From: Natranaerobius thermophilus JW/NM-WN-LF
GTDB lineage: Bacteria; Bacillota; Natranaerobiia; Natranaerobiales; Natranaerobiaceae
Direction of reading: 5' to 3'
NCBI RefSeq assembly: GCF_000020005.1
Contig: NC_010718.1
Span: forward strand, 2,190,001-2,254,000
DNA length: 64,000 bases
The notes below the pieces were generated by a model. The model did not search any database. It was not told the DNA's origin and saw nothing but the letters and a program-made list of their open reading frames with translations. Position numbers and translations under genes: made by a program. How positions within the stretch are numbered: position 1 is the first letter of the stretch; every line of letters starts with the position of its first letter. Of this stretch, positions 1-64,000 are shown piece after piece.

Positions 1-542
1 CGACTGGTGAATGTGATATATTTGTAGAAAAAAAAGTTTGCACTGCCCATAAATACAGTGATAATGAAGAAGGGGATAACTCAGCAAGCAATCAAGAACC
101 AAAATTAGCCAGTGATAATTGTCCACCTGAGGCAACGGAGACTCGGGTTTTCCTTGATAGAGATGACCCTGGGTTCACTGATGATGGTAGAACAACATAT
201 GATGCAAGTCTTATGCCTCCAGAAGAAGAATGTACTCTACATGAAAAAGGGGACTTTCCTGAAGATGAGCTTGAAGACGAAGACAATGGTCTCGATTTCT
301 TCGATGACGACGATGATCATAAAGGAGAAGATTTAGAAGATATCCTTGAGGACGAAGACCAAGAAGATGAAGAAATTGATGATGAGGTTGAAGAAAGCCA
401 TGGAGATGAAAGTAGCCAAGATCGAGATAATGGAACAGACCAAGATGAAGATGCATCTGAAGAAAAAGAAGAAGAGAACGAGGAAGAACTAGAAGACACC
501 AACAACAATGATAATGCCAGTGATGATGAAAACACTAGTTAA
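1..542 (+). CDS. C-terminal part of a PBP1A-like penicillin-binding protein with an acidic tail (5' partial)
   Basis: The frame is open from the window edge (codons from position 3) to TAA at 540-542, so the start lies upstream. The visible part has the Cys-rich C-terminal pattern of Firmicute PBP1A-type transglycosylase/transpeptidases: TGEC, NCPPEATETRVFL, DRDDPGFTDDG and EEECTLH. About 100 residues follow that are overwhelmingly Asp/Glu (DDDDD, EDEDQEDEE, EEKEEENEEE). The catalytic domains are outside the window, so the family call rests on this short stretch. The tail would sit outside the membrane; such acidity suits a salt-adapted surface protein. A strong terminator follows. Confidence 0.6.
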   Translation, partial: TGECDIFVEKKVCTAHKYSDNEEGDNSASNQEPKLASDNCPPEATETRVFLDRDDPGFTDDGRTTYDASLMPPEEECTLHEKGDFPEDELEDEDNGLDFFDDDDDHKGEDLEDILEDEDQEDEEIDDEVEESHGDESSQDRDNGTDQDEDASEEKEEENEEELEDTNNNDNASDDENTS

Positions 543-585
543 GATAACTTAGTTAAAAAAGAAAATAAAAAATTAACCTAATAAG

Positions 586-624
586 AAGTGAGCTCTCCCT
601 CAATTTGGAGAGCTCACTTTTTAT
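586..624 (+). terminator. Rho-independent terminator
   Basis: Perfect 11-bp stem GTGAGCTCTCC (588-598) / GGAGAGCTCAC (607-617), 8-nt loop, then a T run. It ends the PBP-like gene. Confidence 0.9.
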
Positions 625-685
625 ATTATCATGTTTACGTTATTGATACTGTGAATTGTTACAATTGAACTTTAACACAGTCTTT
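625..685. repeat. Dispersed palindromic repeat, copy A (degenerate)
   Basis: It contains TTGATACTGTGAATTGTTAC and TTGAACTTTAACACAG, matching other copies in the window (for example 8966-9041), but the inner arm is eroded. It lies about 10 bp beyond the stop codon of the PhzF gene. Confidence 0.55.
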
Positions 686-695
686 TATTAAGAGT

Positions 696-1523
696 TTATT
701 GGCACAATAAAGTGCCTTTAAACACAACAACCGCCTGACCACCGAGGATCACACGATCATTTTGCTCATCAACTTTTACTTTTATCTCTCCACCCCGATC
801 TGAATCCTGATAAGCTATTAATTCATCTTTATGAAGACGATCTTTCCAATAAGGACCTAAATTGCAATGAGCTGATCCCGTCACCGGATCCTCAGCTACC
901 CCTACTGCAGGTGCAAAAAATCTAGACACAAAGTCATAAGAAGGTAATGAGCTAGCACTAGTAACAATAACCCCCCGTTCTGTCAGTTCAGCTAATTTAT
1001 TATGGTCTGGAGCTATTTCGCCTAATTTCTCTTCAGATTCAACTTCCACTAAAAAGTCAAACTGATTTTTTCCTACAAACTTAATTGATGAATAACCAAT
1101 TCTCAATGCCCTAATCAGTTCATCATACTCCTCTAGAGCCACTTCCCGTTCAATGGGAAAATCTAATTCAATCATATTGTCTATTAAATTAGCCGTCAGC
1201 TTGCCACTATTTGTATTAAATGTAATTTCATTTTTTTCTGATTGTGATAAATAATTTTGAGAAAACAAAATTTTAGCTGCAGCTAGAGTAGCATGACCAC
1301 AGAGATCTACTTCAGTAGTGGGGGTGAACCATTTTAAATTAAAACTTTTATCATTAGAAGGCCATAAAAAAGCTGTTTCTGACAAATTCATTTCTTGAGC
1401 TACTTTTTGCATCCATCCCTCTTCCATCTTACTATCGGTAATACAAACAGCGGCGGGGTTGCCTGAAAAAGGCTTTTTAGTAAAAGCATCAACCTGAAAA
1501 ATATAAATATTAGACCCAGTCAA
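696..1523 (-). CDS. PhzF family (phenazine-biosynthesis-like) isomerase/epimerase
   Basis: 275 residues with the two-lobed PhzF/DapF-fold signature: IFQVDAFTKKPFSGNPAAV near the N-terminus, then EMNLSETAFLWP (the conserved Glu region), FTPTTEVDLCGHATLA and, late, DPVTGSAHCNLGPYW. Family members are cytoplasmic isomerases acting on small carboxylate substrates; the substrate here cannot be told. I chose TTG at 1523 because a textbook SD (AAAGGAGGG, about 1531-1539) lies 7 nt upstream. A longer frame with GTG at 1556 has no SD and would overlap pcp. It follows pcp by 22 bp, so the two are probably co-transcribed. Confidence 0.85.
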   Translation of the reverse strand: MTGSNIYIFQVDAFTKKPFSGNPAAVCITDSKMEEGWMQKVAQEMNLSETAFLWPSNDKSFNLKWFTPTTEVDLCGHATLAAAKILFSQNYLSQSEKNEITFNTNSGKLTANLIDNMIELDFPIEREVALEEYDELIRALRIGYSSIKFVGKNQFDFLVEVESEEKLGEIAPDHNKLAELTERGVIVTSASSLPSYDFVSRFFAPAVGVAEDPVTGSAHCNLGPYWKDRLHKDELIAYQDSDRGGEIKVKVDEQNDRVILGGQAVVVFKGTLLCQ

Positions 1524-1545
1524 AACAAAACCCTCCTTTAATTTA

Positions 1546-2169
1546 TTAGACTTCACAAGTTACCTTGATAGCTCGGAGTAATCCTTTTACTATATCATCT
1601 AAAGCCATATAAGGTTTACCAGGTTTATTTAGTACCTGTTCTGGTAAAAAAGGCACATGAATAAATCCGCCTTTAATGGGTTTATTTCGCTGATGCAGAT
1701 GATAAAGCATACCATACATAACGTGATTACAAACAAAGGTACCGGCAGAGTTTGAAACCTCTGCCGGAATTTGTTCATAGTTCCTTATTTGATCTACTAT
1801 TTCTTTATAAGGTAGAGTTGAGAAAAAAGCTGTTGGTCCATGATCAAATATATAATTATCTTTGGGCTTGTTATTTTCATTATCAGGTATATTCGCATCA
1901 TTAACATTTATTGCAACACGTTCTACTGAAATTGCATGTCGACCTCCAGCTTGACCAGTCAATATTATTGCATCAGGGTCCTTGTCTTCAATTTGTGAAA
2001 TCAACTTTTCAAGTGACTTATCAAATACAGTAGGTAATTGCTGCTTAATTATCTCCACTGATTCAATTTTATCAGGGATATTACTTACCGCCCTCCAGGA
2101 AGGATTGACTTTTTCTGTTCCAAATGGATCAAAACCAGTTATCATTAATTTTGTCAATTTTTTGGGCAT
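1546..2169 (-). CDS. pcp: Pyrrolidone-carboxylate peptidase (pyroglutamyl-peptidase I)
   Basis: 207-residue C15 cysteine peptidase that removes N-terminal pyroglutamate from peptides in the cytoplasm. The three catalytic positions are in family motifs: Glu83 in SVERVAINV, Cys147 in SAGTFVCNHVMY and His171 in GGFIHVPFLP. The N-terminal TGFDPFG motif is also present. The length is normal. ATG at 2169 has the SD AAAGGAGGTG about 10 nt upstream. The PhzF gene follows on the same strand. Confidence 0.95.
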   Translation of the reverse strand: MPKKLTKLMITGFDPFGTEKVNPSWRAVSNIPDKIESVEIIKQQLPTVFDKSLEKLISQIEDKDPDAIILTGQAGGRHAISVERVAINVNDANIPDNENNKPKDNYIFDHGPTAFFSTLPYKEIVDQIRNYEQIPAEVSNSAGTFVCNHVMYGMLYHLHQRNKPIKGGFIHVPFLPEQVLNKPGKPYMALDDIVKGLLRAIKVTCEV

Positions 2170-2233
2170 GGTGCCCTACACCTCCTTTTGGTGTTTCAAT
2201 ATTAAAGACACTATCAATTTTAGCATAGCTATA

Positions 2234-2275
2234 ATAAAAAAACTGGCACCCAAAAACTAGGGCCAGTTTCTTTTT
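2234..2275 (-). terminator. Terminator behind the recombinase gene (T/A runs on both sides)
   Basis: Stem AAACTGGC (2240-2247) / GCCAGTTT (2262-2269), A-rich on one side and T-rich on the other, so it can work in both directions. It separates the recombinase from pcp. Confidence 0.8.
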
Positions 2276-2286
2276 AAATCACAGGA

Positions 2287-2892
2287 TCATAACATAGAAA
2301 TAATATTCAATTTCATAGGTCGCATGGCAATATTGGGATCATAAATTTGTAAGTATCTCTTGGTGGTTTTAATATTTTCGTGTCCAAGTTTCAATTGAAG
2401 TTTTCTCATATCTTGAAAATCATTGTAAAAATTTACAGCAAAAGTATTTCTCAATACTGAGGGCTTAATATTTTGATTTAATAAACTTTTCCTTCCATAT
2501 ATAGTCAATATTTTACAAATATATCGAGCAGTTAATCTTTTACCTAGTAGGGTTGTAAATACATAATAGTCATATACTTTATCCATAGAATCGCTATTGT
2601 CTTCTCTCTCATATCTTGCATAATACCACTCTTTTAACATTTCAAGATCAGTTTTCTGTAATTCTAACATTCTACTATTAGCACCACGACTATTGGCAAC
2701 AACTAGTCGTTCATTATACCAATCTATATCTTGCCATTTTAGCTGGGTCACCTCATATAATCTTAATCCATAGTTGAGCATTGCCCTTATCAATAAAAAA
2801 TCTCTAATGCCTTGAAAAGTACTAGTATCGGGTTGAAGTATCAACCAGTATCCATCTTTTTCCGAGATAAGTTTATTTGTCTTATGAATCAT
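2287..2892 (-). CDS. Tyrosine recombinase, catalytic domain only, partly degenerate
   Basis: 201 residues covering only the catalytic half of a phage-integrase/XerC-type enzyme; the N-terminal SAM-like DNA-binding domain is absent. Visible positions: Arg44 (NYGLRLYEV), Arg148 (PSVLRNTFAVN), His171 (LGHENIKTT) and the presumed nucleophile Tyr180 (KRYLQIY). The usual HxxR His is Ser145, and the beta-hairpin Lys is not obvious (NSRGANSR). It could be a divergent active enzyme, a directionality or structuring factor, or a decaying remnant. No phage genes or attachment sites adjoin it. ATG at 2892 follows GGGGGAG. It has its own terminator. Confidence 0.75.
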   Translation of the reverse strand: MIHKTNKLISEKDGYWLILQPDTSTFQGIRDFLLIRAMLNYGLRLYEVTQLKWQDIDWYNERLVVANSRGANSRMLELQKTDLEMLKEWYYARYEREDNSDSMDKVYDYYVFTTLLGKRLTARYICKILTIYGRKSLLNQNIKPSVLRNTFAVNFYNDFQDMRKLQLKLGHENIKTTKRYLQIYDPNIAMRPMKLNIISML

Positions 2893-2951
2893 ATTACTCC
2901 CCCTAGCCTAACTAAATCCTTTCAATATATTTCTATTAGTTATATTTTTAA

Positions 2952-2990
2952 AAAATCCTCCTAAAATATCCAATTTTTTTGAAGGATTTT
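2952..2990. promoter_or_regulatory. Inverted repeat in the divergent recombinase/MFS promoter region
   Basis: AAAATCCT (2952-2959) and AGGATTTT (2983-2990) form inverted arms between the divergent genes at 2892 and 3043. It could be an operator or a leader hairpin; no regulator is adjacent. Confidence 0.35.
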
Positions 2991-3042
2991 CTCGAATCCA
3001 ATCGAAATCAAGTTGTGGACTTGTGTTGAAGGAGGCTAAATA

Positions 3043-4335
3043 ATGGAACAAAATGTTAAAAAATCTTACGGACATCGGGTAGTTATGTCTGCTTGGTTGG
3101 CAGTTTTCGTCTTATTTGGATATCGTGCGACCTTTTCTGTATTACAAGGCCCTATGGCCGAAAGCACAGGATGGACTTCTGGAGAACTGTCTCTGGGGTA
3201 TTCTTTGATGATGAGTATTTATGCTATTACAGCCTTCCTCAGCGGATACATCATTGACAGATGGGGCACTCGACCAGCGTATATTATTGGAGCCATTTTT
3301 GCATGTTTAGGATTTTTGGTAACTAGTACTGTAGATTCTTATATACAGTATCTAGCCAGCTACTCAATTTTTGCCGGAATCGGTACTGGTATGCTATGGG
3401 TGTCTTCAACAATTTCTGTCAGAAAATGGTATGTAGGTAAATCTTATGCTACTATGTGGGGAATTGCTTTCACAGGGGCTCCAGCTGCCCAAGTACTTTT
3501 AAGCTTGGGAATAGATGGTGTCATAGAGGATATGGGATGGAGGTTGGCAATGCAGCTTTTAGCCATAATAGTTCTAATTGCATTACTCGTTGCAGGGATA
3601 TTAGCCAAAAAAAATCCCGAAGACTACAATATGGTACCCTTCGGTTCTAATGAAAAAAATACCTCTTCAAAGGATCATCACAAAAATGCCGATACATCTA
3701 GAATTTGGAGTGTTAAGGAAGCTTTTGTAACTCCAGCCATTTGGGTAGTTATAATTGCCTTTTTATCTGCCATGATAGGTGAATTCTTAATTTGGACTCA
3801 GGTAGTGAATTATTTTATCATTGACGCAAATCTTTCCCAAACTACCGCTACTAATTTATATGTAGTTATTGGGTTAGCTGGGTTAGTAACCATGCCCCTC
3901 ATGGGAATAATTGCAGATAAAGTGGTTTCAATGGTAGGTGATGAAACAAAGGGAAGGAAATATATGTTAGTTTTTGCTCCTGCAGTAGGTATAGTAGCCT
4001 GTTTGTTATTATTACTTACCGATCAAGCCATTGTATTGGGAGGCACAGCATCAGTTTTATTTGCTATCTATTGGGCGATTGAGCCAGGTGGGGCAGCAGG
4101 ATATGCAGGAGCAGTTTACGGTCAAATATCGTTAGGGAAAATTTGGGGATTATCCACCTTAATAGTAATGGGAATCGGGCCAGCTTTGGGAAGCTTCATG
4201 GGAGGTTTTCTATATGACTTAACAGGAAGTTATAATAATTCCATTTTATTTGCAATGGGAGCCTTCACATTGTCTACAATTGCAGCTTGCTTGCTACCAC
4301 TGAAAATATCATCGAATTCAGATCATCCTAAATAA
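3043..4335 (+). CDS. MFS transporter, oxalate/formate-antiporter-like (OFA) family
   Basis: 430-residue integral membrane carrier with about 12 hydrophobic segments in two halves split by a charged loop (about residues 200-225). The N-terminal pattern GYRATFSVLQGPMAESTGWTSGEL and the loop-2/3 motif YIIDRWGTRPAY are typical of OFA-type members, which exchange or co-transport monocarboxylates and dicarboxylates. The substrate is not deducible. ATG at 3043 follows GAAGGAGG at a normal distance. The gene stands alone and converges on the Spo0E-like gene with only 9 bp between stop codons. Confidence 0.85.
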   Translation: MEQNVKKSYGHRVVMSAWLAVFVLFGYRATFSVLQGPMAESTGWTSGELSLGYSLMMSIYAITAFLSGYIIDRWGTRPAYIIGAIFACLGFLVTSTVDSYIQYLASYSIFAGIGTGMLWVSSTISVRKWYVGKSYATMWGIAFTGAPAAQVLLSLGIDGVIEDMGWRLAMQLLAIIVLIALLVAGILAKKNPEDYNMVPFGSNEKNTSSKDHHKNADTSRIWSVKEAFVTPAIWVVIIAFLSAMIGEFLIWTQVVNYFIIDANLSQTTATNLYVVIGLAGLVTMPLMGIIADKVVSMVGDETKGRKYMLVFAPAVGIVACLLLLLTDQAIVLGGTASVLFAIYWAIEPGGAAGYAGAVYGQISLGKIWGLSTLIVMGIGPALGSFMGGFLYDLTGSYNNSILFAMGAFTLSTIAACLLPLKISSNSDHPK

Positions 4336-4344
4336 ATCATCAAG

Positions 4345-4548
4345 TTAAACTTCCTGGTCCTTTTCGAGGTCCTTTCCATTTTGTCTTTCTTTTTCCACCT
4401 TTCTGTTATAAGCTACCAATAACTCATCTAACTTTTGACTTAGCTCTATAACATTAGGATCTCTTAAGGTCTGCTTTTGATTTGTTACTCGTTCTAATTC
4501 CTCTCTTAGTTCTTCTATCCTATATAATAGAGTTCTTTTATCCAACAA
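4345..4548 (-). CDS. Spo0E-like aspartyl-phosphate phosphatase
   Basis: 67 residues, the size of small Spo0E/YnzD-type regulators. They form a two-helix hairpin and remove phosphate from the sporulation master regulator Spo0A. The family signature is clear: LRDPNVIELSQKLDELLVAY, where the S-x-x-L-D core contacts the response regulator. The first helix (IEELREELERV) supplies the other half of the hairpin. ATG at 4548 follows AAGGAGGAT. It implies the host retains Spo0A control. It is monocistronic. Confidence 0.88.
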   Translation of the reverse strand: MLDKRTLLYRIEELREELERVTNQKQTLRDPNVIELSQKLDELLVAYNRKVEKERQNGKDLEKDQEV

Positions 4549-4870
4549 AGATCCTCCTTGCCTTTGCTAGTAATAACAATTACTATTTTATTTTTATACT
4601 AAATTCATTTTGTATTATAACAAAATTTATCAATCATGACTACTCTCTGGGCAGGACTTAAGTTGCAATATTTATTTACGTGTAATTCTGCTGACTCATC
4701 TAATAATATTACTTATGTTTTAAAATTATATTATCCATATTTATCCTCGTCAATACAGAATTGTTTTTACAAGACATAAATAAAGGAAAACATCAATAAA
4801 ATATTGAACTTTATAATCAAGTGTCACTAAAACTAGTACCACATCAAATATATACAAGGGGGATTTAATT
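4549..4870. other. 322-bp gap between divergent genes
   Basis: AT-rich spacer between the Spo0E-like gene and the HD-domain gene. It must hold both promoters, but I see no convincing -35/-10 pair, Spo0A box, RNA element or small gene. A weak match to the right end of the dispersed repeat (TATTGAACTTTATAATC, about 4802-4818) is too short to call. Confidence 0.5.
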
Positions 4871-6061
4871 GTGATCAAAGGTGAACTCTTAGAAACCCTA
4901 TTTGAAGCAGCCCATATTCAGAGGTGGAATGATCACTTAAGACCTCACAACTTTACTGAATTAGATAAACAAGCGCATAAAATGGTTTTAGCTTATGTTA
5001 TAGGAAAATTTGAAGAACAAGACAAAGATGCGCGAATAGATTGGTCTCAATTAATTGAAGGAGGAATTTTTGAATTTCTCCAGCGTATCATGTTGACAGA
5101 TATAAAACCACCAATTTATCACAAATTAATGGAAGAAAGCGGTCGGGAATTAAATCACTGGGTTTATGAACAACTGAAGGATATTTTAAAACCTGTAGCA
5201 GGAGACCTGAATCAAAAGTTTGAACAATACCTGTTTGACGACAATTACTCATCTTATGAGAAAAAAATACTACGGGCTTCTCATTATCTTGCTACCAATT
5301 GGGAGTTCAACGTTATATACCAGTTTAATTCGCATATTTACGGAGTTGAAGAAACTAAAAACAAAATTGAAAATGAATTAGAGGATCATTATGATTTATT
5401 GGGTGTACAGAAATTAGGTCTGAAAAACAAAACTTATAACTTCATCGAGCTAGTAGGACAACTAAGATTTCAAAAAAGATGGGCTAATTCACCCAGGGTT
5501 CCGGAAACTTCTGTTCTAGGTCATATGTTACTAGTAGCTATTTTTTCATATCTATTTTCTCTTGAATTATCAGCCTGTGACAAGCGAAAATATAACAACT
5601 TTTTCGCTGGTCTTTATCACGATCTACCGGAAGTCATGACAAGAGATATCATCTCCCCAGTAAAAAAGTCAGTTAAGGGCTTAGATTCGCTCATCAACGA
5701 TATTGAAGACCGACAATTAGAAGAAAAAATTCTCCCATTACTGCCTAGAAAATGGCATGAAGAGCTCAGATATTTTTTAAATGACGAGTTTGCTACAAAA
5801 ATATTTATTTCAGATACAACCCAAAAAGTCAGTACTGATGAAATTAATCGCTTCTATAATAGGTATGAATTTTCGCCCGTAGACGGAGAATTAATAAAAG
5901 TAGCCGATGAAATTTCCGCTTATATGGAAGCTTCTCAATCAATTCATCACGGGATAAGCTCAAAACACCTAGCTGAAGCCAAGGTAGAATTATATAAAAA
6001 GTATCAGCATCAGATAATTTCAGGGATAGAGCTAGGAGCTTTATTCGACTACTTTTACTAG
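4871..6061 (+). CDS. HD-domain phosphohydrolase (YfbR/HD_3-like)
   Basis: 396 residues. The central HD signature (ETSVLGHMLLVAIFSY, then FFAGLYHDLPEVMTRDIISPVK) gives the metal-binding H...HD set of the YfbR/HD_3 group, whose members hydrolyse nucleotides such as dNMPs. The C-terminal part (DGELIKVADEISAYMEA) supplies the distal Asp. The N-terminal about 190 residues look like a second, degenerate HD-like helical region (DKQAHKMVLAYVIGKF). The actual substrate is unknown. GTG at 4871 is preceded by AAGGGGGAT. It is monocistronic and convergent with the next gene; a short ACTAGC/GCTAGT hairpin (6057-6078) spans its stop codon. Confidence 0.75.
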   Translation: MIKGELLETLFEAAHIQRWNDHLRPHNFTELDKQAHKMVLAYVIGKFEEQDKDARIDWSQLIEGGIFEFLQRIMLTDIKPPIYHKLMEESGRELNHWVYEQLKDILKPVAGDLNQKFEQYLFDDNYSSYEKKILRASHYLATNWEFNVIYQFNSHIYGVEETKNKIENELEDHYDLLGVQKLGLKNKTYNFIELVGQLRFQKRWANSPRVPETSVLGHMLLVAIFSYLFSLELSACDKRKYNNFFAGLYHDLPEVMTRDIISPVKKSVKGLDSLINDIEDRQLEEKILPLLPRKWHEELRYFLNDEFATKIFISDTTQKVSTDEINRFYNRYEFSPVDGELIKVADEISAYMEASQSIHHGISSKHLAEAKVELYKKYQHQIISGIELGALFDYFY

Positions 6062-6091
6062 CCAAACCATTTGCTAGTATTCTATCCCACC

Positions 6092-6373
6092 CTAATCAAC
6101 AGATCTCCAATAACCGCATTTAGAACATTTTAAATAAGTGGGAAGTTTTTCAAAAGAACCATCTTTTTTACGCTTACTTCTTTTATCTATAACGTATCCA
6201 CCATAACGCATTTTGTTTAAGCATTTAAAGCATAGCTTCTGATTGTAAATTTCAGTTTCTACTTTGTTTTGTAACCAGTCCAATAATTCTTTTTGCTTTT
6301 TTAAGGTCAAATGTTCTTTAATTAATTCTTGTATAGCATTAACTTTACTAACTTTGTTTATCTCAAAAAACAT
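6092..6373 (-). CDS. Small zinc-ribbon protein of unknown function
   Basis: 93 residues. An N-terminal helical half rich in Lys/Leu (IKEHLTLKKQKELLDWLQNKV) precedes two Cys pairs, LCFKCLNKM and LKCSKCGYW, about 30 residues apart and able to bind one zinc ion. The linker is basic (DKRSKRKKDG), which suggests nucleic-acid or ribosome contact, but there is no recognised family. ATG at 6373 is preceded by a GGGGG SD that is part of a hairpin stem (see 6386-6409). It lies downstream of the BON gene on the same strand. Confidence 0.65.
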   Translation of the reverse strand: MFFEINKVSKVNAIQELIKEHLTLKKQKELLDWLQNKVETEIYNQKLCFKCLNKMRYGGYVIDKRSKRKKDGSFEKLPTYLKCSKCGYWRSVD

Positions 6374-6385
6374 GACTTAGTTCAC

Positions 6386-6409
6386 CCCCTGCATCAATTT
6401 ATGCAGGGG
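6386..6409 (-). promoter_or_regulatory. Hairpin that buries the Shine-Dalgarno of the zinc-ribbon gene
   Basis: CCCCTGCAT (6386-6394) pairs perfectly with ATGCAGGGG (6401-6409) around a 6-nt loop. In the minus-strand mRNA the G-rich 3' arm, plus one more G, is the SD of the gene starting at 6373. No T run follows in that direction, so it is a poor terminator and a better candidate for translational control. Confidence 0.5.
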
Positions 6410-6464
6410 TTATTTAAGTGATGAAAAGTTGTTCTGTAGACTAATTATAAATCAATTTTATAAG

Positions 6465-7388
6465 TTAATTAGAAATCCTGATTTTATTATCCACAGATAT
6501 CAAATCCTGCCCGTACTCTTCCATGTATGTATGGAGTAATTTATCTACCTTTTCTTTTTGGTCTGTATTGCGCACAATGCCATCCAATACTAAATGTCCA
6601 TTTTCTTCATAAATTTCAATTGGAAGCTCTTGCAAAGTTTTATCCTGTGAAAAAGCTTCCTTAACCTTTTCGGTAACTTGAGTCGCCCTGTCTAACTCAC
6701 CTCTAGATGTATCAACCTCATGTACATTTACCTCTTTTACTCCCGAAACTTTAGATGCCAGTTTCCTAGCTTCATCTCTCTCTTCAATACTAGCAGTTCC
6801 CGACATAAAAACCTTGCCATCCTGGCATCGTACTTCAATTTTATCTCCCAAGTTGTATTCTGCTTCTTGACTAAATGTTCTTTGAATCTCATTAACAATA
6901 CTGGCATCGTCATAAGGCCTTTTTTGCCTACCTTCCTCAGGTTTGACGGCTATGTTATCTACAATTTCTTTAACTCCCATAGCCTTGCTGGCTGCTTCAT
7001 GAACAGCATTTTTCTCGGCCAAACTCTTGGCTGTCCCCTGTAAATACACATTCCCGTTATTAACACTGACATTGATGGAAGCATCTTTTATTCTTGGTTC
7101 TCCCTCAAGTTCTTGACGCACTTCCATATGTACATGGCTATCATCTACTGCCCCGTCAGTAGATACCGTTAAATTATTTTCTATATCCTCAACTCCCTCG
7201 ATAGATTCGACTACTTTCCGAGCATGATCCACTTCTGAAAGAGTGTCTACCACCCCATATAGGGTGACTTTCCCATCAACTACCCGGATATTTATATCGT
7301 AACCTGAAAAATCTGTTTCATTGTTAATGGCTTCATCCACTTTTCGAGCCAACTCTTGATCTTTATTGTTTTGTCCTTGATCTGACAT
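6465..7388 (-). CDS. Four-BON-domain protein
   Basis: 307 residues forming four consecutive BON-like repeats of about 70-75 residues (roughly 10-80, 85-155, 160-230 and 235-305). Each ends in the pattern 'V-x-DGKVTLYG.. A..V..I.GV..I.NN' (VDGKVTLYGVV, NNGNVYLQGTA, QDGKVFMSGTA, ENGHLVLDGIV). BON domains bind membranes or ligands and are usually exported, but no signal peptide or membrane segment is visible here, so the protein appears cytoplasmic. It is very acidic. ATG at 7388 follows GAGGAGGTG. The function is unknown; stress-related binding is a guess from the family. Confidence 0.85.
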   Translation of the reverse strand: MSDQGQNNKDQELARKVDEAINNETDFSGYDINIRVVDGKVTLYGVVDTLSEVDHARKVVESIEGVEDIENNLTVSTDGAVDDSHVHMEVRQELEGEPRIKDASINVSVNNGNVYLQGTAKSLAEKNAVHEAASKAMGVKEIVDNIAVKPEEGRQKRPYDDASIVNEIQRTFSQEAEYNLGDKIEVRCQDGKVFMSGTASIEERDEARKLASKVSGVKEVNVHEVDTSRGELDRATQVTEKVKEAFSQDKTLQELPIEIYEENGHLVLDGIVRNTDQKEKVDKLLHTYMEEYGQDLISVDNKIRISN

Positions 7389-7470
7389 GAATTATCACAC
7401 CTCCTCGTCTGTTATAGTTATTTATAGAAGGGCAGGAAAGTCCCTCTTGGATCACGTAATAATAAAGTAA

Positions 7471-7635
7471 AGGTGGCCATCCGGGGAAAGACCATCACCT
7501 CCTAGCCAGTGTGACTGCTTATTTAAGAAATGTCTTCCCCGGATACCATAAGTAGCAGTTACGGACTATAGAGAAGTTGTGCCTCGAGCACCGATGCTAG
7601 ACGAGGATCACCACTGCTACTAAATACCATCACCT
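7471..7635 (+). ncRNA. Candidate bridge RNA in the IS110 leader
   Basis: Two strong stem-loops lie directly upstream of the transposase. The first is ATCCGGGGAAAGAC (7479-7492) with GTCTTCCCCGGAT (7532-7544) enclosing a 39-nt loop. The second is AGTAGCAGT (7551-7559) with ACTGCTACT (7613-7621) enclosing a 53-nt loop that holds a nested CCTCG/CGAGG stem. The decamer ACCATCACCT occurs at 7491-7500 and 7626-7635. IS110-group elements are known to encode a bridge RNA at this position with two internal guide loops. The layout matches; the guide assignment is inference. Confidence 0.5.
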
Positions 7636-7650
7636 AAAGGAGGTCTTAAG

Positions 7651-8850
7651 ATGTACTTTGTTGGGATTGATTGGGCTGATACAAAACATGATATCCTGGT
7701 CATGAGTGGCGATGGTAGAGAACTAGATAACTTCACTATTCAACATTCTCAAGATGGATTTGAAACTTTAGGAACTAAACTTCTGAAACATGACAACAAT
7801 CCTGAAAACTTCTGCTGCTTAATTGAAACCAAACATGGACTTTTAACTCAATATCTTTTAGAAAATAACTTCACTGTTTATTCTGTTAACCCCAAGCTAG
7901 TTGATGCTAGACGAAAAGCTTCCGGGGCTAAAACTGACTTTATTGATGCTAAAATACTAGCTAATATGGGCAGATCAGAGCTCCATGACTTACATAAGCT
8001 AGAGCCTGATTCGGAACATATCCAAGAGCTTAAAGTACTCACCAGAGATCAAGACGCCCTTATACAAGAAAGTACTAGGCTAACAAATAGGCTGATTTCA
8101 ACACTGAAAGAATACTATCCTGTAGCTCTTGAATTATTTTCTAAAATAACTCTACCTATCTCTCTAGCTTTCTTAAGAAAATATCCTACTCCAAAACAGG
8201 CTCGTAAAGCTAGCAGAGATGATATCTACAAGTTTTTGAAAAAGCAAAATCATCCTAACCCTTTATCTAAAGCTAATGAAATATTCACAAAGCTTCAAAG
8301 ACGTAATTTAGAAGGTAACAGGGCTATTTGTTCTGCCAAGTCTAAGTTTTTATTTACTATCCTTGATCAGCTAGAGCCTTTATTAGAGCACATTAAAGAG
8401 TATGACAGGGAAATTGAAAAACTTTTTAAGTCCCACTCTGACAGTAAACTTTTTGAAAGCTTGCCAGGTGCCGGTAAGCGTATAGCACCGAGGCTGCTGG
8501 CAGAGTGGGGAGATGATAGAAGCCGTTATGCTGACGCCTCGGTAGTCCAGGCCCTTGCGGGAACTTCACCAGTACTACATCAAAGTGGCAAAATGCGTAT
8601 TGTGAAAAGGCGGCATTCTTGTATTAAACCTTTTAGAAACGCTTTGCATCAATTTGCTCTTCAAACTGCGAGGTGGGTCCCCTGGGCCAGAGATTATTAC
8701 CTCAGAAAGCGAAAAGAAGGCAAACAGCATCATGAGGCTGCAAGGGCTCTAGCTAATATTTGGGTCAGGATACTCTATGCTATGTGGCTGAACAAAGAAC
8801 CCTACAATGAAAACAAATTCTTAAAAGCTAGAGAAAAACACGCTGCTTAA
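7651..8850 (+). CDS. IS110-family transposase (DEDD recombinase)
   Basis: 399 residues, typical for the family. The N-terminal RuvC-like DEDD domain shows Asp7 (FVGIDWADTKHDI), Glu59 (CCLIETKHG) and Asp96/Asp99 (KTDFIDAKILA). A coiled middle follows. The C-terminal IS116/IS110/IS902 domain has LPGAGKRIAPRLLAEWGD and AGTSPVLHQSGK, with the Ser expected to attack DNA. The frame is intact. ATG at 7651 follows AAAGGAGGT. Transposition probably uses the RNA encoded in its leader. Confidence 0.95.
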   Translation: MYFVGIDWADTKHDILVMSGDGRELDNFTIQHSQDGFETLGTKLLKHDNNPENFCCLIETKHGLLTQYLLENNFTVYSVNPKLVDARRKASGAKTDFIDAKILANMGRSELHDLHKLEPDSEHIQELKVLTRDQDALIQESTRLTNRLISTLKEYYPVALELFSKITLPISLAFLRKYPTPKQARKASRDDIYKFLKKQNHPNPLSKANEIFTKLQRRNLEGNRAICSAKSKFLFTILDQLEPLLEHIKEYDREIEKLFKSHSDSKLFESLPGAGKRIAPRLLAEWGDDRSRYADASVVQALAGTSPVLHQSGKMRIVKRRHSCIKPFRNALHQFALQTARWVPWARDYYLRKRKEGKQHHEAARALANIWVRILYAMWLNKEPYNENKFLKAREKHAA

Positions 8851-8965
8851 TTAGTTTTTAAAAGAGCAAAATTTTAAATTTGGATTATTATATCCACTAC
8901 TTCCAAATTTTTACATCAATCTACCCTTTACATAGAGAATCTTGAATACCAAGCATTTTTCATTT

Positions 8966-9041
8966 GGTGCTGTTATATTTAGCTTTGATACTGTAAAATT
9001 GAAATTTCACAGTTATCAACATTCAACTTTAATACAGCTTT
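8966..9041 (+). repeat. Dispersed palindromic repeat, copy B
   Basis: The element runs from GGTGCTGTTATATTTAG through TTTGATACTGTAAAATT and TTTCACAGTTATCAAC to TTCAACTTTAATACAGCTTT. The inner arms (TTGATA-CTGTAAA against TTTCACAGTTATCAA) and outer arms (GCTGTTATATT against AATACAGC) make it an imperfect hairpin. It lies just outside the IS110 element, in the region downstream of liaR. Confidence 0.75.
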
Positions 9042-9119
9042 CATTTAACCATAGTATTTGTCTCAAGGAAGTGTATATACACATTACACCTTTGGGCCAA
9101 TTGCAGATTCATCAAATCT

Positions 9120-9758
9120 TTAATTAGTATAACCATAATCTTTTGCATAAATGGCAGCCTGAGTTCTATCTTTCAGTTCCAATTTATCTAAAATATTGCT
9201 TACATGTGTCTTGACTGTTTTTATACCAATATATAATTCATCGGCTATTTCCTGATTAGTAAACCCTTTACCCAGTAATCTCAAAACTTCTTTTTCTCTA
9301 TTAGTTAAGTTAAGATATGCCGATTCATTTTCCCTACGTTCCATCATTAATTTAGTAACTTGACCCTCAAAACTGGGTTTTCCTTCACTTGCTTTTCGAA
9401 TACATTTGGCAATATCTTCCGCATCAGAAGTTTTTAGTATATAACTATAAGCTCCAGCTTCTAAAGCGGGAAATACTTTATCATCATCTACATAACTTGT
9501 AAGAACAACAATTTTAAATCCTTCTCCCTGTAATTCCCTGGTAGCCTGGATTCCATCCATGCCATCCATAACTAAATCCATTAAAATAACTTGAGGTTGG
9601 TATTCCCTTGCCAAATCAATACCTTCTTGTCCATCACAAGCTTCCGCTACAACTTCAATATCCTCCTGGGTCTCCAGGTAACTGCGAAGTCCCAATCTGA
9701 CCATTTCATGATCATCCACAATTAAAACAGATATTTTTTCACCCTCTTGTTTATACAT
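9120..9758 (-). CDS. liaR: NarL/LuxR-type response regulator, LiaR-like
   Basis: 212 residues: a receiver domain (about 8-125, phospho-acceptor Asp in VILMDLVMDG, conserved Lys in YILKTSD) followed by a LuxR-type helix-turn-helix (LTNREKEVLRLLGKGFTNQEIADELYIGIKTVKTHVSNIL). It should bind DNA once phosphorylated by the upstream kinase. ATG at 9758 is preceded by GGGAGG and overlaps the liaS stop by 8 bp, indicating translational coupling; an in-frame ATG at 9788 lies inside liaS. The gene order liaF-liaS-liaR matches Bacillus and Lactobacillales cell-envelope stress systems. Confidence 0.88.
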   Translation of the reverse strand: MYKQEGEKISVLIVDDHEMVRLGLRSYLETQEDIEVVAEACDGQEGIDLAREYQPQVILMDLVMDGMDGIQATRELQGEGFKIVVLTSYVDDDKVFPALEAGAYSYILKTSDAEDIAKCIRKASEGKPSFEGQVTKLMMERRENESAYLNLTNREKEVLRLLGKGFTNQEIADELYIGIKTVKTHVSNILDKLELKDRTQAAIYAKDYGYTN

Positions 9759-10863
9759 GGCTTTCCCTCCCATTACTGTCGTTTTCACCGCTTTCTTTTT
9801 CTGAAGATGTTATAGGTAATCTCAGCTCAACTCGGGTCCCCGATCCTGGATAGGTAAGGATGTTTAGATGTCCCCCTAACTCAACCATACGTTCCTTCAT
9901 GGTTTTCAAACCATAGGAAGAAGACTGCTTGTTCAAAGCCTGGCTTAAATTAAAACCTACACCATCATCTTCCAAAGAAATATAAATCCGATTCCCTTTA
10001 TATTTTCCATTCACAATAAAATTTTTAGCTTGTGAGTGACGGAGCATATTGGAGATGGCTTCCTGAATCACTCGAAATACCTGGTCTTCCACCCCAGAAG
10101 CAAGTTCTGGAAGTTGAGTGATTTCCCAGGAAATATTAAAGTTTTTGTGTTTATCCTTAATCTCTTGCAGCAACTGTTCCAAACCTTCAGATAGGCTTTT
10201 GCCTTCTAATGTAACAGGTCTCAAATGTAATATTAAAGCCCGTAGTTCCTGTTGGGCATTTTGGATCATGGAAGTAGTTTTCGAAAATAGCTGTCTTGCC
10301 TTATCAGGATCCTGATAAATCATTTTATCCATGGCTTTCATTGACATAGAAGCTGCAAAAAGCTGCTGACTGACAGCATCATGCAGTTCTCTAGCCAATT
10401 TACGCCTTTCTTCTAAGCTAGCAGCTTCTTCCGCCCGGGCAATTAAATCTTTATTTTCATTAATCTTTTTTTGACTAGCCCTAACTTGTTGCTTATAATC
10501 TTTGGTTAACTCTTCCAAGCGTTCACCTAAATCCTGAATCTCATCGTCCCTGTGAATATCAAGGCGATTATTAAGATTGCCTCGTTTTAGTTCCAATATA
10601 TATCTGCCCATATAGTTAATTGATTGTTTTAAATTTCTGAGATATTTATACCAAGATACCCAAGAACTAAGAAAAACTACTACTGGCGAACCCAATACAA
10701 TGGCAGTAGCAATCTCAAGATCCATATCTCCCGGCCATATTAAATAAATACAAAAAAATATAATTAAACCTGCCGCCAGGGCACCCACTAATTGCCGCTG
10801 AAAAAATTCCCATAAAATCCCCTTTGGCCTCAATTTAGTGATTAACTTCTTAATCAACGGCAT
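9751..10863 (-). CDS. liaS: Sensor histidine kinase, LiaS-like
   Basis: 370 residues. Two membrane segments at the N-terminus (about 20-70) with hardly any extracellular loop, a HAMP-like linker, then HisKA_3 dimerisation and phosphorylation (RRKLARELHDAVSQQ, the His being the site) and a HATPase_c domain (NMLRHSQAKNF, DDGVGFNL, GLKTMKERM, GSGTRVELRLP). The short sensor loop fits an intramembrane-sensing kinase inhibited by LiaF. ATG at 10863 follows AGAGGTGGG; ATG at 10881 has no SD. It overlaps liaF by 14 bp and liaR by 8 bp. Confidence 0.88.
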   Translation of the reverse strand: MPLIKKLITKLRPKGILWEFFQRQLVGALAAGLIIFFCIYLIWPGDMDLEIATAIVLGSPVVVFLSSWVSWYKYLRNLKQSINYMGRYILELKRGNLNNRLDIHRDDEIQDLGERLEELTKDYKQQVRASQKKINENKDLIARAEEAASLEERRKLARELHDAVSQQLFAASMSMKAMDKMIYQDPDKARQLFSKTTSMIQNAQQELRALILHLRPVTLEGKSLSEGLEQLLQEIKDKHKNFNISWEITQLPELASGVEDQVFRVIQEAISNMLRHSQAKNFIVNGKYKGNRIYISLEDDGVGFNLSQALNKQSSSYGLKTMKERMVELGGHLNILTYPGSGTRVELRLPITSSEKESGENDSNGRESHV

Positions 10864-11650
10864 AAACGCCCACCTCTCCAACGGAGAGCATTACAATAAT
10901 TTTTAATTTTCTTTCTGCATCCTGATAATTTGGACTAGTATAAATTACAGGACGACTCATACCTGCATTATTTTCGTCAAAAATTGTCATATCACCAATT
11001 TTTACAAATGTTTCCACATGAACGGGGATATCTCTAGGTACAAGCATTTCGACGGATCCTACCCAGCCTTTATAGACAAACACATTTTCTCCAGGTTCTA
11101 AAATTGCCGTGGTAAAATCAATATCCGCATCACTAACACCTACTTTCAACTCTTTATGTCCAACCTTCCAAGGATTCTTCCCCCAATTTATATCTCCTAC
11201 CATAGTCTTGCTTTTGTTCATGAATTCCTCATTAAAGTCCCTCTTATGATTAAATTTGTTGCCAAACATATCACCTGAGACACTAAAATGACTCCATTCG
11301 TCTCGATCAATTATCAGCTTTAAACCTATATATATAATGAGTACAGGCCAGGTCCAACTCCATAGGTCTGACATAGGAAATTCAAACAACCCTGTGGTCC
11401 TGGAGAGAAAGTTCATACCGATACCTATAACTATCAGGCCAAATATTAATTTACCAAAAGCTATCCGTCTTTTCATTAAAGCTACCCATGCAGAAAATAT
11501 ACCTTTAATAGATATTTTGACTCCCAAAGCTACAATTAATAGCGGCCACAAAGTTAATAGACTATCAAGTTCATGCTCGATAATTCCTAAATTGTCCAAA
11601 AGAAACACTAAACCAATAACAATTATGATGGTTCCAAGCAACTGTTTCAT
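10850..11650 (-). CDS. liaF: LiaF-like membrane regulator
   Basis: 266 residues. Four hydrophobic segments in the first about 115 residues (TIIIVIGLVFLLDNLG, LLTLWPLLIVALGV, LIFGLIVIGIGMNF, WTWPVLIIYIGLKL) are followed by a soluble beta-rich C-terminal domain (VGVSDADIDFTTAILEPGENVFVYKGWVG in part), as in LiaF/YvqF cell-wall-antibiotic response proteins. LiaF restrains the LiaS kinase until envelope damage occurs. ATG at 11650 follows GAGGGGGTAGCC; the upstream in-frame ATG at 11680 lacks an SD. It is the first gene of the operon. Confidence 0.85.
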   Translation of the reverse strand: MKQLLGTIIIVIGLVFLLDNLGIIEHELDSLLTLWPLLIVALGVKISIKGIFSAWVALMKRRIAFGKLIFGLIVIGIGMNFLSRTTGLFEFPMSDLWSWTWPVLIIYIGLKLIIDRDEWSHFSVSGDMFGNKFNHKRDFNEEFMNKSKTMVGDINWGKNPWKVGHKELKVGVSDADIDFTTAILEPGENVFVYKGWVGSVEMLVPRDIPVHVETFVKIGDMTIFDENNAGMSRPVIYTSPNYQDAERKLKIIVMLSVGEVGVYAVD

Positions 11651-11845
11651 GGCTACCCCCTCTTTCAATATTAGTCTCACTCCAAGTTAATTAAGTTCAA
11701 TTACACTCTAAATTTATTGTACATTTTAATTTCCGATTCGCCAATTGATTTTTTCTCTATCAGTCCTTTAGTCCTTTTTACCCTTTTCTCCTTTATTTGG
11801 GATCACTTTTATAGTAGGCGCTGTGCATCAATTTTTACACATCCT

Positions 11846-11893
11846 TATAATAAAATAAATCCCGCTGACGTTACACATGCGCCAGTCGGGATT
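11846..11893 (-). terminator. Terminator of the efflux operon
   Basis: Read on the minus strand, AATCCCG with a CTGGCG extension pairs with CGGGATT (11858-11864 against 11887-11893), followed by a T-rich stretch. Confidence 0.7.
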
Positions 11894-11903
11894 CATCTCG
11901 GTC

Positions 11904-13154
11904 TTAAGTCTGAATATTTATTCTAGTTCCTTCTTGTAAGTCTTCTTTATCAGGGTTTAAAATAACTTTATCTCCGTCTTCCAAGCCATCTTTGATAGCC
12001 ACCTTCTGATTAGTTTCCAAACCCGTATTCACTTTCTGTATCTTGGCTCTGTCATTTTCTACTGTAAACACAGCATCTTGGCCTTCATGGGTAAATAACG
12101 CACTTTTAGGAACCACCAATTGATCAGTTTGTTTTTCTGTGATAAATTCTACATCAACTTTGTAACCCGGGCCCAGATCTATATCTTCAGGAATTTCCGG
12201 AGTAATTGTCACTGGCACCCTCTCCTCTTCCAATCCAAGTTCTGATAAGCTGGCTTCGGCATAAGGTGCAATTTCGGAAATTTCTCCTGTAAATTCTACA
12301 TCCTTTTCCCTTCGCTCAAAAACAAGTGAAACCTCCATACTTTCCTCTATTTCATAAACGTCTCTAGTTAATACTCTTGTTTCTATTTGTAATTTATCAT
12401 TTCCCCTTATCTTCATTAGAGGTCTTTCAGGATTTGCAAGTCCCATCTCTTCTACCTGTAGATCAGTGACTATCCCCTGAATAGGGGCATGCATTTGATA
12501 CTCTTCTTTTTGTTCCTTTAAAAATTCTATTTGTGATTCCAAGGCACTTTTTTGGGCATCAATTACTTCGTAGCTACCTTCAGGTGGGCTAAAGGATTCA
12601 TCTAAGATCTCTAAAGATTTCTTTTGCTGATTTAAATTTAATTCTGCCTGTTTTACCATATCTTCAGCCTCTTTTAGCTCACTTTCGGTTGCAAAGTCAT
12701 TTCTGTACATTTCTTTGATCTTTTCATATCTGGTTTCAGCGTTTTTCAAGGTATCCTTTGCATGTTCAATCCCTATTTCTATATTCTCAATTTCAGCTTC
12801 TCCCGGTTCTTGTTCTAATTGCTGTCTTTCACCTTCTAAGGCTCTAACTTGAGCCCTTAGTTCCTCTATAGTATAGTTGAGTTCACGCGGATTCAGTTCA
12901 ACCAATAACTCACCCTGCTTTACGTGGTCCCCATCTTCCACATGAACTTTATCGATTTTTGCAGTATGCATTGTGATAACATTACGATCCTCTGCAGGTT
13001 CAACAGTTCCTTCTTCTGTAAAACTGTGTTTAATTTCTTCGGGGCTAATCTCTTTAACATTAACTGTTATACTTCCTGTGGCTTGAACTGTAATAAAGCT
13101 GGCAGCAGCTACCAATATCAAAACTCCAAAAAGAATTTTCCACTTCTTTTTCAT
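11904..13154 (-). CDS. HlyD/MacA-type efflux adaptor subunit
   Basis: 416 residues. An N-terminal membrane anchor or signal (KILFGVLILVAAASFITV) precedes a biotinyl-lipoyl-like half (HTAKIDKVHVEDGDHVKQGELLVEL), a long coiled-coil hairpin (about 95-225, rich in Glu/Lys/Leu), the second lipoyl half (MHAPIQGIVTDLQVEE) and a beta-barrel/membrane-proximal region (VPKSALFTHEGQDAVFTVENDRA). This is the standard RND/ABC adaptor architecture. In a Gram-positive it would link the FtsX-type permease to extracellular substrates. It is the last gene of the tetR-ATPase-permease-adaptor operon. Confidence 0.88.
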   Translation of the reverse strand: MKKKWKILFGVLILVAAASFITVQATGSITVNVKEISPEEIKHSFTEEGTVEPAEDRNVITMHTAKIDKVHVEDGDHVKQGELLVELNPRELNYTIEELRAQVRALEGERQQLEQEPGEAEIENIEIGIEHAKDTLKNAETRYEKIKEMYRNDFATESELKEAEDMVKQAELNLNQQKKSLEILDESFSPPEGSYEVIDAQKSALESQIEFLKEQKEEYQMHAPIQGIVTDLQVEEMGLANPERPLMKIRGNDKLQIETRVLTRDVYEIEESMEVSLVFERREKDVEFTGEISEIAPYAEASLSELGLEEERVPVTITPEIPEDIDLGPGYKVDVEFITEKQTDQLVVPKSALFTHEGQDAVFTVENDRAKIQKVNTGLETNQKVAIKDGLEDGDKVILNPDKEDLQEGTRINIQT

Positions 13155-13188
13155 TACTCCTCTCCCCCTCTCAAACAGTAAGACTGTA

Positions 13189-15582
13189 TCACTCTCTGGA
13201 TTTCAACACATCTACTAAACTCAGATTTCTCACCTTCCTCAAGGCAAATCTCTGAGCTGTCCATATAGAAAATACCGTAATGATCACACCTGCAATTAGA
13301 GCTGTAGTTGACATTTCACCAGGTAGAACATAAAAGTCTGTACTAAAATTTCGAGCCATGCCCCACTGCATTAGCTGAGCCAAAGGTACAGCCGTTATTA
13401 TAGCAAATATACTGATAAACCACTGTTCAAAAGTGATCACTGTAAAAACTTCCCTGGATGTCATGCCTAAGACACGCATAGAAGCCAGTTCTCGACTTCG
13501 TTCCGATAAAATTATAAAACTTGAACTGTAAATTATTGCAAAGCAAAGGATCACACCAAATAATACGTATATATAAATTAAACTACCAAAGGTTTCCATA
13601 AGTTCTTCGGACTGTTCTATCCTTTCATGACGTCCATCTATACCTGAAACCACATCACTTTCTCGATAACGCTCTTTTAATAGAGAGAGATTTTCCAAAA
13701 GTGTTTCACCATTCTTATCATTCAAGTTCACCATATAAGATGTAGTAATATTCCCCTGATCCAACAGTCCCGCTAGATTGCCTACTTCCATATAGGCGTT
13801 CATACCTAAGTATTGAGGTACTGTTTTGTCAACTTCTACTGGCCTTGAATTGTCTCCATTTCTCAAATAGGGGCTCTCAAATTCCAGACTATCCCCCTGT
13901 GTTACATTTAATTTCTCGGCTAGTCTTTCAGATAAAATGATTCCTTGGGTCTTTTCCAGATCTATTTGATTTTCGTCAGAATCTAAAATGGTATACATAT
14001 CACTAGTTCCAGTTATCCCCAAAAGGGCGATATCTTCCGAATTCCCTAGATGAGATAGAGTAATGGGAATTTCATTCAGAGGTTCTACATGCTCAACTAC
14101 AGAGTTACTTTCTAATTCACGTCGACCCACATCTATTTCTACGGGATTGGACAAATTCACCCGGGCATCATAAGTTTCAACCTCTTCGTGTTGATAAAAA
14201 ATCAAAAGGTCAATAAGTTCATTTAATGACCATGTCAAAGCTACAACAGCACAACTCAGGGTAATTCCAACAAAGAGAAAAATACTTCTACCCCTGTTTC
14301 TAAAAATATTTCGAATTGCCATTTTTCCTTGAATTGTAAACATTTTCCAAATTAAATCAATTTTTTCTAATATGACCTTTTTCCCGGATGGTGGCGCTGG
14401 GGGTTTCATGGCTTCGGCAGGCTTTAAATCCATAGCCGGCCTGCACCCTAAATACCCTGCTACAACGAATACGGAAAGGGATAAAGCCAGGCCTAAAATG
14501 AGATAGTACATGGAAAAACCCTCATAAAACCTGGGAACATTGAAGAACTCCAATAATAATTCGGTTAAAGGAGTTGCTAAAAACATCCCAATGATGCTCC
14601 CGGCTAGTCCGCCCACTGCGCCAATTAATATCGAATAAGATAGATAATGAATAACTATTTCCCTGTCGGTATAACCAAAGGCCTTCAAAATACCTATTTG
14701 CCCACGCTGTTGTTCAATCAATCGTTTTAACATAATAAAAAGTATAATTCCAGCTATACTCAGAAAGGTCAAGGGAAGAGCTCGAGAAACTCGTTCTAAC
14801 ATAGCCACTTCTTCAGACAAAATCAAATGACTAGTTTGATTTTCCCTTGAATAAATAGTCTGTAAGCCATATTGATCAAGTTCTGGCTCCAATAAATTTT
14901 CTACTTCTGAAAATTTAAATTTAGGATTTATAGTAAAAACTAGATTATTAACCCTGTTTTCCTGATCAGGAAACAATGTGGACATATCTTCATAAGGTAA
15001 AAAGGCAATTCCAAACTGTTCTGGATTGGGGAATAATTCTGTTTCAGTCCTGAGAGGATAAGTGAATTCTGGACTCATACCTTTTCCCTGTATAGTTAGT
15101 TCCTGAACCCTACCTTCAGCTATAACCTCTAAGGTGTCACCCAATTGCAATTGATTGGCATCGTAAAACTGATTATCAATCCAAGCCTGTAATTGTCCTG
15201 CTTGTAGTTGATTACCTCCCAGTTTTTTAACATTATTTAACCTATTGGGATTATCTAAATCCAGAGATACCAGACGCAAATAAACGGATTCATCCCGTTG
15301 GGAATCATACACCCTGACATCTTTAACTAGTCTACCATCTATTTGTCTAATTCCTTCAATTTGGGACAGGGAATCGACCCGGGATTTTGGTATTGATTGA
15401 AATTCAGCAAAACCGTGGGCGAAATTTTGATTACTATAAAAATTGTCTTTAGACAAGACTAGATTATCACTCACAATGGAAAAGGATGTGAATACAATCA
15501 AACCCAGAAGCACAATAACTAAGCAGGCTATATACGACCCTTTGTTACTCCAAATGTCGCGAAGCATTTTTAACCATAGCAT
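13189..15582 (-). CDS. ABC transporter permease, FtsX/MacB-like, duplicated
   Basis: 797 residues. There is one membrane helix at about 15-40, then a large extracellular domain, three helices at about 270-380 (the first FtsX domain, with GILKAFGYTDREIVIHYL), a second N-terminal helix at about 435-455, another extracellular domain, and three helices at about 670-785 (the second FtsX domain, with ASMRVLGMTSREVFTVI). Two FtsX modules in one chain are common in Firmicute efflux or lipoprotein-release systems. The partners are the ATPase upstream (1-bp overlap at 15582) and the adaptor downstream. Substrate unknown. Confidence 0.9.
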   Translation of the reverse strand: MLWLKMLRDIWSNKGSYIACLVIVLLGLIVFTSFSIVSDNLVLSKDNFYSNQNFAHGFAEFQSIPKSRVDSLSQIEGIRQIDGRLVKDVRVYDSQRDESVYLRLVSLDLDNPNRLNNVKKLGGNQLQAGQLQAWIDNQFYDANQLQLGDTLEVIAEGRVQELTIQGKGMSPEFTYPLRTETELFPNPEQFGIAFLPYEDMSTLFPDQENRVNNLVFTINPKFKFSEVENLLEPELDQYGLQTIYSRENQTSHLILSEEVAMLERVSRALPLTFLSIAGIILFIMLKRLIEQQRGQIGILKAFGYTDREIVIHYLSYSILIGAVGGLAGSIIGMFLATPLTELLLEFFNVPRFYEGFSMYYLILGLALSLSVFVVAGYLGCRPAMDLKPAEAMKPPAPPSGKKVILEKIDLIWKMFTIQGKMAIRNIFRNRGRSIFLFVGITLSCAVVALTWSLNELIDLLIFYQHEEVETYDARVNLSNPVEIDVGRRELESNSVVEHVEPLNEIPITLSHLGNSEDIALLGITGTSDMYTILDSDENQIDLEKTQGIILSERLAEKLNVTQGDSLEFESPYLRNGDNSRPVEVDKTVPQYLGMNAYMEVGNLAGLLDQGNITTSYMVNLNDKNGETLLENLSLLKERYRESDVVSGIDGRHERIEQSEELMETFGSLIYIYVLFGVILCFAIIYSSSFIILSERSRELASMRVLGMTSREVFTVITFEQWFISIFAIITAVPLAQLMQWGMARNFSTDFYVLPGEMSTTALIAGVIITVFSIWTAQRFALRKVRNLSLVDVLKSRE

Positions 15583-16301
15583 TACCAGCTCACCTGCTCT
15601 GCTGCCACAGGATTTTGGTTTTCCTCTACATAATCTACATTTCCATCTTTCAGGTGTATCACCCGATCTGCCATTTCACTAATGGCAGTATTGTGGGTAA
15701 TAATCACAACGGATTTTTGATACTCCTGACAAAAATCCCGCAACAGTTTCAAAATCTGTCTTCCTGTAGGCAGATCCAAGGCCCCAGTAGGTTCATCACA
15801 TAACAGCATTCTAGGATTTTTGGCAATAGCCCTGGCAATGGCAACTCTCTGCTGTTCACCACCCGAAAGTTGAGAAGGAAAATGATCTTTGCGATCCGAA
15901 AGACCCACTTGATTCAAGAGATTGTCAATATTAAACGGATTCCTTGCAATTTGGACTGAAAGATTAATATTTTCATAAGCTGTTAAATTTGGCATTAAGT
16001 TGTAAAATTGAAATATAAATCCTACTTCACTTCTACGATAATAAGTTAATTCCTTTGAATCAGCCTCATGTAGGGCTTGAGATTGGTAATACAACTCACC
16101 CCTTGTTGGGCGGTCCATCCCACCAATAATATTCAGAAGAGTACTTTTTCCTGAACCGCTAGGTCCCAAAACAACTACAAGCTCACTATCATATAAATTA
16201 ACATTGACACCTTTTAAAGCATAAACTTCTACTTCACCCATGAGGTATTTCATCTCCAAATTTGTACCAACTATTAGCGGTTTGTTCATGTGTTTCGTCA
16301 T
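15582..16301 (-). CDS. ABC transporter ATPase, MacB/LolD-like
   Basis: 239 residues with Walker [11 protein letters not shown]-loop [10 protein letters not shown], signature LSGGEQQR, Walker [13 protein letters not shown] and switch His in VVIITHN. The sequence is typical of the LolD/MacB subfamily that drives FtsX-type permeases by mechanotransmission. ATG at 16301 has GGGAGAGGGGG about 7 nt upstream; the longer frame from 16325 would overlap tetR. It is tightly packed between tetR and the permease. Confidence 0.92.
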
Positions 16302-16305
16302 GGGT

Positions 16306-16938
16306 TTACCCCCTCTCCCCATCATTTTGTGGACTGCCTGAAATACCGTATAAAATATAGTCCGTCAAGTCTTCTATTATATGTTCTTTTTCTACATTGA
16401 GAATGTCTTCATCTGCTTTCATTTCTTCATTTTGACACCAATCTTGAAAATTCATGTACAACCACAGGGACATATTCTGGCCTAATCCAAACAGTAACGA
16501 ATTTCTAGTGCGCTTAACTTGACCTAAATCTTTTACCCGTTTCATCAATTTACTAATCTTTTGTTCTTGTTTTGATAAAAATTTCATATATTGTCTTACC
16601 ATTTCATTGGAATACGGTAGCTCATTGATTAAGATCCTAAATGTGTTGTAATTCTTTTGGAACATTTGTAATCGTAGCTCCAAATTTTGCTTTACAAACT
16701 CCCTTAAAGTTTCGACTTGAGGAAAATTTTCTTCCATATTTTCAATAATTTCTTCAAGAACTGGTGTCACACATTGCATTAATAGTTCTTCTTTACTTTT
16801 AAAATGTCTATAAATAGCCCCCTCGGATAACCCCGCCTTATTGGCAATTTCAGCGATAGTGGCTCCTTGAAAACCTTTCTTTGCAAAACTCTCTCGAGCG
16901 GCATGGATAATTCTATCTTTAGTATTATTATCTTTCAT
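16306..16938 (-). CDS. TetR/AcrR-family repressor of the efflux operon
   Basis: 210 residues. The N-terminal helix-turn-helix is clear (ATIAEIANKAGLSEGAIYRHFKSKEELL); the C-terminal about 150 residues are an all-helical ligand-binding domain without close subfamily features. It is the first gene of an operon with the MacAB-like efflux genes, so it most likely autoregulates and derepresses them on drug binding. ATG at 16938 follows AAGGGGGATC. The palindrome at 16998-17011 is the probable operator. Confidence 0.9.
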   Translation of the reverse strand: MKDNNTKDRIIHAARESFAKKGFQGATIAEIANKAGLSEGAIYRHFKSKEELLMQCVTPVLEEIIENMEENFPQVETLREFVKQNLELRLQMFQKNYNTFRILINELPYSNEMVRQYMKFLSKQEQKISKLMKRVKDLGQVKRTRNSLLFGLGQNMSLWLYMNFQDWCQNEEMKADEDILNVEKEHIIEDLTDYILYGISGSPQNDGERG

Positions 16939-16997
16939 ACTAGATCCCCCTTAAATAAACAGACATGGCTGGTTTTATCACATATCAAACAAGCGTG

Positions 16998-17011
16998 AGT
17001 AAATACTTACT
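16998..17011. promoter_or_regulatory. Candidate TetR operator
   Basis: AGTAA-ATAC-TTACT, a perfect 5+4+5 palindrome 60 bp upstream of the repressor start codon in the operon's promoter region. Confidence 0.5.
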
Positions 17012-17176
17012 TACATATTATGATAATGCTTTATGGAAGTCAATAATGAACTTTAATACCTTCATAAAAGATGCAGGTTTTTATTTAATTTACATAGAAA
17101 GTATTTTATATAGAAGATATGATGTATAAGGAAGAATTAAAACGAGTTTATATTACATGACAGGAGAGTGTTAAAA

Positions 17177-17335
17177 TTGCGCCTGGTGGGTTTACTGATA
17201 TTGATTGCATTGATCTGGCTCTTTGACAAATGGTTTTATAAAAAACTTAAAGCCAGGGATGAATTAATGGAAGAAAAACGAAAGGAAAATCATAGTGCCA
17301 AAACAGATGAAAACAATAGTGAAAATAATAATTAA
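17177..17335 (+). CDS. Small single-pass membrane protein
   Basis: 52 residues from TTG at 17177 with the SD CAGGAGAGTG 8 nt upstream. One N-terminal membrane helix (LVGLLILIALIWLF) is followed by a highly charged cytoplasmic-type tail rich in Lys, Glu and Asn, ending in SENNN. No family is recognised. It lies 96 bp upstream of the bacterioferritin gene on the same strand and may share its promoter. The clean SD, hydrophobic pattern and sharp stop argue for a real gene, although the small size keeps confidence moderate. Confidence 0.5.
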   Translation: MRLVGLLILIALIWLFDKWFYKKLKARDELMEEKRKENHSAKTDENNSENNN

Positions 17336-17365
17336 TTTTCAAATACTAAGGAAGGATTATAAAAT

Positions 17366-17413
17366 GTGAAAATAGAAATACTTGGATTAGATGAAAATAT
17401 TTTTTCAATATAG
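17366..17413 (+). CDS. Possible 15-residue leader peptide before bfr
   Basis: GTG at 17366 with AAGGAAGGA upstream opens a 15-codon frame ending at TAG (17411-17413), 18 bp before the bfr start. It could be a leader peptide or chance. Nothing beyond the SD supports it. Confidence 0.2.
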   Translation: MKIEILGLDENIFSI

Positions 17414-17431
17414 GTTAAAGGAGGAGTTTTA

Positions 17432-17941
17432 ATGAGTAAGCAAAATCGTGAGCAAAAGAAACAAAAAGTAATTGAGGTGTTGAACAAAGCACGATCTATG
17501 GAATTACAGGCAATCCATCAATATATGAACCAACATTATTCTCTAGATGACAAAGATTACGGTGAATTTGCTACTAAAATTAGAACCATTGCCATTGACG
17601 AAATGAGACATGCAGAGACCTTTGCAGAACGTGTTAAAGAACTAGATGGAGAACCTACCACTGAATTAGCTGGTGGAGTTGAAAAAAATCAAGATGTAGA
17701 AAAGATTTTCCCTTTCGATTCTGAACAAGAAGAAGAAGCTATCGAAACATACAATGAATTTGCTCAAATCTGCAGAGAAAATAATGATACAATTTCAGCT
17801 AAGCTGTTCGAAACAATCATTGAAGAAGAACAACAACATCAAAATTACTTCGATGATATTGACGACCACATCAAAAACTTAGGTAATACATACCTGGCTA
17901 GAATGGTTGGAACTGCAGAAGGAGAAGGTGGAGAAGAATAA
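17432..17941 (+). CDS. bfr: Bacterioferritin-like iron storage protein
   Basis: 169-residue four-helix ferritin-like protein. The di-iron ligands are in place: Glu24 (SMELQAIHQY), Glu57 and His60 (DEMRHAE), a second Glu in helix C (EEEAIETYNEF) and EEEQQH in helix D. The Met in DEMRH (Met58) corresponds to the haem-ligand Met of bacterioferritin, which favours Bfr over plain ferritin. It oxidises and stores iron and limits peroxide chemistry in an anaerobe. ATG at 17432 follows AAAGGAGGAG. A strong terminator follows. Confidence 0.85.
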   Translation: MSKQNREQKKQKVIEVLNKARSMELQAIHQYMNQHYSLDDKDYGEFATKIRTIAIDEMRHAETFAERVKELDGEPTTELAGGVEKNQDVEKIFPFDSEQEEEAIETYNEFAQICRENNDTISAKLFETIIEEEQQHQNYFDDIDDHIKNLGNTYLARMVGTAEGEGGEE

Positions 17942-17956
17942 CTACCAAAAGCAAAA

Positions 17957-17988
17957 GGCCTGGACTAAAAAGTCCAGGCTTTTTTTAT
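17957..17988 (+). terminator. Terminator of bfr
   Basis: GCCTGGAC (17958-17965) / GTCCAGGC (17972-17979) followed by seven Ts. Confidence 0.9.
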
Positions 17989-18014
17989 TCAAGATTTCTG
18001 AACCGTGAACCGTG

Positions 18015-18027
18015 AATGTCGGACATT
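18015..18027. repeat. Short palindrome beside a tandem heptamer
   Basis: AATGTC-G-GACATT is preceded by a direct double ACCGTGA (about 18002-18015). Its role is unknown. Confidence 0.3.
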
Positions 18028-18042
18028 GTAAAAAGCTAAAAT

Positions 18043-18080
18043 CTTTCTCCTTATTTGAACCACATTAAATAAGGAGAAAG
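18043..18080 (-). terminator. Hairpin overlapping the end of the cxxc_20_cxxc-type gene
   Basis: Perfect 14-bp arms, CTTTCTCCTTATTT (18043-18056) and AAATAAGGAGAAAG (18067-18080), spanning the stop codon at 18051-18053. On the minus strand it is followed by ATTTTAGCTTTTT. It is a likely terminator encoded within the gene's last codons. Confidence 0.65.
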
Positions 18081-18320
18081 AATGTATAATAAGATTAATA
18101 TAGACACTCCTAGTACCAGCCCCACAAAATCAAAAATTCCTGTCAAAACTATTGGAATAGCTACTGATAAGGCATACACTCCTCGAGATAACTTGGATAC
18201 ATAATGTGTAGTCCCACAGTTATCACATTCAATTGGTTTGTAATTTGATAGTAAGGAGTTTCTGATTTTGTCTTCCTTAAAGAATTCTCCACAATTTTTA
18301 CAGTTAGTTGTACCAAAAAT
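18051..18320 (-). CDS. Small cxxc_20_cxxc-type zinc-ribbon membrane protein with an ATT start codon
   Basis: 89 residues. Two CxxC knuckles, NCKNCGEF and ECDNCGTTH, are separated by about 20 residues (the cxxc_20_cxxc pattern of small Firmicute proteins). Two membrane helices follow (SVAIPIVLTGIFDFVGLVLG, SILILLYILSPYLM). No ATG, GTG or TTG exists in frame upstream of the Cys motifs, and a TAA lies in frame at 18333-18335. A perfect SD (AAGGAGG, 18328-18334) is exactly 7 nt from ATT at 18318-18320, so I call ATT as the start. It lies downstream of pilD. Function unknown. Confidence 0.7.
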   Translation of the reverse strand: MFGTTNCKNCGEFFKEDKIRNSLLSNYKPIECDNCGTTHYVSKLSRGVYALSVAIPIVLTGIFDFVGLVLGVSILILLYILSPYLMWFK

Positions 18321-18370
18321 AAAAAATCCTCCTTAACTCCTTGACTATACTTAAGTTATACTGACTTCTG

Positions 18371-19108
18371 TCATATAAAAATTGTCAACACATCTACCAT
18401 ATAAGTTACCATAACCCCCGCCCAGATAAAAGGAACAAAAGGAATTTCAGTTTTTCTACTTATACGGCCGCTAATCAAACCAGGGAGCATTACGGCCAAT
18501 CCAATCAAGGAAGCAAAAAATAAACTAGCCAAAGAATCCAGTAGCCCTACACCAAGACCTATAATGCCATACAACTTAACGTCTCCTCCCCCCATCTTAT
18601 GACCACTAAGTACCATTACCGCAAATAATAATAAAAAGCTGAACAAACCACTTATTAAATGATAAAACAGCTCTTCTATTATTACTATTCTAGTCAATAA
18701 AATTAATATCCCAAAAAAGAATATCATTTTATTAAGTACTATTCCTTTTAATAGATCCGTGATTACCGATATAACCAATAAAGAACCCAAAAGCAAGTGA
18801 GGAATTAAGGATAAGCTGGCACCTATACTCACAAATATAATCACAAATGTGATACCAGTAATCATTTCACCTACAAAATAGATTGGAGAAATCTTTCCCC
18901 TACAATGACGACACCTCCCCCTTAAAGCTAAAAAACTAATCAAAGGGATCAGTTCCAAGGGAGCTAATATTTCCTCACATTTTGGACAACTTGACCTGCC
19001 AAAGATAAAGTGATTCACTTCTTTCCCATCCATTAATCTAAGTGCCACCACATTATAAAAACTACCTAAACAAGTACCCAAAATAAATATCAAAAATAAT
19101 TCCATCAT
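18371..19108 (-). CDS. pilD: Prepilin peptidase / N-methyltransferase (type IV leader peptidase)
   Basis: 245-residue polytopic membrane protein. The N-terminal methyltransferase domain carries the two zinc Cys pairs (SSCPKCEE and CRHCRGK). The A24 aspartyl peptidase domain has the catalytic Asps in SVITDLLKG and MGGGDVKLYG. It cleaves and N-methylates the prepilins encoded just upstream. Two ATGs stand in tandem (19108, 19105) behind GGAGGAG; the second has the better spacing. It lies at the downstream end of the pilus locus. Confidence 0.95.
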   Translation of the reverse strand: MMELFLIFILGTCLGSFYNVVALRLMDGKEVNHFIFGRSSCPKCEEILAPLELIPLISFLALRGRCRHCRGKISPIYFVGEMITGITFVIIFVSIGASLSLIPHLLLGSLLVISVITDLLKGIVLNKMIFFFGILILLTRIVIIEELFYHLISGLFSFLLLFAVMVLSGHKMGGGDVKLYGIIGLGVGLLDSLASLFFASLIGLAVMLPGLISGRISRKTEIPFVPFIWAGVMVTYMVDVLTIFI

Positions 19109-19156
19109 CTACTCCTCCATTTTAATAAAACTTGTCCACTCGATTTATGAACTTAG

Positions 19157-20269
19157 CTAATGTTCTATTTTAATTAATTTATAGCCACCAGCTGAACTAG
19201 AGTTTAAAATCTGTGCTAATTCCTCTTGAGCGTTTTCTTTTAGTTCAGGTAAAGAAAAAGTGTATGTACGTGGACTACCTGATTTGTCATCTATTTTTTC
19301 CACGGCTCCATCTGAAGAATAAAATAAAGAGTTTAAATATAACTCACGTTGACCAGGAGGAGTCTTATTTTGATTCCCTTCTGAGTCATTAGGATTGTCG
19401 GCTCCCCCTTTTTCAGAAGGATGCGGAGGATCAAAGGTGATATCATTTTTTGCAAAAAAGGCAGCAGTTCCATGTTCTTGGTTTTGCTCTCCCTCTACTG
19501 TAATATTTCCATTCACAAAAATATTTTTATGCTCTGAGATCTCATTTAATGCTTGGGATTCTACCGACAGATCGCCATCAATAATCACGTTCTTATCTAA
19601 ATCATTAATATTTTGACTAGTTAAAGTTTTTGATCCACTTATTAATTCAACTCCTGAATCCGAAAAATTTTGTATCCTATCCTTTAATACACCTAAATCA
19701 TCGCGGAATTGTATCTCATAATCATCATAGTTCTCACACAAATCGCTTTTTTTAAAGGGAGGTTTTAAGTCATATTCTTTGGCACATATGTTTCCGATAA
19801 ACTCATCTGCGCCGCCCCCTCCACCTTTAGTTATTTTGAAATTATTGATTGTTTCGCCATACATAATAATATCACTGGAATATGGAAATTTACCCGACAT
19901 TTCAATAGTGTACTTCACCGTTTCTTGTGACTGACCAACTTTTGCCGTCGAGATTATCTGCCTTTCATTACCATCTTTGCTAATACTAATGTCTATATCA
20001 TCAAGTTCTTGAAAGTTATTTAATATATATTCCTCTACTATGCTAGCCTTGTTTTCTGTAGAATTAGAACCCGTTATTTCTTCAATAGATTTATATATTC
20101 CTGCTTCTGCATAGTAAAAAGCCTTAGTTGAATCACTTCTGACTGATTCCTGCCTAGCGCTAGAAAGTACAGTATTCATGAGTGAAACGCCTATAATAGA
20201 TATAAACACTACTACAACCAAGACATTTAACAATACAGACCCTTTATTGTTCAAGCTAGAAGTTTGCAT
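19157..20269 (-). CDS. PilX-like minor pilus assembly protein
   Basis: 370 residues. The N-terminus NNKGSVLLNVLVVVVFISIIGVSLM followed by FYYAEAGIYKSIEEI is the PilX_N pattern: a pilin-like hydrophobic helix with a Gly before the cleavage site, but a divergent +5 region. The large C-terminal region (about 60-370) is acidic and beta-rich, with repeats of 'SGSKTLTSQNINDLDKNVIIDGDLSV'-like strands, unusually big for a minor pilin, and includes a GGGGG stretch. It could be a pilus-tip or priming protein. It is adjacent to PilV- and PilW-like genes on the same strand. Confidence 0.7.
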   Translation of the reverse strand: MQTSSLNNKGSVLLNVLVVVVFISIIGVSLMNTVLSSARQESVRSDSTKAFYYAEAGIYKSIEEITGSNSTENKASIVEEYILNNFQELDDIDISISKDGNERQIISTAKVGQSQETVKYTIEMSGKFPYSSDIIMYGETINNFKITKGGGGGADEFIGNICAKEYDLKPPFKKSDLCENYDDYEIQFRDDLGVLKDRIQNFSDSGVELISGSKTLTSQNINDLDKNVIIDGDLSVESQALNEISEHKNIFVNGNITVEGEQNQEHGTAAFFAKNDITFDPPHPSEKGGADNPNDSEGNQNKTPPGQRELYLNSLFYSSDGAVEKIDDKSGSPRTYTFSLPELKENAQEELAQILNSSSAGGYKLIKIEH

Positions 20270-20280
20270 CTAGCTACCTC

Positions 20281-20772
20281 CTATTCTTCTCGAAATCGTG
20301 GATAAATGCTGAAATCTACTATTTGTTCACCTTCAGGGGAATTTAATCCCACTTCTATTGCAATATATTTGTTTTTCTCTATCACCGAAAAGCTGGTTAC
20401 ATTAGAAATTAGCTGGATTTTTTCCGATCCGGTATCATGATATATTTGTCCATCATCATAATAAAATTTTTTGTATTGATCTTGTTCATTGGTTTTAAAC
20501 TTAATTTCTCCATTATTTTCGTTTATTTTAATATAATCATCGCTTAAAGCAAGAGGGCGTAGTTCCCTAACTATGTAGTCTAGCTGCCTTTCCTTTTGTT
20601 GCACATTCACCATTTCTTGGGAAGTCGTATAGCTACGAAGGGAACCGTGAAACATCGAATACAATCCTGTTAATACCAAACCCATAATAACTATGGTTGC
20701 CATGATTTCAATCAAGGTCAAACCTCTATTGTTATTTGCATACTTAATTATCAGCCTAAACACCGGGCTCAC
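20281..20772 (-). CDS. Minor prepilin, PilW/PulJ-like
   Basis: 163 residues. The type III-signal prepilin leader is NNNRGLTLIEIMATIVIMGLVLTGLYSM, cleaved after Gly with Glu at +5. Next come the conserved dimer-type region VQQKERQLDYIVRELRPLAL and a beta-rich C-terminal domain, as in GspJ/PilW. It should be processed by the PilD encoded about 1.2 kb downstream. Its stop and the neighbouring starts are within about 10 bp, so PilV-, PilW- and PilX-like genes form one transcript. Confidence 0.8.
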   Translation of the reverse strand: MSPVFRLIIKYANNNRGLTLIEIMATIVIMGLVLTGLYSMFHGSLRSYTTSQEMVNVQQKERQLDYIVRELRPLALSDDYIKINENNGEIKFKTNEQDQYKKFYYDDGQIYHDTGSEKIQLISNVTSFSVIEKNKYIAIEVGLNSPEGEQIVDFSIYPRFREE

Positions 20773-20773
20773 C

Positions 20774-21202
20774 TCATTCCCAAGGCATAAACCTCATTGT
20801 CTTTAAGGAGTAGTCATTGACTTGAACTGTAATAATCACCATTTGATCTTGGGAGTCTTGTAAGTCTATTGAAGCATTCTTTTGGGGAAGCTTTATTTGA
20901 TTATCTTTTTCCTCAATATTGTCATAATCTACAATCTGGCTAAAGGTATCAGCAAAATCAAAAATAGAACTATCTGCTTCTAGTTCCTCCACTGTTAAAA
21001 TTGCCTCTTCCATAAGTGAAGAAGCCAGGGTAATATCTTCACTCTTTGCCCGAGTTTCTCCTGCCGTCATCAAGGATTGAGTAAAATAAGACATCAATGG
21101 TATAGCAATTAAACCCAGGATGACAATTCCAGCTAAAACCTCTAACAGTGTAAATCCCCGAAGATTATTTGACTCTAGCTGATAATTGAGCATTTGATTC
21201 AC
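20774..21202 (-). CDS. Minor prepilin, PilV/PulI-like
   Basis: 142 residues. Prepilin leader LRGFTLLEVLAGIVILGLIAIPLMSYF has the cleavable Gly-Phe and Glu at +5. It continues AKSEDITLASSLMEEAILTVEEL, typical of GspI/PilV, and ends in a short beta domain. It lies one base upstream of the PilW-like gene, pointing to translational coupling. It probably belongs to the tip complex that starts pilus assembly. Confidence 0.8.
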   Translation of the reverse strand: MNQMLNYQLESNNLRGFTLLEVLAGIVILGLIAIPLMSYFTQSLMTAGETRAKSEDITLASSLMEEAILTVEELEADSSIFDFADTFSQIVDYDNIEEKDNQIKLPQKNASIDLQDSQDQMVIITVQVNDYSLKTMRFMPWE

Positions 21203-21217
21203 TTCCTTTATTTTAAT

Positions 21218-21266
21218 AAAATATATAGAAAAGCATCGCTAATACTTTACTTTAATAGCGATGCTT
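21218..21266 (-). terminator. Terminator after pilin gene 2
   Basis: AAGCATCGCTA (21231-21241) / TAGCGATGCTT (21256-21266), T-rich on the minus-strand 3' side. The arm sequence recurs in the terminator at 21822-21855. Confidence 0.8.
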
Positions 21267-21283
21267 GCATATCAAGATTACTC

Positions 21284-21658
21284 TCAATTTGTATCGGCTA
21301 CCCAGTCTGATTTAATTTCAATTGTTTCTTCATCTTCTACTGTATCAATAGTAACTTCATCATCACTATCTAACTGAGTCAAATCCCCATCAATATAGTT
21401 TCCAATTTTCTCTTCCCAATCTTCGTCTTCAAGCATATAAGCTGTTCGGGCGGCATTCTTAACAATCTGTTTTTCTGCTTTTTCGGCCTCACTTTCAGCT
21501 TCACCGATGGCATTCATGACATTTGGCGAAACAAGGGCAACTAAAATACCTATGATAGCAACAACTGCCAAAAGCTCAATTAAGGTGAAACCGTCCTCTT
21601 TTTTAAGTTTGTCTGTTATCATTTTCAGCTGAAACAAAGTGTCTACAACTCCCTTCAA
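21284..21658 (-). CDS. Type IV pilin, PilA-like (pilin 2)
   Basis: 124 residues. The leader ends KKEDG, followed by FTLIELLAVVAIIGILVALVSPNV, the canonical N-methylated pilin helix with Glu at +5. The mature part is only about 100 residues, very acidic (EDEDWEEK, DSDDEVTIDTVEDEE) and lacks a Cys pair. TTG at 21658 has the SD TTAGGAG 6-7 nt upstream; an in-frame ATG at 21622 has none. It is flanked on both sides by terminators of related sequence, so it can be made independently of the minor pilins, as expected for a major or alternative subunit. Confidence 0.85.
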   Translation of the reverse strand: MKGVVDTLFQLKMITDKLKKEDGFTLIELLAVVAIIGILVALVSPNVMNAIGEAESEAEKAEKQIVKNAARTAYMLEDEDWEEKIGNYIDGDLTQLDSDDEVTIDTVEDEETIEIKSDWVADTN

Positions 21659-21821
21659 TTTTAACTCCTAAGAAAACCCTGAGACTTCTGAACTACCATA
21701 ATAGTTCTTTTGTCTCTTTGTTTTGTATTGTAACTTTACCAGAAATTCCTATCACAATCAATAAAATCATCTAGATTAGGACTTTTTCACTATTAATTGA
21801 GCTTTCTAACTTGGACAAACA

Positions 21822-21855
21822 AATATAAAAAAGCATCGCTTACAGGCGCGATGCC
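21822..21855 (-). terminator. Terminator after pilin gene 1
   Basis: GCATCGC (21833-21839) / GCGATGC (21848-21854) followed on the minus strand by a T run. It shares the AAGCATCGCT arm with 21231-21240. Confidence 0.8.
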
Positions 21856-21888
21856 GAAATAAACAGATTCTTTATTAACTCATGTAAG

Positions 21889-22308
21889 TTACCCACCGTT
21901 TTCTTTGTCATCATCGTTTTCTTCGCTATCTTCCTGGATTATTTCCTCTAAGTTGTCTAGAAATTCTCCCCAGTTACTGCCTTTATCCACCCCTAACTCA
22001 TTAGCTCGGTCCTCGGTCATGTCAATATAGTCGGCCAAGGTTCCTTCTGAACTCACCATATCATTAAGAGGTTCAAGTCCAACAGCTTCATCTCGTTCCA
22101 CTCGTTCCAAGGTCAAGTAAGTTAAAGCGGCATTTTTCACAGCTCTGGCATCGGCCTTTTTGCTTTCTGCTTCAGCTCTGTCAATCACTCCGAATAGATT
22201 GGGAACTGCAATGGCCACCAGTAATCCTAAAATAGCAATTACTGCCAGAAGCTCTATCAATGTAAATCCCCGAGTTTGCTTCAAATTCCTTTTCATCCAG
22301 TTTCCCAT
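21889..22308 (-). CDS. Type IV pilin, PilA-like (pilin 1)
   Basis: 139 residues. KQTRG precedes FTLIELLAVIAILGLLVAIAVPNLFGVIDRAEAESKKADARAVKNAA, in which the hydrophobic helix and the Glu/Lys heptads closely resemble pilin 2. The C-terminal domain is acidic and ends in a disordered Asp/Glu/Asn tail (EENDDDKENGG). ATG at 22308 follows AGAGGTGA. The two pilins look like a tandem duplication that has diverged after about residue 60. Either may be the major subunit. Confidence 0.87.
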   Translation of the reverse strand: MGNWMKRNLKQTRGFTLIELLAVIAILGLLVAIAVPNLFGVIDRAEAESKKADARAVKNAALTYLTLERVERDEAVGLEPLNDMVSSEGTLADYIDMTEDRANELGVDKGSNWGEFLDNLEEIIQEDSEENDDDKENGG

Positions 22309-22459
22309 TGTATTTCACCTCTGATATTTTATTTTGAGTTTAATTGTCTCGTTGATTGTGATAGTTGGACAAGTAAAAAATATGATCCAGTTTTGTATAG
22401 TAGAAAAGTCCCAGTAAAATTAATATAAGTTTAGCACAATATTCCTAAAAAAGCAATTT

Positions 22460-23209
22460 TTAATAACTTCGGGGACAGATCCTGTTTAAGCCCAGTAATA
22501 CAGCTGGTCCGGCAATTGTTGTTCCAAAAAGGAGTAATTCTTTTTTATGTTCTTTTGCCTTGGCAGTAATCTCGTCCAGGGAATCATTAACCACCGTCGA
22601 ACCCGTTGCCAGCACCAAATCGCTGTTTTTGATTAATTCCTCAGTCTTTTGGCTTCCATCCCAAATTTCTACTCCATGATACTCTTCTCCGATTTTATCT
22701 TCATTTAAGTCAGTAACCATGACACTTTCGCTACCAAAGTTGTTTACGATATTCTCGATAATAACTGGTTGAAAACCGATAATTCCAATATTTCGAGCTT
22801 GACTGTGATTTTTACTGATATACTCCGCCACATCTTCACCGCATTTTTCTAAGTCTTCATCTTTGCAGTGGACAGTCCCATCGACCAGACCTAAATAACA
22901 AGTGACAGCATTTATAGATGCAATCAATAAAGCCCTGTTGAAATTATCGTCAAAATCCTGATGTAATAAATCCTTGATCGTCCCTTTAAAGTCCCCTGGG
23001 TTATCGGTAAAGGCCTGACCAGCGTAACCGCCCAACTCTGCCTGGATCAATACTTCATGACCCCGCTGTAGTGGGAGGTTATCGCGACCTGTTTCACCAA
23101 TTGCCTCTCTAATACTCAAGGGTCGAGCACTAACCTCAATTTCTTTATTATTCAAATTGTGTTTATTAACAAGCTGGGTGAACTTTTTGTGTAATTCATT
23201 TATCACCAT
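22460..23209 (-). CDS. DUF364-family protein (putative heavy-metal chelatase domain)
   Basis: 249 residues. The DUF364 features are visible: an N-terminal EARP-like ferredoxin-fold region (residues 1-60), then GLVDGTVHCKDEDLEKCGEDVAEYI, a Rossmann-like block NIGIIGFQPVIIENIVNNFG, and GSTVVNDSLDEITAKAKEHKKELLLFGTTIAGPAVLLGL. Related proteins sit in metal and cofactor operons and are thought to bind metals or pterins. Why one interrupts a pilus locus is unclear; it may simply be a neighbour. ATG at 23209 follows AGGAGG. Confidence 0.75.
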   Translation of the reverse strand: MVINELHKKFTQLVNKHNLNNKEIEVSARPLSIREAIGETGRDNLPLQRGHEVLIQAELGGYAGQAFTDNPGDFKGTIKDLLHQDFDDNFNRALLIASINAVTCYLGLVDGTVHCKDEDLEKCGEDVAEYISKNHSQARNIGIIGFQPVIIENIVNNFGSESVMVTDLNEDKIGEEYHGVEIWDGSQKTEELIKNSDLVLATGSTVVNDSLDEITAKAKEHKKELLLFGTTIAGPAVLLGLNRICPRSY

Positions 23210-23333
23210 ACAACCTCCTACTTGTTAAAATGTAGTAATTATACTATAACAGTTTTTAACTAAGATTTCATCATTATTCCGTATTTTTATATAATTAGTG
23301 TAAAGTGTAATCAATGGGTCAGCTTAAACTAGG

Positions 23334-24110
23334 TTAATTTAGTTGAAACTCTTCAGTTAGTAAAAATTCTTGGTCAGTTTCAAAACATCTGACCTCTTTT
23401 AAGATTCTATAACTACCAGTTTTGGTTTCTTGGGCAAAATCTTCAGGATTAATTTTTTGGATATGATTTTCACCTGGTTTCAACATTACCATATCTTGAA
23501 TCCAGGCTAGTTCAAGTTCAACCTCTTCCCAGCTATTTTGCTCTTCATGAAAGTATTCTACTTTAAATATTCTGGCAAAGGTCAACTCAGTATTACCTCT
23601 GTTTTTGATTTTAAAGGCGATATCCTCAGATGCTTCAAATTCCTCATCTAGCGTATCCATTTCAACTTTTGGATTTTGTTCTCCACCTTGAGCAATACTC
23701 ACCTTGTTTCCGTCCCAACTTGCTCTAGCTTCTAATGCGTCATTGATAAAATGTAACGGAACTTGAATCCTGTTGTTCCTCAACTGGGAGCTGGAAGACA
23801 TAGCTTGTGTCTCACCATTTATTATAAATTCTGCAGCTTCTAACTCTAGCTCTATGAACCTTCCTTTATCTTCAGGATAAATATAGACTTTTTGTTCATC
23901 TTGTTCCCAATGGACGTATGCTCCCAATTTTTCACCTATTATCCTCACAGGAACAAAAGGCACTCCATCATCTTTTATAAAGGCACCATGATCACTTAAG
24001 TTGATATCTTCTCCTTCAATGTCAGCTGTTAGTTCAGCTTTTCCAAAACCCGTTGTTACTAAAGCAGCCATCATTAATATGCAAAAGACCATCTTAGTAA
24101 CTCGACTCAT
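23334..24110 (-). CDS. Secreted stalk-domain ('copper amine oxidase N-terminal') protein
   Basis: 258 residues with a signal peptide (MVFCILMMAALVTTGFGKA). Residues about 35-135 form the stalk fold, a pair of PVR/VPL repeats (GVPFVPVRIIGEKLGAYVHW and RIQVPLHFINDALEARASW). A C-terminal beta-sandwich follows (about 150-258; FKIKNRGNTELTF, PGENHIQKI, SYRILKEVRC), resembling intracellular-proteinase-inhibitor or Ig-like modules. There is no enzyme motif. The location between pilO and the pilins suggests a surface role, and the same stalk fold occurs in two other secreted proteins at 50.3-53 kb. Confidence 0.75.
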   Translation of the reverse strand: MSRVTKMVFCILMMAALVTTGFGKAELTADIEGEDINLSDHGAFIKDDGVPFVPVRIIGEKLGAYVHWEQDEQKVYIYPEDKGRFIELELEAAEFIINGETQAMSSSSQLRNNRIQVPLHFINDALEARASWDGNKVSIAQGGEQNPKVEMDTLDEEFEASEDIAFKIKNRGNTELTFARIFKVEYFHEEQNSWEEVELELAWIQDMVMLKPGENHIQKINPEDFAQETKTGSYRILKEVRCFETDQEFLLTEEFQLN

Positions 24111-24235
24111 TTTTAATCGCCCCCTAAAATAAAGAATTTTTCAATAACTATTCTACACTACTGAATTAATTTTATTTTTCATATCCAAAGACGATTAAAA
24201 AGTCGATTTATTAACGCTATTTTAATGAAACTTTT

Positions 24236-24312
24236 TGGAAAGCTGTATTAAAGTTGAATCTTGATAACAAATTTAATATCAACAACAACTACTAAATATA
24301 ACAGCGTCTTTT
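24236..24312 (-). repeat. Dispersed palindromic repeat, copy F (reverse orientation)
   Basis: The reverse complement reads AGACGCTGTTATATTTAG, then GTTGTTGATATTAA, TTGTTATCAAGATTCAACTT and TAATACAGCTTTCC, matching copies B and C along its whole length. It lies just after the pilO terminator. Confidence 0.75.
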
Positions 24313-24360
24313 ATAAAAATAATAGCTGGCCCAAGTCATAGTTTATACTTAAGGCCAGCC
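24313..24360 (-). terminator. Terminator of the pilMNO transcript
   Basis: GCTGGCC (24326-24332) / GGCCAGC (24353-24359) with a T-rich tail on the minus strand. Confidence 0.8.
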
Positions 24361-24363
24361 ACA

Positions 24364-25056
24364 TTAATCTTGTACCCGTATAAAAGGGTCTAATTTTCCC
24401 ATATCATCTTTTTCCGGGTCTAGTGTATTTTTCGTTCTATTAAGGGGAATATCATCCCAGTATACTTCTATTTCAAAGGCAACATTAATTTCTTGAGAAT
24501 CTATATCCTGTTCAAGTCCATGCTCATTTTCAGAATAAGTGTCTTCTAAAGAAGTTATATCAAGAGATGTAACATTTACTAGGCGTTCCATGTCTTCTAA
24601 CTGTTCCATAGTTTGATATACATCGCTATATCTACCCCATAAATTACCCGACATGTTTAATTTTTTAATACCTTCATCCATTTCCTGACTGTTAAAAAAT
24701 ATTGTATCAAAGGAGATATTTTGTTGATAAAAAATTGTAGCTATTTCATAGAAGACATATTCTCGTTCTATTGTTCCGGGTAGTATCTCTTCTAATTCAC
24801 CTATCTGTTGTTTGGGGTCAGTCATCCCTTCTTCAAAATCAGCCCATTCAGATAATTTCCCCTGTAAATGATTGATATTTTGCTGAGTATGATCTATATT
24901 TTTTTCTAACTCAGACCTTCGATTTTCAAATGGGATAAAAATAAACTGCCAAAACGAGACAAACACCACCAGGATACCTGCTATCATAAGTAAGAGCCTT
25001 TCTCTTTTGGATAAAGAGGACAGTTTATTAATTAATCCTTTGTTTTTTTCATCCAT
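24364..25056 (-). CDS. pilO: Type IV pilus alignment protein PilO-like
   Basis: 230 residues. A cytoplasmic N-terminus with a single membrane helix (LLLMIAGILVVFVSFWQFIFI) leads into a coiled coil (ENRRSELEKNIDHTQQNINHLQ) and an alpha/beta C-terminal domain (PGTIEREYVFYEIATIFYQQNISF, SGNLWGRYSDVYQTMEQLEDM), the usual PilO order. PilO with PilN and PilM forms the inner-membrane platform. ATG at 25056 follows GGATAGGAG. It ends the pilMNO cluster before a terminator. Confidence 0.85.
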   Translation of the reverse strand: MDEKNKGLINKLSSLSKRERLLLMIAGILVVFVSFWQFIFIPFENRRSELEKNIDHTQQNINHLQGKLSEWADFEEGMTDPKQQIGELEEILPGTIEREYVFYEIATIFYQQNISFDTIFFNSQEMDEGIKKLNMSGNLWGRYSDVYQTMEQLEDMERLVNVTSLDITSLEDTYSENEHGLEQDIDSQEINVAFEIEVYWDDIPLNRTKNTLDPEKDDMGKLDPFIRVQD

Positions 25057-25067
25057 GATAACAACTC

Positions 25068-25655
25068 CTATCCATCATCATCAGCTTCTTGATTATCCTG
25101 TGATTCATCTTCCCATTCTAATACAGTTACGTCCAGCTCACCATTTATATTAAAATAGTAAGCTCCTTCTCCTTCAGTTAAAGAGTCTAACTCAAGCTGT
25201 TCATGATGTGTATTAGTTTCTAATTCCTGTAAAAATACCATCACATCAAAAACTGTATTTGCATATCCACTTATGCTTATCTCCTCTGGTTCAGCAGCAG
25301 TATACTCTTCCAACCAAAGCCCCTGGGGCATATTTTGGGATAATTCTTCAAAGTGTTGAGACCAGCTGATATGACCACTTTCGAGTTTTTCGATCCGTTC
25401 GGTTTTTAATTCATATTCTTCTTTCATTTCGCCTAAATTATCGTAATCCTCAAGTTCTGTCATCAAGTTTTGTTCAAGCTGTTCAAGCTGTTCCAATCTA
25501 TTTTCCAGGCTAGCAAGTTCTTGCTGCATGAGGCCAAAGCCCATCCCTAAAAGGCCTAGAAAACCTACTAATATTATTATTAAAAAAAGTTGATACCAGT
25601 TTATTTGATCTCTTGTTTTGTATTCGGGAAGGCGCAGGTCCGGCTTAATTGTCAT
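25068..25655 (-). CDS. pilN: Type IV pilus assembly protein PilN-like
   Basis: 195 residues. A short cytoplasmic segment with a PilM-contacting motif near the N-terminus (IKPDLRLPEY) is followed by a membrane helix (WYQLFLIIILVGFLGLLGMGF), a coiled coil (LENRLEQLEQLEQNLMTELED) and a small C-terminal alpha/beta domain (LEEYTAAEPEEISISGYA). ATG at 25655 shares ATGA with the pilM stop, a 4-bp overlap, and has the SD GGAGGTG 6 nt upstream; the upstream GTG at 25664 is therefore less likely. It acts in the membrane platform with PilM and PilO. Confidence 0.85.
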   Translation of the reverse strand: MTIKPDLRLPEYKTRDQINWYQLFLIIILVGFLGLLGMGFGLMQQELASLENRLEQLEQLEQNLMTELEDYDNLGEMKEEYELKTERIEKLESGHISWSQHFEELSQNMPQGLWLEEYTAAEPEEISISGYANTVFDVMVFLQELETNTHHEQLELDSLTEGEGAYYFNINGELDVTVLEWEDESQDNQEADDDG

Positions 25656-26695
25656 TTCGTCCACCTCCGTAAGGCCAAGCCAGTAGCAATACTAGCCATC
25701 ATACCTTCAGTTACAAGTTCTCCCCTGGATTTAATGTGCTTGAAAGGATTAACTATCTCTGGGGTAGTACCTAGGTTTTCCCTAATATAATCTAACAGGC
25801 CTTTCATTCGCCAACCTCCGCCAGTAACATATAATTGTTCTGGATCACCCTTGGACAGTTTTTGTGAATTTACATATTCTACCGATCTTGCTATTTCTCT
25901 TAGTAAGTCTTGGGCTTGTCCTAGAACACTATTATATTCTAAGTAATTAACCTGATCTTTGTTTTGTTCCGCTTCTTGGAAGCTAATACCTGCTTCCTGG
26001 GAAATAGCCTTGGTAAAATCCATTCCACCAATAGAAATGTTTCTGGAAAACACATAGTTATTTTTTTTAGTAAATAATAAAGTTGTGCCACCCGCTCCCA
26101 TATCTAGAGTTAAAGTCAAATGACCATCTACCTTCCCTGAAAAGTTATCCTTGTTATGTGTTTCCAAAAAATCAACTAGCCTTTTCAAGGAAAAAACTTC
26201 TACATCTAAGGCTTTTAATTTAATTCCAGCAGTCTCGCAAACTTCATGGTATTTGTTTATTAAGTCTTTTCTCGCAGCCAAAAGTAAGACTGTGATTCCG
26301 TGTTCATCTTGTTTTAGGATATGCCAATCAACATTAGCCTGGTTTTTGGGCATCATAATATAATTATCTGCCTCATAGTCAACCGCCTGAGCTAATTCCG
26401 ATTGGGGCATAGGAGGGAATGAGATAGTTCTGATAACTACATCGTCATTTTTTATTGCTAAATAAGCATTTTTATTTTTTATTTTGTATTTATCCAGACA
26501 TTCTCGCAGATACTGTCCAATTTGCTCTCCCTGATTATCCCCTTCATCATCTTGGGGTACCGAAAATTCTTCGATAGTGAATCTTTTGAGTACAAACTTA
26601 GACCGCAATTTACTTAGTTCAACTATTTTAATACTGGATCTTCCTAAGTCTATTCCCAGTGGTACCTGTTCAGGAATCAACTTTCCCCTTAACAT
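25652..26695 (-). CDS. pilM: Type IV pilus actin-like protein PilM
   Basis: 347 residues with the actin/FtsA ATPase fold. Phosphate-1 is GIDLGRSSIKIVELS near residue 15, the second nucleotide loop is TLTLDMGAGGTTLLFTKKN near 200, and the adenosine loop is LYVTGGGWRMKGLLDYI near 295. It sits in the cytoplasm and connects PilN to the motor proteins. ATG at 26695 follows GGGGGAC. A longer frame to 26791 encodes a Cys/Trp-rich tail without SD that would overlap nothing useful. It is 58 bp downstream of pilC. Confidence 0.9.
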   Translation of the reverse strand: MLRGKLIPEQVPLGIDLGRSSIKIVELSKLRSKFVLKRFTIEEFSVPQDDEGDNQGEQIGQYLRECLDKYKIKNKNAYLAIKNDDVVIRTISFPPMPQSELAQAVDYEADNYIMMPKNQANVDWHILKQDEHGITVLLLAARKDLINKYHEVCETAGIKLKALDVEVFSLKRLVDFLETHNKDNFSGKVDGHLTLTLDMGAGGTTLLFTKKNNYVFSRNISIGGMDFTKAISQEAGISFQEAEQNKDQVNYLEYNSVLGQAQDLLREIARSVEYVNSQKLSKGDPEQLYVTGGGWRMKGLLDYIRENLGTTPEIVNPFKHIKSRGELVTEGMMASIATGLALRRWTK

Positions 26696-26753
26696 TTGAA
26701 GTCCCCCAATCTTATCGAAACAATACATTGAACAATTACTCGAGTTATGTATT

Positions 26754-27968
26754 TTAATAAATTTGCCACATTTCCACCATAGGTAATACAACTGCCAGTA
26801 CTATCACAGCTACTACAACCATTAAAATTAAAATCATTACCGGCTCTATCAGGGCACTGAGCCTGTCCAGAGTATAACTACTTTCCTGTTCATAAAAATC
26901 AGCTACTTTATCCATCATCTCTTCAATTGCTCCCGTTTCCTCACCTACAGACATCATCTTGCTCACAAGAGGCGGAAATAACTCACTTTCCTCAAAGGGT
27001 TTTGACATGGTCTGTCCCTGTTCTATATTATCCACGGCCTCATCTAAGACTTTTTCCATTAACTTATTTCCAATAGTTTTTTTAACTAATCCTAAAGCAT
27101 CCATTAAAGTAATTCCACTGCCAATCAGAGTAGTTAAAATACGAGAAAACCTGGCTATAATAACTTTTTTGCTAACTCCTCCCAGTACTGGTAAAGTTAA
27201 TTTTGCCTTGTCATATAAATATTTTCCTCCATCGGTATTCAAGAGATAATAGCCAGCTAAACTTAGGACAATTAAAATTATTAATAACCATTGTATATTG
27301 GCCCTTAAAGCTTTTCCAGTAAATAACATAATTTCAGTTAATAACGGAAGCTCTACGTCCATTCCTGCGAAAATCCCTGCAAATTCGGGCAGTACATAAG
27401 TCACTAAAAAATATACAACTAAGAAGGCCACTCCTAAAAGTATTACGGGATACGTCATGGCACTTTTGATTTTTTCCAAAAGCTGATGTTCCTTCTCATA
27501 GTGAACTGCCATTCGTTCCAAAACGTCCTCAAGGGCACCAGCTTCTTCACCAGCACTGATCATATTAACAAATAATTCGGGAAACACATCTTTTTGTTCG
27601 TGAAACGATTCGGCCAGGCTATTACCACCTCTCAAACTTTCTGTCACATTCACCAGGCCTCGAGACAATTTTTTGCTATCCATCTGCTCTGACAAAGACT
27701 CTAAACTATCTAACACTGTAACCCCGGCTTTGATCATAGTGGCAAACTGCCTAGAAAAAATCATCAGGTCCCTGGAAGCTACAGGTTTTTGAAAATATTT
27801 TTTCAGATTACTAAAACTGAATTCTTTACCTGTCTGTTTAATTTCAACTATGTAAAGCTGATCTGATTTTAATTCTTGTATTAAGCTTTGACGGTCCTCA
27901 GTTTCTTGACTACCCTTGATCAGGTTTCCACTTGGATCCCTGGCTTTATATGAATATTTTGGGGTCAT
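26754..27968 (-). CDS. pilC: Type IV pilus platform protein PilC (GspF family)
   Basis: 404 residues with two T2SSF domains. Each has FSRQFATMIKAGVTVLDSLESL or its second-copy counterpart ARFSRILTTLIGSGITLMDALGLV, followed by SAGEEAGALEDVLERMA or SVGEETGAIEEMMDKVA. Membrane helices are at about 165-185, 215-235 and 370-395 (VMILILMVVVAVIVLAVVL). It is the integral membrane platform on which PilB and PilT act. ATG at 27968 with GAGGTGA is preferred over GTG at 27977. Confidence 0.93.
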   Translation of the reverse strand: MTPKYSYKARDPSGNLIKGSQETEDRQSLIQELKSDQLYIVEIKQTGKEFSFSNLKKYFQKPVASRDLMIFSRQFATMIKAGVTVLDSLESLSEQMDSKKLSRGLVNVTESLRGGNSLAESFHEQKDVFPELFVNMISAGEEAGALEDVLERMAVHYEKEHQLLEKIKSAMTYPVILLGVAFLVVYFLVTYVLPEFAGIFAGMDVELPLLTEIMLFTGKALRANIQWLLIILIVLSLAGYYLLNTDGGKYLYDKAKLTLPVLGGVSKKVIIARFSRILTTLIGSGITLMDALGLVKKTIGNKLMEKVLDEAVDNIEQGQTMSKPFEESELFPPLVSKMMSVGEETGAIEEMMDKVADFYEQESSYTLDRLSALIEPVMILILMVVVAVIVLAVVLPMVEMWQIY

Positions 27969-28006
27969 CTGATTCACCTCAATAATTGATAGTCACTAAA
28001 TTTATA

Positions 28007-28084
28007 CTGTGTTAAATATGTAATATCAACCCTACAGAATTCGTTCAATCCAAGAGTTCAACAACAACGGAATATACAAGAGAC
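28007..28084 (-). repeat. Dispersed palindromic repeat, copy H (degenerate)
   Basis: CTGTGTTAAATATGTAATATC at the left and GTTCAACAACAAC-x3-ATATA at the right match the ends of copy F in the same orientation. The middle is different. It lies between pilT and pilC. Confidence 0.45.
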
Positions 28085-28110
28085 TAATTTTAAGTTCACC
28101 TTGGCTGATT

Positions 28111-29157
28111 TTATTTTAGCTTTCCCTTGGCTGGTAAACTTTTTTCCATAGTAGCTTCTGTTATAAGTCCATTTTGAAACAAATCTTTAACTGCACTTTC
28201 CATAGTCTGCATGCCTAATTTTGCCCCAGTTTGCATTTGAGAATAGATCTGATATGTTTTACCTTCCCTAATTAAATTTTTAATACCAGAAGTCGAAACA
28301 AGACACTCCAATGCAGCAACGCGGCCGCCTTGTGACTTGGGAAGCAGTTGTTGTGCCAAAATGCCTTTCAGAGTACCTGCCAATTGAACTCTAATTTGAT
28401 TCTGTTGATGTGGTGGAAAAACATCCACGATTCTATCAATGGTTTGAGGGGCATCTACTGTATGTAAAGTTGTCAATACTAAATGACCAGTTTCCGCTGC
28501 CGTAATGGCAGTTTGGATAGTTTCCCTGTCCCGCATCTCTCCAACAAGGATTACATCGGGATCTTGTCGTAAAGCCGCTCTCAAAGCCCCAGCGTAACCA
28601 GCTGAATCACTACCGATTTCCCGTTGATTGATTATACTTTGATTGTGATTATGCAAATATTCAATAGGATCTTCCAGAGTAACAACATGACAAGTTCGGT
28701 TTTTATTGATTTCATCTATCATGGCAGCTAAAGTCGTAGATTTACCGCTACCGGTAGCCCCGGTAACCACTACTAAACCCCTATTTTCCTGGGCAAGACT
28801 CTTTACAATAGGAGGGAGGCCTAATTCCTCTAGATTGGGAACCCGAGAAGAAATAACACGACAAGAAATTCCGTACGTATTTCTCTGCAGAAAGACATTG
28901 ATTCTAAACCTACCAGTACCCGGTATGCTATAGGATAGATCTGTTTCACCTAATTCCGATGTTAAGGCATCTATTCCCTTGACAGCCAGAACTTCCTTGG
29001 CCATCTTTTCAGTCAATTCGGGACTGAATTTATCATATGACAGGGGAAAAAGTTCTCCATCTTTACGTATTATAGGAGGGGATTCAACTGTTACGTGCAG
29101 ATCAGAGGCCCCTTGAGAAACCGCCTGAGATAACAGCTCATCTATAGTTATATTCAA
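28111..29157 (-). CDS. pilT: Pilus retraction ATPase PilT
   Basis: 348 residues of the secretion-ATPase fold: Walker A GATGSGKSTTLAAM, Asp box (VVTLEDPIEYLH), Walker B (DVILVGEMRDRETI), His box (GHLVLTTLHTVDAPQTIDRI) and the PilT-type AIRAS-like region replaced by AALECLVSTSGIKNLIREGKTYQI. The N-terminal PAS-like domain starts LSQAVSQGASDLHVT. It depolymerises pili for twitching or DNA uptake. TTG at 29157 follows GAGGAGAG. Upstream is pilB, downstream pilC. Confidence 0.93.
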   Translation of the reverse strand: MNITIDELLSQAVSQGASDLHVTVESPPIIRKDGELFPLSYDKFSPELTEKMAKEVLAVKGIDALTSELGETDLSYSIPGTGRFRINVFLQRNTYGISCRVISSRVPNLEELGLPPIVKSLAQENRGLVVVTGATGSGKSTTLAAMIDEINKNRTCHVVTLEDPIEYLHNHNQSIINQREIGSDSAGYAGALRAALRQDPDVILVGEMRDRETIQTAITAAETGHLVLTTLHTVDAPQTIDRIVDVFPPHQQNQIRVQLAGTLKGILAQQLLPKSQGGRVAALECLVSTSGIKNLIREGKTYQIYSQMQTGAKLGMQTMESAVKDLFQNGLITEATMEKSLPAKGKLK

Positions 29158-29276
29158 TTTGGATCACTCTCCTCTTGGAAGACATAAATCAAATCTGCGC
29201 AGTGATTCAATAATTATCGATAAATTCAATTATTAGTCGATGAATCAATATTATTCATAAGTCGACGATGAGTTAT

Positions 29277-30992
29277 TTAGAGATGGCTTTCCTGATGAAA
29301 GGTAGCTCTAATAACTTCTTCCATAGTTGTGATACCCTGACTGACTTTAGAAATGGCGTTTTCGATTAAATATGAAAAACCTCTTTTACGAGCTTCCTCT
29401 GTCAGTTCTCTTTCAGAAGCTTCTCTAGCTAGCATATCTTTTAAAGTTTTATCAAGTATCAATAGTTCATGAATTGCAGTCCGACCTTTATAACCAGTAT
29501 TATTACAGTTGGTACAGCCTTTACCTTTATAAAGGGTATCCACCTGTTCCCCCGAGTAACGGTGATATATTTCTTGTTCCTCGGCCGTGGGGCTGTATTC
29601 AATTTTGCAATTGGAACAGATTATCCTTACCAACCTCTGGGATAATACTCCTTCCACAGCAGAGCTAACTAAAAAAGGCGGGATTCCCATATCCACTAGC
29701 CTGGAAAGGGTGGCAATCGCATTATTAGTATGTAATGTAGAAAACACTAAATGTCCTGTCAGGGCCGATCTAATTGCAATTTGAGCAGTTTCTAAGTCTC
29801 TGATTTCCCCTACCATGATGATATCCGGATCTTGACGTAAAATAGCTCTTAAACCGTTTGCGAAGGTCAATCCACCTTTTTCATTGGTTTGAACTTGATT
29901 AATCCCTTCAATCTGATATTCCACTGGATCCTCTATAGTAATTATATTTTTCTCGGAACTGTTTATCCGGTTGAGGGAAGAATAGAGAGTAGTAGTTTTA
30001 CCACATCCAGTAGGGCCGGTAACCAAAACCATCCCGGCACTGTTTTTCAATAATCCTTGATAGAGCTTAAAATTATCCTGTTGAAACCCCAATTTATCCA
30101 GTGAAAAAATCACTTTATCTTTATGAAGCAAGCGGATCACTACTTTTTCACCGTAAATTGTCGGTAAAGTAGATACCCTTAAGTCAATTTCATGTCCTCC
30201 TATATTATAATTGCTCCTACCATCTTGGGGGATTCTTTTTTTTGTAATGTCCATACCAGCCATAATTTTCACACGACTGATCAACAGATCTTTAGCATAC
30301 CGGGGAGGAGTTGCCACATTATGCAAGACTCCATCTATTCGGTACCGTATCTGCATCCCCTGTTTAGTAGGTTCAATATGTATATCACTAGCACCCTGCT
30401 CGTATGCTTGAGACACTAAAGAATTGACCACTTTGACAACAGGTGCATTAGTTTCTAGATTTGATAACTCTTCTTCTTCAGTTGCAGCTATTTCACTTTC
30501 TGCCTCTTCCTCGGCTGAGCCTTCAATTTCTTCTATAGCTTTTTCAACAGAATCCTGGATTCCAAAGTGACGGTTAATCTCACCTTCGATTTCTCGAGGA
30601 GATGCTATAACAGGCTCAACTTCCATACCGGTAGCCATTTTGACGTCATCAATAGCAACCACATTTAAAGGGTCACCCATGGCCAGTACTAATTTTCCAC
30701 TTCTATTATCTATGGGAAGCACTTGATACCGTTCTGCTAAATAGGCAGGAATGAGTGTAGCAGTTTCTCTATTGGTATCGTATTGGGACAGGGATACATG
30801 GGGTATTCCAAGTTGGAATTCCAATACTTCAATAATCTCTTCTTCTGTAATTATTCCCAGATCTACCAGGCTAGCCCCTAACTTTTGTCCTGACTTATTT
30901 TGATGGTCAAGGGCTTGTTTTAAGTCTTCTTCGGTGATAGCACCGCTTTCCAACAACAAATCCCCTAATCTTTGTTTCTTCTGACGAAACAC
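29277..30992 (-). CDS. pilB: Pilus extension ATPase PilB with tandem c-di-GMP-type MshEN motif
   Basis: 571 residues. The N-terminal MshEN region has two consecutive RLG/LG motifs (RLGDLLLESGAITEEDL...ALDHQ at about 8-31 and LGASLVDLGIITEEEI...LEFQ at about 38-60), the paired motif known in MshE and clostridial PilB to bind c-di-GMP. The motor domain has Walker A VTGPTGCGKTTTLYSS, DPVEYQIEG, Walker B DIIMVGEIRDLETA and THLHT-type STLHTNNAIATLSRL. A zinc site with four Cys (ICSNC and CTNCNNTGYKGR) follows. GTG at 30992 has AGAGGTGG upstream. It polymerises the pilus. Confidence 0.95.
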   Translation of the reverse strand: MFRQKKQRLGDLLLESGAITEEDLKQALDHQNKSGQKLGASLVDLGIITEEEIIEVLEFQLGIPHVSLSQYDTNRETATLIPAYLAERYQVLPIDNRSGKLVLAMGDPLNVVAIDDVKMATGMEVEPVIASPREIEGEINRHFGIQDSVEKAIEEIEGSAEEEAESEIAATEEEELSNLETNAPVVKVVNSLVSQAYEQGASDIHIEPTKQGMQIRYRIDGVLHNVATPPRYAKDLLISRVKIMAGMDITKKRIPQDGRSNYNIGGHEIDLRVSTLPTIYGEKVVIRLLHKDKVIFSLDKLGFQQDNFKLYQGLLKNSAGMVLVTGPTGCGKTTTLYSSLNRINSSEKNIITIEDPVEYQIEGINQVQTNEKGGLTFANGLRAILRQDPDIIMVGEIRDLETAQIAIRSALTGHLVFSTLHTNNAIATLSRLVDMGIPPFLVSSAVEGVLSQRLVRIICSNCKIEYSPTAEEQEIYHRYSGEQVDTLYKGKGCTNCNNTGYKGRTAIHELLILDKTLKDMLAREASERELTEEARKRGFSYLIENAISKVSQGITTMEEVIRATFHQESHL

Positions 30993-31045
30993 TTAACTAG
31001 CCACCTCTTTCAAAAATAAAATTAGTTATACTTACTATCTTTTCA

Positions 31046-31597
31046 TTATAATTGATAACTCAAAGCCCTGTAAATACTGTATAGTATACTAGCCAGCAGA
31101 GTTATCAATATAAATAAGTCTATTACAGGAGAGATTACAACCACATTAACGGTGACCGAAATTCCCACAACCAGTACCGAAACTAGAATTGTTATCAAAC
31201 CCACACCAAGGAATCGTTTGATTATAGGATAGAGTAATTTTGTATTGATACTCTGATAGTCCTTGTCTTCGGAAAGAAACTTCTTGTTAACTATTGAAAA
31301 GATATAACCCAGCTCCAAAACTATATATATTGTAATGCCAATCAAAACTCCATAAAAATATTCTGTGCCAGTTTCTTCAACAGTTGTAATTAGTATAAAA
31401 TATGCCAATCCAAAAATTACAGCTGTCAACTGAAAATATAAGAATTCACCGGCTCTAACACCTTGATATAATAATAGACCTATTATAAAGGTGAAAACTA
31501 GCCAGTAGACTGAATGAATTACTACAGGATACAATCCTACTGCAATTCCCAGTACAGGGAGCATCAACTTTAGTGAACTCATATTTATTAATTTCAT
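31046..31597 (-). CDS. Polytopic membrane protein of unknown function
   Basis: 183 residues with about five to six hydrophobic segments and short loops (for example MLPVLGIAVGLYPVVI, VFTFIIGLLLYQGV, FGLAYFILITTV, VLIGITIYIVLELGYIF, FLGVGLITILVSVLVVGISVTV). No recognised domain. ATGA overlap (31594-31597) with the DUF58 gene stop shows it is the last gene of the MoxR-DUF58 operon, so it probably works with them. Confidence 0.65.
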   Translation of the reverse strand: MKLINMSSLKLMLPVLGIAVGLYPVVIHSVYWLVFTFIIGLLLYQGVRAGEFLYFQLTAVIFGLAYFILITTVEETGTEYFYGVLIGITIYIVLELGYIFSIVNKKFLSEDKDYQSINTKLLYPIIKRFLGVGLITILVSVLVVGISVTVNVVVISPVIDLFILITLLASILYSIYRALSYQL

Positions 31598-32889
31598 TTC
31601 AAATCACCACTCTGGGATAAAGCCATAGACCCTCTACGCTGTCCTTTAACTTCCATTCTAGACAAAACATGTCCTAATCTTTCCCCTTTAGTCTCTACCA
31701 CAGAGGCACCTAAGTTTTTTAAAGTATTAATTCTAGATTCGTGTTTCATCTTCCAAATATCTTTAGCAACTTGAGAGTTAGAGTCATCACCTAATTCATC
31801 GTTTAGCATCTCAAAAGGGGATATATAAATAAGTACAAGTTGAAACCCTCTAGATGCCAAGTCTAAAAACATATTATAGGCCCTGTCATCACAAAGATTC
31901 GTAAAACCGTAAACTATTCCCTGGGGTGGCAAAATAAAACGCGGTATCTTTGTGACCTGTCTCGCCACATAACTATAAGATTTTCGTAAAGCTGCTAGTT
32001 GGCGAAGGATGGTTTTCAATTGGGCTTCTCCACTTTGAGGCAAAGTTGTCTTGATAGTTCCATCGTAAATAATCAAACCCACCCGATCTTTTCTCTCAAT
32101 ATAATTATATGCCAAGCTGGCTGCCCCGCGGGCGCACTGGTGTAAGTAATCTTTTTCATCAGTCTTGACCTGTGTGAGACAGTCTATCAGTAGGATTGCA
32201 TCAATATTTCGATCCAAATACCTGTCATTGACCAAAAGGCCTCCCCATTTAAGAGATTTTTTCCAATTAATATGTTTTAAACTGTCTCCATGACGATATT
32301 CTTTAATTTCACTAAACTCCAATCCTTCTCCCATAAAGGATGAGGTGTAATTACCGTGGTATAATCTCGGTTTATTGATTAAATTTACATTTTCTAAAAG
32401 GTCAATTCTGGGAAATACCGTAATTTTTTGCGATTGGGACAAATTTTTAATAACCGAAGTAGTCCCCCAAGGTTCTAACAATTCAACTGAAAGATCTCCC
32501 ATACGATAAATTCCTGGATAATTTTTAGTAGGAAAAGTTAAGCTCAGTTCACGGTCTTCTCCTTGTTCTAAGGAAAGCTGAACTGTCTGGGTAAAATTTT
32601 TACCGGTATTTTCCAATTGACCATGATGAATTAAATTAACCAGTGGAAGAGATTCCTGTGCTTGTAATTGTATCTTTAGATTGATATCATTGCCTTCTAC
32701 TAGCTCGGAGGCTTTGTTGATAACTTTTAAATTTAAATCCCGTTTTTCACTGGCAAACAAAGGAGTACATAAGCTAATAGCTAGAGGTAAACTCATTATG
32801 AAGAATTCTCCTCTACCGGCCAATATACCTAAAAAAACGAATAAGCCAGTTAAGTACAAATATGTACGGGATTTAACTGTTAAAGTCAC
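31594..32889 (-). CDS. DUF58 (von Willebrand-A-like) protein
   Basis: 431 residues. Two membrane helices at the N-terminus (about 8-45) precede a beta-rich extracellular or periplasmic-type region (50-175) and the DUF58 core, with the signature EFSEIKEYRHGDSLKHINWKKSLKWGGLLV near 195, and a vWA-like fold (AILLIDCLTQ). DUF58 proteins are partners of MoxR AAA+ ATPases in maturation of secreted or membrane complexes. GTG at 32889 shares a base with the moxR stop (TAGTG). Confidence 0.88.
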   Translation of the reverse strand: MTLTVKSRTYLYLTGLFVFLGILAGRGEFFIMSLPLAISLCTPLFASEKRDLNLKVINKASELVEGNDINLKIQLQAQESLPLVNLIHHGQLENTGKNFTQTVQLSLEQGEDRELSLTFPTKNYPGIYRMGDLSVELLEPWGTTSVIKNLSQSQKITVFPRIDLLENVNLINKPRLYHGNYTSSFMGEGLEFSEIKEYRHGDSLKHINWKKSLKWGGLLVNDRYLDRNIDAILLIDCLTQVKTDEKDYLHQCARGAASLAYNYIERKDRVGLIIYDGTIKTTLPQSGEAQLKTILRQLAALRKSYSYVARQVTKIPRFILPPQGIVYGFTNLCDDRAYNMFLDLASRGFQLVLIYISPFEMLNDELGDDSNSQVAKDIWKMKHESRINTLKNLGASVVETKGERLGHVLSRMEVKGQRRGSMALSQSGDLK

Positions 32890-33869
32890 TAATCATCTCT
32901 CCTTCCATCAATAGAAGGAGGAGAAACTTTGTTAATGACTTGAGCTAACATATCTTTTAAATCCCATTTTTCTATTCTCGCTTCCGGTGTCAAAATAATA
33001 CGATGAATAAGTGCAGGTATGAAAACTTCCTTAACATCTTCGGGAGTCACAAAGTCCCTTCCGTTCATCATGGCTACAGCCCGACTTAATTTAAAAATTG
33101 CCAGAGAACCTCGTGGTGAAGCACCGACTTCCACCTTATCCAAATCTCTGGTCGCATGTACCAACCTTGATATGTAATTTAAAATATCACCATGTACGAA
33201 AACTTCCTCTACTTGCTCTTGCATCTCTAAAAATTCTTCTCGACTGACTATTGTTGGCAATTCAACTTCATCTTTGGCTCTATGTGCCCGTTTATCTAAA
33301 ATTTCTGTTTCTTCATCAACTGTAGGATAACCAACTTCCAATCTCATGATGAATCTATCCAATTGAGCTTCCGGTAAGGGATAAGTACCATCAAATTCAA
33401 TGGGATTTTGAGTAGCAATAACCAAAAACGGCTTGGTCAGATCATAAGAACTCCCCTCAACTGTAACTGTCCTTTCCTGCATAGCTTCTAATAGAGCCGA
33501 TTGTGTTTTGGGAGTACCCCTATTAACTTCATCAGCCAGTAGTAGACCTGTAAAAATTGGTCCTGGTTTAAACTCAAATTCATTTTTCCCGGCATTATAG
33601 ATATACCCTCCAGTAATATCCCCCGGCAATAAATCCGGTAAAAATTGCACTCTACCAAAATCAAGGTTCATGACTTGTGCAAAGGAGTTGGCAATCATGG
33701 TTTTGGCCACTCCCGGAACGTCTTCAATTAGAATGTGACCATCAGCTAAAAAACCTGTTAAGATATATTTCAATAAATCGTCTTTTCCCACAATCACCTG
33801 GGACAATGTTTCAATTACTGTTTCACATTTGTCTTGAGTTTTCGAAAAATCTTTACTTGGAAAAGCCAT
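32889..33869 (-). CDS. MoxR-family AAA+ ATPase
   Basis: 326 residues: Walker A IEDVPGVAKTMIANSFAQ, Walker B LLADEVNRGTPKTQSALLEAM, sensor-1 FLVIATQNPIEFDGTYPLPEAQLDRF and sensor-2 GASPRGSLAIFKLSRA, all in the MoxR-type order. MoxR proteins act as chaperone-like unfoldases with DUF58/vWA partners encoded beside them. ATG at 33869 has AAGGAGG 13 nt upstream, a somewhat long spacing. Repeat copy C separates it from the preceding gene on the same strand. Confidence 0.93.
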   Translation of the reverse strand: MAFPSKDFSKTQDKCETVIETLSQVIVGKDDLLKYILTGFLADGHILIEDVPGVAKTMIANSFAQVMNLDFGRVQFLPDLLPGDITGGYIYNAGKNEFEFKPGPIFTGLLLADEVNRGTPKTQSALLEAMQERTVTVEGSSYDLTKPFLVIATQNPIEFDGTYPLPEAQLDRFIMRLEVGYPTVDEETEILDKRAHRAKDEVELPTIVSREEFLEMQEQVEEVFVHGDILNYISRLVHATRDLDKVEVGASPRGSLAIFKLSRAVAMMNGRDFVTPEDVKEVFIPALIHRIILTPEARIEKWDLKDMLAQVINKVSPPSIDGRRDD

Positions 33870-33912
33870 AAGATAAATTTTTCCTCCTTCCTTAGGAACT
33901 TTTCTTTTCTAT

Positions 33913-33984
33913 AGACGTTGTTATATTTAGTTGTTGATACTGTAATTTTACAGTTATCAACATTCAAGTTTAATACAGCCTTTC
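33913..33984 (+). repeat. Dispersed palindromic repeat, copy C
   Basis: AGACGTTGTTATATTTAG, GTTGATACTGTAA / TTACAGTTATCAAC, then ATTCAAGTTTAATACAGCC. It sits inside the DUF4129-MoxR gene series and contains the stop codon of the gene at 33970-34506. Confidence 0.8.
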
Positions 33985-34506
33985 TTTATAAAGTTTAGTG
34001 AAAATATCCATGATCTCTTGAAAGGTAGCAGTAGCTTCTCGTTGTTCCTGTTGTTCTCCATTCTCTTGAGGCCAAACTTGATTTTTGAGCTGTTCATTAG
34101 CACCTTCACTAGATACCCAACTGTAAAAATACCTGCGGCTATTTCTGGAAATATTAACTTTCCGCTGCAACTTCAGATATTCCTCGGGAACAATTAGCCG
34201 TGGTGCTTCATCTTTGCTCCCTAGCCTGAATTTTCTTTTAGCAAATTCCATTATGGGTTTAATTACAATAGAAAATAACTTTCTAATATCATTAAAAAAA
34301 CTATTTACAGGACTGTAATCAGATTGAAAGAGCCCACTGTAATGATTAACGATATTCTTATACCAGCTTAAAAACCAAAGAGCAGCAAAGATTCTTATTA
34401 GCTCCATTGTGATAGTTCCTCGAATAAAGTAATAAATTGCTGCCATTAAAAGAAATAATAAAACTGGCCCTTTGGTAAAATTATAAATCCGCTTAATCCC
34501 CGTCAT
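33970..34506 (-). CDS. Hypothetical protein of the MoxR/DUF58 cluster
   Basis: 178 residues. Two hydrophobic segments near the N-terminus (VLLFLLMAAIYYFI and IRIFAALWFLSWYK) are followed by a charged, mostly helical C-terminal part (EEYLKLQRKVNISRNSRRYFYSW). No family recognised. It overlaps the DUF4129 gene by 14 bp. Its last codons and TAA (33970-33972) come from repeat copy C, so the original C-terminus may have been longer. Confidence 0.6.
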   Translation of the reverse strand: MTGIKRIYNFTKGPVLLFLLMAAIYYFIRGTITMELIRIFAALWFLSWYKNIVNHYSGLFQSDYSPVNSFFNDIRKLFSIVIKPIMEFAKRKFRLGSKDEAPRLIVPEEYLKLQRKVNISRNSRRYFYSWVSSEGANEQLKNQVWPQENGEQQEQREATATFQEIMDIFTKLYKERLY

Positions 34507-35467
34507 TTTCTTTGGAAACCCCTTTCTTATTGAAGTTTCCCTTCATTAAGTCTGGGATTTTCTGAAAGCTTTCCAGAGCTTCTTCTTTTTGAAGGTTTGA
34601 AATTTCATGATGACTATATCGAGCCTTAAGATATGATTTCGTTAAACTTCTGACTGGATTGTTTCGTGACAACCCTAGGGCGGATTCAATGTATCTCAGG
34701 TTTTCTTCAGGAGTTAATTGTTTAACAATGATAATATCCTGGACTTGAAAATACCTAATAACAAAATTATAAGCTTTTATTATTGCATTCCGGGCAGTTT
34801 CCTGGGATATTTCAGCGTATAAGCTGTCAAAATCAGTTAAATCCACTCTATTTGGGACCTGTTCTTTACAAGTAGTAGCTTGAAGGTCATCCCTTGATAA
34901 ATCACCTTCTTCTTGCACGCTCTTATTAATTTTCTTTAATTCGATTATATGTTTAATTTTAATAACAACTGCTCCGACTATAATTAAACTAGCGATCCCT
35001 AATAAAAAGCTTAGATACGGATATAACCAGTCTGGGGGTTCGTATTCGGGTTTTTCATCATAAAGCTTCTCACTTTCTGGGATTTTGGAAATTCCTTCTA
35101 AATGGTCTTTGACTTCTTCTTGTCCCATCTGCAATAAAGTATAAAATAGGCCAAAAAGAGCTAAAATTATTATACTTGTAATCACAATATTTGTAACCTT
35201 ATTTTCATTAGACTCTTCCCTTACCTGTTCTTCTCCAGTACTAAAATTACCGTAAAACAACAGATAGAGGATGAATGCCACCAAAAGTATAGTCCCCAAA
35301 GTAAATATGATGAAAAGTAGTAGTTCACCTAAACCATCTACCACTTGCTCTGCCGGATGCGCTGCTTCACCATCAGAGGTAAAACTTATTATGGAAATAG
35401 CTAGTAATATCAACACAAGAGATAATATTAAAATGTGTATATGAGCACGAAGATTTAATTTCCCCAT
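34493..35467 (-). CDS. DUF4129 domain membrane protein
   Basis: 324 residues: membrane helices at about 8-30, 50-80, 95-120 and 150-175, an acidic loop, and a C-terminal DUF4129 domain (ARNAIIKAYNFVIRYFQVQD, LTPEENLRYIESALGLSRNNPVRSLTKSYLKARYSHHEI). DUF4129 is usually found C-terminal to transglutaminase-like proteins in MoxR-DUF58 clusters; here it stands alone without the transglutaminase. ATG at 35467 follows GAGGGGCG; the longer frame to 35530 has no SD. Confidence 0.75.
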   Translation of the reverse strand: MGKLNLRAHIHILILSLVLILLAISIISFTSDGEAAHPAEQVVDGLGELLLFIIFTLGTILLVAFILYLLFYGNFSTGEEQVREESNENKVTNIVITSIIILALFGLFYTLLQMGQEEVKDHLEGISKIPESEKLYDEKPEYEPPDWLYPYLSFLLGIASLIIVGAVVIKIKHIIELKKINKSVQEEGDLSRDDLQATTCKEQVPNRVDLTDFDSLYAEISQETARNAIIKAYNFVIRYFQVQDIIIVKQLTPEENLRYIESALGLSRNNPVRSLTKSYLKARYSHHEISNLQKEEALESFQKIPDLMKGNFNKKGVSKENDGD

Positions 35468-35541
35468 TGATATTCGCCCCTCTTTTGACACTATTCTTAA
35501 TTTTCTATATATATTTAGAGAAACCTTCAAAAATATTCCAA

Positions 35542-36180
35542 TTAGCGCCCATAGTTACCGAGTTGGTTTATAATTGCCGACATTTCTTGGTCTGATATAA
35601 TAACTGGTTCAGCCAAAGCTTTTGTTTTATAGTAAATTTCAGCCACAAATTCCACCTGTTCGGCAGTCACAAAGGCCTCCCGTAAACTTTTACCCGCCGT
35701 CAGTAAACCGTGATTGGCAAGTAATACGGCATTATAATTTTCTAATTCTTCCACTGCTTTTACAGCTAATTCTTCTGAACCTGGTCTGGCATATTCAGCA
35801 CAAGGCACTCTTAGACCGGAAAAAGCTATCATGTAATGTACCGGTTCTATACTCTGATTTAAACAAGAAAAAATAGTCGAATATATAGAATGGGTATGAA
35901 CTACTCCTGCTAGATCCTGTCTGTGCTGATAACATTTTAAATGTAGCGGCCATTCACTTGAAGGGGCTCCCTTCCCTTCTATCACATTCCCATCTAAATC
36001 CATAACCACGACTTCTTCCACTGTCATGTCATGATATTCCAGCCCACTTGGTGAAATCGCCATTAAGCCTTCCTCACGATTCAGGGCACTTACATTCCCA
36101 GTGGTCCCGGGGGTAAGCTGATTGTCTGCTAATTTACGACAACACTTTATCACTTCGGTTCGAAGGTCTTTTAAAAGCAT
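35542..36180 (-). CDS. Class II aldolase/adducin family protein (L-fuculose-phosphate aldolase-like)
   Basis: 212 residues. Zinc-site histidines are in GVVHTHSIYST and NHGLL (LLANHGLLTAGKSL). The substrate-binding GTTGNVSALN and SPSG motifs and the catalytic Glu region (GAPSSEWPLH) are present. Such enzymes cleave sugar phosphates (fuculose-1-P, ribulose-5-P or methylthioribulose-1-P type); the exact substrate is not decidable. ATG at 36180 follows GGAGGGATATA, inside the longer frame from 36210. It follows the PocR-GGDEF gene by 16 bp. Confidence 0.85.
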   Translation of the reverse strand: MLLKDLRTEVIKCCRKLADNQLTPGTTGNVSALNREEGLMAISPSGLEYHDMTVEEVVVMDLDGNVIEGKGAPSSEWPLHLKCYQHRQDLAGVVHTHSIYSTIFSCLNQSIEPVHYMIAFSGLRVPCAEYARPGSEELAVKAVEELENYNAVLLANHGLLTAGKSLREAFVTAEQVEFVAEIYYKTKALAEPVIISDQEMSAIINQLGNYGR

Positions 36181-36196
36181 TATATCCCTCCAAAAA

Positions 36197-38641
36197 TTAC
36201 TGAACTTCAAAAATACCGTAGTCTTCTTCTAAAACACCCATAAAAATATCAACTAATTCTGGATCAAATTGAGTTCTTGCATTGTCTTTAATTTCCCTTA
36301 ATGCTTGTTCAGGTGGAACGGCTTCCTTATAGGGTCTGCCATAGATCATTACATCATATGAATCAACTATAGCAGTTATCCTTGCTAATAAAGGAATTTT
36401 TTCACCTTCTAATCCTTGAGGATAGCCCGTTCCGTCCCACTTTTCATGATGATACAAAATATCTTCTGCTATATGAGAAAACTCTTCAGTTGACCGAGCA
36501 ATCCAATACCCTGTTTCTGGATGTTTCTTTACTAATTCCCATTCATTTTTAGTCAAGTTTTCTGGTTTAGTTAAAATTTCTTCGGGTATGGTAATTTTTC
36601 CAATATCATGCATTGAAACTAGTAACACCAGGCGATCCAGTTCAGATTCAGTTAATTCTATTTTAACACCTATTTTATATGCCATTTCTTGCATTCGTCT
36701 AGCGTGTTCTTCCGTTTCAAAACTTTTAGCCCCCAGAGTATTTAGTAAAGCCTTTAAAATATTGCTCTTGGCACTTCGGCTTTCAACTAATTTATTCTTA
36801 TACATTTCTTCTTCTGCAGCAATCAATACATTATATATATCCTCTTCACTATTTTCTTTGGTAGACACTCCCAAGGTTATAGAAACTGGGATTTCTTCTT
36901 GTTTAGTTGTTATACAGAGATTTTTTATCCGATTACATATTTTCTCTGCATCTTCCTTATTTGTCTTTGTCAGTAAAATGACAAATTCATCTCCACCCCA
37001 TCTGGCAATAATATCATCTTTTCTGCAGGATTGCGTTAATATTTTTGAAGTTTGAAGAAGTAATTGATCCCCACATTCATGTCCGTAACTGTCATTCACC
37101 AATTTTAGTCCATTTAAATCTGCCAGTATCAAACTAATCGGTAACTGTCCTTCAACATCTAACTTCTTGATTTGCTCTTCCAAATAAGCCCTATTATAAA
37201 GACTTGTCAGGCTATCATGAAAACTTAAATACTTTATTCTCTCTTCTGCTTGCTTTCTTGCAGTTATATCTTCATGGGCAATTACAATCCCAGTATCACT
37301 TGAGTTATTAAAGTATCCTTGATGAGGAGTTACCCGGCCAATAAACCATCTGTTTTTTGTGGGAGAATGACAAGGATATTCCAACTCAAAATAATTTAAT
37401 TCACCTTTTTTGACGTCGTAAATACCATTTAGAAATTCCCACGCAAATTCGGCACCATCACCTTCAGCTCTTTCACATACTTCTAGGTAATTGACGCCTG
37501 GACTTATCAAATCTAGAGGGGCATTATTTCCACGACCAAAATCCATCCATGATTTATTGACAATACGTATAACGCCTTCTTCATCAAGAACACAAATGTG
37601 GGCACTTAGTGAATCAAGGGTCGATTGCAATAGCTGTTCAGATTTTTTTAGGTCTTCGCGAATCTTGTATTGTTCTGTAACATCTGAAAAAACAATTACT
37701 ACTCCCATAATTTCCCCTTCTTGATTATAAATTGGAGCAGCACTTTCTGAAATCTGTCTTCTATTTCCATGGCGAGAAATCAGAGTTGCATAGTTATTCC
37801 CCAAGTCAACAATTTCACCATTGAGAATAACTTGCTTAACCGGATCCAAAATTTTCTCTCCGGCCTGGTCCACAACGTAAAACACAATTTCTAACTGTTT
37901 ATCCTTAGCCTGTTTCATAGGCCAACCCGTCAACTGTTCTGCCACTGGATTCATCCTGGTTATCAAACCCTGTTTATCTGTAACAATTACACCATCTCCA
38001 ATGGAATGTAAGGTTGCTGCTAAATTTTCCTCACTTTTTCTAAGAGCTTGTTTTACATTGTTCTGAGCTTTTAGATTCCTTTGAAGCTTGACATTCTTAT
38101 GACCCAGAGTAGAAATCAAATGGGCTAGTTTGGTATAAAAGTTTATAATTGATTGTAATTTCAGCTTATTAACTTTAGGAACATTTTTAAGAGCTTGCAA
38201 GTACTTGCCTTTATCAAAGCCATACTTTTCAGCTTGATTTGTAAAATATACTAAATCTATCTCATCATCTTCATAAAAAAATTGACCCACAAATACAATA
38301 CCTATTTGTTCTCCTTCTATATGAATAGGTATTGCCACATCGCGCAAATTATTTTTACATTTATAAGCTACATAGCTGCCACTCTCAGCACCCTTGGAAA
38401 AGTTAAGATCGCTTTGTATGCAATTTTTCCGGGTTTCGGAATGTTTTCTATGATAATTTTCACAAATATCTTGCCAATATGTAGAAACTAAAATGTTCCC
38501 CTCCAGGTCCATTAAAGCTGCGCTAATTTTCGTGTTTTGATAAAACTCATCCATTATGGGTTTGATTTCTTCTATATCAATGATTTCTTCTATTTTTAAT
38601 TCTCCTACTTCAAGCGACTTATCTATTTTATAATCGGACAT
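36197..38641 (-). CDS. PocR-PAS-PAS-GGDEF-HD-GYP signalling protein (c-di-GMP turnover)
   Basis: 814 residues, soluble, in order: PocR ligand-binding domain (about 20-190, with Cys-rich CENYHRKHSETRKNCIQSD and the later YKCKNNL), PAS1 (about 205-330, ATLHSIGDGVIVTDKQG), PAS2 (about 340-465), GGDEF (about 470-625, with RWGGDEFVILLTK intact) and HD-GYP (about 635-810, with MHDIGKITIP and HHEKWDGTGYP intact). It could both make (GGDEF) and break (HD-GYP) cyclic di-nucleotides under ligand control. ATG at 38641 has AAGGAG 8 nt upstream. It is likely to act on the nearby pilus system. Confidence 0.93.
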   Translation of the reverse strand: MSDYKIDKSLEVGELKIEEIIDIEEIKPIMDEFYQNTKISAALMDLEGNILVSTYWQDICENYHRKHSETRKNCIQSDLNFSKGAESGSYVAYKCKNNLRDVAIPIHIEGEQIGIVFVGQFFYEDDEIDLVYFTNQAEKYGFDKGKYLQALKNVPKVNKLKLQSIINFYTKLAHLISTLGHKNVKLQRNLKAQNNVKQALRKSEENLAATLHSIGDGVIVTDKQGLITRMNPVAEQLTGWPMKQAKDKQLEIVFYVVDQAGEKILDPVKQVILNGEIVDLGNNYATLISRHGNRRQISESAAPIYNQEGEIMGVVIVFSDVTEQYKIREDLKKSEQLLQSTLDSLSAHICVLDEEGVIRIVNKSWMDFGRGNNAPLDLISPGVNYLEVCERAEGDGAEFAWEFLNGIYDVKKGELNYFELEYPCHSPTKNRWFIGRVTPHQGYFNNSSDTGIVIAHEDITARKQAEERIKYLSFHDSLTSLYNRAYLEEQIKKLDVEGQLPISLILADLNGLKLVNDSYGHECGDQLLLQTSKILTQSCRKDDIIARWGGDEFVILLTKTNKEDAEKICNRIKNLCITTKQEEIPVSITLGVSTKENSEEDIYNVLIAAEEEMYKNKLVESRSAKSNILKALLNTLGAKSFETEEHARRMQEMAYKIGVKIELTESELDRLVLLVSMHDIGKITIPEEILTKPENLTKNEWELVKKHPETGYWIARSTEEFSHIAEDILYHHEKWDGTGYPQGLEGEKIPLLARITAIVDSYDVMIYGRPYKEAVPPEQALREIKDNARTQFDPELVDIFMGVLEEDYGIFEVQ

Positions 38642-38650
38642 ATTGTCCAC

Positions 38651-39042
38651 TCCTTTTCACTGGTGTCGTACCAGTACAAATACAAAAAGTTCACTATAAT
38701 TAGTATTAATACAAGCTTCAGCAATAGCTGTTGCGTAGTCATTCGATATTTTTTAACAAATTCCTCTATTTTTTAACAACTTTATTTTTAAGCGGCGAAC
38801 TTTCCGAATGTTTATTACTTTGACGTTTGATCATTCGATTTTTTATTGACATTTATCTCCCCCCATGATATGTTTAACTTGTCCTGCAGGATATATTGAA
38901 GATATTGAAGTGAAATACAAATTTATTAAATGTTCGCTATTATTCCGAATTTTAATTTGAAACTTTGTGACTCCCGAGGAAAGAGTAAGGTGTATTTATT
39001 TTTTATGATATTAAAAGACTAACTTTATAAGGAGGAATCTAA
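38651..39042. promoter_or_regulatory. 392-bp divergent control region (PocR sensor / purine permease)
   Basis: Contains a short hairpin ACTGG/CCAGT (38659-38675) in the sensor gene's leader, CGAATG/CATTCG (38815-38820 against 38832-38837) followed by T-rich DNA, a promoter for the permease (next entry), a TCCTGCAGGA palindrome (38882-38891) and a tandem ATATTGAAG pair just downstream (about 38892-38909). The permease leader is about 160 nt, but I find no purine riboswitch core. Confidence 0.45.
38846..38874 (+). promoter_or_regulatory. SigmaA-type promoter for the purine permease
   Basis: TTGACA (38846-38851), 17-bp spacer, TATGTT (38869-38874). The start site would be near 38881, in the TCCTGCAGGA palindrome. 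Confidence 0.55.
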
Positions 39043-40329
39043 ATGGAGGAATTTTTCGATTTTAAAAAACATAACACATCATTAAAGACAGAAGTTATTG
39101 CCGGAATTACAACTTTCATGACAATGGCCTATATTATCTTTGTTAACCCGGATTTACTAGGTGAAACAGGAATGGATGAGGGAGCAGTTATGACTGCTAC
39201 AATTATAACAGCGGCTGTTAGTTGTATACTTATGGGAATTCTGACTAATTATCCTTTTGCACTAGCCAGTGGTATGGGATTAAACGCATTTTTTGCTTTT
39301 ACTGTTGCCCCTGAAGCTGGCTGGCAAGGTGCTCTAGCAGCTGTATTAATATCTGGAATTGTTTTTATAATTTTGGCTTTTCTAGGCTTAATTGAAAAAA
39401 TAGATAGTGTGGTTCCGACGACTTTAAAAAAAGCTGTAGCTGCAGGTATTGGATTATTTATCGCCCTGATAGGTTTTCAAAATTCTGGTATAGTTGTACC
39501 TTATCCTGACACGTTAGTGACTTTAGGTGATTTAACAGAACCTGGACCAATTGTCTCTATATTAGGTCTAGTGGCAACAGCTGCTTTAATGGCTTTAAAA
39601 GTTAAAGGTGCAATTTTACTAGGTATTATAATCAGTACTTTTATAAGTTTTTTTGTAGGTTTACAAGCATTTCCCACAGGTATCTCCGACTTTATCGGTC
39701 AACCTGCCAGTTTAGCACCTATTGCTTTTCAATTAGATTTTGGAGCTATTTTGGATCTAGGCATTATGACAATTTTTGCCCTGGTCTTTGTCGATCTATT
39801 TGATACCATGGGGACTCTCCTGGGAGCAGGGGCAAGAGCAGGTTATCTTAATGAACAAGGAAACCTTCCCAAAGTAAAAAACGCCATGATTGCTGATGCC
39901 ATTGGTACAATAGGTGGAGCCCTGGTGGGAACTAGTACTGTTACTACTTATGTAGAAAGTACCTCGGGTATTTCTGAAGGCGGTAGAACAGGGGCAACTG
40001 CAGTAGTTGTTGGCTTGTTATTTTTACTTGCTTTATTTTTAGCACCCTTTGCTTCCATGGTTCCCAGTGAAGCCACCGCTCCTGCTCTAATAATTGTTGG
40101 AGTACTTATGATAGGTGCTGTGCGGGACATAGACTTTGAAGATTTTACAGAAGCGTTTCCTGCTTTTATCACTATTGCTTTGATGCCATTTACTTATAGT
40201 ATTGCCCACGGTATAGCAGGTGGATTTATTGCCTATCCACTCGTAAAAGCTTTTGCCGGTAGAACTTCGGAAATTCACTGGTTTAATTACTTGTTAGGCA
40301 TAATTTCTATCTTCCATTTTGTAGGTTAG
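39043..40329 (+). CDS. NCS2/AzgA-type purine permease
   Basis: 428-residue membrane protein with about 12-14 helices and the AzgA/PbuG signature EVIAGITTFMTMAYIIFVNP at the N-terminus, GMGLNAFFAF and later VFVDLFDTMGTLLGAGARAG and STVTTYVESTSGISEGGRTG, the substrate-binding helix of guanine/hypoxanthine permeases. It imports purine bases with protons or sodium. ATG at 39043 follows AAGGAGGAATC. It is monocistronic with a long leader and a strong terminator. Confidence 0.9.
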   Translation: MEEFFDFKKHNTSLKTEVIAGITTFMTMAYIIFVNPDLLGETGMDEGAVMTATIITAAVSCILMGILTNYPFALASGMGLNAFFAFTVAPEAGWQGALAAVLISGIVFIILAFLGLIEKIDSVVPTTLKKAVAAGIGLFIALIGFQNSGIVVPYPDTLVTLGDLTEPGPIVSILGLVATAALMALKVKGAILLGIIISTFISFFVGLQAFPTGISDFIGQPASLAPIAFQLDFGAILDLGIMTIFALVFVDLFDTMGTLLGAGARAGYLNEQGNLPKVKNAMIADAIGTIGGALVGTSTVTTYVESTSGISEGGRTGATAVVVGLLFLLALFLAPFASMVPSEATAPALIIVGVLMIGAVRDIDFEDFTEAFPAFITIALMPFTYSIAHGIAGGFIAYPLVKAFAGRTSEIHWFNYLLGIISIFHFVG

Positions 40330-40427
40330 TACATCAATCCTGGCCAAAATACTGGAATATTGATGCTAGAAGAATCAGGGCCTTTTATAGTTAATATTAA
40401 ATATCAGTCTTTTTCCCGGCCGTATAA

Positions 40428-40458
40428 AAAGCACCTGCCCATATAAGGCAGGTGCTTT
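40428..40458. terminator. Bidirectional terminator
   Basis: Perfect 12-bp stem AAAGCACCTGCC (40428-40439) / GGCAGGTGCTTT (40447-40458) between the convergent permease and peptidase genes. Confidence 0.85.
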
Positions 40459-40487
40459 ACACTTGATTCCAACAGGTTCAATAGATT

Positions 40488-43400
40488 CTATTCTGTACCA
40501 AGGGCCTGATAAATAGAGTTCGAAACCATTGGGAATTGATTGCTTGGATGCGCTCTATTGATTGTGCAGTTAGCAAATAAGTAGTACTGTTGTCCATCAA
40601 GTTCGTTCTTTATTGCCATAATTTGTCCTTCCGCATCTTGGTATCCTTGGTGAATTAGTTCTCCATCTTCATCTTCTTCTGCTGGCCACCAACCTGATAC
40701 ATAGAAATCTTCTTCTTGTATTTCTGCCAGTACTGTAGCTGATTCAGGAACATCTGTAAACCAAGTTCCTGAATTGCTGTATAGATAATCTTTTCCAGGG
40801 TACGGTGCCATCACAAAATTATCATTATTTAAATCAGCTCTTAATAAACCTTCATGTGTAAAATCAGTAGTTTCACTCTGAATTCCTTCAAACAGTTCTA
40901 ATTCACTTTCAACCACTGAATCTACAGCATAACCTGTAGAAGCAATATAAGGCATACCATCTTCGATGTATTCTTCCACTATATCCCAGTCAGCATGACC
41001 TTCGTCATCAACTATGATATTTGCTTCATCTAGTTTGTCTCTAACTTCTTCTTGATCCAGATCAGACCATCTGTTATAAAAATCATATTCATGAACTAGC
41101 TCAAAACCAAGTTTTTCTCCCATTACAAATTTTGATTGATATCCAAAGGCTGCTACCTTGGGTAGTTCATCTAGAACAATCACTTCTGCATCGCCATCAT
41201 ATTCTTCTACTTCGAGATGGTAGTCTTCAGCAACTTCCTCAAGCTTATGTCCGTCTACCACAAAGTCTCCTTGACCAAATTCATCTTGTTCTTCAGCAAT
41301 AATTTTGACTTCATATCCTTTCCCGAGAAGGTCATTCACCGCTCTAGTTGTTTCATTAGTACTATTTTCAATGACATATTCATCAGCTTGAGCAATATAC
41401 TGATCAGGTTCTGGCAATTCGTCCCTGTCCACTTCTGTCACAGACTCATCAAATACATCTTCTTCTTGAATTTCATCAGCATCAAATCCTCTTGTACGTG
41501 GTAGTGCATTAACAACTTCAGCGTACATAGCATCCCATTCAGAGAAATCTGGTCCATCCCACATTATAGTATTCGCAAAACCACGATGGGCCTGTTCCAT
41601 AGGGATAACATAACTACCTTCTGGATATATTTCTTCGTTAACTTCAACATCTTCAGTCAATTGCTCAATTATGACCCCATTTCTAAGCATATATTCTACC
41701 GTTCTATAGACCTCATACTCATTTCTTTGATCTTCTCCCACGGGCATTACCCAATATTCTGGGAAAAAGCTTTCTCCTTCAGCCCTAGGCCTGCCAATGG
41801 ACTCAAGATCGGGATCAACAAAATATTCATCCACCTTTTCTTCAGCGTCTTCTCCTTCAACTCCTCTTCTTAAATATTCAAGTTGATTGTCAAAAACTGA
41901 CTCTTTATTATCTTTAATAAAATCAAAGGAAGCTTTTACCACATATTTAGTCCATTCATGAGAGTCTTGATTTAATCCAGGCATTTCTATAGTATGACCT
42001 AAAGCACCAAAATGCATAGCATGCATTGGAGTATAGGCAGCAGTACCATCGTCCCATCCTGTTCCATAATCTGTTCTTGGAATAGAGGCACGGTTATCGG
42101 GACCCTTATAATCCTCGTTATCTGTACTGGTGAATGCTGCATTTCTCATGGCTTGGGCATGATCTAGAGCATAATTCATATATAGATCGTACTCGTAATT
42201 AAAATCATGAGGTGGTGTACAAGGTTCAATTAATCCACCGCCAAAGGCTCCCCGTACAAAGCCATGAAGATCTAAAAATACAGCGGGTTTCCAATAACTA
42301 ATTAGGTCTTTTTGTTCCTTATGCTCTTGTTGTGTTTGGAATGCATTATCTCTATTCAAGTCGAAACCATGAATGTTTTCTCTAGTCATAACTTCTCTAC
42401 CATCTGGGTTGATAGTAGGATGTACTATTATGATTAGTTCTTCAAGTAAGTCATCCACATCAATAGTTTCAGTCCATTCTTCTGCTTCATCCGCATCCAT
42501 GTCAGCTACCCAATCAGTTGTATTAAATTCTAATTCATCATCTTGTAACAATGCTTCTAAAATTTCTATTTGAGCATCTATTCCCGGAGTTTCATCAGGG
42601 TGAATGTTTGTTATATAAATCGGGTATCTGTAATCTTCTATCTCACCATCCTCAATCTTGTCCTGTAATTTTCCGGGATCCTCTTCCATCAAAGGCAAAA
42701 TTTCTTCTTCGTATTTATCAACAGAATCCTGTGAGTCTGAGACTACTATTAAGGGGATATCATGACCTTGCACTGATTCACCAACCATCTCATAATCATA
42801 ATACCTGTCGTCTTTTGCCTCATCTAAAATTTCCTCAATTGCTGGAGTGATTTCATCCCAGGTATGATAAGAATCATAGGGATATAATTTCAATTCATAA
42901 TTAACTCTTTCTCCTGACTCTTTATCAGTTATCATTAAATCGTGATAACCCTTTAGTTCTTGGATTCTATGTCTTATTACTCTTGGTGCCAAGTCATCTG
43001 TGCCATAGGGTTTATCTACAGCTATAGTTGCAGTCACTTCATTATCATGAATATATGGTCCTTCGGCAAATCTTATAAAAGGATCGCCATCATACTCTTC
43101 CGTTTCCTCATCAAATGCCTTCCATTCATTAAAGATCGTTGCTCCTAGAGTCCACTTTAAATTATCTCTATCTACCTCTTCTTCGAATTCAAAGTTAAGT
43201 TCAAATTCTCGAGCTTCCGTCATTGAGGCTTCTAAAGTGTCTTCGGGTTCTGGGGCTGTTAATTTATTTAAAGTTTGGAATACTATTTCACCAAAAGTTT
43301 CTAACCTCTCTTCAACTCTTCCAGGGAAATCTTCTTCTAATACCTCCAGGCGATCTTCATCGGTATGCCATATAGCTCCATGTTTTTCCGTTTGAGTATA

Positions 43401-44231
43401 TCCATCACCATCTCCAATTTCCCAGTTTGTAGCTTCAAAATTCAAAAATGGTATATCTTCATAAGCAAAGGACGCATGGTCTGACCAAGGTCCAGTTGTG
43501 CCTCTAGGATAATGTTCGTGCTCTCCTGGACTTGTGTTTAGATCAAGGTCTAAGTTATCAGCCAGTTTAAGGATATCATCTAAAATCCAATTGTCTTGAA
43601 CCAAATCGCCATCCATTTCAGTATCTGACATCGCGTCGTAAACATACATTTTGTCTCCTGCTATTAAGCTGTCAAGATTAATCATAGCTTTGGTATTTTC
43701 AATTTCCTCATCAGTCATTTGATTTACATAATAATTGGAGCCCTGTAAGCCAACTTCTTCTGCTCCAAAAGCTATAAAGACTAGGGTATGTTCAGTATCA
43801 ATATCAGCAAATCTTTCGGCAACTTCTAACATAATGCCTACACCAGAAGCATTGTCGTCAGCACCTAAAGTTTCCGAGTAATCCACAGTGTCAATATGAG
43901 CACCCATTACAACTTGTTTATCAGTGGATCCTTCCCGTGTTGCAATAACGTTTTTTGAATCAATATTTTCTTCTGTTTCTTCATAATAAAATGTAAATTC
44001 TTGAAATTCCGTACTATAACCATACTCTTCAAATTCTTCCTTGACATATTCCGCTGCTTCCAGTTCTTCATCACTTCCTGCTGGTCTTTGCCCAATTTCT
44101 TCAGATAGTTCAAGGATATGTTCGTAAGCTCTTTCTCCATACTCGTTACTGTCTTCAATGGCCACAGCAGGACTTGATAATAGAATTATACAAGCAAGAC
44201 CTATAATAGCAGTAATCTTCCCATAATTCAT
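40488..44231 (-). CDS. Giant secreted double metallopeptidase: M28 aminopeptidase-like plus M14 carboxypeptidase-like
   Basis: 1247 residues, signal peptide MNYGKITAIIGLACIILLS. Residues about 30-325 form an M28 domain with zinc ligands His112 (GAHIDTV), Asp125/126 (GADDNASG), Glu158/159 (FGAEEVG), Asp187 (NLDSL) and His252 (SDHASF). Residues about 455-800 form an M14 domain with HxxE at His544/Glu547 (NIHPDETPG), Arg612/Arg627 (NPDGRE, FDLNRD), His656 (FLDLHGF) and Glu749 (GHTIEMPG). The last about 450 residues are unassigned. Extremely acidic throughout. Both active sites appear complete. ATG at 44231 follows AAAGGAGGA. It should scavenge peptides outside the cell. Confidence 0.9.
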   Translation of the reverse strand: MNYGKITAIIGLACIILLSSPAVAIEDSNEYGERAYEHILELSEEIGQRPAGSDEELEAAEYVKEEFEEYGYSTEFQEFTFYYEETEENIDSKNVIATREGSTDKQVVMGAHIDTVDYSETLGADDNASGVGIMLEVAERFADIDTEHTLVFIAFGAEEVGLQGSNYYVNQMTDEEIENTKAMINLDSLIAGDKMYVYDAMSDTEMDGDLVQDNWILDDILKLADNLDLDLNTSPGEHEHYPRGTTGPWSDHASFAYEDIPFLNFEATNWEIGDGDGYTQTEKHGAIWHTDEDRLEVLEEDFPGRVEERLETFGEIVFQTLNKLTAPEPEDTLEASMTEAREFELNFEFEEEVDRDNLKWTLGATIFNEWKAFDEETEEYDGDPFIRFAEGPYIHDNEVTATIAVDKPYGTDDLAPRVIRHRIQELKGYHDLMITDKESGERVNYELKLYPYDSYHTWDEITPAIEEILDEAKDDRYYDYEMVGESVQGHDIPLIVVSDSQDSVDKYEEEILPLMEEDPGKLQDKIEDGEIEDYRYPIYITNIHPDETPGIDAQIEILEALLQDDELEFNTTDWVADMDADEAEEWTETIDVDDLLEELIIIVHPTINPDGREVMTRENIHGFDLNRDNAFQTQQEHKEQKDLISYWKPAVFLDLHGFVRGAFGGGLIEPCTPPHDFNYEYDLYMNYALDHAQAMRNAAFTSTDNEDYKGPDNRASIPRTDYGTGWDDGTAAYTPMHAMHFGALGHTIEMPGLNQDSHEWTKYVVKASFDFIKDNKESVFDNQLEYLRRGVEGEDAEEKVDEYFVDPDLESIGRPRAEGESFFPEYWVMPVGEDQRNEYEVYRTVEYMLRNGVIIEQLTEDVEVNEEIYPEGSYVIPMEQAHRGFANTIMWDGPDFSEWDAMYAEVVNALPRTRGFDADEIQEEDVFDESVTEVDRDELPEPDQYIAQADEYVIENSTNETTRAVNDLLGKGYEVKIIAEEQDEFGQGDFVVDGHKLEEVAEDYHLEVEEYDGDAEVIVLDELPKVAAFGYQSKFVMGEKLGFELVHEYDFYNRWSDLDQEEVRDKLDEANIIVDDEGHADWDIVEEYIEDGMPYIASTGYAVDSVVESELELFEGIQSETTDFTHEGLLRADLNNDNFVMAPYPGKDYLYSNSGTWFTDVPESATVLAEIQEEDFYVSGWWPAEEDEDGELIHQGYQDAEGQIMAIKNELDGQQYYLFANCTINRAHPSNQFPMVSNSIYQALGTE

Positions 44232-44342
44232 TTTATTCCTCCTTTAAATATTGAAAATAATGGGGGTTTTTTCTCCCATTTTGTCAATACTATATCTAGC
44301 TAGAAAATTCCTGCTTTAAGAGTCTAAATTTTAAAAATATTT

Positions 44343-44371
44343 ATATTATATTCCTCTCTAATGCTGAACAA
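44343..44371 (-). promoter_or_regulatory. Promoter of the double peptidase gene
   Basis: On the minus strand TTGTTC, 17-bp spacer, TAATAT, about 110 bp upstream of the start codon. Confidence 0.5.
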
Positions 44372-44431
44372 AAGTGAACCTCTAAAGTCACAAGAATGCG
44401 TGACGACTGGTTCAATTTTATTAAATTCTTT

Positions 44432-44466
44432 CTCATATAAAAAAGCCATCACATTTAAGTGATGGC
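44432..44466 (-). terminator. Terminator of the MgtE_N-type gene
   Basis: GCCATCAC (44445-44452) / GTGATGGC (44459-44466) followed by a T run on the minus strand. Confidence 0.85.
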
Positions 44467-44469
44467 CTC

Positions 44470-45093
44470 TCAATCAAGCAATCTTCTCGAAATTCTATCA
44501 GCTCTATGGGGTTCCATCTCTGATAGAACCGCTCCCCTTTGTTCTTCAGATAATTCCATTAAAACTTGCACAACTTTATCCTCCGGTAAGTGAGAAACAA
44601 TATCGGAAACCTCCTCGGGCTCCATTTGCTCATAAGCACCGACTAATTTTTCTAATCTCTCTTCTCTATCTCGGTCGGCATCAGCCATTATTTCTAACTG
44701 ATCCTCCATACGATCAGCCCTAGTTTGTTGGTATTCTAACTGGGATTCTAGCCGTTCTACTTGAACTTCCAATTCTGCAATCTCTTCCTCTTTGGACATT
44801 AACTCCCCTTCTTTTTCCTCTAATTGTTCTTGATACTCTTCCTGATCCTGATACTCTTCCTGTAATTCTTGACGTATCTCTTCTTCTAATTCTTGTTCTA
44901 ATTCTGATATGATTTCTTCATCAATTTCTGACATGCTTTCCTTGGATTGTTTCTCTTCTACCTTTTCAACTGTCGCTTCTTTTCCATCAGCTTGAGTTAC
45001 ATCAGCTTCTGACACGAAGAAGATTCCTATACCTAGAGCAGTCCCTAGCATTGCCATAATAAATAAAAAAGCAATTAATATTTTTGGATTCAT
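44470..45093 (-). CDS. Membrane-anchored coiled-coil protein with MgtE_N-like C-terminus (MotE-like)
   Basis: 207 residues: an N-terminal membrane helix (ILIAFLFIMAMLGTALGIGIFFV), an acidic coiled coil from about 45 to 145 (long runs of Glu/Gln/Leu heptads), and a C-terminal MgtE_N-type helical repeat (LVGAYEQMEPEEVSDIVSHLPEDKVVQVLMELSEEQRGAVLSEM). This is the layout of MotE/FliG-partner chaperone proteins of flagellar motors, but no flagellar genes are visible here, so the motility role is open. ATG at 45093 follows GAAAGGGG. Confidence 0.7.
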   Translation of the reverse strand: MNPKILIAFLFIMAMLGTALGIGIFFVSEADVTQADGKEATVEKVEEKQSKESMSEIDEEIISELEQELEEEIRQELQEEYQDQEEYQEQLEEKEGELMSKEEEIAELEVQVERLESQLEYQQTRADRMEDQLEIMADADRDREERLEKLVGAYEQMEPEEVSDIVSHLPEDKVVQVLMELSEEQRGAVLSEMEPHRADRISRRLLD

Positions 45094-45147
45094 ATTCTCG
45101 AACCCCTTTCATAGCCAATCTAGTATATCTTGTGATTTATTTTAATT

Positions 45148-45236
45148 AGACGCTATTATGTTTAGTTGTTAATACTGTAAAATCTTCAACAAACGAATTA
45201 TTACAGTTATCAACATTCAACTCTAATACTACTTTA
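45148..45236 (+). repeat. Dispersed palindromic repeat, copy D
   Basis: AGACGCTATTATGTTTAG, GTTAATACTGTAA, a 20-nt insert, TTACAGTTATCAACATTC and AACTCTAATACTACTTT. Same layout as copies B and C with an enlarged loop. Confidence 0.75.
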
Positions 45237-45334
45237 ACGAAATTAATGTTTATCCCATATTATAACGTGATTTGTGATTTTTTGCCAGTTTATAGCCAAG
45301 TTTTTCATTTTTTAAAGTAATTCTTTATTAGTAG

Positions 45335-45468
45335 CTCTTTTATACTCCGTTGTTGATAGTTGAACTCTTCGATTTTTGAACGAATTTTTTAGATGTACCA
45401 ACCCGAAACCTTTGATGTGAAATTGAAGAGTTCAACTATCAACATTCAACTTTAACACAGCCTTATTA
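45335..45468 (+). repeat. Dispersed palindromic repeat, copy E, with enlarged and re-sequenced arms
   Basis: Perfect 19-bp inner arms GTTGATAGTTGAACTCTTC (45352-45370) and GAAGAGTTCAACTATCAAC (45425-45443) around a 54-nt loop, then the family's right end ATTCAACTTTAACACAGCC. Compared with copy C, both arms differ after GTTGATA yet stay complementary. The right part encodes the last residues of the FkbM-type protein. Confidence 0.8.
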
Positions 45469-46106
45469 ATAAATAATAGTTTAGCAGTTACAACCTTTCC
45501 TGAAGGTAGACTTTCTGTCTCCATAATATCGTATAATAAAAAATTGTTTTCAAACAAAAATTTCGTTAAATCAGATAAACGATATTCATTATTATTTTGA
45601 TAAACGCCAATTGACACCTCTGTATAAACAAACTCTGTTTCCTGAAGTAAATTTTTAGCACCTTTTAAAATCAAATCTTCGCTTCCTTCTGCATTGATTT
45701 TCAAACCATAAGGGGGTTTCCACTTCCTTTCTACTTTTAAAGTATCCAAAGTATCTACTGTAACTGTTCTTAGTTTGCAGGGATCTGAGCTTTGAAATTC
45801 TGTTTTTCGCCGATAAAAGGAAGCTTGGGGGAGTTTATTTCCTTCTATAAATAAATCTCGTTTTTGCTTTTGATCACCAACTGCTGTAATTATATATTCA
45901 CCATAGAAAGATTTTAAAGATTGCTGCAAATAGGGTTCAAATTCTTCTAGGGGCTCTATTAAGACATGATATGCATCCTTAAAAATAGCATACAGTTTAG
46001 GTGTACCGTAAGCTGCACCAACGTCAATCATAGTATTAGGATTAAATAAATCAAAGTAGTCTTTGATACTACCTGATCCAAGATCAGCACCGGGCTGATC
46101 AATCAT
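45432..46106 (-). CDS. FkbM-family SAM-dependent methyltransferase
   Basis: 224 residues. SAM-binding motif MIDVGAAYGTPKLYAI, then LIEPLEEFEPYLQQ and the FkbM signature PYGLKINAEGSEDLILKGAKNLLQETEFVYTEVS. It probably O-methylates a sugar or surface glycan, although the substrate is unknown. ATG at 46106 follows AGGAGGGAAAATC. The final about ten residues (NKAVLKLNVDS) and the TGA are read from repeat copy E, so the natural C-terminus was probably replaced. The DUF418 gene lies immediately upstream. Confidence 0.8.
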   Translation of the reverse strand: MIDQPGADLGSGSIKDYFDLFNPNTMIDVGAAYGTPKLYAIFKDAYHVLIEPLEEFEPYLQQSLKSFYGEYIITAVGDQKQKRDLFIEGNKLPQASFYRRKTEFQSSDPCKLRTVTVDTLDTLKVERKWKPPYGLKINAEGSEDLILKGAKNLLQETEFVYTEVSIGVYQNNNEYRLSDLTKFLFENNFLLYDIMETESLPSGKVVTAKLLFINKAVLKLNVDS

Positions 46107-46133
46107 GATTTTCCCTCCTCTGTGAATTTGATC

Positions 46134-47372
46134 CTAAATGGAACTTTTATAAGTGAGGTTTCTCCACACTTTTTCAAAGGGGCCGTATCTAAAATTTCGC
46201 AACCAAAACTTGCTTACAAGCATCTGAATACTAAAGAAGACAATTGTAAAAATCACCCCTTGATAAACTGAGATAGAACCTATATAACCTAAACCGTAAC
46301 CGTAAAAAACAATAGAACACAGAATGCACTGAATTAAATAATTGGTTAAAGCCATCCTTCCGACATACGTGAGATAATCAAATAATTTATGAAAATATCC
46401 TTTATGAATCAGGATAATAACCGTAGCTATATAAAATAATGAGATAAATATAGAAGCAAGTTCGGAAAATAAAACTTCTAATGGGGCTGAAATTAATGAA
46501 TTGGCACTTATAATAGAATAAGCTGATAGTAACATTAAGATTGTACTTATTAATCCTAAAAAGCCTGTGACTTTCCAAGTTCTTTTAAATAAATCAATAT
46601 TATTTGCAATATCATGAAAATAACCTTGTTTGGCAGCATACAAGCCTATCAAAAACAAAGCAAGTATCTTAGGTAACCATATAAACAAATTAAAAAATAC
46701 ATAAGGTAATTCTTGGCTAATTCTAAAACTAATAACATCCAAGTAAGAACCTTCAGAATAAACTGCAAAGGAGTACTCCATTAGTTCTTGAGGAAATGAT
46801 TCTAATTTAGGATCATTCATTTCACTTGCGTAAGTTTGTGCTAATTCTGCTATAAAAATCATACCTGTCATCAAAAGTACAGCAAATATTAACAAAGCAA
46901 TAATCCACTTCTTTAAACTCTCGGTTTTTTGATTATAAAAAAGCAATAGGATAAGTCCTGTTACACCATAGACGTGTAGTATATCCCCATACCAAACTAG
47001 AATTAAATTTAGTAGTCCAAATAACAGTAGAAAAAAACATCGCCTGCGAAATAATCTCCCTGGTTTATTTCCAGAAAGCGCAGCTTTTTTCTCAAAAGCG
47101 TTATTCATAAAGATATAAAAACCAAAGCCAAATAAAAAAGAAAAAATTGGATAGAACTTAGCTTCTGCCAGTATTCTAATTAAAAATCCTAGTACCTGAT
47201 CTAAACCAGCTTGAAATGCCAAGGGAAAGGAAAAGAATGCAAAATCAGTCCCTTGAGCAAACAAAGTACTCTTGAAACCGAACACATTAACAAGTAGGAC
47301 TCCAAATAAGGCAAAACCTCTTAGCATATCTATTTCTTTAATTCGTTTTGATTTATTAATAGAGTTGGACAT
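46134..47372 (-). CDS. DUF418-type polytopic membrane protein (YeiB-like)
   Basis: 412 residues with about 9-10 membrane helices. The N-terminal RIKEIDMLRGFALFGVLLVNV motif and the C-terminal DUF418 stretch (GRMALTNYLIQCILCSIVFYGYGLGYIGSI, followed by WLRNFRYGPFEKVWRNLTY) identify the family, which is related to acyltransferase-3-type membrane proteins. Function unproven. ATG at 47372 follows GGAGG at 8 nt; the frame extends to 47387. It is probably co-transcribed with the FkbM gene (27-bp gap). Confidence 0.82.
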   Translation of the reverse strand: MSNSINKSKRIKEIDMLRGFALFGVLLVNVFGFKSTLFAQGTDFAFFSFPLAFQAGLDQVLGFLIRILAEAKFYPIFSFLFGFGFYIFMNNAFEKKAALSGNKPGRLFRRRCFFLLLFGLLNLILVWYGDILHVYGVTGLILLLFYNQKTESLKKWIIALLIFAVLLMTGMIFIAELAQTYASEMNDPKLESFPQELMEYSFAVYSEGSYLDVISFRISQELPYVFFNLFIWLPKILALFLIGLYAAKQGYFHDIANNIDLFKRTWKVTGFLGLISTILMLLSAYSIISANSLISAPLEVLFSELASIFISLFYIATVIILIHKGYFHKLFDYLTYVGRMALTNYLIQCILCSIVFYGYGLGYIGSISVYQGVIFTIVFFSIQMLVSKFWLRNFRYGPFEKVWRNLTYKSSI

Positions 47373-47434
47373 GAGATAAGCCTCCATTATCTTATATATT
47401 AAGCTTAGTTCATCTTATTATCTTAGTTAATTTA

Positions 47435-48244
47435 TTATTTCTCTGTCTGTTCTGTGTCTGTCTGATCTTTTTCTTTAGTTAAATACGCCCTTACGATCAG
47501 TCTTCTCTCATCAGATCCCGGTGGGTGACAAGTAGTTAAAGTTAATGCAGGATCATCTGTTGGACGAATAACACTCCAATCACTACTATGAGTATCAAAA
47601 ACGCGATCAACTTCATAACGATATTTTTTTCCTTCACGATAAACTCTGATAGAATCACCTTGGTCTAATTCATTTAAGTGCCGAAAAGGTCCCCCATAAG
47701 TAGTTCTGTGACCAGCTATGGAGAGGTTCCCCGTCTCGGGTCGACCACTTTCTGGATAAAAACCTGGTCCATGTGCTAAATCAGATAGTTCTACACCAAA
47801 ACCCACTGCTAACTGAAGGTCAATTTTAGGTATTTCTATTAATCCATCGGCAGGTTCCAATTCAAAGGCAAATTCTTCTTCCTCACTTTTATCTTCATCG
47901 GATTGTAAAGAAGGATTTTCATTTTTTGGATCCTCTTCAGGATCATTTAATTCACTTTGGGCTATTTCAATATCTCGATATCCGAGTTTTTTCCTTGAAG
48001 AATTTAATACTTGTGTGTCCTGTTCCAATTCTTCTAGTTTTTCAGCCACTTGCTTTTCTTGGATTCTTTGATAGTAGATATTTTGTAAATAAGGAAAGCT
48101 GGCCAGGGACACCCCGACCAGCACTAGTACGATCCCAACTACAGTACGGGTTTCAATGTTTTGTTTATGAGCTTTTATTGAATTATTTAATTTCAATAGT
48201 TTGGTTTTATAGTGTTGTAACTGATTTTTAACTTTGTCTGTCAC
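47435..48244 (-). CDS. Class D-type sortase
   Basis: 269 residues. A cytoplasmic N-terminus and one membrane helix (TVVGIVLVLVGVSLASFPYL) are followed by an acidic linker (about 75-135) and the sortase barrel. The catalytic His is in NLSIAGHRTTYGGPF, the Cys in LTLTTCHPPGSDERRLIV, and the Arg is the RR of that motif. TLTTCHPPG is typical of class D/E. The substrate is very probably the LPETG protein encoded 62 bp upstream. GTG at 48244 follows GAGGGTGA. Confidence 0.9.
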   Translation of the reverse strand: MTDKVKNQLQHYKTKLLKLNNSIKAHKQNIETRTVVGIVLVLVGVSLASFPYLQNIYYQRIQEKQVAEKLEELEQDTQVLNSSRKKLGYRDIEIAQSELNDPEEDPKNENPSLQSDEDKSEEEEFAFELEPADGLIEIPKIDLQLAVGFGVELSDLAHGPGFYPESGRPETGNLSIAGHRTTYGGPFRHLNELDQGDSIRVYREGKKYRYEVDRVFDTHSSDWSVIRPTDDPALTLTTCHPPGSDERRLIVRAYLTKEKDQTDTEQTEK

Positions 48245-48306
48245 AGCATTTCACCCTCGTGTAGATTTGTGTTAAAAGGAAAATGAAGAATAAAACGGGT
48301 TATAGG

Positions 48307-48816
48307 TTATTTCCTTCTACTAATAACTAACCAAGCACCACCAGCAGCTACTAGTCCACCGATGCCTGGCAATAATGTAGCTACTCCGCCACCAGTTTCT
48401 GGAAGGTCTTCTTCCTCTTCTTCCTCTACATCTTCTTCTACGTCTTCTTCTGCTTCTTCTGCAACTTCTTCCCCAGCTAGAGCATCTCTAACTGCTTCTA
48501 CAATCCCTTCACTAGAAGCAGTTGCACCTGTTTCAACATCTACGTCTGTACTTTGTGCTTCTATAATATCATCCATAGTTTGCTTTCCATCTTCCCAGTA
48601 TTCAGGTGTTTCTTCTTGACTAATCGCTTCAATGTTAGTCACTTCTCCACCTTCAACAGTCACTTCAACTTCTATAGCCTCATTAAATCCTTCACCAGCG
48701 CCAGTGTAAGTACCATCTGGTACATTATCCAAGTCTACTCCAAAGGCCATAGCTCCAGTCACCATGAATAAACTTAGAACAAACACAAATCCTGTACTAA
48801 ATAAAATTCTTCTCAA
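48307..48816 (-). CDS. Secreted, sortase-anchored FMN-binding (flavinylated) protein
   Basis: 169 residues from TTG at 48816, with GGGAGGGAG 5 nt upstream; the ATG at 48837 has no SD. Signal peptide RRILFSTGFVFVLSLFMVTGAMA. One FMN_bind domain (VPDGTYTGAGEGFNEAIEVEVTVEGGEVTNIEAI in part) contains the flavinylation motif D-V-E-T-G-A-T, in which ApbE-type enzymes attach FMN to the last Thr. A Glu-rich linker leads to LPETG, a hydrophobic helix and RRK, a complete cell-wall sorting signal. It would be a covalently wall-bound flavoprotein for electron transfer outside the membrane. Confidence 0.88.
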   Translation of the reverse strand: MRRILFSTGFVFVLSLFMVTGAMAFGVDLDNVPDGTYTGAGEGFNEAIEVEVTVEGGEVTNIEAISQEETPEYWEDGKQTMDDIIEAQSTDVDVETGATASSEGIVEAVRDALAGEEVAEEAEEDVEEDVEEEEEEDLPETGGGVATLLPGIGGLVAAGGAWLVISRRK

Positions 48817-48969
48817 AAGTACTCCCTCCCATTTCATAATATATTGGTCCTTATTACATTACTATTGTTCTACAAATATTTTATAATTCCTTCCTTAAAA
48901 TGTTATTTATGAAAATAATAAAAATTCTTATAACTAACAATACATCCTTTTCCTAAATGTCTTTATATT

Positions 48970-50157
48970 CTAGCAATCTTGTTGATCTATCCTTTTTCTA
49001 GCTAATTCACAATATTCGCGAGAAATATCTATACCCAAAAATCGACGATTGTTTTGGTGAGCAACAACAGGGGTAGTACCACTTCCAACAAAGGGGTCTA
49101 GAATTATATCCCCTTGATAACTAAACAATTTCATAACTCTCCTTGCCAACTCTTCTGGAAACATTGATGGATGTTTATAATTTTTCATATTTTTTTCCGG
49201 GGCGATACTCCATTTTCCATAAACCCATTCTTTAAATTCCTCAGCGCTTATGTCTATATTCTCTTTTTTGCCTTGTTTTTTCATGGTTCCTTTGCAAAAT
49301 ACCTCTAAAAATTCCCAGGTATATTTCATATAAGGATTAGAAGGACTTTTCCAGCTTCCCCATGCCGTATACTTGCAATTATAATTATTTTTTTCCCATA
49401 AGATTTCGGCTTTCCATATCAACTTCTTCTTAATAAAAAAGTTGCTAATAAAATGATGAATAGGTATATAATCCGAAAACAGGGGCTGTACATTGACAAT
49501 TATTCTACCACCATACTTAGTCACACGAATGCATTCATCCAGAATTCTATAAAGCTTATCAAAATAAATAGACCAATTCATGGCGTCTTGATGATTATCA
49601 TATTCTAAACCAAAGTTATAAGGTGGAGATGTAAAAACTAAATCTATGCAATTTTCTGGCATTTTTGATAATAATTGTTCACTGTCAGCACAAATTATTT
49701 GATTTTCATATTCTTTAGGAACTGCGTTATTTGTTACTTTAAAATCGGCATCTTGTGCATAAAAGAATTTGCCACGTTGAGTTTCTTTTGCTTTTCTATC
49801 TTTGACTTTCCTCTCATCATTAAAATTTACAAAAACTTTTTTTCCACCTTGGTAAGTATAACTTTTAATATTTTCTATTTTAGTTAACAAAGCTAGTAGG
49901 ACATTGTCTTCACTAACTTGCTCTGATACAAATTGAAATATTAAGTCTTTTAAGGAATTTACATCAAGCTTATTTAAAAACACAATCAATTTGTGGTCAT
50001 AAGTCTCAATTATCAAATCATCATTACTAAAGGCATCATTAATTTGTCGTAAGCCTCGCTTTTCGGATTTGGTCAACTCATTTTTATTTATTGGGATAAA
50101 TATTTTTTTGTAATTTTCAGACGTTTCACCGTTAATATGAAAAGCTTTATCTTTCAT
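48970..50157 (-). CDS. Orphan DNA methyltransferase (N6-adenine or N4-cytosine, beta class)
   Basis: 395 residues. The catalytic motif IV TSPPYNFGLEY (near 170) precedes motif I LDPFVGSGTTPVVA (near 360), the beta-class order, with a target-recognition region between. About 130 residues at the N-terminus are unassigned and may add target or partner contacts. No restriction enzyme lies on either side. ATG at 50157 has AAAGGAG 12 nt away; an ATT is 6 nt from the same SD, so the start is uncertain. It could serve regulation or be the remains of a restriction-modification pair. Confidence 0.85.
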   Translation of the reverse strand: MKDKAFHINGETSENYKKIFIPINKNELTKSEKRGLRQINDAFSNDDLIIETYDHKLIVFLNKLDVNSLKDLIFQFVSEQVSEDNVLLALLTKIENIKSYTYQGGKKVFVNFNDERKVKDRKAKETQRGKFFYAQDADFKVTNNAVPKEYENQIICADSEQLLSKMPENCIDLVFTSPPYNFGLEYDNHQDAMNWSIYFDKLYRILDECIRVTKYGGRIIVNVQPLFSDYIPIHHFISNFFIKKKLIWKAEILWEKNNYNCKYTAWGSWKSPSNPYMKYTWEFLEVFCKGTMKKQGKKENIDISAEEFKEWVYGKWSIAPEKNMKNYKHPSMFPEELARRVMKLFSYQGDIILDPFVGSGTTPVVAHQNNRRFLGIDISREYCELARKRIDQQDC

Positions 50158-50319
50158 CCCAATGGACAACTCCTTTAAGCTTCATACTTACTATCACCGT
50201 TCATAATTATTTCATCATAGTAAGTCACTTCGCCATTAATTAACTCAAGTCCTTTAGCAGTCTCTTATTAATTTCTATACTGCTGGATATCCTAATTCAA
50301 CCATGGAAACTGAATTAGA

Positions 50320-51291
50320 TTAATAATAATCTAAAGGATTCACATGTTCACCGTTTCGACGAATTTCAAAGTGCAAATGAGACCCGGTAGCGTTACCGCT
50401 ATTGCCTACATGACCTATGACTTCACCTTTTTCCACACTTTGCCCCACACTCACAGTGTGGCCGGCATTGTGAGCATAATAAGTTTCATAGTCACCTGGA
50501 TGTTCTATGATTATCAGATTCCCATAAGATCCTCGCCAACCCGAAAAAGTTACAGTCCCGGATTCTGCCGCTTTAATGCTTGTCCCATGAGAAACTGCAA
50601 TGTCTATTCCACTGTGAAATCCTCGGCTTCGCCAGCCATATTTAGAAGATATTTCATTCATCCCGTTTTCTATTGGGAATAAAAACTCAGGTTTTTCGTG
50701 ACTGTGTATTTCTCGATGACTGGCATCCAAACTTTCTAATCCTTTTTCTTCCTTAATTTCATCAAGCTCTTTTTTTACCTGTTGGATTACTGCTTCTTTT
50801 CGTTCACGAGCTTGTCCTTCGGTAAAATTAAAGACCAATCCCAATCCTTGATGGGATCTGTATACCAAATCTAGATCGAAGCAACGGTTAATCACTCTTA
50901 TCGGAACCATGGTACGCCCATCAACTAGCTCTGGCCTCGTTTCCATCTTCTGCATCTCATCATTTAATTTATAATTGTTTGAACCAATGAACATTTTCAA
51001 CTCCATATCTTCATCTTCCACGATAATTTTATCTTCATCAGGAAACCAATCAACTTTTGAGTCTAACTCTTCAGATATAAAGCGAAGGGGAATCATAGTT
51101 CTATTATTATCATCTATGTAAGGAGTAACATCCTGAAAAATTACCTGAGAATCATTTAAAAAAACTACAGTTTCATAATCTTCAATTTCTTCTACTATTG
51201 CCCCAAAACTTATCGAGGGGAAAGCGACTAACAAAGTGATAGCAATAAAAAATGAATAGACTAAAAAACCTGGTTTACTAATGATTATCAT
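50320..51291 (-). CDS. Secreted stalk-domain M23 metallopeptidase
   Basis: 323 residues. Signal peptide (LVYSFFIAITLLVAFPSISFG), stalk domain at about 35-145 (TMIPLRFISEELDSKVDW, TMVPIRVINRCFDLD), a coiled linker (about 150-195) and an M23 LytM domain at about 205-323, with zinc ligands in GFHSGIDIAV (HxxxD) and SHLHFEIR (HxH). It cleaves peptidoglycan crosslinks. ATG at 51291 directly abuts the SD AAGGAG (0 nt spacing); ATC lies 6 nt from it in the same frame, so initiation is unusual. Confidence 0.88.
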   Translation of the reverse strand: MIIISKPGFLVYSFFIAITLLVAFPSISFGAIVEEIEDYETVVFLNDSQVIFQDVTPYIDDNNRTMIPLRFISEELDSKVDWFPDEDKIIVEDEDMELKMFIGSNNYKLNDEMQKMETRPELVDGRTMVPIRVINRCFDLDLVYRSHQGLGLVFNFTEGQARERKEAVIQQVKKELDEIKEEKGLESLDASHREIHSHEKPEFLFPIENGMNEISSKYGWRSRGFHSGIDIAVSHGTSIKAAESGTVTFSGWRGSYGNLIIIEHPGDYETYYAHNAGHTVSVGQSVEKGEVIGHVGNSGNATGSHLHFEIRRNGEHVNPLDYY

Positions 51292-51471
51292 CTCCTTAAT
51301 TTTAATTAGACTCCAAAAGGTATAATATCATAAATTTAAAAAACTTGATACTATAATTTGTCAAAATTTGCTGTCATCATTTTATGACATTTTTTCACCA
51401 TTACATAAACTTGTTAACATAGGGATTAAAATGGTATTTTGGTAATAGAATTTAACTTCGGAGGTGATTCT

Positions 51472-52980
51472 GTGAAAAAAATCATCTGCTTTGGATTATG
51501 TATGGTATTAGTTTTCTCATTAAATTCTTTATGTTTTGCTGAAGAAACCAAGGTTATAGTCGATGGAGAAGAGATTGACTTACAAGATCCCGTGAGAATT
51601 ATTGAGGGAAGGACACTATTACCTGCTAGACCTTTATTTGAAAGTTTAGATGCAGAGATGAATTGGAACCCTAAAACCGAAACAGCCATTGGTAAGATGA
51701 ATGGTCATCAGGTTGAAATTCCCCTCAATGAAGAACAGGCTAAAATCAATGATGAGCCCCGCAATTTGGAAGTACAAGCTGAAACCTATGAGGGAAGAAC
51801 TTACATACCACTACGATTTGCAGGAGAGGCTTTGGGTGGAACTGTCGAATGGGATAGCAAAAAAAACGCAGCAATTATCACAACTGATGCAGTAGAACCA
51901 GATCCGGCTAAAAAAGAAACAAGCCCAGAAAAAACTGAGCCAGGACAGTTAACAGCTCATTTTATAGATGTAGGCCAGGGAGATGCCATATTTTTAGAAG
52001 CTCCTTGTGATAGTCACATTTTAGTCGATGGTGGCTTAGAACTAGAAAGTCAACCTGTAGTTAATTATCTAGAGGAACTTGGAATAAATAAAATTGAAAA
52101 AGTAGTAGCAACTCATCCCCATCAAGATCATATTGGTGGGCTGATTGATGTTTATCAAAACTTCGATGTTAAAACCACTTATGATAGCGGTTATGAACAT
52201 GATACCCTCACTTATGAAAAATATTACGAAATAGCAAATGATGTTTCTAACTTTAAAACTGCTAGACAAGGAGACAAACTGGAAATTGACTCCTTGGGGG
52301 CCGAATTTATTCATCCACCCCAGGGACATACAGGTGAAGTTCACGATTTGAACCTTGTTTTAGAGGTTGAATTTAAAAATCAATCCCTTTTACTAACAGG
52401 TGATGCTGAAAAAGATACAGAGCAGATGATAATAGAAAGAGCCAGTGACATTTCTAGTGAAATTTTAAAAATCGGTCACCACGGCAGTTATACTAGCAGC
52501 AGTGAAGAGTTTTTAGAAGCAGTTGATCCTGAAGCAGCGGTAATTCAAGTTGGAGAAGACAATCAGTACGGTCATCCTCATGACCAAGTCCTAGAAAGGT
52601 TAGCTGAACAAAATATAGAAATTTATAGAACTGATTATCATGATGACATAGTAATGGAACTAGACGAAAACACTTGGCAAGCTGAAGTTGAACCTTGGAA
52701 AAAAGAAGATGGAGAACTCCCAACAGATCAAGACGCAGATGATAAAGACACAGTTACTGAGGAAAAAGACGATCAGGATCAAGAACTGATTAATATAAAT
52801 CAAGCCGAGAAAGAAGAATTAACTCAGATCATTAATATCGATGTGGACAGGGCAGAACAAATTGTAGAGTTACGAAAAGAACGACCTTTTACTTCCCTAG
52901 ATGACCTGGAACGTGTTAAAGGGCTAGCCGAAGTAACCATTGGAGAAATAAAGGATGAAGGAATAGCTTACGTCGATTAA
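51472..52980 (+). CDS. Secreted stalk-MBL-HhH protein (ComEC-type MBL fused to ComEA-type HhH)
   Basis: 502 residues. Signal peptide (KKIICFGLCMVLVFSLNSLCFA), stalk domain (about 30-130; TLLPARPLFESLDAEMNW, TYIPLRFAGEALGGTVEW), a metallo-beta-lactamase fold of the ComEC C-terminal type (about 145-390; ATHPHQDHIGG, LLLTGDAEKDTE, LKIGHHGSYTSSSEEFL), an acidic linker and a ComEA-type helix-hairpin-helix pair (about 440-500; ININQAEKEELTQIINIDVDRAEQIVELRKERPF). GTG at 51472 has GGAGGTG 5-6 nt upstream. It should cut and bind DNA outside the cell. Confidence 0.87.
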   Translation: MKKIICFGLCMVLVFSLNSLCFAEETKVIVDGEEIDLQDPVRIIEGRTLLPARPLFESLDAEMNWNPKTETAIGKMNGHQVEIPLNEEQAKINDEPRNLEVQAETYEGRTYIPLRFAGEALGGTVEWDSKKNAAIITTDAVEPDPAKKETSPEKTEPGQLTAHFIDVGQGDAIFLEAPCDSHILVDGGLELESQPVVNYLEELGINKIEKVVATHPHQDHIGGLIDVYQNFDVKTTYDSGYEHDTLTYEKYYEIANDVSNFKTARQGDKLEIDSLGAEFIHPPQGHTGEVHDLNLVLEVEFKNQSLLLTGDAEKDTEQMIIERASDISSEILKIGHHGSYTSSSEEFLEAVDPEAAVIQVGEDNQYGHPHDQVLERLAEQNIEIYRTDYHDDIVMELDENTWQAEVEPWKKEDGELPTDQDADDKDTVTEEKDDQDQELININQAEKEELTQIINIDVDRAEQIVELRKERPFTSLDDLERVKGLAEVTIGEIKDEGIAYVD

Positions 52981-53026
52981 AAAAACAGTGCTGTCACCAT
53001 ATAATGGGTGACAGCACTGTTTTTTA
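52981..53026. terminator. Bidirectional terminator
   Basis: Perfect 18-bp stem: AAAAACAGTGCTGTCACC (52981-52998) / GGTGACAGCACTGTTTTT (53007-53024), between convergent genes. Confidence 0.95.
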
Positions 53027-53044
53027 ATCCTGTATATTTATTCG

Positions 53045-53395
53045 CTATTCATCAAAGCCTTCCTCTTCTTCAAATTTAGCCAGGGTTTCTTCCCCTGCCA
53101 AAGCTTCAATATGGTGTTGTAGTTCGTGTTTTATGGTATCACGAATTTCTTCTTTCCATGTAGTGAGGGATTCTCCATCCAGTATGGCTTGAAAAGACCC
53201 GAAGTATAATGCGATATGTTTTCCCATTTCATTAACCACATATTCACCCATTATATAATAACCTTGTTCCTCTTTTGCTTCAGGAAAAACGCAAACACCC
53301 AGATTCAATTCTCTTAAAAGCACCTGGGGAATCTCCTTGTCTAAAACATGATCAGCAAATTCTGTGAACTCATCAATATTCATTGTTTTAGACAT
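53045..53395 (-). CDS. Small zincin-type metallopeptidase-like protein (DUF1025 family)
   Basis: 116 residues. The zinc motif HELQH is in IKHELQHHIEALAG near residue 90. The preceding part (LNLGVCVFPE, GEYVVNEMGKHIALYFGSF) fits the small cytoplasmic zincin_1 proteins, some of which are stress-related. ATG at 53395 has GGAGG at 9 nt; the frame extends to 53416 without SD. Function unknown. Confidence 0.75.
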   Translation of the reverse strand: MSKTMNIDEFTEFADHVLDKEIPQVLLRELNLGVCVFPEAKEEQGYYIMGEYVVNEMGKHIALYFGSFQAILDGESLTTWKEEIRDTIKHELQHHIEALAGEETLAKFEEEEGFDE

Positions 53396-53454
53396 AAGTA
53401 TATACCTCCAGTTCATCCCTTAGACAGTTCAATTTTTCGGTGATAAAACATTTG

Positions 53455-53496
53455 ACGTCCTCCCACAGCTAAAGCAGTGGGCTTTCTGCTCATATT
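53455..53496. mobile_element. Remnant right end of an IS200/IS605-type element
   Basis: GACGTCCTCCCACAGCT-AA-AGCAGTGGGCTTTCTGCTC closely resembles the hairpin-bearing right end of IS605/IS1341 (TnpB-type) elements. Stem CCCAC (53462-53466) with GTGGG (53477-53481) and inner AGCT/AGC. No tnpA or tnpB is left nearby. Confidence 0.4.
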
Positions 53497-53540
53497 TATC
53501 GTAAACCCTAAACCTAAATAATGAGATTTTAAGAAGGTAA

Positions 53541-54347
53541 TTAAATTTCCGGTAGTTCTAGAGGCTCATTATAATCATAGTATTCCGCTTCCATCTTTAT
53601 TGAAATTTTCATTTCAGAATCCATTCCCGGCATACCCTCTTCTTTTTCGGACATACTATCCATATCAAAAATTTGGACCATATCCATATCTGTATAAACT
53701 ATATTCTGTTCGTCAACGTCAACCACCATAAGAGTTTCAACTTCAATTTCGATATTATCCATTAGTTCTTCTACCAGATCATCTGGAGATTCATCTTCCT
53801 TCTCCGGAATTGGTTGGTTCATAGCTTCTTCTCTAGCCATTTCTTTTATTTTATCGCTATCCGGTCGTATTATATACGCAGCATAACCTTCCTTATCAAA
53901 GTTTTCCGGTAGTTCAGTTTCTTCTACATCACTGTCTTCTACAAAAAAATAATCTTCATACTGTTGCAAATCCATTTCTTCTTGTAATTGTGTTAAGTCT
54001 GCAGAACCCAAGAAAGGATCTTCTGAATCTACCTTAAGTTCACCATTCTCCATCAGAAATTTGGCTCTAAGTTCCTGCCCCATGGTAGTTAAATACATAT
54101 CCATATAATAATTTTCATCATCTAGATATTTCATGGACATTTCAGATTCAGTTACCATCCCCATTGTTGTCATTTCCAAATTAGCATCAGAACGATAACT
54201 ATCAGCCTCTTCAAAGTTTTGATTGGCTGCTTTAATAAGCTCTTTACCTGTCAATTCTTCATTTTCATCACAACCAATAAAAATAACAGGCATTGTAATA
54301 AGTAAAATTGTTATAATAGATAATTTAAACACATTCATAACCCCCAT
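53541..54347 (-). CDS. Acidic lipoprotein, LolA/DUF6612-like
   Basis: 268 residues. Lipoprotein signal peptide with the lipobox FIGC at about residue 26 (TMPVIFIGCDENEE). The remainder is very acidic and beta-rich (NFEEADSYRSDANLEMTTMGMVTESEMSMKYL in part), like DUF6612/LppX-like proteins of Firmicutes that carry lipids at the surface. ATG at 54347 has a weak GAGGA 12 nt upstream; a second ATG at 54338 is possible. It is downstream of the DUF523 gene and probably in its transcript. Confidence 0.7.
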   Translation of the reverse strand: MGVMNVFKLSIITILLITMPVIFIGCDENEELTGKELIKAANQNFEEADSYRSDANLEMTTMGMVTESEMSMKYLDDENYYMDMYLTTMGQELRAKFLMENGELKVDSEDPFLGSADLTQLQEEMDLQQYEDYFFVEDSDVEETELPENFDKEGYAAYIIRPDSDKIKEMAREEAMNQPIPEKEDESPDDLVEELMDNIEIEVETLMVVDVDEQNIVYTDMDMVQIFDMDSMSEKEEGMPGMDSEMKISIKMEAEYYDYNEPLELPEI

Positions 54348-54352
54348 TTAAT

Positions 54353-54778
54353 TTATAAGTCCTCTTCTGTCATGACTTTTACTCCAGCATTTAATAATAA
54401 TTTTGAACTTATACCGGTACCGGTGATTTTTTTATTGGAAAAAGATCCATCGTAGATTCTACGTAAGCCACAGGAAGGGCTTTCTTCTTTCATGATGGCC
54501 TGACTAGCTCCGATAGTCTTGGCAATATCCACGGTCTTTTCAGCTCCCAAAGTATATTCCTGTGTCCGATCTTCCCCAGTTTCACTAATTACACTTAGCT
54601 CTCCTTCTTCAGTAGTCATTTCACATCTGGTCCTGGGAATTGATAATCCTCCTAAAACTTCGGGACATAGGGGAATTGCCTCACCACTTTTCACAAGATC
54701 AGCCACCCGTTCATCGTAACAGTTTTTACCGTCAAATCTACAGTTGATTCCTGCCAGGCAAGCACTGACTACATACAT
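54353..54778 (-). CDS. DUF523 family protein
   Basis: 141 residues. The DUF523 signature is clear: YVVSACLAGINCRFDGKNC at the N-terminus, LCPEVLGGLSIPRTRCEM, ATTIGAS-like AKTIGASQAIMKEESPSCG, with several conserved Cys that could bind a metal or Fe-S cluster. In some bacteria it is fused to DUF1722. Function unknown; part of a putative surface/stress group with the lipoprotein. ATG at 54778 follows GAGGGAAATT. Confidence 0.8.
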   Translation of the reverse strand: MYVVSACLAGINCRFDGKNCYDERVADLVKSGEAIPLCPEVLGGLSIPRTRCEMTTEEGELSVISETGEDRTQEYTLGAEKTVDIAKTIGASQAIMKEESPSCGLRRIYDGSFSNKKITGTGISSKLLLNAGVKVMTEEDL

Positions 54779-54914
54779 ACTAATTTCCCTCACTTTCTTT
54801 TTTATTCTCATTACATGTCGAGTCACTATAAACTATTATACTACATTTAAAGAAGAGAAGGCCATAAGGAAGTTTTTACATTTTGCGATTATCAGAAACA
54901 GTGGCAAATTTAGA

Positions 54915-55955
54915 CTAAAATACCATAACATCAATAATTTCTCTGTTTTTATGTTTAGACAAATCTACAAATTTATCTTCGATTTGAACTAAAGGTCTAG
55001 TGGGATCGTTTTTATTTAAGAAAACAATTTTTCCAATAGATCCATCATTAAAAATCACGGTACTTCCGACAAAAAATTCTGATATTCGCTTAAAAAAAGT
55101 ATAGGCGATTTCAGGGTTTAAATCTTGAAAACTTTTATCCCTCACTTCTCTAATTGCCTCAAAAGGAGAATTTCTACCTTTATAAACTCGGTTTGATGTA
55201 ATCGCATCAAAGATATCAACTACGGATATTATCTTTGAATAAGAATGAATCTTTTCTCCAGTTATTCCAAAGGGATAGCCAGATCCATTTTCCCTTTCAT
55301 GATGCTGTAAAACTGCTATATTAATCTCAGGGGATAAGTCTTCACAAGGCTTTAAAAGTTCATAGCCGTAGATGGGATGGTTTTTAATTATTTCAAATTC
55401 TTTATCTGTTAAGGATTCTGGTTTTAATAACACTTCATCGGGAATTTGAGTTTTCCCTATATCATGTAATAAACCAGCCAAGCTCAAATTTTTAATATCA
55501 TTTGTGCAGTAGCCTAGCCACCTACCTAGAAGAGAAGCGTATATTCCCACATTGATGCTGTGTTGATAAGTATAGTAATCTTTGTCCTTAACTTCAGTTA
55601 ATAACTTAACAGAATTTATATCATCAGAATAAGTAACTAATTCTTGTGCTATCTCTTTCACTTCATCTAATTCTATAGCTTTAGAACCTTTTAACCCCTC
55701 CATAAAACTTATTACCTTTTCCGTTGTTTCAAAGTATTCCTTTTTAAACTTTGCTTGACTGTGACCCCTTCCCCTTGTTATTTGTTCTTCCTCTTCCTCA
55801 ATCAAAACTGATTTTATGCCCCAATTAATCAAAAATTTAATTGTCTTTTTTGATAAAATCACCCCTTTAGGCACTAAAGTAGCTCCACTTTTTGAATTAA
55901 CATCCTTAGATAATTTCATCCCTTCTTTTAATTGGAAAACAGAATATCGTTTCAT
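54915..55955 (-). CDS. HD-GYP domain phosphodiesterase
   Basis: 346 residues. The N-terminal about 100 residues are helical and charged. The HD-GYP domain (about 125-310) has LLHDIGKTQIPDEVLLKP and HHERENGSGYPFGI, so the catalytic His/Asp and GYP set is intact. It probably degrades c-di-GMP. The N-terminal region is a DUF3391-like or sensor part without clear identity. ATG at 55955 follows GGTGGGAGC. It may counteract the GGDEF enzyme at 36-38.6 kb. Confidence 0.9.
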   Translation of the reverse strand: MKRYSVFQLKEGMKLSKDVNSKSGATLVPKGVILSKKTIKFLINWGIKSVLIEEEEEQITRGRGHSQAKFKKEYFETTEKVISFMEGLKGSKAIELDEVKEIAQELVTYSDDINSVKLLTEVKDKDYYTYQHSINVGIYASLLGRWLGYCTNDIKNLSLAGLLHDIGKTQIPDEVLLKPESLTDKEFEIIKNHPIYGYELLKPCEDLSPEINIAVLQHHERENGSGYPFGITGEKIHSYSKIISVVDIFDAITSNRVYKGRNSPFEAIREVRDKSFQDLNPEIAYTFFKRISEFFVGSTVIFNDGSIGKIVFLNKNDPTRPLVQIEDKFVDLSKHKNREIIDVMVF

Positions 55956-55974
55956 CAAAGCTCCCACCTTACAA

Positions 55975-56772
55975 TTAATTATCCAAAAATTCCAAAATAC
56001 TATCTAACACAATTTGCTGCTGCTTTTCCAAAGAAATTTTAGGATCCAAATCTTCCCGTTGCTGCTCATACCATCCAAATTGACTGTGATTTCCGCCCGA
56101 TATTTCAACATACTCAGTTTCAGCAGGTAACAGATCCTTACTAGTTGAAATATCTTCTTCTGTTACATAACCATCTCGATCGGCGTAAATAGACATTGCT
56201 CTTATATTGTGATCAGACAAATCATCACTTTCATCCGGATAAGACGCCATTAATATTAGTCCATCTAAATCAACTTCCCTTGTATTTTTTTGATTAATAT
56301 AACGAGCTGCCATGGCACCTCCTAAAGAATGTCCCCCTATATACCATCGCTGAATATCTGAATGTTCTGATATAATTGTGTCAGCTCTGTCATATCCGAA
56401 AAAGGATAAATCAAAAGGCATTGAAACCAAAAAAATTCTATACCCTTCCAATGCTAGATTCCTGGCCAAGGGAGCATAGGCTTCGGGCTTTAATCTACCA
56501 CCTGGATACAAAATCACAGCTGTATCAGGAGATTGACCCTTAGGAGTAAAATCCAGCCAATTTTCTCCTTCTGTAACCTGTACTTGTTCATCTTGGTGCA
56601 AGGCAGCATATGCTTCTGGAAGCAGCTCTGGTCCCATTGAAAGCCAAAAACCAAATAACCCAGCTAGAATTACCACAATTCCAATAAAAGTTAAAGAAAC
56701 TATTTTAAATTTATTATTTGTTAGCTTTTTTTTAACTGCTTTCCCTTTCCCTCCACCAAAAAATTTAGCCAA
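55975..56772 (-). CDS. Membrane-anchored alpha/beta hydrolase
   Basis: 265 residues. Basic N-terminus (GGGKGKAVKKKL) and one membrane helix (IVSLTFIGIVVILAGLFGFWL) anchor the enzyme facing outward. The fold is the alpha/beta-hydrolase: oxyanion region ILYPGGRLKPEAY, nucleophile elbow IGGHSLGGAMAAR, acid in IYADRDGYV and base in SGGNHSQFGWY. It resembles DUF-type hydrolases (PF12695-like) of unknown substrate. Located 19 bp upstream of the HD-GYP gene start, probably co-transcribed. Confidence 0.82.
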   Translation of the reverse strand: MAKFFGGGKGKAVKKKLTNNKFKIVSLTFIGIVVILAGLFGFWLSMGPELLPEAYAALHQDEQVQVTEGENWLDFTPKGQSPDTAVILYPGGRLKPEAYAPLARNLALEGYRIFLVSMPFDLSFFGYDRADTIISEHSDIQRWYIGGHSLGGAMAARYINQKNTREVDLDGLILMASYPDESDDLSDHNIRAMSIYADRDGYVTEEDISTSKDLLPAETEYVEISGGNHSQFGWYEQQREDLDPKISLEKQQQIVLDSILEFLDN

Positions 56773-56842
56773 GTACTATCCCCCGCTTTAATAATCCGGT
56801 TTTTTGTTTTTTGTCGCTTTATAGTTTTACCGTGATCAAGAA

Positions 56843-56867
56843 AATGGGGCCTTATTGGCCCCATTCT
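56843..56867 (-). terminator. Terminator overlapping the nitroreductase stop codon
   Basis: AATGGGGCC (56843-56851) / GGCCCCATT (56857-56865); the TAA at 56852-56854 lies in the loop. Confidence 0.75.
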
Positions 56868-57382
56868 TCATAAAATACGATTTCTGACATATCCTTTCTC
56901 GGAGTAGGCTTGGATTCTTTGGCTGGATATCCTAGTGGTGTAATACCAACTACTTCTATGTTTTCTGGAATTTTAAAAGTATCTCGAATTCTTTTTTCAT
57001 CATCGATCCAGCCAATCCAACAAGTACCTAGTCCTTCGGCATGGGCTGCTAACATCATTTGTTGCATGGAAATTCCGGCATCTAGCATGTAATACTCTTT
57101 ATCGTTTAGTTTACCCGAAGCTTCAGGATCGGCACAAAGTATTACAGCTACCGGGGCTTGAGTTAATGCTTTTGCTCCAGGGTTTTTCTCTGATAATGCC
57201 GAATATAGCTCTTCTTTCTTCCCTTCATCTTTTATTACAATATAACGCCAGCATTGTTTATTTGCCCATGATGGTGCAATTCTAGCAGCTTCCAGAATTT
57301 TAGATAATTTCTCTTCTGGAACTGGATCATCTGTATATTTCCGTACACTTCTTCTTTCATGCAAAGCCTTGTAAAGTTCCAT
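56852..57382 (-). CDS. Nitroreductase-family FMN oxidoreductase
   Basis: 176 residues. Typical nitroreductase motifs: RRSVRKYTDDPVPEEKLSKILEAARIAPSWANKQCWRYIVI at the N-terminus (FMN phosphate site), then LDAGISMQQMMLAAHAEGLGTCWIGWIDDE and VVGITPLGYPAKE. FMN-dependent reduction with NAD(P)H of quinones or nitro-compounds; physiological substrate unknown. It ends within its own terminator hairpin. ATG at 57382 has AAGGGGGA upstream. Confidence 0.93.
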   Translation of the reverse strand: MELYKALHERRSVRKYTDDPVPEEKLSKILEAARIAPSWANKQCWRYIVIKDEGKKEELYSALSEKNPGAKALTQAPVAVILCADPEASGKLNDKEYYMLDAGISMQQMMLAAHAEGLGTCWIGWIDDEKRIRDTFKIPENIEVVGITPLGYPAKESKPTPRKDMSEIVFYEEWGQ

Positions 57383-57463
57383 AAATAATTCCCCCTTAGT
57401 ATAATTAAAATCACCCGATATACTGACTATTCTTCATTCTGTTCCAAAAACCTCCATGTCAAA

Positions 57464-58378
57464 CTAAATAATCCACTTGCGATCACTGGTAAAAGAAAGG
57501 GTTATCCATTTATCGTATTCAATATCAGAAATTCTATCATTTACTTCTTGGCGGATTTGATCTTGTTCGTATACTGATTGAGCTGCTGAGTTTTCATCCA
57601 CAACAAAATCAACTTCAATTTTTAAAGTTTTACCAACTTTAGCAACCCTGATCAAATAATCTATGATGTTATACTTGTCGATAATATATTTAATCACTTC
57701 CTCTACTTGTTGCCTTATCTTTCCATTGGGTGGCATAGCGAGAACTTCCCTCAGAGCAGTCTTAATTTCAATTACTGGTACTTTCATAAAGTACAATGAT
57801 ACAACAATAACCATTACCGGATCTACATAAGAAACCAAAGCTTGTAAAGCAGGTATTCTTTGTAATATCACAGCTATTATGAATCCAATTAAAATACCAC
57901 CACTGACTAGAGTATCCATATACCACTGATTTGCTTCAACAGAAACAAATTCGGAATTTAATCTTGCACTTTTTTTATTAAGGTATAAATACATAATCAC
58001 ACATATCAAGGTACCTATAGCAGTATAAACCAGACTGGGCCCTAGCATTATTTCTCTTCCACCTCGGAACAAAGCTATAATAGCAGTTATTAAAGAAGCA
58101 GCTACCAGGAGTAAAATAATGCAATAATTTACAATAACAACAAGGGGCTCAATAATATCTTTACCAAAAGGAAATCTACGCCAATCATGTTTTCCCATAA
58201 ATTTGACTGCATATAAAGAAAAGGTGGTAATCCCAACACCAATTAGAGAATACAAACCATCAAAAACAATTACTTGGGAACGAAAAAATATCCCCAAAAC
58301 AAAAGAGACTAGTGCAAAAACAATCGTTACATATAGGGATATTTTAATTAATTTTTCCTCCATATAGCTATCCTTCAT
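57464..58378 (-). CDS. CDF-type cation efflux protein
   Basis: 304 residues with about six membrane helices (IVFALVSFVLGIFF, GLYSLIGVGITTFSLYAVKF, VVIVNYCIILLLVAASLITAII and others) and a soluble C-terminal domain (IRVAKVGKTLKIEVDFVVDEN). Metal-site residues are present in FDGLYSLIG and EANQWYMDTL. Such proteins export Zn, Mn, Fe or Co in exchange for protons. The ATG at 58378 lies within the tetR gene's end (11-bp overlap) behind GAGGTGA; the pair is an operon. Confidence 0.85.
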   Translation of the reverse strand: MKDSYMEEKLIKISLYVTIVFALVSFVLGIFFRSQVIVFDGLYSLIGVGITTFSLYAVKFMGKHDWRRFPFGKDIIEPLVVIVNYCIILLLVAASLITAIIALFRGGREIMLGPSLVYTAIGTLICVIMYLYLNKKSARLNSEFVSVEANQWYMDTLVSGGILIGFIIAVILQRIPALQALVSYVDPVMVIVVSLYFMKVPVIEIKTALREVLAMPPNGKIRQQVEEVIKYIIDKYNIIDYLIRVAKVGKTLKIEVDFVVDENSAAQSVYEQDQIRQEVNDRISDIEYDKWITLSFTSDRKWII

Positions 58379-58976
58379 ATTTAATATCACCTCGTTGGTT
58401 CAGCGATCGCTTTAAAAATTTTTTCAGTTCCTGTTTTGATTCATCAAGATTTTCATTAAATCCATTTGATAGATAAAATAGTTCTGCCCCATGTTCTACC
58501 AAATTCACTATATAATTTGCCAAATAATAAGTATTATTCTCTTGTTGGACTTTTTGTAAACTACGTATTTCACAAATCTTATCTTCTAACCATTTATAAT
58601 ACGGTTCGTAAATTTCTTCCCATCTCTCAAAAGAATAGTAGTAAGCAAGACCGGAGTAACAAAAAAGAATTAACTCCTTATACTCTCTAGTAATTTCAAA
58701 TGTAGTATCGATAATAGCGTCTAGAAGTTCTTCTAAACTTGGGCTCTTCTCAGGATACCTTAACTTTAACCGGCGAAACTGTTCATTTAATATCATTTGA
58801 GCGATAGCAGGAACTAGTTCATTTTTTGATTTGAAATACAGATAAAAGGTCCCTTGAGCTACTCCAGCCCGATTAACTATTTGAGATACAGAAGTTTTTT
58901 CAAAACCTTGTTCCTTTATGATTTCTATAGCAGCTTGTATCAATCTATGGTACTTGTTTGTTTGAGAATGAGTCAT
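58368..58976 (-). CDS. TetR/AcrR-family repressor of the CDF gene
   Basis: 202 residues with the helix-turn-helix TSVSQIVNRAGVAQGTFYLYFKSKNELV at the N-terminus and an all-helical regulatory domain. It overlaps the CDF gene, so it probably controls itself and the transporter; a palindrome at 59014-59026 is its likely site. The inducing ligand cannot be told. Confidence 0.9.
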   Translation of the reverse strand: MTHSQTNKYHRLIQAAIEIIKEQGFEKTSVSQIVNRAGVAQGTFYLYFKSKNELVPAIAQMILNEQFRRLKLRYPEKSPSLEELLDAIIDTTFEITREYKELILFCYSGLAYYYSFERWEEIYEPYYKWLEDKICEIRSLQKVQQENNTYYLANYIVNLVEHGAELFYLSNGFNENLDESKQELKKFLKRSLNQRGDIKYEG

Positions 58977-59013
58977 TGACCATCACCTTAACTATAATTA
59001 TAAATTTTGCTGA

Positions 59014-59026
59014 TGACTGATAGTCA
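59014..59026. promoter_or_regulatory. Candidate TetR operator
   Basis: TGACT-GAT-AGTCA perfect palindrome, 38 bp upstream of the tetR start. Confidence 0.5.
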
Positions 59027-59148
59027 GTCACTTTTTGTATTTTATAATATTTTTTTAAATAGGTCAATGTATATAGAAAGGATTTTCTGCCATTATCTAG
59101 AAATAGATTAACACCTGGAAAATACAAATTACAAAAAGGGTGATTAAA

Positions 59149-59355
59149 ATGGATATAGCAGCATTATCTAGTTCATTAAGCCAAGCTAAACTCCATAGCC
59201 AAGTTAGTACTTCTGTTCAGAAACTTTCTATGGATATAATGGAAAACTCTAAAGATCAATTTATGGATTTATTAGAAAGTTCCACAGTGGAAAGGACAGA
59301 ATTAGAACGATCAGTTTTATCTCACCTGGGACATAATTTTGATACCTTTGCTTAA
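59149..59355 (+). CDS. YjfB-family putative motility protein
   Basis: 68 residues. The YjfB pattern is evident: MDIAALSSSLSQAKLHSQV, VSTSVQKLSMDIMENSKDQFMDLLES. YjfB genes in Bacillus belong to the sigD motility regulon, but the role is unproven. ATG at 59149 follows AGGGTGA. An IS3 element is inserted between this gene and the hairpin at 60658 that probably ended its transcript. Confidence 0.8.
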   Translation: MDIAALSSSLSQAKLHSQVSTSVQKLSMDIMENSKDQFMDLLESSTVERTELERSVLSHLGHNFDTFA

Positions 59356-59440
59356 ACCTTAAAATATAAGAAACTAAAGGCCATGCTGCTTAAACAGTGC
59401 TGGACTTAGGTCAAAATTTTGGACACCAAAAAGTTAAGTA

Positions 59441-60319
59441 TTAAGCAGATTGCTTTGCTAGATCCTCAACATGTTGAGGAGTTAAAAACTCCAAACTTCC
59501 ATGGATTCTTGTTCTGTTGTACCAGCTCTCAATGAACCTAAATAGAGCAATTTCAGCCGATTTGAAGTCTAAGTACTTAACATGGTTAACTTCTTCCTTT
59601 TTCAAAGTAGCATGAAATGATTCGATATGTGCATTGTCATAAGGGCAGCCTTTTCTGCTAAATGATTGCTTGATCCCTTTGTACCTTAAAAAACGCTTAA
59701 AGTCATCGCTAGTGTACTGGGTACCTAGATCACTATGTAGAATAAGTCCATTGCCAGGTTTCTGTGTATCATAAGCATTTTTAACAGCTTTAATAACTAA
59801 ATCTGTTGTCATGGTCTTGCTAAAAGAGTATCCAACAATTTTATGGGTGTGTAAATCCATTACAGAGGCTAAGTAGCACCAGCCGTCTTTAACAGTATCA
59901 ATGTATGTAATATCAGTAACCCACTTTTGATTGACAAATGTAGTTGAAAAGTCTTGTTTTAGGAGATTCTCTCGTTCGACTACTTTTTCTCTACTAGGAT
60001 AAGGCCGATATTTTTTCCTGACAATTGATTTGATACCCTCTTTTCTCATTAATCGTTGGACTCTTTTTAAGCTGACTTTGTATCCTTTATTGATTAGCAC
60101 AGCGTGGATCTTTGGTGCACCATATCGCTTTTTACTGTTTTTATGAATTTGAGTTATTTGATCTAATAGTTCTCTGTTTTCTTTGTCACGATTAGATTCA
60201 ACTCGATTTATTGTTTCGTAATAAGTACTTCTCGGAAAGTCTAGAGCATCACAAATAGCTTTGATAGTATGCTCGTCCTTTTGTTCTTTTATAAATTCAG
60301 TAAGCTCTGTATTGTCTAC
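59441..60319 (-). CDS. IS3 OrfB transposase (DDE), made by -1 frameshift
   Basis: About 292 codons in the -1 frame relative to orfA, open from the slippery AAAAAG run at 60319 (a GTG-started shorter frame begins at 60100). The integrase core has the DDE triad: WVTDITYID, LHSDLGTQYTSDDF and NAHIESFHATLKKEEV. HTH_21-like N-terminal region (KKRYGAPKIHAVLINKGYKVSLKRVQRLMRKEG in part). It acts as an OrfAB fusion. The frame is intact. Confidence 0.93.
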   Translation of the reverse strand, partial: VDNTELTEFIKEQKDEHTIKAICDALDFPRSTYYETINRVESNRDKENRELLDQITQIHKNSKKRYGAPKIHAVLINKGYKVSLKRVQRLMRKEGIKSIVRKKYRPYPSREKVVERENLLKQDFSTTFVNQKWVTDITYIDTVKDGWCYLASVMDLHTHKIVGYSFSKTMTTDLVIKAVKNAYDTQKPGNGLILHSDLGTQYTSDDFKRFLRYKGIKQSFSRKGCPYDNAHIESFHATLKKEEVNHVKYLDFKSAEIALFRFIESWYNRTRIHGSLEFLTPQHVEDLAKQSA

Positions 60320-60582
60320 TTTTTGGCGAATATGGTCATAGCCTTTTTTAAGATTTCATTCTCCTCTTTCAAGCGAGCCATTTCTTTTTGCATTTCTTCC
60401 ACATCTTTTGAAGTGGCTCCCTCACTGCCAGATTGTTGGTTTGGAGAGAAATCTTTGATCCATTTATAAATAGTAACCTCTGTCACACCATATTCGCTAG
60501 ACAAATCCTTCACAGAACTACCTGAATTATATAAATCTACAATTGTTCTTTTGAAGTCTTCATTATATCTCTTATTACTCAT
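60316..60582 (-). CDS. IS3 OrfA (helix-turn-helix)
   Basis: 88 residues: NKRYNEDFKRTIVDLY, then the HTH SVKDLSSEYGVTEVTIYKWIKDF, and a leucine-zipper-like end (VEEMQKEMARLKEENEILKKAMTIF). It stops at TAG 60316-60318 just after an AAAAAG slippery run, giving the -1 frameshift to orfB. ATG at 60582 is favoured over 60594. Confidence 0.9.
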   Translation of the reverse strand: MSNKRYNEDFKRTIVDLYNSGSSVKDLSSEYGVTEVTIYKWIKDFSPNQQSGSEGATSKDVEEMQKEMARLKEENEILKKAMTIFAKK

Positions 60583-60657
60583 TACTGGACACATCCTTTC
60601 GTTATTAATATTGTAAGTGACTTAACCATGATGTGTCCAAGAATTTATACTAACACC

Positions 60658-60685
60658 AGTGCCCTATTAAGGGCACTATTTTTTG
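60658..60685 (+). terminator. Terminator cut off from the yjfB-like gene by the IS3 element
   Basis: AGTGCCC (60658-60664) / GGGCACT (60671-60677) followed by ATTTTTTG. Confidence 0.75.
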
Positions 60686-60716
60686 TTTATACGGGTTTAA
60701 TTTAATGGGAATAATT

Positions 60717-60768
60717 GATATAGTTAGTATATTAGATATCAAAATCAAACTTAATACAACTTTATATT
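60717..60768 (+). repeat. Dispersed palindromic repeat, copy G (degenerate)
   Basis: AGATATCAAAATCAAACTTA-ATACAACTTTA matches the right half of the family (CAGTTATCAACATTCAACTT-TAATACAGC) with scattered changes. The left half is poorly conserved. Confidence 0.45.
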
Positions 60769-60815
60769 AAACCACAACAAATTACTGAGAGCATTAATAA
60801 TTGGAGGAATATGCT

Positions 60816-62678
60816 TTGAGACAACAATTTTTACCCATATCAAAAACAGATATGGAACAAAGAGGATGGGAACAACTTGATTTCATAATCATTAGTGGTG
60901 ATGCATATGTTGACCATCCTTCCTTTGGTGTAGCTATTATTGGAAGACTATTAGAGTCAAAGGGATATCGAGTTGGAATTATCTCACAACCTGATTGGAA
61001 AGATACACAAGACTTCAAAAGATTGGGCAAACCCAAATTAGGCTTTTTCATAAGTGCCGGTAATATAGATTCCATGGTTAATCACTACACTGTGGCCAAA
61101 AAGTTAAGGAGAAAAGACGCCTATTCCCCTGGGGGCAAAATGGGAATGCGCCCCGACAGAGCCAGTATTGTATATTCACAAAAGGCTCGAGAAGCATATA
61201 AAAAAGTTCCCATCATTTTAGGAGGTCTTGAGGCCAGCTTAAGAAGGTTGTCTCATTACGATTACTGGGAAAATAGGGTTCGTCGCTCGATCCTCTTAGA
61301 TTCTAGGGCTGACTTGTTAGTGTACGGAATGGGTGAAAAACAGGTGGTTGAAATTGCCGAAGCTCTAGATAGTGGACTATCTATTTCCGATCTCACCTTT
61401 ATCAAGGGAACTGTATATAAATGTAAAGATGTAGACCATGTTTACCAAGGGGAACTGCTCCCTTCATTTGATGAAATCATTCAATCTAAAGAAACCTTCG
61501 CAAAAAGCTTTATGAAACAATACACAAATACTGACCCCTTTAATGCTGTACCTTTAATTGAACCCTATAGACACAGTAATTATGTAGTTCAAAATCCTCC
61601 ACCGGAACCACATACAACTAGAGAACTAGATGCAATTTATTTAATGCCCTTCACTAAAAACTATCATCCTATATACGAACAAATGGGTGGAGTACCTGCA
61701 ATCAAAGAAATTAAACACAGTTTGGTAAGTTCAAGGGGATGTTTTGGTGGATGTAGTTTTTGTGCTTTACACTTCCATCAAGGCAGAATTGTTCAGTCCA
61801 GAAGCACAGAATCTATCTTAGAAGAAGCTCAAGAAATGGTTCAAGATCCAGAATTCAAGGGGTATATCCATGATGTTGGAGGACCTACAGCCAATTTTAG
61901 GCAAAAAGCTTGCCAAAAACAGCTAAAGCACGGAGTTTGCCAGGACAAAAATTGTTTGGCACCTAAACCATGCTCTAATTTGGAGGTAAACCATCAGGAT
62001 TATCTGAAACTGCTCCGAAAATTACGTAATATGGAAGGTGTTAAAAAGGTATTTATCCGGTCAGGTATCAGATTTGATTACCTACTTTATGATGACGATG
62101 ACAGCTTTTTTGAAGAACTTTGCCGCCATCATGTGAGTGGTCAATTAAAAGTAGCCCCAGAACACGTTTCCAATCGAGTATTAAAGAAAATGAATAAACC
62201 ACCTCATAAGGTTTATGAAAAATTTAAAAATAAGTACCATGCAATTAACGAAAAATTTGGTATGGAACAATACCTGGTACCGTATTTCATTTCCAGTCAT
62301 CCTGGCTCAGATTTACACGATGCTATCAAACTAGCTGAATACGTAAGGGATATTGGTTATAACCCTCAACAGGTACAAGATTTTTATCCAACACCCGGGA
62401 CCCTGGCAACATGTATGTATTATACCGAACTAGACCCCAGAACCATGGAACCAATTTATGTGGCCAAATCTCCTCACGAAAAAGCTATGCAAAGAGCTTT
62501 GATACAGTACAAAAATCCCAAAAATTATCATCTGGTATATCAGGCTCTTAAACAAGCCGGAAGAGAAGATTTAATCGGATATCATGACAAGGCATTGATT
62601 AAACCAAAGAAAAAACCTAACAGAGCCTCGACTAAGAGAGAAAATAAAAAGAAAAATAAAAGAAAACAAAAAGGATAG
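60816..62678 (+). CDS. ygiQ: YgiQ-family radical SAM protein
   Basis: 620 residues. An N-terminal DUF3362-less cobalamin-binding-like region (LDFIIISGDAYVDHPSFGVAIIGRLLESKGYRVGIISQPDW in part) precedes the radical SAM core with the CxxxCxxC cluster motif RGCFGGCSFCALHFHQGR, and a basic C-terminal tail rich in Lys and Arg. YgiQ proteins are of unknown substrate but widely conserved. TTG at 60816 has GGAGGA about 7 nt upstream; the longer frame from TTG at 60801 starts inside that SD. A terminator overlaps its end. Confidence 0.9.
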   Translation: MRQQFLPISKTDMEQRGWEQLDFIIISGDAYVDHPSFGVAIIGRLLESKGYRVGIISQPDWKDTQDFKRLGKPKLGFFISAGNIDSMVNHYTVAKKLRRKDAYSPGGKMGMRPDRASIVYSQKAREAYKKVPIILGGLEASLRRLSHYDYWENRVRRSILLDSRADLLVYGMGEKQVVEIAEALDSGLSISDLTFIKGTVYKCKDVDHVYQGELLPSFDEIIQSKETFAKSFMKQYTNTDPFNAVPLIEPYRHSNYVVQNPPPEPHTTRELDAIYLMPFTKNYHPIYEQMGGVPAIKEIKHSLVSSRGCFGGCSFCALHFHQGRIVQSRSTESILEEAQEMVQDPEFKGYIHDVGGPTANFRQKACQKQLKHGVCQDKNCLAPKPCSNLEVNHQDYLKLLRKLRNMEGVKKVFIRSGIRFDYLLYDDDDSFFEELCRHHVSGQLKVAPEHVSNRVLKKMNKPPHKVYEKFKNKYHAINEKFGMEQYLVPYFISSHPGSDLHDAIKLAEYVRDIGYNPQQVQDFYPTPGTLATCMYYTELDPRTMEPIYVAKSPHEKAMQRALIQYKNPKNYHLVYQALKQAGREDLIGYHDKALIKPKKKPNRASTKRENKKKNKRKQKG

Positions 62679-62704
62679 GCCTCAAAAAAGGGCCTATCTT
62701 TTTT
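62674..62704 (+). terminator. Terminator overlapping the ygiQ stop codon
   Basis: GATAGGCC (62674-62681) / GGCCTATC (62691-62698) followed by TTTTTTG; the TAG at 62676-62678 lies in the stem. Confidence 0.85.
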
Positions 62705-62759
62705 GTTTTATCTTAATAAGATCTTAGAAAACATTCTTAGAAAATATCTCAAAAAACCA

Positions 62760-62788
62760 TTGACAGATATAAAAATCTAGTTTAATAT
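62760..62788 (+). promoter_or_regulatory. SigmaA-type promoter of the peroxiredoxin gene
   Basis: TTGACA (62760-62765), 17-bp spacer, TAATAT (62783-62788), all consensus-like. Confidence 0.75.
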
Positions 62789-62792
62789 TAAT

Positions 62793-62811
62793 ATTAGTAA
62801 TCATTACTAAT
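62793..62811. promoter_or_regulatory. PerR/Fur-like operator over the peroxiredoxin start site
   Basis: A perfect 19-bp palindrome ATTAGTAAT-C-ATTACTAAT immediately downstream of the -10 box. It fits the 7-1-7 pattern of PerR/Fur boxes, so peroxide or iron repression by occlusion of the start site is likely. Confidence 0.6.
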
Positions 62812-62826
62812 AAGGAGGAATTACTG

Positions 62827-63498
62827 ATGACTTTTAATGAAAATCAAAATACTATGCCTTTATTAGGTGACAAATTTCCTGAGGTTGATGTTCAAACCAC
62901 CCATGGAACTCTAAAATTACCCCAGGATTATAAGGGGAAATGGTTTGTTTTATTTAGTCACCCTGGAGATTTCACGCCAGTTTGCACTACTGAATTCGTC
63001 AGTTTTGCACAAAAAGCAGATAAATTCAAAGAGTTAAATACTGAATTGATTGGTTTATCTGTTGATCAAGTTTTTTCCCATATAAAATGGGTGGAATGGA
63101 TTAATGAAAATTTTGATGTAGAAATTCCTTTCCCCGTAATAGCTGATGAAATGGGAGAATTATCTAAAATGTTGGGCATGCTTCATCCAAACAAAGGTAC
63201 TAATACAGTTCGAGCTGTCTTTGTAGTTGATGATAAAGGTGTTCTCAGATTAATGAAATATTATCCTCAAGAAATTGGCAGAAATATTGAAGAAATACTT
63301 AGATCAATAAAAGCTTTACAGACTCATGAAAAAAATCAGGTGGCCCTTCCAGAAAACTGGCCAAATAATGAAACATTAGGTGATAAAGTTATTATCCCTC
63401 CCGCCAGTACAGAGCAAGAAGCAAAGGAAAGGAAAAAACAAGCTGAAGCTGGAGAATTAGAGTACAAAGATTGGTGGTTTTGCTACAAGAATCTATAA
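62827..63498 (+). CDS. Peroxiredoxin, Prx6-type
   Basis: 223 residues. Peroxidatic Cys53 in [12 protein letters not shown], AhpC/TSA fold, Prx6-type long C-terminal extension (LPENWPNNE) with another Cys219 in DWWFCYKNL that could be the resolving Cys. It reduces hydrogen peroxide or organic peroxides. It stands behind a strong promoter with a PerR/Fur-like box and just before a thioredoxin-reductase-like gene that may recycle it. ATG at 62827 follows AAGGAGGA. Confidence 0.93.
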
Positions 63499-63529
63499 TT
63501 ATAAATTAGGTTTATTGTTTATAACCTTA

Positions 63530-63558
63530 ACCGCAGTTGTTTTGAACTGCGGTTTTTT
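63530..63558 (+). terminator. Terminator of the peroxiredoxin gene
   Basis: ACCGCAGTT (63530-63538) / AACTGCGGT (63545-63553) followed by a T run. Confidence 0.9.
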
Positions 63559-63728
63559 ATTTACAGTTATCACTGTTATATTTCTTATAAATAATTGTAA
63601 AGTTAAAGAACATAAAAAAGCTTAGAACTACAAAAGCTAATGTCAGTTAATTTTATAATGTTTCTGTTTATTTAATAGATCCTTTATAATATAAGTTTTA
63701 ACCGATACATTCAGGAGGATGATAGTTT

Positions 63729-64000
63729 ATGTCAAATACGAACACAGAAATTGCCATAGTAGGCTGTGGCCCTGCCGGGTTGTCTGCAGCTATAAACGTT
63801 AAAGCTCGTAATAAAACAAGTTTGATTTTTGGCACTGAGGTATGTAGCCCCAAACTTCAAAAAGCTCCTCATTTACATAATTATCTAGGTTTTTTTGACA
63901 TTACAGGCGAAGAATTTCAAAAACGTGCCTTAAAACAAGTTGAACACTATGGAATTGAAATGTTGAGGTCTAGTGTTGACAGTATTTTTCCTCTAGGCGA
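63729..64000 (+). CDS. FAD-dependent oxidoreductase, thioredoxin-reductase-like (3' partial)
   Basis: The first 90 residues are visible. EIAIVGCGPAGLSAAINVKAR contains the GxGxxG dinucleotide motif of flavoprotein reductases, followed by HNYLGFFDITGEEFQKRALKQVEHYGIE, matching the TrxB N-terminal domain (membrane-distal NYPGF-like loop). ATG at 63729 follows AGGAGG. TATAAT at 63685-63690 is a probable -10. The C-terminal half is outside the window, so TrxB proper and a related ferredoxin-type reductase cannot be separated. Confidence 0.85.
   Translation, partial: MSNTNTEIAIVGCGPAGLSAAINVKARNKTSLIFGTEVCSPKLQKAPHLHNYLGFFDITGEEFQKRALKQVEHYGIEMLRSSVDSIFPLG

Follow-up and report, generated by a model that had tools for sequence, protein, structure and literature searches.

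A small FMN_bind protein with a cell-wall sorting signal and its adjacent sortase form a conserved pair that may place covalent flavin in the wall of Natranaerobius thermophilus

How electrons pass across the wall of single-membrane bacteria without surface cytochromes is an open question. In the flavin-based extracellular electron transfer (EET) system of Listeria, the carrier protein PplA is reportedly a lipoprotein. For flavinylated proteins in large multi-FMN clusters, binding to the wall has been proposed to occur via SLH, Rib, FIVAR and LysM domains, and RNF clusters with a multi-FMN RnfG have been suggested to pass electrons on to alternative acceptors outside the cell (Meheust 2021, PMC8238504); the text of that study makes no mention of LPXTG or sortase. 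Among structurally characterized relatives are CbFMN4 and SaFMN3, and the corresponding report gives the flavinylation motif in the form Dxx[S/T]GA[S/T] and a midpoint potential of -184 mV for SaFMN3 (PMC10339131). In this work we analysed a stretch of 64,000 nucleotides (hereafter the window) from Natranaerobius thermophilus JW/NM-WN-LF that contains an FMN_bind protein gene and a sortase gene. Both genes lie on the minus strand, the flavoprotein gene first and the sortase gene 62 bp downstream of it, and a scan of the gap found no terminator-like site. The features of the pair, in window coordinates, are as follows.

48307 to 48837, minus strand: open reading frame of the FMN_bind-LPETG protein (PF04205, PF00746, TIGR01167)
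48745 to 48816, minus strand: signal peptide as counted from the TTG start (RR in the n-region, hydrophobic core, AxA-type site; read from the sequence)
48520 to 48540, minus strand: flavinylation motif D100-V-E-T-G-A-T106, which fits Dxx[S/T]GA[S/T]
48406 to 48477, minus strand: acidic linker of 24 residues, 71% Asp plus Glu (read from the sequence)
48310 to 48405, minus strand: cell-wall sorting signal, LPETG with hydrophobic stretch and RRK (PF00746 and TIGR01167 over cut-off)
47435 to 48244, minus strand: sortase of 269 residues with a GTG start (PF04203, 108 bits)

The open reading frame of the flavoprotein has two possible starts, an ATG at 48837 giving 176 residues and a TTG at 48816 giving 169 residues; the Shine-Dalgarno sequence at the TTG (GGGAGG) is good, and better than that of the ATG. 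The protein matches FMN_bind (PF04205) at 57 bits (E 3e-15, Pfam cut-off 22), Gram_pos_anchor (PF00746) at 21.3 bits against a Pfam cut-off of 20, and LPXTG_anchor (TIGR01167) at 19.1 bits against an NCBIfam cut-off of 15.9. A preliminary description had portrayed a 169-residue protein in which a signal peptide precedes a single FMN_bind domain that bears DVETGAT, an acidic linker and LPETG, followed directly by its sortase gene, and both the build and the arrangement are confirmed. In the 176-residue numbering the signal peptide is predicted to be cut after GAMA and before F32 (the AMA recurs in the homologue described below), and LPETG occupies residues 145-149, ahead of the hydrophobic stretch and RRK. 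Cleavage between the Thr and Gly of LPETG would leave a mature protein of 117 residues, consisting of one FMN_bind domain plus the linker, with 42 Asp plus Glu, one Arg and one Lys, the latter inside the FMN domain. T106 is the predicted site of FMN attachment. The nearest solved structure, found with alignment profile A1 at 65 bits, is PDB 8p2b, domain 1 of CbFMN4, which carries covalent FMN on a threonine (PMC10339131). AlphaFold predictions, made with shallow alignments, were of low quality (mean pLDDT 43.5 and 47.7).

The sortase has an N-terminal membrane segment and the catalytic residues H179, C239 and R248, all three of which are invariant in sortase alignment A2. Against the NCBIfam models it scores 107 bits for class E (cut-off 160), 92 for SrtD (cut-off 140), 83 for class C and 72.9 for class D (cut-off 165), so that every class falls below its own cut-off. 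Its first PDB sequence matches are 5uus, 2ln7 and 4d70, ahead of SrtE1 (5cuw); we take 2ln7 and 4d70 to be class D sortases. On these data the enzyme appears to lie between classes D and E, NCBIfam ranking E first and the PDB matches favouring D. Of the preliminary assignment, the sortase is confirmed (PF04203 with His, Cys and Arg in place), and class D is one of two candidate labels, all class models being under cut-off. (Note that a GC-rich hairpin of 11 pairs with a T-rich stretch, terminator-like in appearance, lies inside the sortase coding sequence at 48122-48098 on the minus strand; the idea that it is an attenuator was dropped, the matching stretch of the G002 locus described below being different.)

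The genome searched comprises 3,191,453 bases in three contigs, of which the chromosome accounts for 3,165,557. In all of it there is one sortase, and one protein that exceeds the cut-off of the Gram_pos_anchor (LPXTG) model, namely the flavoprotein of the window; relaxing the threshold of the LPXTG model added three sub-cut-off matches, and the two readable ones are ordinary membrane segments. So, within the range of LPXTG-like signals, the sortase appears to have one recognisable client, and the genome content supports the idea that the flavoprotein and the sortase are a dedicated pair.

The arrangement recurs in G002, a genome from another family of the same order. There, a 164-residue FMN_bind-LPETG protein, 64% identical to that of the window, is followed after 39 bp by a sortase that is 57% identical to its counterpart and that shows the same pattern of NCBIfam classes. 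Recurrence in another family at these identities argues that the pair is not a product of chance. Moreover, none of the genes around the pair in G002 correspond to those around the pair in the window, and retention of the two genes through rearrangement is the strongest evidence that they may form a functional unit. The surroundings of the flavinylation motif are kept in both proteins (AQSTDVDxETGATxSSEGI), with the motif itself the same as DVETGAT apart from an exchange of V for L, and G002 likewise has one LPXTG protein over cut-off. A second sortase of G002 (L139:6275-6952, locus coordinates) has no adjoining LPXTG protein. In a tree, the FMN domain of the wall protein groups with that of the G002 wall protein and with the last domain of a multi-FMN lipoprotein of G002 (support 99/98). 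G001, a genome from the same family as that of the window, has FMN_bind proteins and neither a sortase nor an LPXTG protein.

We also surveyed an even sample of 398 genomes across the phylum, and found FMN_bind relatives in 120 of them and related sortases in 86. Plasmid records contained no FMN_bind matches other than distant ones. Sortase loci, 93 in number, were read together with the sequence on either side. A few of these entries overlap one another, and roughly ten weaker sites were left out; the loci represent D/E-like sortases of one phylum, and Bacilli and Actinomycetota would be covered only if they belong to that phylum. An LPxTG-type open reading frame lies within a few kb of the sortase at 40 of the 93 loci, which argues that the substrate-sortase arrangement is in itself ordinary. 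Pairs of an LPxTG-FMN_bind gene and a sortase, a survey of which the preliminary description had proposed, yielded a second case: an FMN_bind gene is found beside the sortase only in the genome of the window and in G002 among these roughly 93 loci. In one further genome, G345, an FMN_bind gene lies about 13 kb from a sortase that is adjoined by a different LPXTG protein.

The locus contains none of apbE, NDH-2 or eet beside the pair and so is not a Listeria-type flavin EET locus. A DNA methylase gene (N6_N4_Mtase, 48970-50169, minus strand) whose product has about 150 N-terminal residues with no assignment lies directly upstream of the flavoprotein gene. Adjacent divergent genes at 50320-51291 and 51439-52980 each encode a Cu_amine_oxidN1 domain at the start, combined with peptidase M23 in one and with metallo-beta-lactamase plus HHH in the other, and the gene at 40488-44231 (minus strand) encodes an exported protein of 1247 residues that reads as an apparent fusion of two metallopeptidase-type regions. 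The pair is distant from apbE, from RNF genes and from all other FMN_bind genes, so any tie to these is not by gene neighbourhood.

The preliminary description had viewed the two genes as a minimal electron-transfer pair. That view is wrong, given what the whole genome contains. There are 27 FMN_bind matches and two RNF clusters (the RNF and Mrp genes were recognized by eye from sequence and order). One RNF cluster includes an RnfG with three FMN_bind domains, and the other has Mrp-type antiporter genes, apbE and a gene for a PF07456 protein downstream of it. The apbE gene is the only one in the genome and encodes an ApbE flavin transferase (305 bits) that is a predicted lipoprotein; the presence of such an enzyme is what the preliminary description required. 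(Note that a PF07009 protein is encoded elsewhere in the genome; PF07009 and PF07456 are, we assume, the families of EetA and EetB, and since a publication checked for this link mentions neither, it provides a lead only.) Also encoded are FMN lipoproteins with one to four domains each, PplA-like two-FMN lipoproteins among them, a lipoprotein combining FMN_bind with FAD_binding_2 that is predicted to be a flavinylated FAD-reductase, and a secreted protein of 725 residues (L032:7355-9532) with four FMN_bind domains, a Cu_amine_oxidN1 domain like those of the two divergent genes in the window, and no lipobox. Within the genome, the paralogue nearest to the wall protein is the first FMN domain of this 725-residue protein, at 50% identity. 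Three-FMN_bind and five-FMN_bind proteins of RnfG type are found at L026:9740-10846 and L027:6565-8307 (locus coordinates), the latter outside any RNF cluster. With two RNF clusters and FMN lipoproteins in the same genome, the wall protein adds to lipoprotein carriers rather than replacing them, and is probably one relay within a larger flavin network.

Covalent flavinylation, wall attachment and electron transfer are all deduced here from sequence. On balance we lean towards the view that the two-gene unit puts a covalent flavin in the cell wall, where it would likely relay electrons between membrane or lipoprotein carriers and the outside. The small protein would leave the cytoplasm through Sec, and its C-terminal sorting signal would keep it at the membrane; the lone ApbE, predicted to be a lipoprotein and to face outward, would attach FMN to T106; and the dedicated sortase would then cut LPETG after its Thr and join the flavoprotein to peptidoglycan. 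This order of export, retention, FMN transfer and linkage is the most likely one. The outcome would be one FMN per protein, held by an acidic tether of 24 residues that we estimate to reach at most about 8 nm when extended. A flavin on a tether can swing, and a single FMN cannot by itself bridge a thick wall; because the tether is too short for this, electrons would have to be handed over by partners, for example RNF-linked multi-FMN proteins, lipoproteins or the 725-residue protein. Candidate donors are encoded in the form of the two RNF clusters, the three-FMN RnfG, the five-FMN RnfG-like protein and the FMN lipoproteins. As to direction and partners, we infer that electrons most likely pass between RNF, multi-FMN RnfG-type proteins and PplA-like lipoproteins on one side and, on the other, acceptors or secreted flavoproteins located within the wall and outside it. 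The host is a salt- and alkali-loving bacterium, and in the physiology literature we found no statement about its use of external acceptors.

A flavinylated, wall-bound protein might instead serve local redox chemistry of the wall or surface, for example in the repair of surface proteins or as a docking site for the 725-residue protein or a reductase, and not long-range EET. The single FMN per molecule, the existence of a secreted, non-lipoprotein candidate partner of that kind, and the fact that FMN_bind proteins supply many different reductases (PMC8238504) are consistent with this explanation, which we consider rather unlikely, about one chance in four; the immediate neighbours of the pair include no reductase or thiol-redox gene, whether in the genome of the window or in G002. 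That the domain is a structural or binding module, anchored in the wall and unflavinylated in the cell, is less probable still: apbE does not lie near the pair, but the genome has an ApbE, the full GAT motif is conserved with its surroundings, and the homologous domain 1 of CbFMN4 is covalently flavinylated (PMC10339131).

Two further explanations concern the fate of the C-terminus. Covalent linkage being a prediction, the protein could stay in the membrane via its C-terminal hydrophobic segment with little or no linkage to the wall. We regard this as highly improbable, for the sole LPXTG protein and sole sortase of the genome have been kept together across families, and unless this protein is its substrate, the sortase lacks a recognisable target. 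Lowest of all do we rate the idea that the sortase polymerises the protein via lysine into a flavin-bearing pilus in the manner of a pilin sortase. Sortase and substrate are indeed adjacent, and the class C model does reach 83 bits, but the class E and SrtD models outscore it, and no tip or base pilin gene was found near the pair. Moreover, the mature G002 homologue contains no lysine, and the one lysine of the window protein lies inside the FMN domain. The lysine-linked pilus was rejected as unlikely because of the lack of lysine in the mature G002 protein.

If the wall protein is indeed a flavin relay, then a sortase of this order wholly given to fixing a covalent-flavin carrier could, more tentatively, mean that the wall itself is a redox-active layer of tethered flavins leading from RNF-driven membrane flavoproteins to the outside, with neither multi-haem cytochromes nor soluble shuttles involved, a proposal we hold as possible though short of probable. 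A carrier at a fixed covalent site that is the sole substrate of the sole sortase would allow a clean test through one gene, as loss of the sortase should shift flavin out of the wall and leave the flavin chemistry untouched.

Wall-associated flavoprotein clusters have already been proposed, and what appears new here is the predicted sortase anchoring of a flavin carrier; we found no sortase-anchored flavinylated carrier in the literature on LPXTG or sortase with flavinylation or on flavin-based EET. The earlier claim that a wall-bound carrier represents a distinct design fits the predicted mode of anchoring and is tempered by the lipoprotein carriers that coexist in the genome. CbFMN4 and SaFMN3 (PDB 8p2b and 8p2a) belong to the same domain family and carry covalent FMN via Thr; they differ in being multi-domain proteins, and no wall anchor is described for them in the available part of PMC10339131. 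The multi-flavinylated wall clusters (Meheust 2021) likewise involve flavinylated proteins for which a role inside the wall or on the surface has been proposed; in contrast to these, the window protein is predicted to be anchored covalently and has a single FMN. Compared with other single-substrate pairs of sortase and substrate, the substrates of the window and of G002 are the only ones to carry FMN_bind among the 93 loci examined. With PplA and the EET system of Listeria (Light 2018) the pair shares a small exported FMN_bind carrier, ApbE-type flavinylation and electron transfer at the outer face (both predicted here), and a Gram-positive-type cell; in contrast to PplA, the window protein ends in LPETG, has a dedicated sortase and one FMN site, and is encoded outside any EET gene cluster.
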